The notes under the pieces are model-generated. The model saw only the letters and a program-made list of their open reading frames with translations. It did not search any database and was not told where the DNA came from. A DNA stretch of 64,000 nucleotides from Daphnia pulex (Eukaryota > Arthropoda > Branchiopoda > Diplostraca > Daphniidae): NCBI RefSeq assembly GCF_021134715.1, contig NC_060028.1, positions 9,709,482 to 9,773,481 on the forward strand. The letters run 5' to 3'. The position numbers and the translations under genes were made by a program. Below are positions 1 through 64,000 of the stretch, piece after piece (within the stretch, counting starts at the first letter, position 1; every line of letters begins with the position of its first letter).

Positions 1-113
1 AAATCGATGCATGATTTATATTCCCATGTATTTTGATTCTAAGAACGTTACAAGAATATTTAGCGTATGGGGAGGGAGAGGCAGAGAACTTGGATCATTA
101 CGTCGTGAAAAGT

Positions 114-2321
114 TTAGACAGATTGATGGATTTCAAAATTAAGCGCTTTGATGGGGTCGTATTCGTGCTTAGCATTACTCATTAAATCTATCATATCCTC
201 CTCGTCGTCTTCAACATAGCCGACCCATCGGCGTAGCCATGTCCGTTTGGGGAAATATCGTAGGAATGCGTAAATTAAGTGAAGTGCGCATACAATGGTA
301 ACACAAAGAGGAGCAATGAATCGATCGTCTAGCAAGTTATTAGGCAAGTTGGATCCAAGCTGAACAATCCTGTAGATCAGCAAAGCCAGGGGAGAGAGAA
401 TGGACAAACTTAGGACAATGTTTACTGGCTCTTGGTGTATATTGGGATTGGTACTGCTAACTGCATAGATATTCATCAAGGCGCTTCTGTCGCTCAAAAA
501 AGTTAGAATCGAACTAATCCAAGACACAATACCTATAACTGGGAAATTGATTATTATAAGGCAGGTCAGGACGAAATTGCTAGTTAGCTCGGCATAGCGG
601 GAAGCAAAATCAAACTCAAGTCTGTAAGATTTTCTCCAGGCAATGTGCTCCCCTTGTGAACGGAAGGTGAACACTTTCTTGAGGTAATTAAAGAGGAACT
701 GGAAGCGCGTCTGATCCATCAATATCCTACTGGCTGTGTTAACAATAATACTGCAAGCAATGAAACTGCCGTGTTCTGGAAAGAAGAGGCACTCTAAGCG
801 AAAATGTTGGCTGTCGAATAACTGGCCAGAAAACAGTAAAGGTAGTGGCTGTACCGCCATCATTCGAACCAAATAGAGTATACTCGACAGGTAGAAAATT
901 GACCGCAATCTTCCTATTTCAATACTTGCCAGGCAAAAGTGGTGTCGGTAGAGGTCTAGATTAGTCACCAAGTCTGTCAGTTCGGTTGTGATGAAAGTTA
1001 CAATGCTTGGTAGAATGAAAATTTTCCAAGTTAATGAAACAGGGTTTGATCCTTCCCCTACCAAGTAGAGAGAGCGGACAATAAAGCCAGGTGTGGCCAT
1101 CACAGTAATATAAGTTGAATAGGCAATCAGTAACATCAGCAAGACAGATAATTTTTTCCAAATAGAGTGTTGTCCTTCCAATTGCTGCCAATTAATGTGC
1201 GAACCAGGTGGAGCATATCGCACGGTCCAATGACGTAGTCGAAATTCATCTTCTTTTTGCGGCATAATAGAGTAACGAAACCATTTCGGTTGATGATTAA
1301 TGATAGCCATTTTCGTCGCTTTGGCTTGGGCAGGATCGTCAAATCGGATGAAAGCTGTGCCGATAAATTCCAAGTTTTTGATCATAGCGTCTTTTTCTGC
1401 TAAGAGAATATTTTCTTTCCTGTTATAATATGCCGTAGCGTCTTCTTCGTTGTTGTTTTTATCCCAAAATCGCCGTTGAATCAATTCCGGTCCGGAGGGG
1501 GAGATTAGTAACTGCCGCTTGATGTCTCGCACAGTATTCAGTTGATCTAAAACGGGCCACAGTTTTGTAAGATCATTGGCAAAAACGATTCCTTCACGGG
1601 TTATCCCCTGGGCATTAAACTTCTTCTTCAGGTATTCGTAGAGCGAGTCAATCGTTACATCCCGTCCAAGTCCAGTGATCTTCAACCATTGTCGATTACA
1701 AACTCTGGCCGTGTTTGGTACATTCGGACTGACCAATGTTCTGATACGCCGATCGTTTCCGTGTCTTGTCATCACCCAAGCCAATGTTGCCAGTATAGCA
1801 AAGGAGAGTAAGGAATGGACCCCGCTTAGCCCGACATTGTTAAGTGATGTATAACTTAACAGGTTTTCAAGTCCTAGTTTGCTTCCAAAACTATGAATAA
1901 CTATCAAAGCCACGCCGAAGACCATCATCCAAGTATAGACTTGAATAAGACGATAGTGGAACCAGAGATATGTTGCGCCGTCTTTTCCAATTGCATTTTC
2001 GTCAACGGCTAGAGTCAACCAATCAGCCCAGTTCAATGGTTTTGCGTCAGCTGTGGTCTCTCCTGATCCAACAAACCTTTCGTGGAGAAATTGCCAGTTA
2101 AATTTTCGACGAAGAAGGTGAAACAGAGTGAGAAAAATGGCGAGAATGACAAACCAGTAAACGATATTGAAGGCGATGCCACCCTCCCAGACGAGCAACG
2201 AATTAAACCAACCCAAGTCGATTTTGAAATTGATATCGTGAGCGTCCTGGTTACTGCATTCTGAAGTGTCAACACTAGAGTACGAATCACTTAGTATTTT
2301 CGTACCTACGATTTCGGTCAT
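114..2321 (-). CDS. TMEM63: TMEM63/OSCA-family mechanosensitive cation channel
   Basis: A single open frame of 735 codons encodes a multi-pass membrane protein of the CSC1/OSCA/TMEM63 family. These proteins are stretch- or osmolarity-gated cation channels of plasma and endolysosomal membranes. The first helix is at about residues 48-68. Further helices fall near 120-180, followed by a long cytosolic RNA-recognition-like region (about 200-380) containing WTVRYAPPGSHINW, a family signature just before the pore domain. The C-terminal half holds the helix cluster, including FDFASRYAELTSNFVL, which corresponds to the YEFQFGAAYAW region of human TMEM63B. The C-terminus ends NFEIHQSV. Length is close to the family norm (about 750-830). 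The ATG at 2321 starts just upstream of a short Ser/Cys-rich N-terminus; no better upstream start was found. The gene has no introns, unlike every other gene in the window, and is divergent from PSMC1. Confidence 0.9.
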   Translation of the reverse strand: MTEIVGTKILSDSYSSVDTSECSNQDAHDINFKIDLGWFNSLLVWEGGIAFNIVYWFVILAIFLTLFHLLRRKFNWQFLHERFVGSGETTADAKPLNWADWLTLAVDENAIGKDGATYLWFHYRLIQVYTWMMVFGVALIVIHSFGSKLGLENLLSYTSLNNVGLSGVHSLLSFAILATLAWVMTRHGNDRRIRTLVSPNVPNTARVCNRQWLKITGLGRDVTIDSLYEYLKKKFNAQGITREGIVFANDLTKLWPVLDQLNTVRDIKRQLLISPSGPELIQRRFWDKNNNEEDATAYYNRKENILLAEKDAMIKNLEFIGTAFIRFDDPAQAKATKMAIINHQPKWFRYSIMPQKEDEFRLRHWTVRYAPPGSHINWQQLEGQHSIWKKLSVLLMLLIAYSTYITVMATPGFIVRSLYLVGEGSNPVSLTWKIFILPSIVTFITTELTDLVTNLDLYRHHFCLASIEIGRLRSIFYLSSILYLVRMMAVQPLPLLFSGQLFDSQHFRLECLFFPEHGSFIACSIIVNTASRILMDQTRFQFLFNYLKKVFTFRSQGEHIAWRKSYRLEFDFASRYAELTSNFVLTCLIIINFPVIGIVSWISSILTFLSDRSALMNIYAVSSTNPNIHQEPVNIVLSLSILSPLALLIYRIVQLGSNLPNNLLDDRFIAPLCVTIVCALHLIYAFLRYFPKRTWLRRWVGYVEDDEEDMIDLMSNAKHEYDPIKALNFEIHQSV

Positions 2322-3718
2322 TTTTCCTTATTTGGATATTCGGAAGTTGACAATATTCGATACTCACATTCAATTTCACGGTGGTATAAATGACATTGCA
2401 ACGGGTCAACTTGTGTTGCAAGTCGTTTTCTGCGGCTAACATCCTGTTTAAAAAATGTATAGTATCAGTTTGTGACAATTATTTCAACAAAACCTAGTTA
2501 CATTGATTAAATCCCACATTGTTCAAAGATTCAAATTGAATTAAGTATTTGAGTAGGAAATTAATTTGCATTTTAGGCACAAGACAAAAGAATAAGAAGA
2601 TGGCCAAGTAGTTCAAAATGTTCTCTATTATTGCTCAAGTGTATAGAAACTGTTTTGTTAAAACATAGTCTCTTTTTCACTTTCTTCTCTTTTTTACTTT
2701 TACTTGACTAAAGAACAGTATACCTGACTAAAGAAGAGTCAGCTATCCCTCTCCATATGACTAATGCATATTTGATCAAGTTCAACAAGAACTGCATGTG
2801 TCATGTAGTGATTGGTGAGCTTTATAAAAGCATTTTGTTTTCATCAAACTGGCATTACAAAGAAATTTATTTCAGTATGAGAAATACTCCTATATTAGAA
2901 ATTAGCACTGTTCAGTCTAAATGAACTAAGATAACTTACCAGACAACATTTGAGACTACCGAGTCAGCATAGACTACAGCAGACATGATTATAAACATTC
3001 CCTGCCATTGGATATAAATTCCAAAGAATCACCAAACTTGTGAACTGGTCGAATAAAAGTAGCTTATTTCAAATTCAAAAACAGGGAACTAACAACCAGA
3101 ACGTCAGTCTATCTTAAATATTAACATGAATTACATTTAGTGTTAGCTGACCTGATATTTTTTGTCTCTTAAAAAAACCCAAGAAGAATTGCTGAGTGGC
3201 TGGGTAGAATTCATTGCTGAATCTGTAGCCTATGCCACAATAGATTTCGGTAGGGGAATAGATAACATACTCAGATACTCTATAATAAATTAATAATACT
3301 CTCTTAATCTATTTCCCTTATTTCGGAAATAGGAATAAGTTCAAATTTTAGACAACAAACGCATTCGTGCAGAAGTGATCTGCGATGGCGCCGAGTTATG
3401 AACATTCATGTTTTCAAAAAAATTGAAATATTATGGTAATTAAATTGTTACAATAGAATTTATAACTTTAAATTTTGCATTAACAGTATCTGTAAATATG
3501 TAATGTATTATTCTAAAGAAATCAAATTTTGTTGGTGAAATTTCACTTTGTCTCTAGATGCTGTTTAGCACTTTGAAGCTTGCATGACATTGGACTTTTG
3601 CGGTGTCAGGAAATTTTGGCTGTCCACGAAATTACTAAGTTTTCGGTTTTCTTTGACAATAAATAAAAGACAAGGCAATATTAGTCTATATTGCTTTGTG
3701 GAGTAAGATACAGCAAGG
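2322..3718. other. Divergent intergenic region between TMEM63 and PSMC1
   Basis: This AT-rich spacer of about 1.4 kb lies between two divergent genes and must contain both promoters. No protein-coding exon was recognised. On the minus strand a short open stretch (about 2366-2440) ends at a GTGAGT donor-like site, so a 5' untranslated exon of TMEM63 is possible. However, the only acceptor before the TMEM63 ATG would leave an intron of about 40 bases, which is too short to trust. Confidence 0.5.
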
Positions 3719-5622
<1,904 letters not shown>

Positions 5623-5871
5623 TTGTGATTGGAGTTTGTACGGTAAAAGTACCATTGAATTACTGGAATACATACAAGATTTGAGCGTTTTCGAAATTAT
5701 TGGTTTGTTGTTGTTTGTTTTCCACTAGTATGGTTTTTTTCATTTTTGCTGCATTTTGTATTTCTGGGCTCTTTCCTGAGACAAGTTTAAAGATTGTGCG
5801 ACTACCGAAATTAAGCGATAGGCTGGCATTCAGAAAGGGGGTGGGAAAAAAAAAGAAATGTTACATATCAC

Positions 5872-5877
5872 AATAAA
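5872..5877 (+). terminator. Polyadenylation signal of PSMC1
   Basis: AATAAA lies 250 bases after the PSMC1 stop codon on the same strand, the first canonical signal downstream of the gene. Confidence 0.6.
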
Positions 5878-6358
5878 AAGATACGGGAGAAAATTAAGGT
5901 AAACATGTCGCACTTGCATGTGTACAAACTAACCCCTATACGTCAACTTGTTTTCTTTTGGGTAGTTCCAAAAAGGAGATAACACGAGATCTTGGCCATG
6001 TATTATTATTTTACTTTGCAAAGATTTGTTTGGTAAACCCACCCCATAGAAAAAGTAGATTTTTTTCGTAAAAAAGATAAAGGGGAGAAGTGTAAGACAA
6101 GTATTACAAGTCAACGAAAAAATCATTAACCGCTCCGACTATATCAATCAATCATGGTCAGGATTAACCTTTTCCCCGTGAGACACAAAACAAGGTGATT
6201 AAGAAAAAAAAGAAGAGGGAAATCAACAGTGCTGGCGAGAACAATAGTTATGAGAACTGTGTTATATGTTGTTTTATCTTTCTTATGTTTTTTTTTTTCT
6301 AATGCTACTGAACAACGGGAATGACACATGCGTTTGTGTAAAAATGTGTTGGTTTGCT

Positions 6359-6378
6359 TGTGTGTGTGTGTGTGTGTG
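6359..6378. repeat. (TG)10 microsatellite
   Basis: Ten uninterrupted TG units lie between the convergent PSMC1 and CP2 genes. Confidence 0.9.
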
Positions 6379-6811
6379 GGCATGTAGACATACACGTAAC
6401 CGTTAAAGAAATGGATCATGGAAAGGATGGGATCAAATGAATAAACACAAGATAAAGACAAAAGTCAGGCAAGTACGACATTGAATAAAGGCACTTACTT
6501 GGGGGATTTAGGGGATGTTAACCCCTACAATGCGTAGGAAATGAACGAAAAATTCTCCTCGCAAATGATTTTCGTGGAGACTTCTGAGACACTGAAATAA
6601 GGAAAAACCAACAACTTGTCAACCATGATTTGCTCTAGCTAATCAAGTTAATTAAACAATAGTAGGAGAATTATATGACGCCAGGGGGAAGAAATGAAAT
6701 GAACAAACAAGAAAAAAAAATAACAATTGCGGTTTGTGGTGTTTGGTGTTTTTGTCAACTTCCCTTGCGTAGCTAAATTGGCTACACAATTTCTTGTAAT
6801 AATTCCAATGC

Positions 6812-9800
6812 CTAGTGAGGTGAAGTCGATTTCAGCAGCAGTCGATAACGTTCGCTAGTTTGATCTGCACAGGAAAGAGATGCATTGAATTACCAAATAC
6901 GACACAAATCACAACAACGCGTTTTGTACTCTTACCAGGTAGTAATTCGACAGTGAACATGGATTCATCCTTCATGTTTTGCACGACTTCGTCAGTGACA
7001 TGTACATGGATTCCGCAAGGTCCTTCAATGTAGACGTCCAAAATGTGTTGGGATGACAATTGCACTAGTCCGGCTAATTTGTTGGCTATCTCGACGCAGG
7101 ATAAGTTCTCTAGGAAAATGGCGTGAAACACTTGGCTTTGATCCTGCGTCAAGTAAAGTGTCAGTCTCGGCGCTAAAGGTCTGTGGAAAATGGGAGGAGA
7201 GAAAACATTATTTTCCGTAGTCAAAGAGCTGATAAAGAATTGTCGTTACTTACTTGGCGTGTAGGGCGTTGTAAAGTCGTATGCCATCGGCCACTCCACA
7301 AATCTGGATAAGGTCATCGCGCGTCAGTCTTAGAATGTCGGCTCCGGCAAAGCGAGAAAATGTGCGGGCTTGGCTGGAGAAGCGATTGGTCTGCAGCCAT
7401 TGGGCCGTCTGTTGAGCGCTCGCTTCGGCGCTTAAGGGCTGGAGGTAATACTGGTAAACGGCACTATTACCACTGCCGATCATAGATGTCTTTCGGAAAA
7501 TAAGGAAACAATCATTGAAAGGATCTAACAAGTTGTGCAACGAAAAAACAACTTACAGGACTTTCAACGTTATCCGTTTCGTGGCCTAGGGGACTCTCAC
7601 TAGGACATCCATCACTGGTGAAACTTTGCGATTTGCTGAGATAGAAAACAGGATTGTTAAACCCATGGAATAAGTTTTGAAATATATGACGCAAATGTTT
7701 TCTCACTGTAATTCTGTTGGACTGTATGTCCGGGTGGCCAAAACGGCCGGTGGAGTGACCACGGTAGTCGCAACCACAGTTTGTTGAGGGGCCTGGTTGA
7801 CGCTTGTGCTGCCATTGCTCGTCGCTGTGCCTACTGGCACAATCGCTGACGTATAGACTAATTCGAGTGGTATCTATTCAAACAAGTATCCAATTCAATA
7901 TTGAAAATAAAGTTTGAAGACATTCAAAGTCTTACCTCGGCCAATATGGTGCATTCACATGATGGTTGATATTTCTCCTGTTCAACCATTGGCCGCTTGT
8001 AAATTTTTTCCCTATCTTGCTTATGTTTTCGATCTGCTCCTTTTAACTAAAGTTCCCAGATAAAAAAGCGAATATTTGGAATGAAAATTTGTCTTAATGA
8101 AATCACACCAATAATTTGTTATTGTTTACCTTGAACACTTTGATCTGGCAGCCGGCAACGTGGAGACGTTTAGGGGTGCCATCACCGTCACCGTGGGAGT
8201 AGGTTTCGACCTGAATGCGGAAAGGAACACCTTTTTCGCCGCCGTGTTTCTTCGGCGTGAATTCGGTGCTGATGCAATTGACTTTGATGTAGACGCCCAC
8301 TTCCTTGGTGGGATCCCAGGCAAATTCAACCACGTTCAAGTTGCTATTGTCCTGGACGACTTCGTAAATGCCGTAGGATAGGGGCACGTCAATCTCGACG
8401 ATACGGTCGCCTGGCCTCGACATCCTCCACGCGGCAATCTGCTCGCGTTCCATGTACTGCAGCCTTCGCTCGTGGAAACACAATCTCACCACGCTCTAAT
8501 CAATCAAAGAAATAGACATTAGCAAGTTATCCAGGAGCATTGGACGAAATAAACCAAAGACTCACTCTGAGCAATTTCCCTCTAAAGTTCGACAAATCGC
8601 CCAGTTTCTTCATTTTTATTTCATAGGGTTGCCCTTGGTTCAAATAAGTCAAAGACTCTTCGTTGACTTTAGTGGCAATCGACGTGGCTGCAGCCAACAC
8701 GTACTGAAACCTGAATGTCACCCCAGAAAAAAAGAATCCAGGTCAATTAGATACAGAATTATGGAATGACTTTCAAATTTTGATAAATTCGTTCATGAAT
8801 TGGAGATGAGATGACGAAGGTGAAGAAGTGTAAACACGTAAAAAACAAACAACACAAGAATAGGTAAGGGATGGAGAATTATGTACTGTTGGTTGGGATC
8901 CAACCTGTTGTCGGCATTGGCGTCCGTCTCGTTAAGTCGATCGTATTTGTATTTCTCGCCGTGGTAGTTGCTGGCTCCAACGACAGCGGAGCCACTTCCG
9001 CCTTGCTGATGGATGCCTCCGGAAGACGACATGCCTTCGTTGGACGAAGAGGACGTTAGGCTAGAGGCACTGCCCGTGCCAACACCACCCGTGATGGGCC
9101 CGGCTCCTCCTCCAACGGTGCCACTTCCTCCAGTTCCGTTATCCTGTCCGCTCCAGCCACCTGAATGTTGGTGCAACATGTGCTGGAACGGGTGCGAATA
9201 GCTGCTCTGATCGCCTCCGTGACCTGTCAGATGCGTCACCGTCCTACCTTCACTGGAAGCCCTTTCAGTCGATTGCGGAGGCGATGGATTTGTGCCAACC
9301 CTTCTGTCATGTGAGATGATGACAAAAGAAAAAGAAAAGTCAACTGATGCCACACAAAAAAAAATTGAATTAAATAAGTAAACAAGGAAAATTGTGCCAA
9401 CCCATGCTCTCCATTAGGAGGTGAGGGTGCCTCTTGTTTGAATCCGGTCAACGTTGGAAGTGCCAAAAGGGCCTCACTGCAAGAGACAAAGTAAACGAAT
9501 AATCATTAAACAATCCCTTCGCGTATTGAATTCATTGATGGCAACAAGGAAAAATTGAGAAGTGATGCTCAATTACAAATATTAATATTAACACAAACTA
9601 ATTTCTAAAAATTCGACGGGAAAATCAAGAGACAAAATCAAGCTCAACCTTAAGAGAGAAAGACAAGAGTGAGCGGGGAGCATGTGATTCCGAATAAGAC
9701 GGGCTTCATTTCCCATGCGTTCCACACACGCAGCGGGAGAGACCAGAGATCGTGGTCGGGAATTAAAAACCATACATCACATAATCAAGTGGATGTATAA

Positions 9801-12800
9801 AGAAAGAAAAAAGGTCCGCAACGAGGCAACATGGCAGCAGTGTGGCCAAAAATAATAAAACAGAAAAAAAATAAAAAGAACCGAGAAAAGAGGGGCTGCG
9901 TTCGCCCAGGCGATAGTAATTGGATGTCTACTCCTCTCTCACTATTTTCTATAGCCCCACCATTCAAAGGCAGTTACGACCGGTTTGTATCGCTCCATTT
10001 GTATGCAAACTGTGATAAGGCGATGGCTCGGCGATGACGTGAGTCGAATGCTCTCAATTCCCTCCAACTAAAATATAACCAAGAAGAAGAATATGTCGCG
10101 CTTTTTATACCCTTCCATTTCCCATGGAGATGGCGAGTTGGACCTCCACGAGGTCGAGACGGGACTCGAGCGTGAGATCATTTTGCGACGTGTCAACTCC
10201 AAAGCCGACGGGGACGATGAGGGCGCTGGATAGTGAGCATACGCTGTAGAACAAGCCGACGACGTCGGATGATGGCCGTTGGTAACAGCCGATCCAGCGG
10301 TGCTGTTACTACTGTTGCCGTTGCTGCTGTAATTGTACGAGTAAGGATGATAGGCCGAACCGGACGAGGCGAAATGGTGATGATGGTGGTGGTGGTAAGC
10401 TGCGGCCGCAGCGGCGGCGGCAGCGGCTGCCACGGCTACTGACGTGTGACCCGAGTAATGGTGGGGCGATGAAGAGGAGGAATAAGGAGACGGGGAATTG
10501 CTGCTGCCGCAAATGATTCCTGAGCTAGACGAAGAATTCACCAACGTCGAAGAAGTGCCACAAAGAGGAGCAGCACCACCACCAGCCCCACCGTCGGCCA
10601 CGTGATGAACGTGGTGGTAAGGTGCGTAATGGTGCAGCGGCCCAGCCGTACTGCTGCTAGCGCTGTTTCCAGCCAGTCCAACGCCGGCCGATGACGATGT
10701 GAAGGAAGACGTTAAAGAACCGGGCGGCCCGCACGGCATAGGGGCCACCGGCGGGTAGGGTGAAGGTAGCGGAGCCACAATTGAAACCGCAATCACTCCT
10801 CTTTTGATCAAAATCTTGCGCAATTAAATCAACACGATACTCGACGTTTTACACTCGAAACTGAATTTCCAAAAAAATCCATTCACCGCTTCATTGGGAA
10901 TGAAACAACGTGTTGGCGCCTTGGCTTTCCACCGAATAATGTTTCGATTACGTTTATAAGAAAATCTGTCGAAATGTGGCGCTAGCGAACCGGGCGGAGC
11001 GAACGATGTGGTCAGGCACGTTCGGAAGTCAGGTAAAGACTAACAGACAATTCTAAACGACTCTGAGACTCTTTTCCCCCCTTGCCACACACTATACACC
11101 ACTACATCAAAACAAAAAGATGGATGAAAGAGGAAGAAGAAGAAAAAAAGGGCAAATGAGATCGTCCCCTTTTCAACATCCGACTCGTCGAGAAAGGTAA
11201 ACTTTTTTTTGTTTGTTTTTTTCGGCACTGTGAGTCTATCGACGTAAGCCATCACCTGTTGATTGGCAGTATTTGAGGGAGGAAAAAAGGAGGGGGGAAG
11301 ACCCACTATCCAATTAGGATTATTTTTTCGAAATAAAATTGAATCGTTTAAAAACGTCTTCATTATACATGAGCCAAACAAAAAGTAGATTGTTAGATTG
11401 CATAACATTTGAATTGAAGATCGAACAAAAACCACGTGAAACGTTACAAAAGGTGTAGCGATTGAGGTGATTAATCCCCATGTCTGGCTACGATTTAGAA
11501 AAGGAAGTCCGGCCGTATCCGGTGCAAACGAGAAATCCAACAACTATTGTGTCATCTCTCTCGATAAAAGATTTTATAAATTCAACAGTGAAGATAAGAT
11601 GACAAAGAAGAAGAAATACGCTCAGCATACTTGATGCCAAATTCGTTAGGTAACCAAATCTGGAGTTTAAAAACAACATATATTCAACTCAGATGTCTAC
11701 TGCAGATGGACGGAGAGAAAGTTTTCCCCGAACCGAAAGAACAAAATCGTAAGGAGGTTTGATCATTGGCTAATGACACACAGCAGCTTCCTGATGAAGC
11801 ATTTAAAACTAAACTTGATAAGCAACTAAAAATCTCTTAATGAGTCGGGATCTCCCTTTTTGAACGAACGAAGTGCCTTTGTTTCGAGATTAATAATTTA
11901 TTGGAATGGAAACAGAAGGAAAGGTCAGTCAGTCGGTTGGCTCGAAAGACCGAGAGGCGGAGAGAGTGCGCGCGCGCGGGACCGACGCAATTAAGAAATC
12001 GGCCAGCCGATAACAAGCTCTGGATAAATCATAAGTTTTTGGTAGCTCCGGCCGTTCACCATTAAAAAGAACTCTTAACACAAATATCCCTCATTTGTGG
12101 GGCTTTTTAGTTTTTATACGTTTCCGGTCGGGATCGCCCGTTAGCAACTAGGAAGAGAAAAACAAAAATTCATTTTCAATTTTTCTTTCTTTATGGTTTT
12201 GATCGAGTGATTTTTAGTTGTTTTGTCTCTCTCTCTCTCTTCCGCCATTGAACGCATGTGGGTTTCATGCATAGGTTCACCCTGCGTGAGGGAGGAAGTC
12301 GGTAGTAGCTTCCTCAACTTGAAATCATTAGGGTCCGGCTTCAATTAGCGCAAGGAAACGAATCGAAACGGGCGAAAAAAAAACCCAAACAAAAAGCAAA
12401 TGCAAAAGCGACAAAATGTCCGACAAGTCTTCTCATTACCAGAGACAGGAAAGAAACAACGAACGGCAAAAACGAATAAGATATGGTCACAACAATAACT
12501 GGAAACTTGTGAAGAGAAAAAAAAGAAGATGACACGAACTGGATAATAAACCTCCCTTTCTTTTTTCGGGGGCCATACTGATCCCTGTCGGCCGTCTCCA
12601 TTTCAATTCGGCTCATTACGGAAGCGAAAATAAAAAAAAAAAACAAAATTGGTCGAAGGGGGAAAGATGGTCGGCGCTCTACGAATAGAGATCGGACTTT
12701 TTCTTTCTGAGTTTCAAATGATGATTCTGCCCCTTCAAGTCAACATCTCATTAGTGGCTCATTAAAGTGAAGAAACTCAAAGAATATTAAAGGGCGTCAT

Positions 12801-15569
12801 CTTTGCGGGGAGAGATACTAAAATAAAAACCCTTGGAGGATATACAGGACGGTAGGACCCACAATGAATAAAAGACAACGCCTTTCTCCTCTTTTCTACC
12901 CCTACTCGCTCAAAAAAAGAAAAAAACTCTTCAAAATTCACAACTTTAGAAAAGATTCAACAGTTTGGTTGTTCAGTCAATGGCTTCATTTGTTATTCAT
13001 CTACTTATTTAAAAGAGAAACCCCAACTTCCTCTTGTCCGCCCCCTTAAAATGCTGCCAAAGGAGTCTGATCGTGTCGAATCATAACCCCTTCAATTTTG
13101 AAACCGAAAAAATATGCGACGTGATTATCATCGACGATCAAATTCATTAGTTCAAAAATACGGACCGAAAATACAACCATCGCCGCTGTTTCTTAAAGAT
13201 TCCAGTGGCGCTTATTTACGTCAATCGACCGAAACTTATTATCGTGAGAAGTGTATAAAGACACAGCAGTCGGCTGATGTGTTCCCTGTGAGATCAGTTT
13301 CTGATAGTAGCAGGGGGGTCTCTTCTTTATCTAATGAAGAGGTTTATCTGCACGGACTATCAATTCTCTTACTCTCTAAATTCTCCCACACTAAGAGAAG
13401 GGACTCGTTAACTCATTTACTCAACTGACCTCATGTTGTACGATGCGACGCTGAGATCAACCCCCAGGCCAGACAAGCTGCCGTCGAAATCCGCCGCTAG
13501 GTTGTCGTCTATATCTTCCAGTCTCCAGCCGGCCACTCTGTTGTTAATTGAAGTCGAATGGTAATGGCGGTCGCCTGAAAATTACGCAAAAGCCAAAAAT
13601 AACAAATCAAACAAGTTGAAACTATTAATTAACCAGAAATTACGAATCCAACCATACATTTCTATTCCAATCATCAATACATTTGAAATTGGAATCCCAA
13701 CCGGAACCGGATTTCACTTACTCATCAAATTCTTTGCAGCAATTTATTTTTTTCCAAAAACAGAAGATGACTTAAAGTCCAATAATAGTTTTAGACCGTC
13801 AGACATGTCACCTAACAACGCCACGATTTTAATGTTGGCGCCATTTCAAATTTCTAATCACACAATTTTTAACAGTTTTTCAGTTGAAAAGTCTGAGAAG
13901 TTCCCTCATAGAACAAACGAGACACGATTCGACTATTTTTCCTTCTCATTTCTCAGAATTTGATGGTGCCTCAACTCGACTGGTACTCACACACACACAC
14001 ATCCCCGATGTGTGATTTAGTAAAGCAAAACAGGTACGACTGATAAAATAAAAGGTAGGGTGGGAGAACGGTGGGAGAAATGCCCGAGAGGTTAATAATC
14101 ACCTGAGATGTGCAGTGGCGGCGTATCGCGACAAGAAGCGCTGGAGCGGTTCCGAATTTCCATCACGTCCGAGGCGTGCACCTGCGCAGCAACAACAAAC
14201 AAACAGTCAGATTAATTCATTTTTGGGCTTTTTGTTTAGTTTTTTTTTTATTATTTTTTTAACTTTTTCAATAGTTTCAACATTCTCTAAAAACTGAATT
14301 TTATCTTATTCAAATCCTTGTTTATCGCACAACTCTTTATCAGGGCGTCGTTGGCCAACAATCTCAAACTCTTTCGACAGACGAAAATCCTTTTCATTAG
14401 TTAAAATTCACGATAAGCATTCGGGACTCGGTTGAATCGTGGATTAAAATTACCAATGCCAACAACACACCCACCAAGGACGAACGAAAGAAACTGTGAC
14501 GCGTCGTATACATTGAACTTGGTAAATAAAACCAGCTATCACGAACCGGATCGCCGTGAATCATTTAGCCAACAACAAACGACGCAGTGTGTTTTCTGTA
14601 GGTTTTGTCAAAATTTAGTTTAGTAATCTCATCAGGCCGACAACAATGGCGGCAGTTGCCTTCAAGGGCGAACGGGCAGATGATTTGACGTAAAATAATG
14701 AAAAAACGGATGAAACTCACGTCGACTGGTGGTGCTGGAGTGGCCAAGTTGCCGTCATCCGGAAGGTCTGGCGGATGTCCGCATGCCGAGTCGGCTGTGC
14801 TGCTGCACAGGCTCTCGGTGCTGCCACCACCTGAGCAGGAAGGCGGCCCGAAGGAGCGCGACTGGTAGAAGGAGAAACTGGGAACGTAATTGGAAACGGC
14901 CGAAAAGCTGATTCCGCCCAGGGCTGTCGAACTGCTGGTGGTTAAAGTACGGGAGGAAGTCGTGGCAACAGCCGAAGCGCTAGCGACCGCCGGGGGAACA
15001 CCAGCGTGATTCGTTGGCTGGATGGAAGCCGACGGACGAGCCTGTCCGACCAGTCCCATGTTGCGCATATCTGACAGCGATATAGTGTTGTTGCCACTCG
15101 AATTGGCCGCATTCTCCGGCAGCAAAAATTGCTCCAAAAGTTTCCTCTTCCTCGAGGCCGTCATCGAAGCCGTTGACAAAGTTCCGCCAGTTTGGATGTT
15201 GCCGCCAGTTTGGCTGTTGCCTCCGCTGCTCTGGGACAGACCAGACAGACGTGAATTGGCCGTCATCGACATGGCCGAATTGCTGCTGTCACTTCGGGCC
15301 AAGTGCCTCTCGACTCCCGTTGTCGTCCATTGAAAGAGATCCGAATTGTCGGAAGCGTTATCACTGGATGAATCTGGGCTTGGCGAGGCGGGTGCGATGC
15401 AATTGGCCGATTTGGCCGGTCGCGGACCCCCTCGCAAGCTGCTGCTGCTGGTGCTGTTGGTGGCGGTGCTACTTCCCCCTCCACCGCTGTGCGTCGATCC
15501 ACCACCAGGCACGGCGGATGAACCCATGGCGTGCAAGCTGCTGGATGCGGATGAAACACGTCTAGGCAT
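6812..15569 (-). CDS. TFCP2: CP2/LSF-family transcription factor (TFCP2/UBP1; gemini type)
   Basis: Thirteen coding exons on the minus strand, listed 5' to 3': 15569-14721, 14181-14103, 13574-13430, 9476-9402, 9303-8905, 8710-8566, 8495-8130, 8046-7936, 7873-7707, 7635-7557, 7489-7254, 7180-6936 and 6864-6812. They join in frame to 982 aa, about twice human TFCP2 (502). Residues 1-283 are Ser/Gly/Ala-rich, with a basic stretch SRKRKLLEQ. The family core begins near 325 with [20 protein letters not shown] and [13 protein letters not shown] Gly/Ser insertion encoded by one exon (383-515) precedes the CP2 DNA-binding domain (516 to about 710; [53 protein letters not shown]). A SAM-like domain ([20 protein letters not shown]) and the C-terminal oligomerisation domain (884-982) follow. 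The SAM domain marks the LSF rather than the Grainyhead branch. The start is the first ATG of the first long exon ([10 protein letters not shown]); upstream untranslated exons were not resolved. Confidence 0.92.
9290..9403 (-). repeat. 12-bp direct repeat flanking a 98-base intron of the CP2 gene
   Basis: On the minus strand GGGTTGGCACAA occurs at 9403-9392, across the donor site of the fourth coding exon, and again at 9301-9290, just inside the fifth coding exon. The copies are identical and 102 bases apart. The intron between the exons is 9401-9304. Confidence 0.85.
10111..10739 (-). CDS. Possible alternative first exon of the CP2-family gene
   Basis: An open frame inside the 4 kb intron between the third and fourth coding exons encodes about 209 residues. 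From the ATG at 10739 ([12 protein letters not shown]) it runs through a Ser-rich part, an Ala tract followed by seven His residues, and a Tyr/Ser/Asn-rich part. It ends WEMEG at a GTATAA donor at 10110. The exon ends in phase 2, exactly what the acceptor at 9476 requires, so the product would read [15 protein letters not shown]. The donor is not ideal, the start context is weak and no homology was recognised. It may instead be an unrelated low-complexity frame. Confidence 0.42.
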
Positions 15570-18186
15570 GGTGTGACGTGGAATGGATGCTGAACACGTT
15601 CCCAGACCGAAAAAAATAAGATTTTTTGTACAAAAATTCACTTCACTTTGTCCAACTGTTTTTACGACACATATTTCTCCAGTTTTCTTTTGTTCCCCTC
15701 TTCTTCTTCTTCCGTCCGTTCCGGCTCAAAAGACGACGCAAAACGGGAGGAGGGGCTTCAAAGTAGTGCTGCTAGAAGCTTAGGATGGAGAAGTCGAATA
15801 GAAAGAGACGATAAAGGCGAATGAGCTGGTAGCGCCAGGACGGAAGGGCAATTCAGGAGCGGCCCAGCGGCTGTGGGTGGTTAGCCCGCGAGGCCGCGAG
15901 TCCTGAACATCCGGCGTGTCGTCGACGTCGCCTTCGACGGCGTTCGCACAACAACTCTGCCCCGCAGAAGAACCGCACATCACGGCCGGATTTTACACTT
16001 TTGCCGGATTCTCAAGCCACACACTTGCGGCGTGTTGATCCAAATTTTCGTTGACCAAAGAGGAAAAATTATCGACACAAAAACAACAACAACAAAAAAG
16101 ATAAGTTGTGATATGTTGTTTTAAAAGAAAAAGGGGAGGAGGGAAAAGGGGAGTGCGAAATTTCCTTGCTGGATCCAATCCAAAACGTCCCTTATCTTTT
16201 GGTCGAGAGATAATCTGTAAAACAAACAAGATGTGAATAAATATCAATACAAAATGGCTACAAATTTGCAATTATCTCCATCACGACGATTGATTACAGT
16301 GACAAACAATAATCGTGTGTTGCTGGATAGCAACAGCTGACCCAAACAACAACACACACACAACAACTTTCAGAGTGGGAGGTTAAATCAAGGGACTAGA
16401 GGGTTTCCCTAATGCCTGCGGCATCTTCGTACCAAGAGACGGGCTGATACGACGAGGTTTTTTTATGGCGTGGTCAAACGTGAAAGTTCCTTGAGGACAA
16501 CAAAGATGGACGTCAAATTTGAATAAAAATTGCGTAACATTAAGACTATTGAGAGTAGATCATTTCCTTGATAAATGAATCAAACTTTATTCCAAGGTCT
16601 GTTGAAAATGACAATTTGGATAATCACTGAAATAATACAATCTAATTGGCCTGTAACTTTACCTTTGGGAGTCGAACGAACCAGCGTCCGAATGTGGGAA
16701 TCGACCAACTACATGTGGAATAAATTTTTGTCGACACCTTTGGGTTAGAGAATCAACGATATAAGCTACTACTACAACTGCATATATTATCGGTTAACAA
16801 TGGGGGAGGTGGCTCTTCTTTGTCAAGTAATCAGCACACGTCATCTGACCCGAGACGAAGAAAAAGAGTCCATTTTCGATGACTATCCATTCGATATCCC
16901 CACTCTCTGGCTGACTTGGAAACGTTTTTCTTTGTTTTTTTCTTTTCGAAAGTTTGGGCTGCTGTCGAAATCGATGGTTGTCTAGAAACAAACTCTCATG
17001 CTCGCGACGGGGTCGATTGGAATAAACAAAACAAAAAGTCTGGTCCCCCCCACTTTGGTCTTCCCTCAAGCTTTACTTCTTTTTTTAAAACTTCTTCTAC
17101 CTGCTTTTTTTTTTCCTTTTTCATTTAACTTTTGTTCTTTTTGGGGATATTTTTCGAAAACAACACACGAGCTTGTTGCTAAGGCTCTTACGGAGATATT
17201 TCAAACACACGCCGAGATCGAATGGGAGCCATCTTTTTCCTGGAAATGTTTTTTTTGCCACCAGTTCATGTGTTGGTTGAAAATTATGACGCCGATTCCA
17301 CCATATGTTGTTTCACGTTTAACTACAGCTACATAACGAATTCCAAGCAGTAGCAGACACAATGGCCGACGACCAAAACATCGTGTGCATACAACTTGCC
17401 TGAATCCAACTTGATTTTTTCTTAAATGGCGAGAAAATTCTTACCGTTTTCCGTCGAGTTTTCAATCAGAGAACATTAACTGGTGATGCTGGAGAATAAC
17501 TGAAAGATCGAATATGATCGTGTGACTTATCGAGGCCAGCAGACCCGCGCAAACGGGAAGGAATAAATGCACGGCCTTCGTTCTAAGCGAAACTGCTCCA
17601 TACTAACAACGTTGCCACTTTCATAGGGTTGGCTTCACAAAAACCTAGAAATACAATGTTTCCAATTCGTTTTTCTAGATTGTGTAATCTTTTAAATTAT
17701 GAATCTGTAATTTTAAAGAATGAAAAAATCTTTTTTTTTGTTAGTTACTTAATCAAAAAAGGGCGTTTTCCAATCGATGAATGAAAACAATTGCGTCATA
17801 CAGTTGTTGCGTATGAACCACTCTCGCGATATGAGAAGTAAGAAACACATGTGGAGATGAAAAGTGGAACAGAGAACACTCGCTTCTGTTTGCAACAAAA
17901 GACCAACAACTTCCTGCGTGATATTCAGACAAAACAGCCAGCGACAGACATCCGGAGAAAAGTCACGTGATGGCTACGAATACTTATGAGATGAGATCTA
18001 CACTAAGATGATTTACACCCACTGAAATGAAACTCTCAAACATCCAGCTATGAAAGACCATGTAAAAAAAAACCTGGTATTGTTTATTTAAAAAAAAAAA
18101 GTTAAACATATTCCCCACACACAGGTACAAATTCGTTCTCTTGGTATTGGTCGAAACGTAATATCAACCAATTTAAATTGTTTTTT
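15570..18186. other. 5' flank of the CP2 gene and spacer to CARNMT1
   Basis: No coding exon was recognised in these 2.6 kb. The part nearest 15570 must hold the 5' untranslated sequence and one promoter of the CP2 gene. An acceptor-like pyrimidine tract ending in cag lies just before its start codon, so a spliced leader is plausible. The part near 18100 holds the 3' end of the carnosine methyltransferase transcript. Confidence 0.5.
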
Positions 18187-19732
18187 TCAAGGCTTCCGGC
18201 AGACGAAAAAGACACTATCGTACTCGTATTTGAGCATGGAGCGGACGTTTTGAGAGTAGGTGGTTTTCACCCCAGTTCGCTCTTTCTGTCGAATCAAAAT
18301 GAAAAGATTAATTAAGATTAAAGAAAACAATGAATTCGATTTTATGCAGAATTACCTCAATGACAAAGCCTATCCCTTGTATGATTTCTCTAACCATTTC
18401 GTAGGTTGGCTCGATGGAATTTTCGCCAGGGATGTCCGAATAATGGTAGAGCAACGGCCCTAAATTGATCCAAACGCCACCTGTTGAAAATACAATAATT
18501 TAATTAGCATGATGGATTGCGCTTGATTGAAAATATTTTAGAAACGAACCGCTCTTGAGTATTTTGTAAATAGTTTCGATGAAGCTGACGATGTTGTTGG
18601 CGCAATCTATAAAGAAACACGTAGCTATACAGTCCCATGTGCTTGCTTCTGTATAAACCTAGAATAAAATCATGATAATGATTATCAGATATTTTTAATG
18701 AAATGGGGACAACGATTGACGTCTACTTCGAGGAAATCGCCCGCTGCCATGGAAAATTGAGCATGGCGTGGGAGTGATGATGGATCAAGATCAGGGAAGG
18801 AAGACCCTCTGGTTACGTCAGCAGCTGATAAAGTATTGACGAACTGTTGCGTCCATGGATAAACACGAAAAGTCTCGACCCCCTGACATCTAAGAGGGAA
18901 AAAAGCGTAAACACAAAATGCATAAAGATCCTGTTGATCATCCCTACTTGTTCAAGACGAAGTTGGAGGCGAACAGCATGAAGAGACTGAACTCATTGCC
19001 TTGACAGCTGTAACCTCTTTTGGCTATCTCAAACGCCAGTCGTCCAAGTCCAGCACCGGGAACCAAAATTTGTACTTGTTCCGAGGGCCTGCAAATGGAA
19101 ATAATTATTAATGAAAAACTTGTTTCAGCTAAAAGACTGTAATAATATGATAGTAACCTCTGAGCAGGTGGAAAGTTTAATTCAATTTCTTCAATAATGG
19201 GGTTATAGCACGCAGACCTTTCTTCCTCCCCATCTTTACTCCAGTCCCTTACAATTTGTTTCAGTGTAGATTGGACCTTTTCCATATCACTCATGGTTGG
19301 GTGAACCTTGGACTTGACCTGCGTAACATCAAACATTCGGCAAAAGAAATAAATCAAAGCAAAATTATTTATTTTAAGGAAAACATACTTGACCAGCATC
19401 GTGTTTGACATTTTCAAACAGCGTAGCAACATCTGCCGTGATAAGTTTGATGATTTCGTAGTTGTGCTCTACACAAGTCCTAATGTCTTCCAAGTGAGAA
19501 CGATAGCTAGTGAGTAAAGTTTGATGGTGGCTGGGGAGAGACGAGACGTAAGCTTCTGAAGTGGCCAAGCGTTGCAACGAAAAAGACCTGGGATAAAAAC
19601 ATGTCAACCGCGAATAATAAACCACTGTAGCCGAAACCGTCGATCGAACCTGTAATAACGGAAAGCGTTAACGATTCTCTGAAAGTGTTCTTTCTCTTCG
19701 ACATCGTCAGTAGGTCCGTTGTTCCCCATCAT
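18187..19732 (-). CDS. CARNMT1: Carnosine N-methyltransferase-like (CARNMT1/UPF0586) protein
   Basis: Eight exons on the minus strand (19732-19650, 19587-19389, 19318-19158, 19088-18948, 18889-18727, 18658-18550, 18480-18356, 18285-18187) join in frame to 359 aa, against 409 in human. The family transfers methyl from S-adenosylmethionine to an imidazole nitrogen of histidine; in vertebrates it makes anserine from carnosine. The N-terminal helical part reads [17 protein letters not shown]. The SAM-binding motif is [16 protein letters not shown], followed by [18 protein letters not shown]. The substrate-site region is [16 protein letters not shown], where human has [15 protein letters not shown] and the C-terminal SVFFVCRKP are conserved. 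Two adjacent ATGs are possible; the upstream one (19732) is used. The gene is divergent from the Ly6 gene. Which substrate is used in an arthropod cannot be read from sequence. Confidence 0.93.
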
Positions 19733-20811
19733 GAACGATGACCTATCCTATTCGTGTTATTATGACAATAAATATCTAAAAATTCAACCAAGAAACTCTG
19801 TTATTCCTCATCTATTTAAAAAGTTTTTCAACCTTTTCAAGTAAATTTCCAAAGAGCAGTCAAAAAATATGCTCAACGTTGTCACATCGTCATTTTATTG
19901 TCTGCATGTTTTTTTATCGCATTTTTATTTTATTTTTTAAAATCAGAAAATAAATCAAAATGGAGAACACGATTATCTCGTCATTGGCATTTATTTAAAA
20001 AATTGACAAGTGTGACACGGGATCTCTAGAGGGGTTATATATTAGCCGGACACACACTCGGAGATTTGCCATGCGCAATGGAATAAGGACGCGTACGAAA
20101 CTGCTGCAGAACGCGAAGTCGCTCGACATCGATTCAATACGTTTTAGCCGTTGTAAAACACGCACTCTGGCACTCTCTGCAGCCGGGGCTTGTCGACTGC
20201 AGTGTCCCGGCTGCGTTTGATGCATTGCGGAGCTTTTGACTCTTGAGTCAGGTATAGAGCCGTTATATAGTCTTGATAGATCTACAGTGTAAAACTATAC
20301 ATAAACAAACCAACGAGTGTGTGTGTGTGTTACAAAGACACAAAGTCGCATCTAAACAACAGCAGAGAGCATTGTGAGAAACAAACAACAAGAATTATTT
20401 TCTTTGTATTTGAGCGTCTGTGATGCAATCATGAAGTGTCGTCCCGTCGGTGCAACCACATAACACACACACACATTCGTGCTGGTTATTTTGGATGTCG
20501 TAGAATCGCGCGAGTTGCTGTGCTGCAGTCTCCTCTCCCTTTGTGACATGTAAAACAAGAAAAATCCGTGTGTGTGTGTATGTGTGTGTGTGTGGGATTT
20601 TTTCTTCGACCGCATTTTCTGCTCACACCAAACGATGCAGGATCGCAATTTGATTGGGTTCCTTTCCGTCTTCTTCTCCATCACTTTGGGTTTGCCGTTT
20701 TCTTTTTAGTTGTTTTTCGATCCTGGCCAGCCAGCATTTTTTAAAGAGACTTTTCACTGCATCTTCCCCCTATAGAAGATGTGATCAAATTGATGATCGC
20801 CAATTGAGCTC

Positions 20812-20820
20812 TATATATAA
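20812..20820 (+). promoter_or_regulatory. TATA-like element upstream of the Ly6-like gene
   Basis: TATATATAA lies about 250 bases before the Ly6-like start codon on its strand. A second element nearer the gene makes it uncertain which is used. Confidence 0.35.
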
Positions 20821-20881
20821 ACACGAGCATTTTTGATGATGCGCGCGCCTCCTAGTCTCCTAGCGAGTTGGGACAGGGGCC

Positions 20882-20889
20882 TATAAATA
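20882..20889 (+). promoter_or_regulatory. TATA box candidate for the Ly6-like gene
   Basis: TATAAATA in a GC-rich setting lies about 190 bases before the ATG at 21071. A start site some 30 bases downstream would give a 5' leader of about 155 bases. Confidence 0.45.
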
Positions 20890-21070
20890 GGAGCGGTTCG
20901 CAAGGACTCACGACCTGTTTTCTCCCTTTTTGTAATTTTTGCTTTCACGAAAGGGGAAAATTTTCGGCTGGTGCTGTGGTTATCACGTGACGTGAAAAAT
21001 ACGATCCTTGCCAGCATTATTATTTTAAAAATTAAGTTATTGGCCGGAATTTTATTCGGGGAATGTCGAG

Positions 21071-21681
21071 ATGATTGAAAAATCCATCAAGTCGTGGTGG
21101 ATTTCATTCTCTTTTGTTCTTTTAGTTTGTCTGCAGGCCAACATCATCTCGGCCGAAGAGGAGTGCATAAGTATCATTTATTAACAAATTTTACACATTT
21201 TTAAAAAATAAATTTAATTTAACTTTGTGAAACAGACCGATCCGGCCGGACGATTTTGTGCTACGATTGCGACAGTTACCACAATCCGCTTTGTAAACAT
21301 ATCAATGAATCGGCTCCAATGCACGAACACCCACCTTTCAAAACTTGTAAAGGATGTTGTGTTAAAATCGTCGAACATCGCTACTCACGTACGTTACTTT
21401 AATAATCAAAATAATTGAACAAAATTCAGAAAATGATAATTTGTTTAAAAAATAATCAAAACTCAGCCAAGGAACGCGTGAGGCGGATGTGTACGGAGCA
21501 GCTGATTGTCAATTATTTCATCGTCGATCACGTCTGTCTGAAAGAAGGTAACAAACGCAAGGGGATGACTTGCTTCTGCGAGGAAGATTTTTGCAATTCG
21601 GCGATCTCAAGGCATCGCGATCTCTTCTGGGCTTATTTGGGCCTCGTCGCTGCTGTCCACCTTCTACTCCGGGTCGGATGA
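21071..21681 (+). CDS. Ly6/quiver-like secreted protein, probably GPI-anchored
   Basis: Three exons (21071-21170, 21236-21388, 21467-21681) encode 155 aa. Residues 1 to about 30 form a signal peptide (hydrophobic WISFSFVLLVCLQANII). The mature part has the Ly6/uPAR pattern of the arthropod quiver/sleepless group: LCYDCDS near the start, spaced cysteines, then TCFCEEDFCNSA, where the final Cys-Asn is the hallmark of the fold. A C-terminal hydrophobic tail (AYLGLVAAVHLLL) suggests GPI attachment. Insect relatives work at the cell surface in channel modulation, septate junction assembly or barrier formation, so function cannot be assigned precisely. It has 12 cysteines after the signal peptide, more than the usual 8-10, partly through a CKGCC cluster. 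An upstream ATG at 21064 meets a stop within three codons, so 21071 is the start. Confidence 0.85.
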
Positions 21682-22928
21682 TTTTTTGGCTTTTTTCGGG
21701 AATATATAAAACAATTCATTTTGTTTGCACTAAGTCACACCCACTCCCTTTTTAAATGAACAATGTAATAATATTAATAATTTGAATGCAAAGAAAAATA
21801 CCACGCACAATAAGTCAACCCTGGCCATCTAATAACATCACGAAAAAATGAAAAAAAAAATCAAGCCTTAAGTGCTCAAAAATCCAGACAAATGGGATGA
21901 CATACAATTCCGGAAAAAATGGCTATGCTGTGTGTGTGTGCGTCATCGTCGGCTACCCCCTCAAAACTCTCTCAATTCTCATTTTTGATAAGAAAATAAA
22001 AACCCCTCCAAACTGTAGAGAAAATGTTGTCAGTCAACACACAAATCCACTTTTGATGATGAACGGCGGTTTACACACAGCAGCTGAATGATTCACTATC
22101 CTTTGATTTGTTATCCCTTGCAGCCATTGTTAATAATGGATCCAGTCAATAATCTTTTTTGTCCATTTTTCAAATCTCTCTTTTCATCCTTGTTGTTTAG
22201 CCGTTTAAATGCCGAATTTTAACTGGCACGTCATCCAAATACATGCTAACGTCATCAACCTGGTTGTTCTTAATTCCTCTCCGATCGCCTAGACGTAAGT
22301 AATGATGCCTCAAATTAATTCAAGTGATTTTTTCTTTTTCTCTTTTTTGTTTTGTTTCGAAGAAATGAGAGAGAGAGAGAGAGACATCGCGGATTATATC
22401 AATAAATAAAAATCTTCCTTCCAAAAAAAAAATTAATAATAATAAACACGGCAGTTAAAAAAAAAGAAGGGGAGAGGGAAGGATATTTGAATAAATGAAG
22501 TGAGGCTGAAAAAAGATCGAAGGAGGAAATTTTAAAAAAATAATAAAAAAAAAATCAAATTACACACAAAATGCCACGAAAATTAATTATAATAATAAAA
22601 TTTTGGAGAGATAAGGGGGGTGGAGGCGATTTTTGTTTAACAAAAAAAAAGAACACTCACGCGCATTATTTTTTTAAAAATTAAAAAAAAAAAGGTGGGG
22701 TAAATAGAGGAATGAAATTCTACTACGAAAAAGAAAAATTGTCCTTTTTTTTCTGATGATGGAGGAGCCGTGGGGAAATACTACACACAAACATAATTGG
22801 GAAAGAGAAAAAAAAAACAATAATAACCCCACACCAAATTTGTAATCTTGTGAAACACTTTGTCGATCGTTTTTCTTTTTTTCAATTAAAAAAAAATTAA
22901 GAAAATTCAAACTGCCAGTCTCAACATT

Positions 22929-22976
22929 TATATATATATATATATGTATATATATATAACGGTAGTAGTAGTAGTA
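22929..22976. repeat. Compound (TA)n-(GTA)n microsatellite
   Basis: About 15 TA units with a single interrupting G run directly into five GTA/TAG units in the 3' flank of HR3. Confidence 0.9.
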
Positions 22977-23894
22977 GAGTAGTAATAGTAGCGGATGAGG
23001 AGGAAGGTCTGGAACAGTGCAGAAACAAGAAGGGGGAGTATAGAGGGGGTTTCATCGTAATGTCTCACATTGAAAATAACAACCATTGAATGAATTTTTT
23101 TAGTTTTTCGTCAAATTTGTAAGAAGGGGAAATAAATTGAAAGATGAAAACTTTTTTGGGGGGCTTTTTATAGTTTTCGCAAGAAAGAAGAAAAAATAAA
23201 CGAGGCGGAGGCGAAGGCAGCGTATTACAATAGAATATTTTGCGTTGTAACAACGAGATAGTGGTGGTGGTGGTAGTAGTAGTTTTGTGTGTGTGTGTGT
23301 GTTCCTTTCCTCTAGCTAAAAGAATTTTGTTTCTCAAAAGAAAACCAAAACAAAATAACCCACAACGAATTTTTGTTTCGTTTTCTCCAAGTCTTGTTTT
23401 TTTCGCCAATAAATCTGGTCGTCTAACATTACATATATATATATACTGAATACATTGATGATTGGCGGGATTCTCGGCGCGGGAATTTTTGAAATTTCTC
23501 AAAAATTTAAACTAAAACAAAAACAGTTTGTTTCTTCCTTAGCTTTCCTGCTGGTTTCTTTTTAGTCCAATCGCGTTGATAATGAGAGGCGCTTATTTTC
23601 ATTTCAATAATAATTTTTTGTGGTTTTTTTTTTGCCTTTTAAGATGAAATCCGAAAAATAACACACCCATTATAAGAGAGAGAAAAGAGGGGGGGGGGAG
23701 AGTATACAGAGCTAAGAGAAAAATGATTTTTTAAAAAAGCCATGAAAAATAAAAAGAGCAAATAGATCCTGAATATTCTGTTTTTGTCTGTCTGTTGTCC
23801 GATTAAATCAAATAATTTTTCTTTTTAAAGTTTTTTAGGTTGAAATTTGCCAATGGAAACTGAAAAATGGGCTCTAAAACGGCGGTATGTCGGC

Positions 23895-23898
<4 letters not shown>

Positions 23899-23924
<26 letters not shown>
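23899..23924. repeat. (AC)13 microsatellite
   Basis: Thirteen uninterrupted AC units lie about 320 bases beyond the HR3 stop codon. Confidence 0.9.
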
Positions 23925-23928
<4 letters not shown>

Positions 23929-24246
23929 GAAATTTGTAAACAGACAAATAAAATGAAAACATGATATATAAAAGATATAAAAAGAGAAGAATCCGGTGGT
24001 TTCACTGATTTTTTTTTAATTCCTCATTTTCCCATGCCTTAAAAATGTCTTCTTCTTCTTTCCATGTGTTATCTCTAAGTTTCTTTTGTGTGTGTGTGTG
24101 TGTGTGGGGTGTTCAGTGTTGACGTGCGTGGTCGACATTCCCGCTCGTCCACTTGAAGAAAAAGAAATACACAATTGAAATGATTAATTCCATGAATGAA
24201 CAACATTTTCCAGGTTTATTAAATATTTACCTGAACTCTTTGAGGT

Positions 24247-27200
24247 CTAACTATCCACGGAAAAAAGTTCCTTGTGCAGGGCTGGGAATTCCAGATGAGG
24301 CGTGGCTCGTTTGAACCTGGCCAACGCCTCCATGTGAAGTCCGGAGATTTCCCTAAAATATTCAATGGGATAAATAATTTGTTTTTCGTCTCGCCACCTT
24401 TTCACAGCTGCTAATTACCTAAGGGCCGGAAGTCTGGCGGCCAGGGAATCGGCCACGGAGATGTCGCCTTTCAAAGGAGTTCGATGCGTACGAGAGAGTT
24501 CGAGACGCAACGCCCGTAAAACGGCTTGGCCAAGCCGCTGGATTTCCAGTGTACCCCTTAGTCCCATTCGATCTGAGGAAATTCAATTATTATAAATAAC
24601 AACAAGTAACCAAGGAAATGATGAAATACTAACTCGTACCACTTGAGAGGAGGACGAAGGCGGAGTAGAGCGCCAACTGGATCTCACTGAGCTTCAGTTC
24701 GGCCAGGCTTTTGGCAAATTCAAAAACAGCCGAAACCAATTTGGCCTCAACTGAATCCGGCGTTAGAAAAGCCTCGACCGGCAGGAGCGTGTCGCCGAAC
24801 AGCACCGCGTTCTGGCTCAGGTCGTAGTAGCGACTCATCCGCAAAACGGCCAGCTCAAAGCTCCCTAATAACATTATTCATTAAATCATTTTCCAAATGA
24901 AATTTTAAATCAATGATTTTACCTGTTTTCAGAAGAACAATCTGATCATCCTGAGAAAGTTTCATGAATCCGGGAACCATTTTGGCAAATTCGATAATTT
25001 GCTGAATAACAGCCGTCAATCTTTGGGCGCACTCTAACCAGAGCTCCTCTTGTGCCTATTTGACATCGCAGGTTTGAAATGAATAAATTAAAAGAAAAAA
25101 AAAAATCAACGATAAAATAATTTGATTCCCCAAAAATTCAAAAAAAAATACATTTTTATAATTATATAAAATAATATATATAAAAATAGAAGAAAAATGA
25201 TTTATTTTCATCATTTTTGGGGGTGTGTGGCGACGAACCACGAAGAAAGGAAAACAACCCACTGACCATGTTTTTGTAATAATGCACTTTAGAAATATCC
25301 TGCGGTTTGCGCAACATGTCGGCGATGTGCTCCCCGCTGAAGAGACACGTCCGGCTGTGAGCGTCGCCGATGGTCTTGGCCAACAGTTCTGAGATCTGAA
25401 CGGGATCTATATTGTGCAGGGTTTGGTTTTGTGTGTAAGTAGATCGGGGTGGAAAATAAAAATTGTCATTAATTTCAATTAAAAATGATTAATTTTTTAA
25501 ATAAAAATAAGACACAAAATGGCGCTAGAAAATTAGAAAGTAAATTAATTGTTGTCTGACACTCTCTGATTTTTTTTTTTTCGATATCTGTCTCTGTTTT
25601 CTGTACATTCGATTCTCTCTTACTCGGTTCAAAGTACTCTTCGTCATCGACGTCAGGCGTCGAAGTGGTCGCAACCTTGCTGCCATTGTTACTGCTCCCA
25701 GCCGTCACCATCAGTGCGCCTTGTGAATGGCCGGGAGGATATAAAGTTGTTGTGAAGATTGTTGTTACGTAAAAATATGAAAGAAGTAGAGAGAGAGAAA
25801 AAAAAGAGAAAACAAAACGTCGTCGTATAAAAATGGATAGACTAAATCACCGAAGAGAAAAAATTTAGTTATCGTGTGTGTGAGGGTTTGAAAAACCAAA
25901 CAAATAATTCAGTTAATGACACAATCACCGTGAAATCAATTTAAAAAATTCAATCAAGAGTTAATGTGTTGGCTGAACGAGCCTACCAGTAGCAGAAGGA
26001 GGAAGAGGAGGAGGCCTTGGGTAAGAAGTTTGGTGTTGTTGTTGACAAGCAGCAGATGATGACCGGTCGTTCAGATGAACTTGACCGAGACTAGTGTTAC
26101 AACCACCACCAACACCACCACCACCACTGAGGACGACCGAAGGTCCGCTGTTGCTAGCACCACCGTTGCGACCTCCACCGGGATCGGGACCAGGCCGTGG
26201 ATTCTTGGCCAGAAAGTGCGTCACTCCGCCCGGATAGTCGGGCATCATCATTTTTGCGGAAGAGCCTACACAACAAACCCTCGGGTTGTTGTTTCTTTTT
26301 TTTTGTTTGACTATTTTTTTGGTTTGGGGTTTTTTATTTTTAAATTCGGGACTAGGGGGAAAAGTCTCGGGAGTGTTTTTTGGTTATTTAGGAAGGGAAT
26401 GAAGTGCATTAAATAAATCCCGTTGCCATTCAGAAGAGAAGAAATTCAATCCGACGTTTGTTTAGTTTTTAGAAAAGAGAAACTTTTTGAACGAACGAAC
26501 CCAAACAAGATTTCGTGAAAAAAACATTTGAAATACGATTTCTGTTTCTAGTAAAACGATTGATTCCATCCAGGCTAACATTTATGAAAAGTTGATGATT
26601 GGATAAAATGACTAAGCCCCCCTGTCCCCAGCTCTGCTCAACATGAACTATGCAACATGCCCTTCAAGATCCCGCTGATTGGTTTTGCATTTTTTAAAAA
26701 TATCCGAAACAAAACCAAAAACAAAAAGGTCAAAAAACCGAAATGAAAAAGGATTAAAATTTAGGATTAAACTTTTTCTCGTCTCTCGGGCTCTGGTCCA
26801 TCAAAAATTGAGCGGGAGGATTTTGGTCTCTCTCTCGTTTCCCTCCCCACAAAACGGGATAATAGCCACAAATAAAAGAAGAAATCCAAACGAAAAAATG
26901 ATTGGAAATGAATTTACCGGTGGAAACGACAGGCGAAACCAAATTGCTGTCCGGCAACGGTTCGATGGGCGTCTGTCGAGGGTCGAAGGTTGTGCTATCC
27001 ACATAATCCGTCGTGCCGCTAATATCGTAACCTCCACTACTCATGCTGCTTCCTCCGCCGTTTCCTCCGCCGGCACCTCCGCCGCCGCTTCCGCCACCGG
27101 GCACGTTGCCTTGATTCGTGTGTGGCGTCGGCGTGAATCCGTAACCGGACGGCGTGTAGGGGCTCATGTCACCACCATAACTGGAATACCTACACATCAT

Positions 27201-29891
27201 CAACAACAACGAAAAATGATATTTAATTAATCCATTTCGGGACGAGTTAACCGACGACCAATCGGTCGGTTACACCGAGTTGTGTGGGTGTATATATAAG
27301 GAAGCCTGAGGTCATTCCACTTTCGCTTTTCCCGCTCACGTCACGTCGGGATCGATCGTGGCCGACGACGCCGACGACGTGTACATATATCTTTTCTTTA
27401 TTTCTTTGGGTTGGATATAAGAAATAATTTCGTCGAGTTAGTTACCCGCCGGTGTAGGGCGCCAGTTGGTCAGACGACGACGGCTGTTGGTTGTCAAAGA
27501 CGCTACTATCGGGCGACGTTTCCGCTTGCTGGGCTTTCATTTGCGCCCGATGGTAACGCACCTCATCCTCCACCTTTTCCCGCTGCTTCTTCGACATCCG
27601 ACCGAATTTCACCGCTGCAAAAATTGAAATTTAAAAAAAGATTTAAAAAAAAAAATGTTTTTGGGTTAGGAAAAAACTAGGATCCTTTCCGGTCACGTCT
27701 TACACAAGTATTTAGCCATTTAATCTGCGAAACATGAAAAGGTGTACAATTTCCACGCGAGAAATAAAAACGACGTTCGACATTAGGAAAAAAATTGACG
27801 GACGTGCGTACGTAACGCAACACACAATAATGTTGGAGCCAAGACGGGCGGCCAATACTACTACACAGTCAGTCAGGGTTTACTGGCGGTCATTGGCCCA
27901 CAAACAACAACAACACGAAAAAAAAAGAGCCAACGGTTTCGTCGTCGGCTGCTGCTGCTATCTCTACCCCCCTCTCCCGTCCGCCTACGTCATCGTCTAG
28001 TCTCGTCGTCGGCTATCAATGTTGTGTCATTTCATTTTGAATCATTAAAACAGAAGACTCTTCTTCTACTCCCGAAAAGACGACAACGAAAACTACCTCA
28101 AAAAAAAACAAAAGACGAGCGGTCAAAAATAGATGACGCCAGTAAAGGATTGAAGAATCCCGAACGGGCTTTTTTTCTTCTTCTTCTTCAAAATAGATGG
28201 AAGGAGGAGGAGAAAGATCCTGACAATGTCGTCACCCAAAGGAAAAAGGAGAAGCTTTCGAGCCTTTTTTTTTGTATTTTTTCCAGCAGACTTTTGGCTC
28301 GGTTGCCCGTCTCTCTCTCTCTCAAGTGAGGACAATCCTCCCGGGCTAAGGTCGGTCGTTCACCCCACCTCCCCACCACCCTGTTCTGCCGGTCCGCACC
28401 AGTCGTAGAGGCAAAGTCCCGTTAGGAGGGCGGCAAGAGGGGGGGGTCAGGCGCGATGATAGGAGCAGCAGCGTCGTCCAAAGAAGGAGGGAGTACCGCT
28501 ATCTTTTTATTTTCTTCTCTATAGCACACCCTTATATTTATCCGTTGGTTCCTTTTTGTGGCCTTTTCGTCGTTGGGGCCATATATACACACACAGTGTG
28601 TGTGTTGTAAGGAGTCGAGTGTGTGAGAAAAATAACACACACAAGGTCCATCGACCGTGTCAGGTGAAGTCTACGGTGATTGGCCCATACCTGGAGGCGG
28701 CTTCCACGTTACCTACGGAAATATTTTTTCTTTCTCTCAAAATTATTTTTTCTCTTTTTTTGACTCGACTGACCTCCAGCCCGCGGGCCTCCTAACCTCG
28801 ACCGTGTGTTCCTTTACACACATGTCGTCAATTCAAAAACTTCCGGGTAGTAGTATAGCTAAAGGTAAGAAAGAAATGTCTAAATGTTTGTTACCATCTC
28901 TGGACATGCCGAGTGCCAGGCATTTCTGTAGGCGGCAGTATTGGCATCGGTTGCGGTTGACGCGATCGACGACGCAATTCTTTTGTCTCGGGCATTGGTA
29001 GTTGACGACGGAACTTTGCGACCGCCGGAAGAAACCCTTGCAGCCCTCGCAGGTGATGACTCCATAATGGACGCCCGAACTCTTGTCGCCGCACACCTTG
29101 CACGGGATGATCTCAATTTGCGCTGTTAATAAAAACCAAATAAGAGATAAAATTAAAACCCAAAAAATCAATCAACATTTAAAAGACAAAAATTAAAAAA
29201 TTCCGCATTAAGTTTCCACACAGGTAGAAAATCCCCCTGGTGAAGAATCTTTCGGGGTCAACACCCTACTCAAATCTTCCCTCTCAACTGCCTTGAGGGG
29301 GTTGGTGGAAATATACAAAGAGAAATGGGAATGAGAGAGGGGGGGACCACTAGACAAACCTCTGATGGAATTGTTACTATTTCTTCTGGGCGGCGGTGTT
29401 GTTGTATCGGCGGCAAAATCGGATCCGGCTTTGCTTTGGAGGTTGTTGTGGTTGTTGTGTTCGTGCTCGCTAATGTCTTGGGCTTCGTTGTCGTTGTCGT
29501 CGACGACGCTGCTCGTCTCTTGGCTGCTGGGAGCGGCCGGTGAGAAACAAGACTCGACCGTCGTCGAATGTTGGCTCAACGTCGGGCCGGGAGTCAGGCA
29601 CGTTGGCGGATGTTGTTGTTGTTGTTGCTGGTGGTGGTGTTGGTGGATCGATTGGAGAGGCGGAGGCACACCGGGAGGAGGTTGACCTCCTGATTCACCA
29701 CCACCACCACCTTTACGGCGCACCACCAATTCGGTCCGTGTATCGACACCACCAACTAATAATCGTTGTTGTTGTTGTTGACTGTCGGCTGCCTGTTGTT
29801 GGCCAGCCGACCATTCACTGCCGAAAATCTCATCGAGAATATCCATCGAATGATGCGGATTGGCACCCGGAACGGCCGGAGCTTCCATCAT
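24247..29891 (-). CDS. HR3: Nuclear receptor HR3 (ROR/NR1F family; Drosophila Hr46 orthologue)
   Basis: Eleven exons on the minus strand (29891-29360, 29122-28895, 27614-27446, 27189-26918, 26265-25987, 25719-25624, 25406-25267, 25055-24923, 24864-24640, 24572-24419, 24352-24247) join in frame to 777 aa. HR3 is an ecdysone-induced orphan receptor that relays the moulting pulse to later genes such as ftz-f1. Residues 1-177 are Gln/His/Gly-rich. The two-zinc-finger domain (about 185-250) contains [20 protein letters not shown], then [20 protein letters not shown]. The C-terminal extension [20 protein letters not shown] is nearly invariant in the family. A Gly/Ser/Pro-rich hinge (310-525) follows. 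The ligand-binding domain (about 525-777) has [30 protein letters not shown] and the AF-2 helix [10 protein letters not shown] at the very end. The start is the first of two tandem ATGs in an otherwise open frame. A second first exon lies 4 kb upstream. Confidence 0.96.
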
Positions 29892-31084
29892 CGCGAGATC
29901 ACACAGCAATGAAAAGTGTTTTTTAATTATTTCACGCACTTATTTTTTCAAAAATTTCAAGGGTTTCTGTTTTGTGTCCGTCAAGTAGTTGTGAAGAAAA
30001 AAGAGAGTCCGCGCTGTTGTTGGGGTGGGAGCTCAACCCGAGCTGGACCTTTTGTGGGTTTCTTCAAATTAACGAATACAACCCCAACTGCTTCTTCTTC
30101 TTCCTCTTCTCTCTTTTCTCTCTCTCTCTCCAACAACAAACAAAACACCTGCTCTCAATCCTTGCAAACGGCTTAAAACTCGTACAGGTGCGCTCTTAAG
30201 CTGGGCCAGCCCCACCCCGAGAACGGACAGATTCACCCGCCGCCGATGGAATTCATTGCCGTTGTTGTCGTCGTTTCCTGGATGGCGGTGAAGAGTCGAG
30301 CTCCCTCTGAACGACGATCAAGTCCATCGACCTTTTGGATTTTTACCGAGTTGATTAATTAATTTCTCTCTCATCACAATAATTGAGTGTAGATTTTTCG
30401 ATCGATCGGAAAAGATGGTTGGCTTAAAATTTTACCCTCTAGTATCTAACGGGTGTGTGTCAACTCGGTGGTGGCCATTATAAAAGAAAACGGTACACAC
30501 CGCGATATAAATGGGAAAAGAACGGGACATAAAAGAAGAACCGGTCGAATGAGAAAATGCCTCCGAGCTGGGAGGACATTTTTGTTTTTCTACGGGCGAG
30601 TACCGTTAGATTCTTAGGGTTGGGGAGGGGGATTTATTTCCTCGGAAATGTTTTTTCTTCTTCTAGACACGACCTGTACATTTATTATTTAAGGGAGAAA
30701 ATAAAACGAAAGCCCCGAGATTTTTCTAACCAAAGGTGGAAGGTAATTATTCATTTATTATTATTTCCTAACCGTCAAAATAAAAAGGAAAAAAATATGG
30801 AAAGAAGAAGAATCACCGTTAAGTTTTCCCCTCAATGATGGAAAGACGTCAACCAGGTGTCTTGGCTCAAATGACACATGTTTTTCTAACGGGATTCTCC
30901 CTCAATTATTTCCCCCCAAAAAAAATATTTTAAAATTTAATAATTTTTTCCCCCTTTTTCTTTCAAGAAAAAAATTGATAAGATAGATAAAATAAAAAAA
31001 GTAAGCTCGACTAGTGAGCCGAGTTCGGGTTTGGCCCACCACCAACCACACCAAGAAAATGAAAAAAAGAAGGGACTAGCCGAG

Positions 31085-31096
31085 GGTTCAATGACC
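31085..31096. promoter_or_regulatory. Candidate ecdysone response element (IR-1)
   Basis: GGTTCAATGACC is an inverted repeat of nuclear-receptor half-sites with a one-base spacer. It matches the EcR/USP consensus at 12 of 13 positions when one flanking base is included. Its left half, GGGTTCAATG, is the same as in the classic Drosophila hsp27 element. It lies 1.2 kb upstream of the proximal HR3 first exon. Confidence 0.5.
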
Positions 31097-31432
31097 GGCC
31101 GCTGGCACACACACACACACCATACAACTCTATAGGGACCCCAAAAGTTCTTTTTTAACTATTTCATCTGACTTTGAAACAAAATCTTTTCTTACTAATT
31201 CTTAACTCTCAATTGTTCATAAACATAATTTTTTCGTTCAAACTTGTATGTGTGTGTGTAAAATAACGAGAGAGAGAGAGAATTTGGAATGCCAACACGT
31301 CGTGTGCTGCCGTTGCCAAGGTAACCCGGCCCGAAACGTTGTTCAGAGCTTTTTTTTTCTTTTCCAGATAGATATATACACACACACATATATATACTGA
31401 GACGCACACTGGGCCAGGCAGGAAATCACCCC

Positions 31433-31465
31433 CACACACACACACACACACTACACACACACACA
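31433..31465. repeat. (CA)n microsatellite
   Basis: CA units run through this stretch with one interrupting CT, in the HR3 upstream region. Confidence 0.85.
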
Positions 31466-32783
31466 GTTCGATGAACTCTCGCTCGGGCTCGGCTACTACT
31501 CGGCGCGGCAACAGAAAAATGACTTGTGACTTTCAACTTTATTTTTTCTTTCTATGTGTATAATCGCTGTTCTTTTTTAAATTCTATACCAAGTTGTGTG
31601 TATCGTTTACAACACGAAAATCTTATTTGAACTAGCCAACCATCTTTTTTTGTGGAGGGGGGGTTTCGATCGAAAAATCTGCATAACAACGTTTAAAATG
31701 GATACCATACTTGATTGGTGTTGGGGTCAATTTAGTGAGACGAAATCGAATCTTATTTTAGATTCGCTTCTCTTTTGTCGATAATCAAATGAAGAAAAAA
31801 CAAGATGCTGTGTAGCAGCACACACTCACTTCACTCGCACACACACTTGGAACCAACACACGTGATAAATTGTCGATCGCCCAAATTCGTGTTTGATTTG
31901 CCAGAGTTAAATGAATAACAAAAAGGGTTGAAAAAAGATGTTCAACAAAAACCGAAAAATAAACTTAAAAAAGGAAAAAAAAAAAAAAGAAAAAAAAAGA
32001 AAAAAAAATGGTCGAAAAAGGAGGGAGGAGAACACGAAGTGGGGGGACACGCACGAAGAGATGCGACCCGGTCGACGGTCGGACACCAACTGAATAGGAG
32101 GGCGGAGTGAGTGTGTCCTACGCGAGGCGAAGCCTGGCGGCGACAGGCCGCACTTTTACAGCACCACCGACCGACCTTCGCCTTTCTCTCTACCCAACCA
32201 CCCACTTGCCACCTCCCGAATAGCGGGATTTTTTCGAAGGTATTTCTCTCCTGTGTGTGTGTGAGTTTATGTGTGTGTACATAAGACATACATATGAATC
32301 CTATTTGAGCATCATTTCCTTCTTCGATTCTTTATTTTTTCGAAGGGGGGGAGGTAGCCCAAGGGGGGAGGCCTAGTCAAGCCCCCAGGCTTTTGTATTT
32401 TTTTTAAAGAAAAGAATAATAATAAAACAACCAGATAACCACCATATAAATAATATTTCCTCTGAAACAACAAGTTGTTGTTATTTAGTTCTCCAGAATA
32501 AGTGATGAAATAAATAACAGTTAGGAAATCCTGGCAGCGGCGGATTAACAGGCCCCTAGAGTACGTCTGTCTGCTGCACTACCCACCTGTTTCGGTGGAA
32601 AAAAGAAAACATAATTCGTCAATGGAAAAAGAAATCGATCTTTTTCGGGTTATTCAATTCCACGGGGAGATGATTCCATTGTTTTTGGGCTGCTCTTCAA
32701 AACTCTTCCTTCAATCGACGACGAATTTTTCAATTCCCCTAGCGATCAGTGGTGATTGTCGTGCAGTGCGGTTGAGGACATTG

Positions 32784-32801
32784 CCGCTAGATGGCAGCGC
32801 C
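32784..32801 (+). promoter_or_regulatory. CTCF-like insulator motif
   Basis: CCGCTAGATGGCAGCGCC closely resembles the core recognised by CTCF in vertebrates and flies. It lies in the HR3 upstream region. The assignment is by motif resemblance only. Confidence 0.35.
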
Positions 32802-32912
32802 AAGGTACCGTTAGATTTTAAATATATCCTTGCCACCACCGCCGCCGCCGAACAAGAAAGACAAAAAAGAGAGAGGAAAATGGGTCACTGTGTAGTTTGG
32901 CTCGGTTCCAGC

Positions 32913-32923
32913 GGTCAATGACT
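32913..32923. promoter_or_regulatory. Second candidate ecdysone response element (IR-1)
   Basis: GGTCAATGACT has two GGTCA-type half-sites, inverted, with a one-base spacer. It lies between the two HR3 first exons, 1.1 kb downstream of the end of the distal one. Confidence 0.42.
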
Positions 32924-33997
32924 TGGTCGTGAGTATCTCTGTAGAGTCCCTGCTGTACCTTCTCTTCTCTCTCTCTCTCTCAAAAGTGCCTCATGCACAC
33001 AGTCGTCTTCCACGCCAACCTCTCGCCCAAACTTGCAACTAGTTTACAAATGTTCAATGAGATACACATACTACTACACAAAATGGTGGAAATGGCCGGA
33101 ATTAACTTTCAGCCGAGTTTCCAATCAATTGGGGAAAAAAAACCAATCAACAATTCCCAAAAATTTAGAATTTCCGATCGCCACCGCCGACAAGTGGCGC
33201 GCGGGAAATTTGAAAAAATTGGTCGGCGTTGTCTGTAGACACAGACACACACCAGAGAAGCATTAATAAAGAGGTAGGGGAATGATTTTTGTTTTTTCTT
33301 GGAATTGAAAAAAAAAAAAAAAGGAAAAGCTCTCGCAACTTTCACTCCAAGTATGAACGCGCGAGTTGTGCTCTGTGTGTGTGTGTGCTCATGGGCTCTC
33401 GGCATCTAGAAAGAGAAAAGAGAAAAGGTTTTCCCTTTTCTTTCGTCGTCTTCCCCCCTCCACTTCTTTTTTCGCTTGTCCCCCGAATAATAATCATCGT
33501 CTGTACAGACACCCGTGCGATATCAAAAATTCAATTTTTCAAAAAAAGAAGAATAAAAAAGAAGTTTATTCCGATCGACAGATGACGTCGGTTAGTATTC
33601 AAATATTCAACGCGAATATTTTCCAGCCAACGAATAAAAAAGTGAGAGAGAGAGAGACGGCCCAGGTGAGTGAACGGATAGAAACGGGTCCTTAGACTCT
33701 TCAAGGTGGAGTAGTATCCAAGTGTGTTGTGTGTAGAGAGAGAATAGAATGGCTAGAGACTTTCTCTTTTGCTCCCTGGAACACATTGAAAAACATACAC
33801 GATCTTTTTTGGGTGTGGATCGCAACGTACAACTATACAGTCACCACCAGTTGAGAAAAAAAAGAAAGAGAGAAGGTAAAAAAGTTTGGCTGTAGTACTA
33901 AAAAAAAAAGTACTCCTTTCTCTCTTTCGTCACAGAATCGAATATTGGGAGATGTTGGTGGTGTTGCCGTCGTGTTGTTGGTTATAGTTGGTTTTAC

Positions 33998-34430
33998 CTT
34001 TGATTGAGCCAATGGCAGAGGGCGAGAGAGCGGCTTGGTGAGAGAGATCGTTGATTTCGCCAGCGGACGGATGATTGTTGGCGGATGCGTCGTTGTTGTC
34101 GTCTTCAGCCTCGTCGTTGGTGATATCCTCCGTACTGTTGTTGTTGTTGTTGTTGTTGCCACTATTACTGGTGGTGCCACTACTATTCCACAGGTTGAGC
34201 ATGGATGGCGGGTGTGCGGGTGGAGCGACGGTGACGCCATTTTTCATCGCCACCTGATGATGGACGTGATCGTCCGAGTGGCTCTGGTGGCCGCCCAGGT
34301 GGTGGTGGGACCCATCCGACCCTGGGTGATGGTGCAAATGGTGTTGGCCAGGGTGGCCAGGGTGGTGATCGGTCCAGGACGAGTAGAGACTCGGCTCGCT
34401 GGGCGAGGACAGTCGACTCGGTTTCACCAT
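33998..34430 (-). CDS. HR3: Alternative first coding exon of HR3
   Basis: The frame from the ATG at 34430 (MVKPSRLSSPSEPSLYSSW) runs 144 codons plus one base to a GTAAAA donor at 33997. It ends in phase 1 after ...SIK, which fits the zinc-finger exon at 29122 and gives [16 protein letters not shown], just as the proximal exon gives [11 protein letters not shown]. The encoded part is His/Gly/Asn-rich with an acidic patch (EDITNDEAEDDNNDA), typical of HR3/ROR A/B regions. Drosophila Hr46 and vertebrate RORA also make isoforms with different N-termini. No independent gene was recognised here. Phase agreement and the matching residue before the junction are the evidence; transcripts are not available. 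Confidence 0.72.
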
Positions 34431-34925
34431 TCAGAATTTTTAATAATTCGACTCACGATAATTCAAGAATTGAAAAACCTCCAGAAAACAAAGATGTCGG
34501 TCGGTTCTCCCCAATCAATCGCTAATAAATCGGTAAATCACATTGGGCGCACCACCAAAAAAATTCCAAATTCAAACAAAATAAATAAATAACTCTAAAT
34601 CGCCAAAAAATTTGCTTGACAAAACACAAAATCAACTCGACAAGTCTGTGCCAACACTTCCACTTTCACAAGGATCCGTTTGGCTACTGAAAGCCGGACC
34701 GGAGTCTCTCTATAGTGCCTCTCTCTCTCTCTCCTTTTTCTGCGCACCCACTATACACAGAGCTCAACACAGTCGAGAGACTTGAGAGAGAGAGAGAAGC
34801 TTTTTGCCTTGTGTATTTGATTCTCCCTCTAGCGTTATTTTTCAAGTTTCGGCTTCGTCGTCGTGCAGTTGGCGGTCCGCGTGTATTTTGGCGACTTTCA
34901 CTTTCCTTATTTCCACAACACACAC

Positions 34926-34954
34926 AAGAAGAAGAAGAAGAAGAAGAAGAAGAA
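34926..34954. repeat. (AAG)n microsatellite
   Basis: Nine to ten uninterrupted AAG units. Confidence 0.9.
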
Positions 34955-34973
34955 ATGAAAGCAGAGAAAAATA

Positions 34974-34996
34974 TTCGTTCGTTCGTTCGTTCGTTC
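34974..34996. repeat. (TTCG)n microsatellite
   Basis: Five to six TTCG units, only 20 bases from the AAG array. Confidence 0.9.
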
Positions 34997-36072
34997 ACGA
35001 CCGGCAGGTTTGGCGGTTGCGACCGCTCTGGACAAAAAAGAAGAGGGAGATTTGAACGACGAAAAAAAGGGAAATGATTACACGGGAGGAGGACATAATA
35101 TCGCCGCGCATTGACTTTGTGTCACATTCAACACCCACCGCCACCAGGATATTACCATACGGGTGGATGGGTGGTTGGGGGGTGGGGGGTTGCTGGCCTC
35201 TCGTAGATGAGTAGTGCGCTAGTCGATATGTTACATGAACGAGCTCTTAAAGAAGAGGAAAAAAAGGGGGGCAACAAAACGAACGACGTACGAATAAGCG
35301 TCGAATTTCCGCGTCCGCGCGCGCCACTCCGCAACGCCGGTAGGGTGCGCGCGCATAATTTTTTCACGATAAAATAAAATAAAATAAAAGAAAGATTATT
35401 TCTTTTTTTTTCTACGTTCGTCATCACCGGATATTTGTCAGCGGTTCCGTTTTTATTTTATTATTCGTCAAACCCGCCCGCTCCCGATGTAGGACGAACG
35501 AGAGAGAGTCTATTAACCCTTTCGATATATTTTTCGGTCGTTTTTCAATCGTTTTTTCTTTTTCTGTCGAAACGGCGGTTTTTTCAAAAAATGAAAAAAA
35601 TGTTTTTATTTTTTCGATCGTGAACTTTGTACGTTTGTTGTTTGTTTTTTTGTTTTTTTTTCGTTGGTTGGACCGATGGGAGTTTATGAAATTATAGATT
35701 TGCCAACACAGTGTTGCGTGATACATGTAGGGTTTCCTTGATGTCGTGCGGAATAAACCATAATCAAATCTTCGTGACTCTTGGGCCAATAATCACGTTG
35801 TTTCGGCACGGTCAGCTGTCACACGTGTCTGAGAAATTGGCAGAATTAGATTTTTGCGCTAGAAGAATTCCAAAAGTCAATTTGATTTTTTTTTTTTTTT
35901 TTCAATATATAAGAACAACAACAGGTGGTTGTTTTCTGTACTAGTAAACCGCAAAAAGAAAAAAGAAAAAATCTAAGATTCCGGGTCGGGTGATGGTGAC
36001 CCAGTCCCCTCGTGCGTTCGTTCGTGAGTATAGTTAGAGTACCGCAATATCTTCTCGGTTCACTCCGCCCCC

Positions 36073-36099
36073 TTTTCTTTCTTTCTTTCTTTCTTTCTT
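36073..36099. repeat. (TTTC)n microsatellite
   Basis: Six to seven TTTC units in the gene-poor region upstream of HR3. Confidence 0.9.
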
Positions 36100-39000
36100 C
36101 TTTTCCCCCTGCAACGGTATTATATTCTTCGGGAGATACTAGATAAGAGCCAACCAACAAACAACTGCTGCTGCTGGTGCAGCCCAACCAGCACTTCAGC
36201 GCAAGGCGGTGTGACGTCAGCAACGGTAAAAAATAAAATAAACTAACCAACAAATTCTATCGAAAGAAGAAGAGGCCCTGCGGGTGGGAATACAGTCGCG
36301 CGGGACTCTTATTCAACCAATGCATCCATCCGCAATAGAAGCGCTGTGGGTGCTGCTGCTATAGCTGCTAGCTGTCGTCCTATTGCCAAAGTAACAGCTC
36401 GGCTAAGCTCCGCTAGGAGAGTATACCAGTAGGTGTACGTGTGTGTAGTTGGAGGTTCGTGATTTGAGCCCCCGAAGGCGTTTTCTTTTTGTTTTCAAAG
36501 GGGGAAATAACTCGGCTGAAAGACTAACGGGACATCTCACCAGCTCACTCACTCACGCCGCACGTACATTTTAACATGTACACACTCACGAGAAAGAACA
36601 TGCAAAGAACGCGAAACGGACCTCGACATTCCTAGACCATTTAACCCTACACATACACACACCGTCGTTTGAATTTTTGAATAATGGCGGGCGAATTAAT
36701 CATTGCTGCCAGATTTGGAGCTGAATCAAATCTTTTCAAACCGGAAGTCCGGGTGGCTATAAATTCAAAATCGATACGGTTTGTGATCATTGTGAGGCCG
36801 CGGGAGTCGAGACTGTTTTGTGTTCGTTGCAAAGAAGAAGAGAGTCAATGGAGCGACTGCGGGACCGTTTTTGGTGGTACAAAAAAAAGTCGTTTTATGT
36901 TCACTGGTCAAAAGAATCAGCGAGGAAAGAAGAAGAAAAAATCAAAAAAAGAATAGGTACACCCTTATATAATCGCAGGTAAAAAAAAAAGGAAGGAGAG
37001 GAAGGGAAAGATCCGTATATAACAGCTTGAGCACGTCCTCGGGAGTCCTACTGACCGCGGACGAGCCAGCGGTTATTCACCTCCCGCGTTCAGCATTTTG
37101 TTATTTTTTTTTTCTTCTTCTTCTTCTTATTTCTCCTTATCCCGTTTGTACCGCTAGGCCAACGGACGGTTTCAGCAACCAGTCTGTCTACGCACAACAC
37201 CGGCTTGTAGAGTTGTTGTTTTTTTTTTCGGTGTAACTGTACAATCGTTTTGTGTGTGTGTGGGTCGAAGGGAAAATTGGACAAAAATTCTTTGAAAATT
37301 TCATTTGTCCAATCCAAGGCCTCTCCTCACCTTCTTGGATGGGAGCAGCAGCACAGGGGGGGATTACACAAGAACTTGTTTTCTTTTTCTTATATGATAT
37401 ATACCAGGAAGATGAGCTTTAAATGTTGTAAAGTGCATATACAAACAAGTCTCACGATTCTTACCTCTGATGGTGCTTGGCATCACTCCAGGTCATCTGG
37501 CCAAGCCGAAACTTGTGTCAAGATTTCAAAAAAAAATGTTCTTCCTACTCCGCCCTTCAACGAAATAAATTCCTTCCGGATCGAGTTGAGAGATTGTTCG
37601 AATTTGATTTGATTTTTTTAATCCAAGAAAAATGTCGGGCGACACCAGCAACAGCAACAAAACTCAATTGGTAATTTTGATATTGGCTGAACTCTCAAGA
37701 TGTGGTTCCGATGGGCACTGATGACAATAAACAAGTCGGCGATGAATCCATTTCGTGTTGAGCCTAATATTATAGAATTAATATTCAACTGATGGGTGAA
37801 GCACAGAGATGAGCAGCACCAAACAATATATATATATATGTGTCCGCTCGAAACGACAAACCAAAGAAAAAAGAATTCAAACGACCGAGCTAGAGACTAT
37901 TGAATAAGACCTGTTGCCTCAGTGTCGCCACAAGTCTAACTGTCTACCAGCTCTGTGTGCCGATCTGCTGAGCCAACCAACACACACACAGGCGCTTCAG
38001 CAAAATGTAATATATTTTGAAAGAAGAAGAAGAAGAAGAAGGAGGAGAAAGAAAAAGAAAAGAGAAAAAAAAGCAGAAAATGCACTTGCGAGCTCCTCCT
38101 ACCTGGAACCTTTACCTTTCGGGCGCAAAAGGTACCGTTGCGTCGAACCTTTGCTATAGCCTTCATCGTGAGCTGGCGTCTTATATACAGAATTATATTT
38201 TTCTGTTTTTTTTTGGCGCTCACCACCACCGTATTATTGTGATAAAAAATATAAAAAAACCGATCGATTGTATTGGTGACCATCAGCAGATTATTATTAC
38301 CAAAAAATTTAATTCTTTTTCTTTTCTTGGGAATAAAAATAATTTTTTATTATTGGACGTATGTGTGTGTGACGTCAGACTATTGGACTTGAACGGGGAA
38401 AACAATTTTTATTTGATAAAAGAAATGCCTCTCTCTCTCTCTCTCCAGAGTGTAGATAGTCACGCGTGACCTCACGCTCCGGGCGATTGTTCAAAAAAAT
38501 AAAATAATCTTTTTTGATTTTATGTATTCCCCCTCTATAGCTTATTATATATCGGAGAAATGTTTTTTTCGTTTGAATAAAATTGTGTTGGATTGTGTAT
38601 AGGATCTTCTACCTGTGTGCGAACGGAATGGCCCCCGGAATGGCCAATAGACGAAAAAATCTTTGGCAAACTGCCACCTGTTTAAAACAGAAAAGATATG
38701 AACCCTTTTTAATATTCACAACAAACACACACCAGGTTGTATGGAGGATATAATAGTCACCCATCTTTTATTTTCCCGATATAATGCTGGCCCAGTAACC
38801 TGCTGCTGCTGAATTTTATTTTTTTATTTAAAAAAAAAAGAAATAATATCAGAAGAAAACACCGCACAATCGTTGACGTAATCGTCCGGCTTCTCGCTCC
38901 ACTGGCGTTTCGTTATTGTGTTGGCAATTTTTGTGTTTGCGGTTAACCGCGGCGCTCGGGGTTTTTTCTTCCCTTGATGAGATCCACCAATGGATCGTGT

Positions 39001-40404
39001 AGTACAGCCAAGATGGTGACATTGTCCAAAAAACAAAAAAAACGGGTCTCGTTTTTATATCTATTTATCCAAGCCCGTAATAATATAATCAGGATCTTTT
39101 GGAAATGAATTGAAAACGATCGCACAAAAATTCAATTCGTTGGAAAATGTGTATCATTTCTTTTTCTTTTTTTTTTTAATTGCTGATTGAATGACGCACC
39201 ACGACGACCGATGCCTATTAACGTAAACACGCGCAAGTGTCATATCCAATTACCATTTTTTGCATTTGAAGGATTGAAAGAAAAGGATCGACAGCAGCAG
39301 CCAAAGAAATTGGGTTATCAGGCGTGCGGAAGCAACCGACTTTGACATTCTCGCGCGTAATGTGCCATTATACCACAGCAGCGGAGAGATAAACGAAGAT
39401 GAGCTCCGGCTTCCTTTCGGATGTCTTATATGGACTATGTGTGTGTCTATGTGTGTGTGAGTGTGTGTGTACACACATATATATTCTTCGAAGCGTTTGG
39501 CGGCTGATATTGCGATGCACAGTGCAGTCGTATAACGCCATTTGTGCGAGAGTGGGAGGCAGCTCCTTAGTAGGTCAGTTAGTATAGTACGGTATATACT
39601 ACTACGCTATGGTGTACTATAGTAGCACTTTGGTCGGCCATATAATTTTTGTTTTTCTTCTCTTTGAATATTCATTTTTTTTCTTCTTCTTCTTCTTTTA
39701 CTACACGAGTCTGCCAAATTGTTTTTTTACTTCTTTTTTGTTTTAACGCGTGTGGATTTTTTTTTACGATCACGAAAAATGTTTAGAATAGCGCCCGGAG
39801 ATGGTTCCGTGGTAATATAACCTTTTGTCGCAACTTAAAGCGGTTGCCATAGGTCATCGACTGTTGGAATTTTGAACGCTGAGAACATGTTGGTTTCAAA
39901 TTATTTATTATTTAGGGTGTGATATTTTTTATTCAGCTAATATTTTCGCAAACAGTTCAAGGTTCGCAAGAAGTGGAAAAACCGGTGAGACCATCTCCAT
40001 CTAGGGGTGAAATTCTTAATAAACCAATTTTTTAATTTACAGTAGATCAAATTCTGTTTTTATTACAATTAATTTTAAGCTTTTTTATACAGTTTTTAAA
40101 TGTTTAACTAATAGCAAATGAAAATAAATCTTCATTTGGTAGAATTTAGTTCGTTGGAATGCTAATGCGCATTGGTTACCGCACTGAAACGTAGTACGTG
40201 AATTTGACTCCTAGATGGCGTTGTAGCCTTCTTCTTGGCCAATCTGTAATACTTTGGAGGGCCAGTCACATGACAACTGACAAGAGGAAGGGTAAATCAG
40301 CTGAGTTGTTAGATCCCGTGATTCTTGACAGCTCGCTTGTAGCTGATTTCAGTTCTTTGCAGCTTTTGACTGCAATTTGATTGTTAAGTTTTACTAAAAG
40401 CAAA

Positions 40405-42467
40405 ATGACTGATAGTAAAATCAATTCCATGTTGATGAAATTGCCAGATGAGACTGGCAAAGGAGGTATGTTTGACTTTGTTTTTCCCCTCCATTGCAAT
40501 GTTTCCAAATATGATCATGTTTTTATTTTGTTTATAAGATGTTATGGCTGCCACCAGTGTGCTGCAGCAAAAAGCAAATGAAATCAGGAACAATTCCATC
40601 AATTGGCAGTCGTACCTACAGTAAGTTACCGATGAAATTCAAACAAATGTCCAATCGAATATAGACTCTGTTAGAGCTACCAAACATTGCAAGTAGCACA
40701 CAACTTTTCATTTCCAAGCTATTAATCAATCTTCAAAACTAAACATAATCTGCAATAAGCACTTTGACGTATAATTGTTTTGAAAACAGTTGAGCAGAAA
40801 GACTTTTTTAAATTTCAGATCTCAGATGATTGGTGACGATGATTACCGTTTCATCACTGAATTCCTGTCATCTGATGGAAGCAAGAGAGACACACTGCTG
40901 GAGGAACAGAGGGGACAATGTGCCAAGACCTTCCTGAGTCTTCTGGAGCACATTTCCAAAGATCAAACAGTTCAGTACATCCTCACAATTATGGATGATA
41001 TGATGCAGGTAATATTTCAAAATGTTACTGTGACTTTATTTTTAGAATCCATTCATGATCCTGAACCTTTTGATTTTTTGAATATAGGAAGATATGAACA
41101 GGGTTGAGATTATTCGCGAGTACGCAAAGAAGAAGCGCGAAAATGTCTGGTCGCCCTTTTTGAATCTGTTGAACCGGCCCGATGGCTTCATTCAAAACAT
41201 GACCTCTCGCATCATAGCGAAATTGGCTTGCTGGTCTCGCGATCCAATGGAGGGCTCTGATTTGACCTTTTATCTGACTTGGTTGAAGGATCAACTTCAA
41301 ATGCCAGGCAACGAATATGTCCAAACCACAGCTCGCTGTCTCCAGATGATGTTGCGAGATGAAAAGTATCGCTTGGTGTTTGCCGGAATGGGAGGTGTTT
41401 CCGTCCTAGCGAATATCCTGTCTGGGCGCATCAACTTCCAGGTAAGGTATTGCCAGACTTGAAATATTTCTAAAGTGAACAACACCATTTCCTTTTTTGA
41501 CTAGATTCAATACCAGTTATCTTTCTGTCTATGGGTGATGACTTTCAGCACTCAATTGGTGGAGCAAATGAACAAGTATAAGTTGACGTAATTTCCCCCT
41601 AGTTACTGGCTGATTATCCGCTTCCATTTCGTAAATTTCTAGACACAAAATCATTCCCATTCTGGGTGACATTCTGAACGATAGCGTCAAGGATAAGGTC
41701 ACGCGCATCATTCTGGCCGTCTTCCGCAACATGATCGAGAAGCCGGAAGACGCGGCCATGATTAAGGAGAACTGTGTCGCCATGGTCCAGGCTAAAGTCC
41801 TGAAGCAATTGTCGATCCTGCAGCAACACAAATTTGACGATGAAGACATTATGGCCGACATTGAATTCCTGACAGAGAAACTTCAAGCATCTATCCAAGA
41901 TTTGAGCTCCTTTGACGAATACTCGACGGAAGTCAAGGCGGGTCGCCTGGAATGGAGCCCCGTGCACAAATCGGAGCGCTTCTGGCGCGAAAACGCTCCT
42001 CGTCTCACTGAAAAGAACTACGAACTATTGAAAATGCTTGTTCACCTTTTAGAGACCAGTCGTGACACGCTGGTTCTTGCTGTGGCCTCCTATGACATCG
42101 GCGAGTTTGTCCGACATTATCCCAGAGGAAAAAGGTGATTTTGCCTTTCAATTTCGTATCGCTGATGTTCTAACTAAATTCGGCATTGATGTTTCGCCGA
42201 TATTTTTAGCATCATTGAACAGCTCGGCGGTAAGCAGATGGTAATGCAACTACTTGCTCACGAAGACTCTAACGTCCGGTATGAAGCTCTGCTCGCTGTC
42301 CAAAAGCTGATGGTCCACAATTGGTTCGTATAAATCTTAAGTCAAATCCATCGGCCTTCAATGCATTTGTATTTTTCTATTGAATGCGTAGGGAATATTT
42401 GGGCAAGCAATTGAAGAAGGATCCCACATCTGAAAGTTCATCCACCGGTGTGAAAACTAAAGGATAA
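40405..42467 (+). CDS. ATP6V1H: V-type proton ATPase subunit H (VhaSFD/ATP6V1H)
   Basis: Eight exons (40405-40465, 40539-40620, 40819-41008, 41088-41441, 41505-41575, 41643-42134, 42210-42323, 42392-42467) join in frame to 479 aa, against 483 in human. Subunit H sits between V1 and Vo. It is needed for proton pumping and silences ATP hydrolysis when V1 detaches. The protein is all helical armadillo/HEAT-like repeats. Conserved stretches are [78 protein letters not shown] as [10 protein letters not shown], and [20 protein letters not shown] near the C-terminus. The ATG opens [16 protein letters not shown] in an A-rich context. A polyadenylation signal lies just 12 bases after the stop, so the 3' untranslated region is very short. 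Confidence 0.97.
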
Positions 42468-42478
42468 AAAAAAGATTT

Positions 42479-42484
42479 AATAAA
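42479..42484 (+). terminator. Polyadenylation signal of V-ATPase subunit H
   Basis: AATAAA begins 12 bases after the stop codon of the V-ATPase gene on the same strand. Confidence 0.65.
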
Positions 42485-43675
42485 ACTGGATGACATCTAT
42501 TGGCATGTCGTTTCCAACTTGTTAATTTTTCACCTTGGTCATTCCTCTTTAAATTGTGTTAATTTTGTCGAATAAGTAGCGATTGGTGTCATCTAGGTAT
42601 TGCCATTTAAATATAGAAAAACAAATGTTCCGTGATGAATGATTTTTCTTTCGTTTATTTTGCACGTGACCGTTTCATCTTTCAAAGCTTTCTAAATGAA
42701 ACCCAAGTACCCAACAAAGAGTGGTTTCCAATTCAATTAATGAAATGAAACTGGATCAATTGATGTTTTGTGATCGAACGTAACGCAACAGGTAAATAGA
42801 CCGCGATATGCATAGCCGTTGACTGCGCCTTCGTGATGCTCTTGCTTCATACGTCCTAAATTCGAAGAATAGGGTACGGTCGCCTATTGAAAATACGCGG
42901 ACCAGGACCTTGGTTCACCGCGGCAAGGAAAAACCGAGGTGCCAGCCAAATCTAGTCGGCACGAACAACTATGGTGGTAGTATTCAACAGAGACTCGGTG
43001 CGTTAGGTAATCGAACTAGTCTCGTCCCGAAATAGTAGTTTACGACTTTCTCATTTAATGGACTACATTATTATGCTCGTTTATTTTGTAATAGTTTTGC
43101 AATAGAAGAGGCAAATTTGTGTTCCTAGATCTGTTATTACAAAATGTGAATCCCTCCTACGCAGCGCTGGACTCGATCTACCGTGAAATGTTCTGGGAAA
43201 TGGAGAACTGGGTAAACTGAACGTAGAACCGGGAACAACTCACGAAGCGCCTATTTATTATGAGGCTATCTGAATGTAGGAATAGGAAGAATACACGAAA
43301 TTTCTGTTGATAAAGTCCACAATTTTCACGAGTTCCGTTACTCGTTTGGTGGCGCCACTTGTACCATGGAAAAACCAGTTTGTTTGCTTGGAGAATTTTG
43401 AACAACAGTGGGCCTTAATTTTGTAGGACTCGCAGTGTTAGAAAGAAACGCTTGTTTATAGTAGTTTGACAGGAAACGTACCCCTCCTTACACATCACGG
43501 ATATCACTGTCACTTTGAATTCTTTATTATTGTACAAATTTTAGTTTATCCCTTTACTTCAACGACGTGATTAGGTTGCTAACGAGGCAGCTGTTTTAAC
43601 CATCCGTGGAATGGAAGGACGTTTACCGTCAGGATGATGTGACTCAGTTTTTCAGGGTCGATTGTTTGGCGAAAA
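42485..43675. other. Spacer between V-ATPase H and the Tyr-motif adaptor gene
   Basis: About 1.2 kb holding the end of the V-ATPase transcript and the promoter and 5' leader of the following gene. No exon, RNA gene or repeat was recognised. Confidence 0.45.
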
Positions 43676-46600
43676 ATGCAAGAGGACGAATCCAATCTGG
43701 AGAATGTGGAGGCTGGATGGATGTTTCGGGGTATTTTAGGTGTAGTTTTAGGATCCGTAATTGTGGTACTGGCTCTGCTGATGTGTGTGTGCTTCAAAAA
43801 AACCAGAAGGTTCGATTTTTAATAGTAACAATTCATTAGCTTAGAAGTAACTGTGGCATGACAATCGATCTCATTTTAGGGGTAGTGATGCAGAAGAACA
43901 TAAGAATGGTAACCTGTTTGGGTCGTCAAGACATTCTACCGCTCTTGATACTGAATTTGAAGAGGATGGCCTTAAAGGAGCTAGAGCTACAAGTCACAGA
44001 AGATTACCTGACTTACCAGATCCTCTTCTCAACGGATCTGAAAACCCTGTTGCTCGACACAGTAGTGTAAGGAGTAGTCAAGATACCTCTTCAGAACTTT
44101 ATGCTCAGGTCGAAATCGGAGCAGCTACAAACTCGTGTAAGCATAGCAAAACATTATTTTATTATCAGCAGATATCTAACATAATTTTCTTTGTTGCAGT
44201 TCCAGTGAATACTAATATAAGTGAAGATTCTGAGGCTGTCAGAATTTCTGCCACAAACTTTAATCCGCAAACGGAAGAACCGAACGAAAATCACCCTTAT
44301 GACAAAGTAAAGTCTAACCATGGGTACTCCAAAATCAAAAAGAAAGGTATCGAAAAATTTGTTAGCAGCAAAAAGATTTTCAAAGTAATTTATGCTTGAT
44401 TTTCTATAGCAGAGAATCCATACGCGAAGGTAAAGCGTAGCGATACCATGGAGAGTGAACCTGCTGAGGCAGATGAAAACGAGACAGACACAGATAACTA
44501 CGATGTGGTTTACACCATGCGTACTGTTGATGAAACGAGAAAAGTTGAGTCGTCCCCCAATGGTGGAGTTGCAGTAGGAACTGGCACCGATAATAGCGCT
44601 CCTCCTCCATTACCTTTGCCACTACGAGGCTCTCACAGTAGTTTGGCTAGTGGAGGTGAATCAGGAAGTCACGGTCCTCGGCCTCCCCCTCGAGGCAGAC
44701 GTGGCCACAGTATCATTTTGAGCCATGCTTCCTCTAATGGCAACATTCATAGACCCAATAGTCTGATCTCAAGTGATCAGGATGTAGCTGGGCCTGATTC
44801 CCTTGATGGCGCCGCAGCTGTCCAGAACGACACACTTCCAGAAGCTAGGGGGGCTGGTGTGGCCCAAATTCATTTTAGTGGGGATTCTCAAACATCTCAG
44901 GATTCTAGTAAGTCTCGTCTAAAACGATTTTATATTGTCAATCAATAGCCGATTCCTTTGGATTATAGAGGGTTACTCGAGTATAAGCGTCCGCGAGCCA
45001 TTAGCCAATTTGAAAGCTCTGAATCCCGGAGGGAACGTGGGCAGACAAAGGATTGGATCGTCCTCACAACACCATCGCCAGCCTGATTCATTGGATCCGC
45101 ATTACGCGACTGTATCGGATGCCGAAGACTCGGACGAAATGTACGCGGCCATTGCCGAGTTACAGCCAATATACGACAGTGGCGCAGGATCCGATACTTA
45201 CGCCAAGATAAATGACCGTTCAGAGGCTACTGCGTCCAGTAGTGGGGCTGTTGCTACGGCAGCTGCCGCCGCCGCATTAGTTGTTCAAAGCCCTGTAAGT
45301 CCCACACTACCCAACTTTCCCTCGGAAACGGAGCGGATCTGTCCCTCACCTGTCCCTCCTACGCCTCCAAGCGTAGTGTCTCTCAAGCAACTATCCACCG
45401 GATCAAGTCGACTACACGGTAAGCCCCGTAATGTATGTCAATAATATTGAATCCTATAATTGAGTTTATTTTTTCCTCGACAGCCTCTACATTAAGTATT
45501 GCCAGCCAATCGTCGATCGTGGGTTCGCCCAAACCGGAAAAACGGCAGGCCAATTCACCTTTACCACCTCCACCGTTCCCGTTAGAATTGAATGACAGCC
45601 TCGATCGCTCTAGAAAATCAATGAACGTTGAAGAGATGTACGCTAAAGTAATGAAGAAGAAGGGTTTCTCCGTTCACCCGTGGGCGGTGGCGTCGGGCGA
45701 AACGGGAGCTGCCAAAATACAATCTCATCGCGGATCCGTTGACCTCGGATTTCTAGTTACAAGAGATGCGGGAGAATCGTTTTCGCACAATCCAAGCCGA
45801 CGAAATTCGGTCGACTCCACACCTCAGTCGATGGGCTTCGATGTTAACGAGAATGGACATCAAGGTTGTAATTTAGAGCATGCTGGCGTGTGTGAAGGTC
45901 CTTAATTTCTATTGTCTTTGATAGTTTCGGAAGCCGCTGTTCAAGAATCTGTTGCAGCTGTCGTTGAGGAAGACGATGAAGAAGACGATTTTCGCTATGA
46001 AATGCTCCCCACACCGAGAAAGAATCGTATCTCAGAAACAGATCCGGGTTATGAAAAGATACAGCTCAAAAGTGGCGATTCGTTTAACGACCCCCGCTAC
46101 GAGCGCATTCATTTAAGGAACAACGGCGAAGTAGAACCAAACTACGAAGTCGTTGGATTCCGGTAATTATTTTAACCATCCCGAGGCTTCGTGCAGCGAA
46201 CGTTAGATTTATTTCGCATTGTTTTTGCTCTTTTTGTTTTCTCAATCTAGTAGGAAGAGGTTAAGCGAGTCTAGTGAACCCGGTTACGAAATAGTTGAAC
46301 TGCACCAGAATCCAACGTCAGGATTCAGCCGACAAGACCCAAATTATGAAAGTTTACATTATTCCGTCCATCATGGTGTATCCGATCCGCCGTACGCCAG
46401 TATCGCAATCCGGGGTGACGAGTTGAAGGAAGGAGAGTTGGAAGTTATGACGGAAGAGACTACAGCTGAGTTGGTCGTCAACAATAATACGGTCGGTATC
46501 CCCGTTTATGCTCAGGTGATCAAGTCAAAGAGAGCGGTGGCGCAAACCAATGTCGTCTCCGTTCTAGAGAGTCTTCCGACTACGACCGACGAATTTCCGA

Positions 46601-46755
46601 CGGTTCCTGTGTCACCCCGAAGCCTTGAAAATCAAGACTATTCTGTCAGCAGTAGTAGTAAGAATACGACAATCATTCGAATTAGTACTGATAACCGACC
46701 TCCTATTCATTATTTTCCCGACGACGACACCTTCGGTGTTCCCGAACAAGTCTAG
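43676..46755 (+). CDS. Single-pass membrane adaptor with about 18 Tyr-x-x-hydrophobic motifs (PAG/Cbp-like layout)
   Basis: Eight exons (43676-43809, 43880-44136, 44200-44346, 44413-44907, 44969-45418, 45484-45864, 45925-46162, 46251-46755) join in frame to 868 aa. There is no signal peptide. An acidic N-terminus of 18 residues precedes one helix (about 19-40, GILGVVLGSVIVVLALLMCV) and a Cys-Phe-Lys-Lys stop-transfer end, so a short outside and an 825-residue cytosolic tail are expected. The tail is disordered, Ser/Pro-rich, with polyproline runs (PPPLPLPL, PLPPPPFPL), and repeats short Tyr motifs: YAQV, YDKV, YSKI, NPYAKV, YDVV, YSSI, YATV, YAAI, YAKI, YAKV, YEML, YEKI, YERI, YEVV, YEIV, YESL, YASI, YAQV. 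When phosphorylated, such sites bind SH2 domains, and the polyproline parts suit SH3 domains. The layout matches vertebrate PAG1/Cbp (short ectodomain, juxtamembrane Cys, many YxxV/I sites), which recruits the Src inhibitor Csk. No full homology was recognised; function is inferred from architecture. Confidence 0.8.
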
Positions 46756-48782
46756 CCTGAATTAACTTTATATATTTTTATACACTGAAAACAAACTAAC
46801 TAAATTGATCAACAACAAAATTATGAACAAATGTGATTGGGCCTTATATGTTTGTTTAGATTTCCATTGAATCCTTGTGTACAGATTTGGCGCAATCCAA
46901 GTGCCATTGTTATATTTGCAATTTATCAAAAACTTCCAATTCGCTCGGTTTTTTTTATCTATTCCAAAATGAAACAGCACTTTTCTCTTTTTATTCAGGT
47001 GACTATATTTTCTACGATTTATCGGTTGATCGTGTAATTTTTTAGAGAAAAAAAAAATCCGGTTCTTTATCAATACACTTTTCAAATGTTTTATGATTCA
47101 TTTAAATGCGATTGGAAAGTTCTGTCTTTTTCCGTTTCCCTTTCTTTTGGTCAAACATTGCAGATGGTTAGAGAAAGGAAAATACGGAGAAGGAGAAAGT
47201 GAATAACGATCAGAGGTAGCCTGCAGTTAATTAACGAAACCTTTAAATGACCACGCTCCGTTACTTTTTTCGGAGAACATAAAATAGACCCTATGCTACG
47301 CTCGTTAAAGCGACGGTCTGTAATACTGTCGGCAGTAGTGATGAATTATCTCAAAAGACTTGTTGTTACAGGGGCATTGCAGTACGTATCCAAGGAAACC
47401 AAATGATATAATTTTTTTTTTATTATCTAAAGAAAGTAGGTCAAACCGTTTTTACTGCAATGACGATACTCAACGAGCTCGTTAAATTCATAATAAAGAC
47501 TTATACGACTACTCAAATTTCCACAATGACGGTTCATTAGTCAGTACACATTTTAACGTCTTTATTTGGTTCTTTTCCTGTACCTTTCAAATGGGGGTAC
47601 ACTCCAGTTTGAGCCAGCGAATTCAAGCTTAATGATTAACAACATTACCATTGCAACTTGCGCCTGCCGAGTGGCTTATGACGTAAAATGACGTTAACGA
47701 CTTCCGACTGGATCAAATGAATTGACCAATGCCAAACCAGTTTGTTCTGAACGGGACCCCGTTGTCTAGACTTTAGATTTTTCCAAGGCATTTGAGAACA
47801 TGCACGCAATGAAACAGCTGAATAATGTACGTGCACTCCACCAACGTTCCCATATTTGGAAGCATTACCAATTTTCCGATTATAGTTTAGCAGAAACTTG
47901 TCTGATTGGTTCTAATATTCCCTTCTTTTCCATTTCTTGTAATCACATAAAAAATTATGCTGTACAGCAGATGCATCCTATGCTTGGTTAAGGATAAATT
48001 TGAGTTCTTTTGAAATATAGGCAAAAAGGGAAGGTATTTTGGAGAGGTGTCCGACATGGGTGTGCGAGCTCCTATTTTAACTATTTAAATTAATTTAACT
48101 ACAGAATCGGATGGACAAGAAACCGAATAAGGTTTTTTTAAATATCAGAAGCCGCTTGGTAATATCCGTTGATCAATTAGTGCATACCTTGATGTGCAAC
48201 CGAGTCCATTCCGAGTATTCATTAATAGAACAACGTTGCCCCCTACGCATGGGAATCTCCGGTAGTACAGAAATCAAGTAATGCTACCCATTTAAGCGAG
48301 TACGTGATTGACACACGACACTTACAATTACACATAATTATTTTTTTACGAAACGCAGTTGGCGCCTGGCGTGCATGGCGCACTCTGCATGGCGGGTGGC
48401 GCAAGAACAAAAAAAAAAAAAAATTAAACTTGGCAACATCTATATAACACATTGGACAGTAGATGAAAGCGTCAAACCTCCAAAATTCTTGATTTTATTT
48501 GTTGAGATGTCCTAGCTGAATTATTCTAATAAAACGTAAGGAAATCATTCACTGTGGAATTTCTCTGGAATACATTAAACCTCATTCGTTCGGTCAACGT
48601 AAGTAATCGATTTCATCAGCGATTTAGTATTCCGAGGATGTCATGCTTCTGCAGACGCCATATTTAAGTTCGCAAAATCGCCTATAAACTAAATTTTGCT
48701 TAATTTAATGGTGACATGAAATCTTGATTATGAGTGAAACGTCCCTACATTACATCTTTTTCCCCTAAAATTATCTGTACAG
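46756..48782. other. Spacer between the adaptor gene and the CLK kinase, with a likely CLK 5' untranslated exon
   Basis: No coding exon was recognised in these 2 kb. A strong GTAAGT donor at 48599, followed 184 bases later by the acceptor directly before the CLK start codon, indicates a 5' untranslated exon ending at 48598. A perfect monomeric receptor site, AAAGTAGGTCA, lies at 47433-47443. Confidence 0.5.
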
Positions 48783-51700
48783 ATGCCGCGTTCTAGGTAT
48801 TGCAAATCCAGGTCTAGAAGCAGATCCAGATCACCAAGATCCAGGTCACGATCATGGGATAGAGGGAGAGACCGTGACAGGAAAGATAGACAGGAGAGGA
48901 GCCAAAGGAGAAAGAGCTCATACAGGTATGTCAAATTGTTATGTCTTCTTTAATCCAGGCAATGTTGATTCTATTGAGAGCAGAATACTGCCCAGATGGT
49001 TTCTTTTCAACTTTTGAGGTAGTAGACACTGACTGCGCTTCATAGAACTGTATCTAAACACATATTTAAGATAACCGTACATAGCTTTTTAACTGCCAAT
49101 GCTTTGGCTTGTTTTTGCAAAGTACTTTATTCATCCTTCCGACAAACTGTGGGAGCCATTTCAATCTCTTGGAGCTCTCTTGGAGCTCACTGAAGAAATA
49201 CAGTAGCAACCAAGCTCACGAGGATCAATCCAAGTGTTTTCTTTTCTTTAAGTAATAACATTTGTTTTTTTTACACCATCAGGCTTCACTTATTCAAGAA
49301 ATGCTTCAATATTGTCAATCTTCTAATTTGACTCTCAGTTTGTTAAACCTTTTACTTGCTCGCCAAGAAAAGACGCAAATCAATTGATTTTGGAGAGAAT
49401 TGTCGTTTTCTATTCTTTTCTTTACTTTTTTTTAGTACGATGTCGATTATATTGTCTTTAAAACTTTTTCGGTTATGGTATTCGTGAGCAGCAGATGGCG
49501 TTGCGTGTCGTGAATCGGGATTCATCGTGTTATCCGCATGAAATGTTGGTTTTTAGCCAAGCCACGAAATGGCCATTGATTTTTTACTGTCTTGTTACAG
49601 CATTTGCAATCCCATATTTTTCATTGATTCTCATTACTGGCGTCCTTGAGAACACTAACAGGAGGGACAAGATGCGAATCGATAAGTAAACAGCAATAAC
49701 AACGAAAAAACGCGCCATTTCAAAAATAGCCATTTCCTCCTTGTGCCAGTTTCATTGAAAACGGGGTGGGAGTCCGTTTCGTGAAAAAGAAAACAAAACT
49801 TCTCATGCCTTTTTCGTTATTCCGCATGATTTCAAGGTAGCCCTCCTCCTTCTGGTTCGTTTGGTCATGAAAAAAGCCAAGAGAAACTATGGACAACACG
49901 TAGCGTGAGAGAAAGTCAAACAGGGGGGTGGGTTCGCATCCGTGAAACGTGAGAGATGGTGTACAGTCATAATGCGCCAGCGACTGGCATTGACCCACTT
50001 GGGTAAAAGACGTAAGAGACCGAGCTGCTCACTAGCCAGCAAGTGAACGAAAGGTGTAAGTGCACCGACGGGCACAACGTGTTGACCATGATTAATTGCT
50101 GTAGATAACTGAAAAAGGGCGTCATCACAGGTAAACTCCAAAAAGCCAAACTTAGGGAGGGCTCGAGCGGCAAGGGGGAATTTCGTCACAGAGGACACCT
50201 CACGGATCCGACCAACATTTTGCATCTTATCTGCTGACCCCGTTGACACCTCGCGTCGTTTCTTTTGGGGGTCCAGCGAGCGTTCGATTTTCTTTCGCCG
50301 TACTTGACCCGCTTCATCGATGACATCGCGTCACCTTTTACAGAGTTTCTTTTCTCATTTTTACATATTGTTTTGCAAAGCATCATTTTTTTCCTCTCTT
50401 TTTAATTTCGCTTCGTCGTTTCAAATAAACCGACTGCTTTGTTGTGTTTGTGTCGTCTAGGACGACTTGATGCGACTTTATGAAAGATTCACTTGAGCGT
50501 AGGTGCCCTTGGATGTGTCGTCTTTGTCCTCTGGGACGATTTCTATAAATACGAAATGAAGTCGCGGTCGCATCAATAATAATGGTGAATCGCTGCAGCT
50601 GCAGCAGCAGCCTCTTCTGCGTGTCCCGCAGGATACCGCAGGTCGCGCATAAATTGAAGCGATGCACGTCTTAGTTACGGTGTTTTTTGCGGGTCCATGT
50701 AATAGTTTCCCTAGCTGCCTTAGTAGCGTCGATTGCCTCCAATCGCCGGTCTTGTTGTTGTGATATATTTCCCGTTCCGAGTTTACTGGAGCTAGACAAC
50801 GGGTATGCAGGTCGACACGCAACAAACCCACCACTACCGCCTCTTCTCTTATCATGTAGTAGTAGTAGCTCACAGGTATACTCACATATCTCACCTACTT
50901 TTCTGTCTTCACGTTTGTCTTGAGCTATTCCCTTTTTGAGGCCGCTCGTGTAATTCTTCTGAGCTGGTGAACCACATCACCGTAACATGCACCGTATCGT
51001 TTCTTTTGTTGCGTCCATCAACACAAGAAAAATCCCGTGAGTTTTATTTCTGTTTTGGAAGAAAATAACTCCCCCCACGAAAAAATAGTCGAAGCGTTTT
51101 CCTTTCCGTCCAAGTCCTTCCACAAGTCGAAGAGGCCAAGGGCGGAATTAGAAATAGGGATGTGTCATAATGATGCCTTGCCCGAGTATCCATCAACATC
51201 CATCAAGACACTGTTGCAGGTTGAGCGAGTAGGTCTAGTTAGCCAGTCAGCGTCTCGCAGGCAAGGACCATCATTGGTCCAACAATTACCAACAGATTGT
51301 AATAATTGCGAAGAAAAAAGGGTGTTGTCTTCACGTGCTTGTGTGTGTGCCTATGTCTATCTTGAATGCATGGTCAACTCTATGTATGATCGATTCGTCA
51401 CGAGCCAAAGTGGCTATAGTAGCATCACGAATGAGGAAGCTAGCTAGCTCGCCTGGCAATGGATGTTATGCCGGTATATCCTTGAGACAGAGGCAGTACC
51501 GCGTTTTGGAACTAGTAGCTCGGGCATAGCAGCAAGCGGCCATTTGGCACATTTCCCGTTCGCTTTATGGTCTTATGTGTGTTCACGTGATAGGCGGGGG
51601 GTCTCAATTATAAATAAAAGAGACGGTGTTTGTGAGTCATTTTCTGCCAGAATCTCGAAATGTGGCGGATGAATAATCCGCCGTTTAACCCTGACCGTTT

Positions 51701-54700
51701 TTCTTCGATTTTGTTTCCATATTTTTTCCTGGCCGTTGTCTTCAGTCACGCCTTCGCATCCAATCCTTCCGGTGTTTCGTTTATGTCAGCCGATTGATTG
51801 TTGTTGCGCGGCCCTTGAGCACGGGTGAGAAGACCCGACAAAGCCATAAAAAAGCCATCAATTGTCAGATGCTGATAATCCTTGCCCCTCTCGTTTAATT
51901 TATTCGCCACCATCAAGCAATTCTATGTTGTCGATATTTACAACATTCGCTGCGCTACACGATAACCCAAACTCGCAATCTTATCTGCTTACAGATTCTA
52001 TTTTACTGACAAGACACGGACAACTCTTGACGGTTTCGATGTTTATACCTCTGGTTATAGAAAAAGGGAAATTCTTTTTCTTCTTCTTCTTCTTCTTTTA
52101 GTTAAATTTAAATAGGAGGCTCCACCCCCCTAGACTAAGACCAAACAAGGTGATAGGAAGGAGAAGAAGAAGAAAAAAAATGGAAAAACTCTTTGCGGGA
52201 GATGTGCATCCTCCACGGATTTCATGATTTACCCTTGAGGCTAGACTTGAGTAAAGAATGTCGTACTGGCAAATGCTCGTAGATGATTCTGTTGTCAGAA
52301 ATATTCGGTTACTTGTTTAGATGATTGTCAAGTTCAAGGAGGTACAACTGCAAACAAAATCGAAGAATCTGATCCTGGAATCTCTTCTTGAGTTGTGCTT
52401 GGGAGAAAAACAAAACTGTTTTGGGATGTAGAAACAGCTCGCCGACATTTATTTCACTGTCATTCCTTTTGTTTTTGATCGTCGCTAATGCAAATGGGAA
52501 CCCCCCCAACTTTCAAGACCACCTCCTTCTCCTAGATAAGTATCTCTGCGACTTGAACTTGCCCATCTGAAAGAAACATTGACGAGCACTTTCACTCCCG
52601 TAAAGACACACACGCATGCTGCTGCTGTTGCCCAGGTGTTGTCGAGTCCCGCCTACTGGTAACATTGGAAGACCAATAGCCGTTGCCCAAGAAGGAGAGT
52701 CGGGGCCGCGCCAGGTGCCTTTGGGGTAGACGGCGTGTTCTAGTGATAGCCGAGTCGCTTGGTCGATATCGTTGCATTCGGACGTGTAGTCTCCCGAATG
52801 AAGACAGACCCCGACTCGTGTCATTTTCGTCCATGTTGACGGACAAAGTCCCGCACTGTTGGACTCGCCAAATATCCGTCGGAACAAGTGAATCTCGACC
52901 ATTGCGATAGAGCCCGTTATAATCTTATCCCAGTGAACCTACTACATTTCCTGCGTGAACTAAATCCAACACACACACACACACTAAAATGGTGACTTCA
53001 TCGCTGACTGTACTCACCGTAGCCATGGGAGTGCTTAACATGTGAGTCTCTCTTCTTTTTCTTTCACTTTAGCCCCACTAGTCAGGTTCTTTTTCTTTCA
53101 CTTTAGCCCCACTAAACCTATTACGAAATGCTATCTCTTGAATTTTTTCGTTTTGTTTTGTTTTAACCAAAAAATTCTGGCGGGTATTTCGAAATATCTT
53201 TTTTTTTCCATTTTTTTTCCCTTCCACTGGGCTCCTGGGTTTTTCTACGAAAGAGAATTCGGGTTTGTACCGCCTGTTTCGATATCCATCCGATGTTTGG
53301 GATGTTGAGGTTTCCTGGGCGGTAGATATCAGAAATCCATTTTTTTTTTCTGGGACGCGCATTCGGCAGTTTTTTCTAGAGAAATGCGATGAATGTTAAT
53401 TTAGTGTGGATCCCGATTTTGAATGGGAATCACATTGTATAATTGTCCGCTTAGTAGTTTGGATTGCATGGGATCATGTTTATCGGTCAGCCGGGTCCAG
53501 TACCGCCCGCGGACTCAACTCCCCGACACCAACGGTCGCTACTTAATCAGGTGACAACTAATAAAAATAGAACCACACCACTACAACAACAAGAGCAACC
53601 GTCACTTTGACTACGGTGGCGCCAGCCATAGCTGCAATTCTGAAAAATCGACAAAAAAAAAAGACTGGATCGATTGATGGATTACAATGCTTTAGATTTT
53701 TAATTCTTGAAGGCCATCCGCTGTGTGTGTGCGTGTGTTAAAAGGGTTTCTTTTTTCTTTTGTTTTCATCTCCTTTTTGTGTTTTGTCAAGCTCGTTGTT
53801 TGTTGTTGGGTGTTGCCCTTTTAAAAAACTGGATGCTGTATAGCGATGGTGTGTGTGTCTCTCCCCTTTAGACTCGAATGATTTATTTTGAAGAAAAGAC
53901 ACCCAAAATGTATTTTCGTTACTTAGACGTTTTGGCTGTCGAATATTATTTCGATCCGTTTGTAATGGCTCGAAGGTCGGGGTTGGAGGGGGGAATTGCA
54001 GCTAGACTTGTTATATCGTGCCTTTTTGATTACGATGACGATTGAGAGAGAGAGAGACCATCCAAGGGCGCTATCGAGCCTCGTAAAGTGTTTCATCTGA
54101 TTTCAATGGAAAAAGAAAATTTTTTCGTCTAAGATTCATTCGTTTTCCACACAGAAAGAGAAATGTAATGGAAAAATGAGACAAGCGGGTTTTCACAGCT
54201 TTCATTCTCTCCCAGTCACCTTGAATTCGGAATTAGATTCAGAAAAAACGGCGAGCACACACAAGTCTCTCTCTCTCTTTAAGCAGAGACACAGGGAGAG
54301 ATACTGGAGACTGGTTTCTCGTCGTCTTTCACTCACTCTTGAGTGGCTCCTAATCTTTCTTCTTTTTTTTATAGGCAAAGGAATCTTTTTATTTTTTTCC
54401 TTCTCTCAATTCAGGGAGTAATTGCGTGAAAAAGGACTGCGACGCAATGTCACTTTTGCTGCTCTCACTTTTTTCCTAAAGGGCAGAATTGTTTCTTTGA
54501 ATGGATTTTTAAAGACCGTGACACGTCAGAAATGTTGAATTTGTGAACATTGGGAGCAGAAAAATTGACCGAATTTCACTTCTGCTGTCAGTTGAATTTG
54601 TCCCAAGAAATTGTTGATGTAAACAAGGTTGTTCTTGTTTTCTAATCGGGCAATAGTGGCATGGTCAAAAGATGTTGGATTACTCTTTTCTATCTCACTA

Positions 54701-57700
54701 ATATTCCCGGTTATTAAAAAAGAAAAAGAAAAAAGAGAAACGATTTTTTCTTGTCGTTTTACCAGCCAGCTCCGCAAGTTCTTTTTCTCTTTTTCTTCCA
54801 AGGCATAGGGTTATCAGTGTTATCACTCCTTCTACCCCGAGGCCAGAACTCACGATCTACGGTTTTCTTGTGTGTCTAGGGTGTGTAGAGAAAAGTCAGT
54901 AGAGAAACCCCTTGGTCATTTCGGATTGCCTTATTTAGAGAGAATGAAAGAGAGAGAGAGACGATCGGTCGTAAAAAGACTAGCTTCAACGTTGTTTGGT
55001 ATGTAGGGAGCATAAGAGAGTGTGTGGATGGTAGGCGAAGAAGATGAAGGAAGGAAGGAAAGTAAACAATAAAAATATTTGGACGATGTAATACGCTAGA
55101 AACTAACTAACCAGCAACAAAAGGGACGTCCAGTTTGGTCCGGTTGGGCTACCCCCACACGCGCCAATGATGAAAAAAAAGGCAACAAATCCTTTTTGAC
55201 GATAAAGAAAAGAAGGAAAAATAGGTTCATTGATTTCGACTAAGGAACCGCCATCTCGGCGAATGCAACTTGGCCGTCATTAAGCAGATAGTGAAACGAC
55301 TGGCGGCGGGCACTTATACAGAATACCTCTTTTGGATTGGGAGATTTTGAGTGTTTGTTCGGTGTCGAAAAAGGCTTGTAAAGTACAAGTCAAAAGAATC
55401 GGATAGCAGCTGATGGAAATGGAGAGCAAAATTCATAAATATTAATTAGCTCAGTGATCAAAGTTATATCCATTCCCAAGGAAAAGAAAAAAAAAAGTGG
55501 GGATTTGGAAACTGAACTGGTTCTCATAGTTTGTGCGATTTAATTTGTGGTTGGGGCCCCGTTGCTATTGTTAACAGTTTGGGTTTTTTCTTTATTATGA
55601 TCAAATCGGTGCCTGCGGTGGTTGGACGAGTTCGTCAAAAAATTTGGACATGAATAAAAATCCGGCGACAGAGTTCTTTCTATTCTTCAATATCAGAATA
55701 ATCTTGTGGGCACGTCTGTCTCCATATTGAAAAATCAGCCACCCAGCTGAAAATCCCTTTATGTAGAAAGTCAACCTGTGATATCATCCCATGAAATATG
55801 ACCAAGGCCAATTCTAAATCGGATAACAACACAGAAAAAAAGAGGGAACGACACAATCCATGTTTGTTGGCCCCGCCAGGTTTTTACAGAGAATATTCTT
55901 GCAAGAGTATTCCATTTCCAAAAGGGATGATGGATCGACCTCATCGGGTTGAACGAAACTTGTGAACAATAGAGAAAAAGAAACTGATTTGTGTTGTTAT
56001 TGTGTGTGTCCTTTGTGCAGTGGTAGTCGACATCAAAGACGTCACGACAACCGAGACAGCAGTTTGGGCAGCTCGTTTCGTCGAAAGCATTCGACTAGGT
56101 CGCCATCGACGGGCGAAGCCGGCGGGACCGGAGCGTCCGGTTCGGAAAGAAGACGGGAGCGGAGACAGAGGAGAGAGAGGAAACCGCTGGAACAACAGTC
56201 GACGACCACGACGACAGCCGTCCATCGCCGTTCCCCTCATCACGTCTCACCCATCCAGGTGGGTTTCCCTTTTTTGTTTCACTTTCTTGTTGTTTTTGTT
56301 TTTTTTACTTCTATTTATCATTGGTTTATTCATTAGTTAATTGCATTAAGTTAAGTTTGTTTCACTCTCAATCTCCATTTGAAATCATCCGCCCATTTTC
56401 ATCCAAACGTCAAACTGATCGGAAAAAAAACTCCAAGGATCAATTGTGACTCGCCTTTATCGAATTACCGCCATAATTGAATCGCAACTTTGTGTGAAAT
56501 TAAATGCAAAAAATTTCATTTCGTCACGCCCATCGTCTTGTAAGACACGAGGCATTCAGGATGTAATCTGTTAAGTCGTGCATCAAGGATTTCTTCTTTT
56601 TTTTGCCGTGTGTTTTATTTTTATTTTGCAAAAAGAAATATTGTTGTCTACTAGTGAGACATGGATACGTTTCCAATTGTGAGGCCATGGGAGGGGTTTC
56701 CATCTTGTCGGGTCTGGTTTCCTTCTATGGTATCTTATGTCATTTGAGACTAGGCTATCTAATCTTCGCTCAATCTGGGGTATTATACGGGGGATACAAG
56801 TTCAGTATTATACCAAATAAATGACCAAAAGGGGATTTTTAGATTGGGCGGATAAATTCCATCGGATTTAGGAATCGAAAGCTATCGTACCATATTGATC
56901 GATGCACGTTGATTGAGTTTTACGTAAACGTTTGAAACGGATTTGGATGAATTTGGGTAGTTTGATCAAGGGTAAGTTATCTTAAAACCATTAACCCAAC
57001 GCCGCATTGGCGTGAAACACAAAGGTGGCTCCTTTTGGTTCGAGAACGAGAAACTCGCATCGATTACGACGAAATAAAGACGGTACAAATTAAAAGAAAA
57101 AATGCAGCCGTTCTCGAACCAATTACACCTAGTGTATTAGCTACTTGCGTGCTTGTGTAAATGACGTTTTTCTACTTTTATTTTTAATCTCGATTATTTT
57201 TTTTTCTTGTTCTTATATAATTGTTACGTCACAACTTTTGTTTTTAGTCGGTATTGAAATTTATTGCATGATCGCTATATAAACTACTTCGTTTAGTCTC
57301 AATAAATATAGATTAAGAATAAGAGATCCAAAATATTCCTGTAAAGGAAACAAAATATCAAAAATATCGAGGACGAGATCGCCATTGTCTTTGGTCTCTT
57401 TCTCCTTCCTCTATGGGTTCTTTCGTTGCTCGCGTCCGTCCATCCGCCCCCGATCCATTGAACACACGGCCACTGCGCGCGATTCCATTTGGGTCTTTTC
57501 GCCTCCGCCGTCGCTCCTGCCGCGCGCCCGTTCGTTCAACCACCACCACCACGATGATGATGATGAATTGTTTGCTGGTGCCTTTGGTTTGGGTGTTTCC
57601 ATTCGACTTTGATGACGACTGCCGTCCCTGTGTGCCGTGCCCAATCAACCAACCAACTGGGCGAATAGAGTTCCCGTGCCCCATCGGTGGAGGACGACGA

Positions 57701-60191
57701 AGACGGACATCTTCTTTACCGAAATGGCGACATTCTCCAGAATCGATGTTCGTTTGCCATTGCTACACACAAAAACAAAACCATATTAACACTACCACAC
57801 AGACAGAAATTTTTTTTTTTTTTTTTAAATTCTTTATCTTTTTATTTATCAATTTCAATGTAGAAAAAGTCTCGTAACAACCAATTATCAAACCTACGAG
57901 AGAGTGGGGGTGGGGGCATTCATTTCTAGGAAACAATTTTTATTCAATTGCTTCAATTATTTTGTTCTTTTTTTTAAAAATTTGATTGGTTGCTTATTCC
58001 TGTTTTGATTTCAAAAAGATAATTGATTGCTGGGTTTCCCTATAATTTCATTTAAAAAAAGATAAATCGATAGACAACTAGAATTGGCATTTGAAATCAA
58101 GTGCTCAAAACTGATTGCCGTTTGTTTGATCGAAATCGAAAAGATTTGAAAGTGGAATCGTAAAAGTTTAAGTGGATTTTTTCCGTCATTATCTTGACGT
58201 TCTTTTTGTCGTTTTGTCACAATTTCAGATCGAGTGCAGGCCACCCTGGGTGAGGGCACCTTTGGTAAAGTGGTCAAAGTCAAAGACGTGACCAAATCCA
58301 GGTATGCGCTCCTCTTCTTTTATTTCAAAGTTATTTGCGTCATTCTTGGTTGCGTCTCTCGCATTTTGATGCATTTCGTCTAAAATTACAAGCAGTTTCG
58401 CTCTTTTTTTTGTACAGCTGCAGCAGACGTGTTATTATATAGTTTACCATAATACTTAACGACCTTTTGTTGTTGGTCTTTTTTTAAAATAAAAACTTTT
58501 GTTGATGTTGCTTTTAAAATGATGCACAAAAAATTTAACAGGGACGAGAGTTTCGCCTTAAAGATTATCAAGAATGTCGAGAAATATCGTGAGGCGGCCA
58601 AACTGGAGATCAACGTGCTGGAAAAGTTGGATCGCAAAGATCCCGAAGGCAAATTGTAAGTGGTTGGGTGTTTGAAGTTATTAAGATGTCTGGGCCGTGG
58701 AAGATTCTGCTGTTCATCTGTTATTGTAGTTTAAAAAAAAATGTTTTTCTGGTTTCTCTTTCCTTTTGTAGCCTCTGCGTCAAGATGTTGGACTGGTTCG
58801 ATTATCACGGCCACATGTGCATCGCCTTTGAAATGCTGGGCCTTTCCGTCTTTGATTTCCTGGTCAGTTTTCGCAATATTTTTAATTGTATTTTGGCTTT
58901 CCAATTTTTCCAACTTTCTAATCGAATTGGATCGAATTTGATTACAGAAGGACAACAACTACCAGCCGTACTCGTTGGATCAGGTGCGTCACATCGGCTA
59001 CCAGTTGTCGTACGCCGTTCGATTCCTGCACGACAACAAGTTGACCCACACGGACTTGAAGCCCGAAAACATTCTTTTTGTCGACTCGGACTTTGACATT
59101 TCCTACAACCCCAAAAAGGTGAACCGTGCGAACATCTCTAATTTCTCGGTCAAACAATTGACGACCGTTTGGGCGAGTGACGGATTGCACATTTCTAATC
59201 GAAAGAGATGGGAATCTCCTTTTATTGTGCAAAAACAAATCCCTCGGTGCTGTGCTATAAGGCGTCGTGACGGCGACGGCCCTGATTCTCCAATCTTTTT
59301 TTGGCTCCCGTCCCGGCGACGCCATTCACCTTCACTTTTTTATTTCATTGGGTCGTTTCGTTGTTTTCTATCGGGCCACTCGGCGACTCTTTATTTTCAC
59401 TTGGGTTAATATTACGACGTTTTATGCAATTTCTTTCTTTTTTTCTTTGTGTGTTTTACCTTGGCTGGAAAACAGAAAAGGGATTACAGGCGAGTGAAAA
59501 GGACGGACGTGCGGCTGATTGATTTCGGCAGCGCCACTTTCGACCACGAACATCACAGCACCATCGTCTCGACCCGCCACTACCGCGCACCCGAAGTCAT
59601 TCTCGGTAAGACACAATGATGTCGTGTGCCACAATCAAAAGTTCAAATAATTAACTATTGCCATTGGTTGCTGCCGGACGTGTAGAATTGGGCTGGGCGC
59701 AGCCGTGCGATGTCTGGTCGGTTGGCTGCATCCTCTTTGAACTTTACTTGGGCGTGACCCTCTTTCAGACCCACGATAATCGGGAACATTTGGCCATGAT
59801 GGAGCGAATTCTCGGCCCCATCCCCTACAGGTATGATCCAGCTGATGCTTGACACTTTGCTTGATTTAATTCCGTTATCGTTTGATGCAGAATGGGAAGG
59901 AAGACCAAGACCAAGTATTTCTACCACGGCCGGTTGGACTGGGACGAAAAGAGTTCGGCCGGTCGTTACGTCCGGGAAAACTGCAAGCCGTTGAAACGCT
60001 ATCAAGTGTCGGATGAAGAGGATCACGTCCTCCTCTTTGACTTGATCCAGCGGATGCTCGAGTACGAGCCGTCGCAGCGGATCGCCTTGACGGAAGCTCT
60101 CAAACATCCGTTCTTCGACAAGATCGCGCCTCACCTTCGCCTAGGAGCCGACCGAGTGGACCGTGAACGCAGTCATTCGCTCTCCAGATGA
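48783..60191 (+). CDS. CLK2: CLK/Doa LAMMER dual-specificity kinase
   Basis: Ten coding exons (48783-48925, 56021-56258, 57669-57747, 58229-58301, 58542-58655, 58772-58862, 58948-59118, 59476-59605, 59686-59830, 59891-60191) join in frame to 494 aa (human CLK2 has 499). CLK kinases phosphorylate SR splicing factors in the nucleus. The first exon ([15 protein letters not shown]...) and the second give the RS/RH-rich N-terminus of the family. [20 protein letters not shown] leads into the kinase domain. Landmarks are the glycine loop GEGTFGKV, the ATP lysine in [19 protein letters not shown], and the catalytic loop [10 protein letters not shown]. Next come [20 protein letters not shown] and the LAMMER signature [11 protein letters not shown]. 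The C-terminus is [14 protein letters not shown] plus a short RS tail. The 7.1 kb intron after the first exon is unusual for this window. The start codon lies exactly at the acceptor of a 5' leader intron. The 57669 acceptor has a poor pyrimidine tract but is forced by an in-frame stop upstream. Confidence 0.94.
49495..49689 (+). CDS. Small single-pass membrane ORF inside the CLK intron
   Basis: A 64-codon frame within the large CLK intron, same strand, has one hydrophobic segment (about residues 30-50, [20 protein letters not shown]) and a charged C-terminus (RRDKMRIDK). The stretch FSQATKW...AFAIPY has the same order of residues as FSVENKW...AFATPF of cytochrome c oxidase subunit 7C, but with three residues missing between the blocks. 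The likeness may therefore be chance or mark a decayed copy. No promoter or splice evidence was seen. Confidence 0.25.
   Translation: MALRVVNRDSSCYPHEMLVFSQATKWPLIFYCLVTAFAIPYFSLILITGVLENTNRRDKMRIDK
49960..50390 (-). pseudogene. Decayed importin-alpha-like fragment in the CLK intron
   Basis: On the minus strand two overlapping frames together look like the start of a karyopherin-alpha protein. The upstream frame (from about 50327) gives a basic stretch beginning [13 protein letters not shown], like an importin-beta-binding domain. The downstream frame (50249-49960) gives [10 protein letters not shown], then [16 protein letters not shown] and [14 protein letters not shown]. This lines up with the first armadillo repeats (LIPKFVxFL, FEAAWALTNIASGTSEQTxxVV, AGAxPPFIxLLSS) at the conserved spacing but with many replaced residues. 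The two halves are in different frames, there are no introns and the likeness stops after about 90 residues. An old, possibly processed, broken copy is the simplest reading. Identity is by eye and moderate. Confidence 0.45.
50400..52988. other. Middle part of the large CLK intron
   Basis: No exon, repeat family or RNA gene was recognised. Several open frames of 60-130 codons occur on both strands, but they overlap one another and show no familiar composition or splice signals. Confidence 0.4.
52989..53041 (+). CDS. Possible alternative first coding exon of the CLK kinase
   Basis: ATG in a good context (aaaATGG) opens 17 codons ([17 protein letters not shown]) and ends at a perfect GTGAGT donor in phase 2, the phase needed by the 56021 acceptor. 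Drosophila Doa uses several promoters and N-termini, which makes a second start plausible. It would replace the RS-rich first exon. A phase match alone has a one-in-three chance. Confidence 0.3.
53053..53114 (+). repeat. Tandem duplication, 34-base period, of a pyrimidine tract plus AG
   Basis: A 28-base unit (pyrimidine-rich, then CACTTTAGCCCCACTA) occurs twice without mismatch at 53053-53080 and 53087-53114, just after the donor at 53042. Confidence 0.85.
53115..56020. other. Right part of the large CLK intron
   Basis: No coding exon was recognised. The stretch has short CT/GA microsatellites near 54040, 54270 and 54950 and A/T-rich tracts. Confidence 0.4.
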
Positions 60192-62260
60192 CTGACGATG
60201 TCATCCGTGTGATGTGGAGAATTTATTAAATTGAAAATTGCATTGAATAATTGCCCCCCTTATTGAACTTTTCTCATATTTCCTACACGCCCCTCCTCCC
60301 TCCCCTTTAGCCCATCACTCCGCCTAACTTCTTCTAAATACCAACTCCGTTTTTTACTATTTTTTCGTTCTCCAATTTGTCTCTCGTTACTCACAGGCAG
60401 GCCGGACACAGGGATTTAGGATACAGTAAAACAAAACAAAAGAGAATGTCGGAAGAGTTTCCCAATGTTTCGGTTGGCAAAAAGACAAGAAAGAGACAAC
60501 TGAATTGTTTATTCCTTTTTTGGAACCCTGACCGCCCCCATACAATTTGGTTTAGGAAAACTTTTGTTTCTGTTGTTTTTTTTTTCAACTTTCGCTGAAA
60601 TGTTTCGACCACGAGATGATACGCGGTGAAACACGATGCGATTGTGTTTGTTTGTGTGTGTAAAAGCCCTGACAAGCCAAGCGCGACAATTAAGGACATG
60701 AAATGGAATTGGTGATTGAGAGAGAAATAAGTTTCAAATCTGCTCCTCGTCGTCTCTTGCTGATGTTGTTGCCGTTCGTGTGGGAATAGGAAAGAACGTG
60801 ACTTGCTCCTCGTCGTCGATCCTCTCCTTCTGCCCCTACTCCACACATCCATCGTAAATATAAAAAACTATTAAAGGAAATATTTGAATTGACATTTTTC
60901 ACAAGTCCCAACTCTACAACTACTAGATGATTCCCACTTTGCGAATTTCTTTTTCCTTTCTTGCCAGTCCTTGATTTAGTCATGAACTGTAATAGCTAAT
61001 TATCAAACGCGACTTCCAATTTTGTTTTTGTTTTCTTTTTGGTTCTGTCACTTCTGTGCCGGACAGCCGTGATGTTCGCTTGACGATCTGTGACGTTTTT
61101 TCCTTATTATTATAATTTTTCTTCTTATTTTTTTTTTTATTTGTTTGTGTGTGTCACATCACCTTTACAACTTCCCCCCATGTGTTTCTTCGTCGACGAC
61201 TATGAATGATAATTGAGTAAAAACAATTGATGAATAAAATACTTGGAAAACTGAAATCGTTTGATTTGCTATTATAACGAAAATGTTTGCACTTTGCAAT
61301 CGCTACTGGTTTCTTGGCACTTATTTCTTAAGCATTTTACGTAATAATGCCCTGTTATGGCAACGAAGTAAGCAGTAGCCTCTTCTTTCAAATACTCAAT
61401 CTATACGTTATTCGTAATCTTGAAAACCAATTGGGGTAAGCCGGACAGCCGGTACGGTGAGTTCGTACGTATAATTGTTCATTCTGTATAATTTTCGATA
61501 GGAATTCTATCCCAGACGAAGCAGTCCCGCACACCTTCCGACAAGACGGCGCCTTCCTATCAGAGTGATTCGCAGAATTTTGAAAATCCAAGGGTTTCGT
61601 TATTTTATGCGTGTTTTTTAATAACCTTTTTATGATGCGCATATTGATAAGACGTGGTAAAGAAGAAAATGGCGAATAGCAACGTCCTATTCATTGCTTA
61701 ATGTAACTATGATAAGAATAAATTGAAGTTATTTAAATAATGTATTAAAATAGGTAAAACGGAAATCATCGACTGCGCACAGGGCCTTAATTGGATGACA
61801 AAACGGTAATGTTAGGCGATCCGCAGGAGCTAGTCGTCCGACTTTCAGAAGTCAACTTTGGAGCGTGAGACCAATTAACCGAAACACCAGACTTCAAAGA
61901 GTTAGGATCTATACGGTAGGCGTCCTTCATAGCAACAGGATGCCTAATCCGTCGGTAGGTGATTTTCTAAGTGATATGCGTTTTAATGATGAGAAGACAT
62001 GGTATATTGATGGAGCCATAAAAGTTATTTATACACACTGTATGGGTATTAGTACACAGCTGGGAGGTGCACATCTCGAAATGAATTCAATTTAGTCCCA
62101 CAATTTGCATTTCAATTTCTATTATAGTCCATTAATCCATTTAATTGCATTAATTCACTTTATGTCTTTTTAGAAATTGCTTTTGGTTTCATTTGAGTTA
62201 TCATATTGGGTGGTTGTTTTTTTCAAGGGAGTCTGGGCAATTTTCCCAAGGTTTTCCTTG
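60192..62260. other. 3' flank of the CLK gene
   Basis: Should hold the CLK 3' untranslated region; a canonical polyadenylation signal lies near 61233. Open frames near 61388-61642 (minus) and 61865-62095 (plus) show no familiar features. Confidence 0.45.
61233..61238 (+). terminator. Candidate polyadenylation signal of the CLK gene
   Basis: AATAAA lies about 1.04 kb after the CLK stop codon on the same strand. Confidence 0.35.
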
Positions 62261-62810
62261 GATTTTTGTTCGTTCAAAATCTTTTTTTTCTTTAACCTTT
62301 ACCTTTTTCTTTCGTTTACTTTTCCTGACCCTTCCCTCTCTGCTTTGCATCACAAAATTTGTAACTTCCAGGGGACTGGTGACAATATGGGGTTAGGGAT
62401 GGTATAATATCATCAGTTAGATTTAGTTAGTTAGAGAGGATAGTGCCTCGCAGTCCTGTGTTTACACGTGCTACGATGTCTTATTTTTCATATAAAAGTT
62501 TATGCGCAACTTTAAGTAATTAGTGGTTATTACGGTTAGGGCATTATAAATAGAAAGTGGGCGGATTTCCTCAATTTTTTGTTCGTTTTAGAAAATTCTT
62601 TTATCATTTCTTTTTTCTTTTGTTTACTTTTCCCGACCCTTCCTCAACATTTTCAAATTCCATGGGACTGGTGACATTAGTTGGGGATGGTAAAATACCA
62701 TTAGATTTAGTTAGTTATTGAGGGTGGTGCTTTGCAGTCGTGTGTTTACACGTGCATTTCTCTACAATGTGTTACTTTTTCATCAAAGTTGTTACGCAAC
62801 TTTTTAAAAA
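62261..62810 (+). repeat. Diverged tandem duplication, two units of about 240-260 bases
   Basis: Unit 1 (about 62261-62520) and unit 2 (about 62575-62810) share the same ordered blocks: TTTTTGTTCGTT, a T/C-rich tract, GACCCTTCC, GGACTGGTGACA, GGGATGGTA, TTAGATTTAGTTAGTTA, TGTGTTTACACGTGC and GCGCAACTTT or CGCAACTTT. The distance between matching blocks falls from 313 to 284 bases, so indels have accumulated. No coding potential was seen. Confidence 0.8.
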
Positions 62811-62852
62811 GTCAATGTTCTAAAAGTGACTAATTTTACACGCGTTATGTGA

Positions 62853-62930
62853 ATGGATATTGCGCCAAAGGTGATTGTAGACGGCGTGCTAATCAATCCT
62901 GGATTTCGTGGACATCTGAATCAATTTTCG
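62853..62930 (+). CDS. Possible first coding exon of a gene continuing beyond the window
   Basis: ATG opens 26 codons (MDIAPKVIVDGVLINPGFRG, then HLNQFS) ending in phase 0 at a perfect GTAAGT donor. The composition looks like ordinary protein rather than low-complexity DNA. No following exon was recognised before 64000 and the family was not recognised, so this is a weak partial call. Confidence 0.3.
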
Positions 62931-64000
62931 GTAAGTCGTGAATCATCTGTGTTATTCAGTAGTCGGCTAGTCGCTAGCTCAAAGTTCACCGAAAAATCCC
63001 GACCATTTCCCAATGGGTTATTCCAAGTATTGCGCATTTGTTCCGAGTATTTCGGCGAACATTTTTGAAATTAATTTGTACGAACGTGGACACTTTTGAC
63101 GAAATTCTGGTCGAACCCATTAGGTAACCCGCTATTACCACCAGGCTCTGGAAAAAAAAAGAAAGGGAAAGATTTGACGCCATTGGCTAATTATACTTAG
63201 CGTGTGCGTGTACTACGTGCGGAGAGAGAACTTGCGTCATCAAAACACACAAGATGGTGGTGGTCTCAGAAACGTTCCAGGACGTTCAAATTAAAAACAG
63301 GATGAAAATGAAAACAACAAAAAAGAACTCTGGGCGCATTGATACACTCTTGGGTTTCGTCTCGAAAAGATTGCGCGACTCCTTTTTCTCCCGAAAAACG
63401 ATGTTGAGAGAGAAATGGAGAGAAAAACGCTTCGTGTGAGCGTTCTAATCTTAGCTCGCGGGACACCTTTCCACCGTCTTGCGACGAGATGCGCGGACCA
63501 TGTTGCGTCGGGACGAGCCAGAGGGGCGGAGAGGGCGCGAGACGGGCGCGCGGGGTGGTTTTAAAATTAGAACTGGAAGAAGAAAATGAGTAAGAGTTTT
63601 TCAAGGGAGGCCAAAACACACACACAGAACAGAACAGCTAGAGATTGGGAAAAAAAATGTTTCGGTGGAGAGAGGGGGGGAACTTATATTTTCCACTGCG
63701 GAGTTGTTGCGTGTGTACACATACACACCCTCTCCCGCGGATTGCAGACTCGCTCGTCCGTTTAGGACCAGTAGCCTCTTGCTTACCGTCCCAGACACAC
63801 ACATACAAGACTTGCCCAGTGTATGTCTAGTCTCGACGTCGTGTCGACATCCTTGAAAGCAACTCTGAACTGAACGCGGATCGGATCGGGAGAGAAACCC
63901 AATTTTGTTGTTCGGTGCGGGACGTCTCAAAGTGTGTTGGAGAGGGGCTTCTGTTGTACAGTGGTGAATAACATATTATACCCCTCTTCAAGTGTTGGGG
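62931..64000. other. Right end of the window without recognised exons
   Basis: GC content rises after 63440 and short AC and GA repeats appear, as in promoter regions elsewhere in the window. No coding exon was identified on either strand. Confidence 0.4.

Follow-up and report, generated by a model that had tools for sequence, protein, structure and literature searches.

A Daphnia pulex membrane protein with 18 repeated YxxPhi sites: a candidate phosphotyrosine scaffold resembling PAG/Cbp in layout

We identified a gene in Daphnia pulex encoding a predicted single-pass membrane protein (a candidate scaffold, called the scaffold below for short) whose long tail carries 18 tyrosine sites of the form YxxPhi, where Phi is a hydrophobic residue. 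The gene lies in a window of 64,000 nucleotides (contig NC_060028.1, positions 9,709,482 to 9,773,481), from the first letter of which all coordinates are counted. The best reading, to which we assign a probability of roughly 0.5, is that the protein is a phosphotyrosine scaffold working like PAG/Cbp, docking Csk and a Src-family kinase and thereby restraining Src; we do not claim common descent with PAG. The evidence for a role in phosphotyrosine signaling as such is stronger than that for any particular partner. Phosphorylation of the tail, the pairing of its sites with particular SH2 domains, and the direction of regulation are proposed here from sequence.

The joined reading frame spans 43676-46755 on the + strand in eight exons and yields 869 aa upon spliced translation, with no inner stop and with a TAG ending at 46755. 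All seven introns are 60-88 nt long with GT..AG borders, and their GC content of 0.25-0.38 compares with 0.49 in the coding sequence. A tandem NAG acceptor, CTAGTAG, was found by eye before exon 8 (46244-46256), giving 869 aa or 868 aa depending on the half used; the 868-aa exon chain of the initial annotation corresponds to the second half and agrees with our model. This choice adds or removes one Arg beside the basic stretch FRRKR. No transcript was seen, and the joined model could in principle be mistaken, the exons representing a pseudogene or several genes; we find this barely credible, as the eight exons share one frame with GT-AG borders and low-GC introns, and motif selection is visible in each of exons 2-8.

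Exon 1 (43676..43809, + strand) supplies the start codon, an acidic outside segment (residues 1-18), the helix with Cys37 and Cys39, and the start of the basic stop, as read from the spliced translation and hydropathy. The predicted transmembrane helix (43730..43795, + strand; residues about 19-40) ends in MCVCF, is preceded by about 18 residues, and is followed by the basic stop KKTRR. The eight best 19-residue hydropathy windows begin at residues 16-23, with a maximum of 3.04, and past residue 40 no window exceeds 1.49, the value of an Ala-rich stretch at 433, which bears out the very short outside and single helix first proposed. Under the positive-inside rule, basic residues mark the cytoplasmic side of the membrane, so the position of KKTRR after the helix fits an outside N-terminus. 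The juxtamembrane cysteine of the initial annotation is present but is in fact two, Cys37 and Cys39, where the helix ends on the inner side (CVC); both may be palmitoylated and may target the protein to rafts. The tail comprises 824 residues, including 23 tyrosines, and the long disordered tail first described (given as 825 residues) holds in length, with modest support for disorder. In a charge-hydropathy comparison, 8 of 11 tail segments were negative (the disordered side) and 3 of 11 positive, with a value of -0.04 for the whole tail, making disorder likely although not strongly shown.

YxxPhi sites account for 18 of the 23 tail tyrosines, a number that 0 of 5000 shuffles reached, the expectation being 4.05. 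Sixteen are YxxV/I, a class that averaged 2.64 and never exceeded 9 in 5000 shuffles with the tyrosines held fixed. The sites occur at 1, 2, 2, 4, 1, 4, and 4 per exon across exons 2-8, all on the + strand: exon 2 (43880..44136; GT-AG borders and open frame) contains the first, Tyr119 at 44100, followed by Tyr164 and Tyr173 in exon 3 (44200..44346), Tyr184 and Tyr210 in exon 4 (44410..44907), Tyr348, 391, 404, and 423 in exon 5 (44969..45418), Tyr548 in exon 6 (45484..45864), Tyr647, 665, 681, and 696 in exon 7 (45925..46162), and Tyr714, 734, 750, and 788 in exon 8 (46251..46755), which begins at the tandem acceptor and ends with the stop codon. The claim of about 18 such sites, with each of exons 2-8 contributing at least one, is thus confirmed, as is the frequent Pro, Gly, or Asn before Tyr (G/N/P at -1 in 10 of 18).

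Position +3 is V in nine sites, I in seven, and L in two, never F or M, and position +1 is A in eight, E in six, D in two, and S in two. Pro occupies -2 in 8 of 18 sites (P 4e-5) and D/E occupies -3 in 11 of 18 (binomial P 6e-6; 0.59 YxxPhi sites with D/E at -3 expected), both columns having been picked after seeing the sites. YxxPhi is also the motif of clathrin adaptors (AP), and a single-pass protein bearing it might be a recycling membrane cargo with trafficking signals for AP-1/AP-2. This explanation seems quite improbable to us: 18 copies with set residues at -3 (D/E), -2 (P), and +1 (A/E) exceed what AP signals need, and +3 is V/I in 16 of 18 sites.

Two classes make up most of the array. 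Y[AST]x[VI] is represented by 10 sites (0.68 expected), placed on both sides of a block of YEx[VIL] sites, of which there are six (0.30 expected), consecutive from Tyr647 to Tyr734 and beginning in exon 7. Six YE sites in a row among 18 have a chance of 7e-4, a pattern noticed after the fact. The YE block is part of an array of seven C-terminal YxxPhi sites (45996..46404, + strand; Tyr647-Tyr750) spaced 15-20 residues apart, six of them YE.[VIL]. The seven units agree 100% in the first two codon positions for both -3 (D/E) and Tyr, while in the third codon position identity is 24% for -3, 14% for -2, 43% for Tyr, 48% for +1, and 24% for +3. The sites are therefore not recent DNA copies, since third codon positions are scrambled where the motif amino acids repeat. 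Alike amino acids encoded by unlike DNA would be expected of old repeats under protein-level selection, or of independently gained motifs; this codon comparison stands in for an ortholog comparison and does not replace it.

The two classes point to candidate partners. The consensus ligand of the Csk SH2 domain is taken here as Y[TAS][KRQNS][MIVF], a form for which a partial literature search returned no published source; eight sites fit this consensus (0.27 expected) and six fit a stricter form (0.14 expected). The D. pulex genome contains 43 SH2 domain matches. The best, on contig C2, is that of Csk: its top PDB match is 2rsy_A at 111.9 bits, with 52 of 73 residues identical by hand count and the stretch FLVRESTNYPGDYTLCVS unchanged. 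The same PDB entry includes, as 2rsy_B, a PAG peptide with YSSV. A second SH2 domain, on contig C10, is of the Src family, with Fgr, Fyn, Yes, and Src as best matches. The presence of Csk and of a Src-family kinase is read from these SH2 domains. An excerpt of PMC5876402 gives pYEEI as the optimal ligand of the c-Src SH2 domain, and c-Src is described as binding Cbp via its SH2 domain in an excerpt of PMC3968143.

A short proline-rich motif near the membrane may contribute to Src docking. RRLPDLP (43998..44018, + strand; residues 85-91) is by pattern match a putative SH3 ligand of the class I type, and R.LP.[LIV]P occurs once against 0.0025 expected, the pattern having been picked after seeing RRLPDLP. 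The general SH3 patterns of both classes (I and II) show no excess in the protein (1 vs. about 0.5 expected each). A second proline-rich stretch, APPPLPLPLR (44598..44627, + strand; residues 243-252), is discussed below, and LPPPP is found once, at residue 522 in exon 6 (0.004 expected).

Taken as a Csk/Src scaffold, the protein would have many of its YxxV/I sites phosphorylated by a tyrosine kinase that is probably of the Src family. Phosphorylated Y[AS]xV/I sites would then dock the SH2 domain of Csk, the most likely partner, and a Src-family kinase might be held jointly by the YEx[IVL] block and the putative SH3 ligand RRLPDLP. Csk would in this way be brought beside Src at the membrane, providing feedback restraint of Src like that by vertebrate PAG/Cbp.

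Alternatively, the tail may recruit other SH2 proteins and so activate signaling as opposed to restraining it: ITAM-like pairs may bind a Shark/Syk-type tandem-SH2 kinase, or the partners may be relatives of SHP2, Nck, PI3K, or PLC-gamma. We consider this possible, though a good deal short of probable. Two YxxL/I pairs with ITAM-like spacing (6-12) are present against 0.03 expected, and we keep the ITAM reading open because these pairs also point to tandem-SH2 kinases. The 43 SH2 matches in the genome offer many potential partners, among them an SH2-ankyrin-SH2 arrangement of frames (L016) that by eye resembles the kinase Shark and could bind such pairs. However, only two pairs have ITAM spacing, 16 of the 18 sites end in V/I and not L, and the protein has no ITIM pattern, YxN, or YxxM. 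YxxP, YxxF, and TxYxxV/I are likewise absent from the protein, with 0.14-1.9 expected for these six patterns, so that each absence alone is weak. Among the remaining SH2 matches, two similar SH2 pairs on one contig (L013, L025, L014, and L037; G000:C10 near 8.18 Mb and 3.04 Mb) resemble, to the eye, a duplication of PI3K regulatory subunits, and SH2 stretches on three contigs (L017, L019, and L024) appear PLC-gamma-like by eye, suggesting several copies.

The overall plan closely resembles that of PAG1/Cbp. The scaffold and human PAG1 both have a short outside, one helix, juxtamembrane cysteines, and a long YxxPhi tail. In either protein the tail sites include the classes YEx[VIL] and Y[AST]x[VI], and their density is nearly equal (2.18 sites per 100 tail residues in the scaffold and 2.28 in PAG1). 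Both also have a membrane-proximal R.LPx[LI]P, as RRLPDLP at 85 in the scaffold and RELPRIP at 131 in PAG1, and a second proline stretch, APPPLPLPL and APPPVPVKL, respectively. The proteins differ in that the scaffold tail is about twice as long (824 aa vs. 394 aa), with YxxPhi at 18 of 23 tail tyrosines as against 9 of 10 tyrosines in PAG1; the scaffold has CVC where PAG has CSSC; and its YE sites stand in one block, an order of site classes unlike that of PAG.

The PAG1/Cbp layout noted in the initial annotation is thus closely matched, whereas membership in the PAG family was not supported. In a profile search, the whole protein and two pieces of it matched neither the Pfam PAG model PF15347 nor any other family at E <= 10; as a control, human PAG1 matched PF15347 at 752.2 bits over 1-432. 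A search of the D. pulex genome with the PAG profile also gave no match, which says little because that search lacked a control match. The cytoplasmic parts of the two proteins gave a local alignment score of 71, which was attained in 6.4% of 500 full and in 21% of 500 motif-keeping shuffles, and the alignment of the membrane-proximal N-terminal parts was no better than shuffles (attained in 49%). Comparison with PAG1 by phmmer gave 4.3 bits. Among 500 full shuffles (452 with a score row) 4 did as well, and among 500 motif-keeping shuffles (482 with a score row) 13 did; the best stretch, at 3.6 bits, includes the second proline region, and we take the result as a hint, not as homology. PAG ends in a C-terminal PDZ ligand, and the motif [ST].[VIL] is absent from the C-terminus of the scaffold, which ends in PEQV.

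We have not filed the scaffold as PAG because PF15347 gives no match, the pairwise likeness is marginal, and the PDZ C-terminus is missing. The protein might still be a true, fast-diverged PAG/Cbp ortholog, in which case a membrane-anchored Csk scaffold would be older than the protostome-deuterostome split. The shared plan and site density, the two proline-rich features, and the phmmer score speak for such an origin; the failed profile match, the alignment scores within reach of shuffles, the different order of site classes, and the missing PDZ C-terminus speak against it, and we regard it as rather unlikely.

Other known systems resemble the scaffold in part. LAT and NTAL/LAT2 are adaptors that also cross the membrane once, have little sequence outside, and carry tyrosine sites, but the scaffold has no YxN, the LAT-type Grb2 site (1.3 expected), and matches no Pfam family. 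With ITAM-bearing receptors and adaptors such as Draper and DAP12, the scaffold shares the YxxL/I pairs but has no extracellular domain, and most of its sites are single YxxV/I motifs. Searching PDB sequences with the scaffold gave one chance match (E 0.88). Within the D. pulex genome (133 Mb, 13 contigs) no paralog was found, the eight matches being seven of its own exon stretches and one chance stretch on C4 (E 0.6). For the last 209 residues, 20 pattern matches in prokaryote genomes and 4 in viral contigs were returned, none of them confirmed, from collections not expected to include arthropods. Partial coverage of the literature yielded no arthropod PAG-like adaptor by title or abstract among the matches listed, and the available excerpt of a Daphnia immune survey (PMC2685406) does not mention Csk, its "Src" matches being SRCR domains or similar. 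The scaffold may already be catalogued without a name.

A bolder reading, possible though less likely than not, is that arthropods have a membrane-anchored Csk/Src scaffold of their own, with double the valency of PAG1, either derived from a bilaterian PAG/Cbp precursor or arrived at independently with a matching plan and matching site classes. If this is true, then under either origin the restraint of Src by a multi-site membrane scaffold is no invention of vertebrate lymphocytes, and the protein would date a mechanism found in lymphocytes, brain, and tumours of vertebrates, or show that it arose convergently. Csk has no lipid anchor and requires membrane recruiters, as stated in excerpts of PMC9792154 and PMC10382208. 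With a dedicated scaffold of high valency in a crustacean amenable to genetics, the route by which Csk reaches Src in arthropods could be tested.

Two further features of the window flank the gene. Downstream, at 48783-48926 on the + strand, lies an Arg-Ser-rich open frame that is reminiscent of how an SR-type splicing protein begins and has no Pfam match. Just upstream, at 41088-42138 on the same strand, is the gene for V-ATPase subunit H (PF03224, PF11698).
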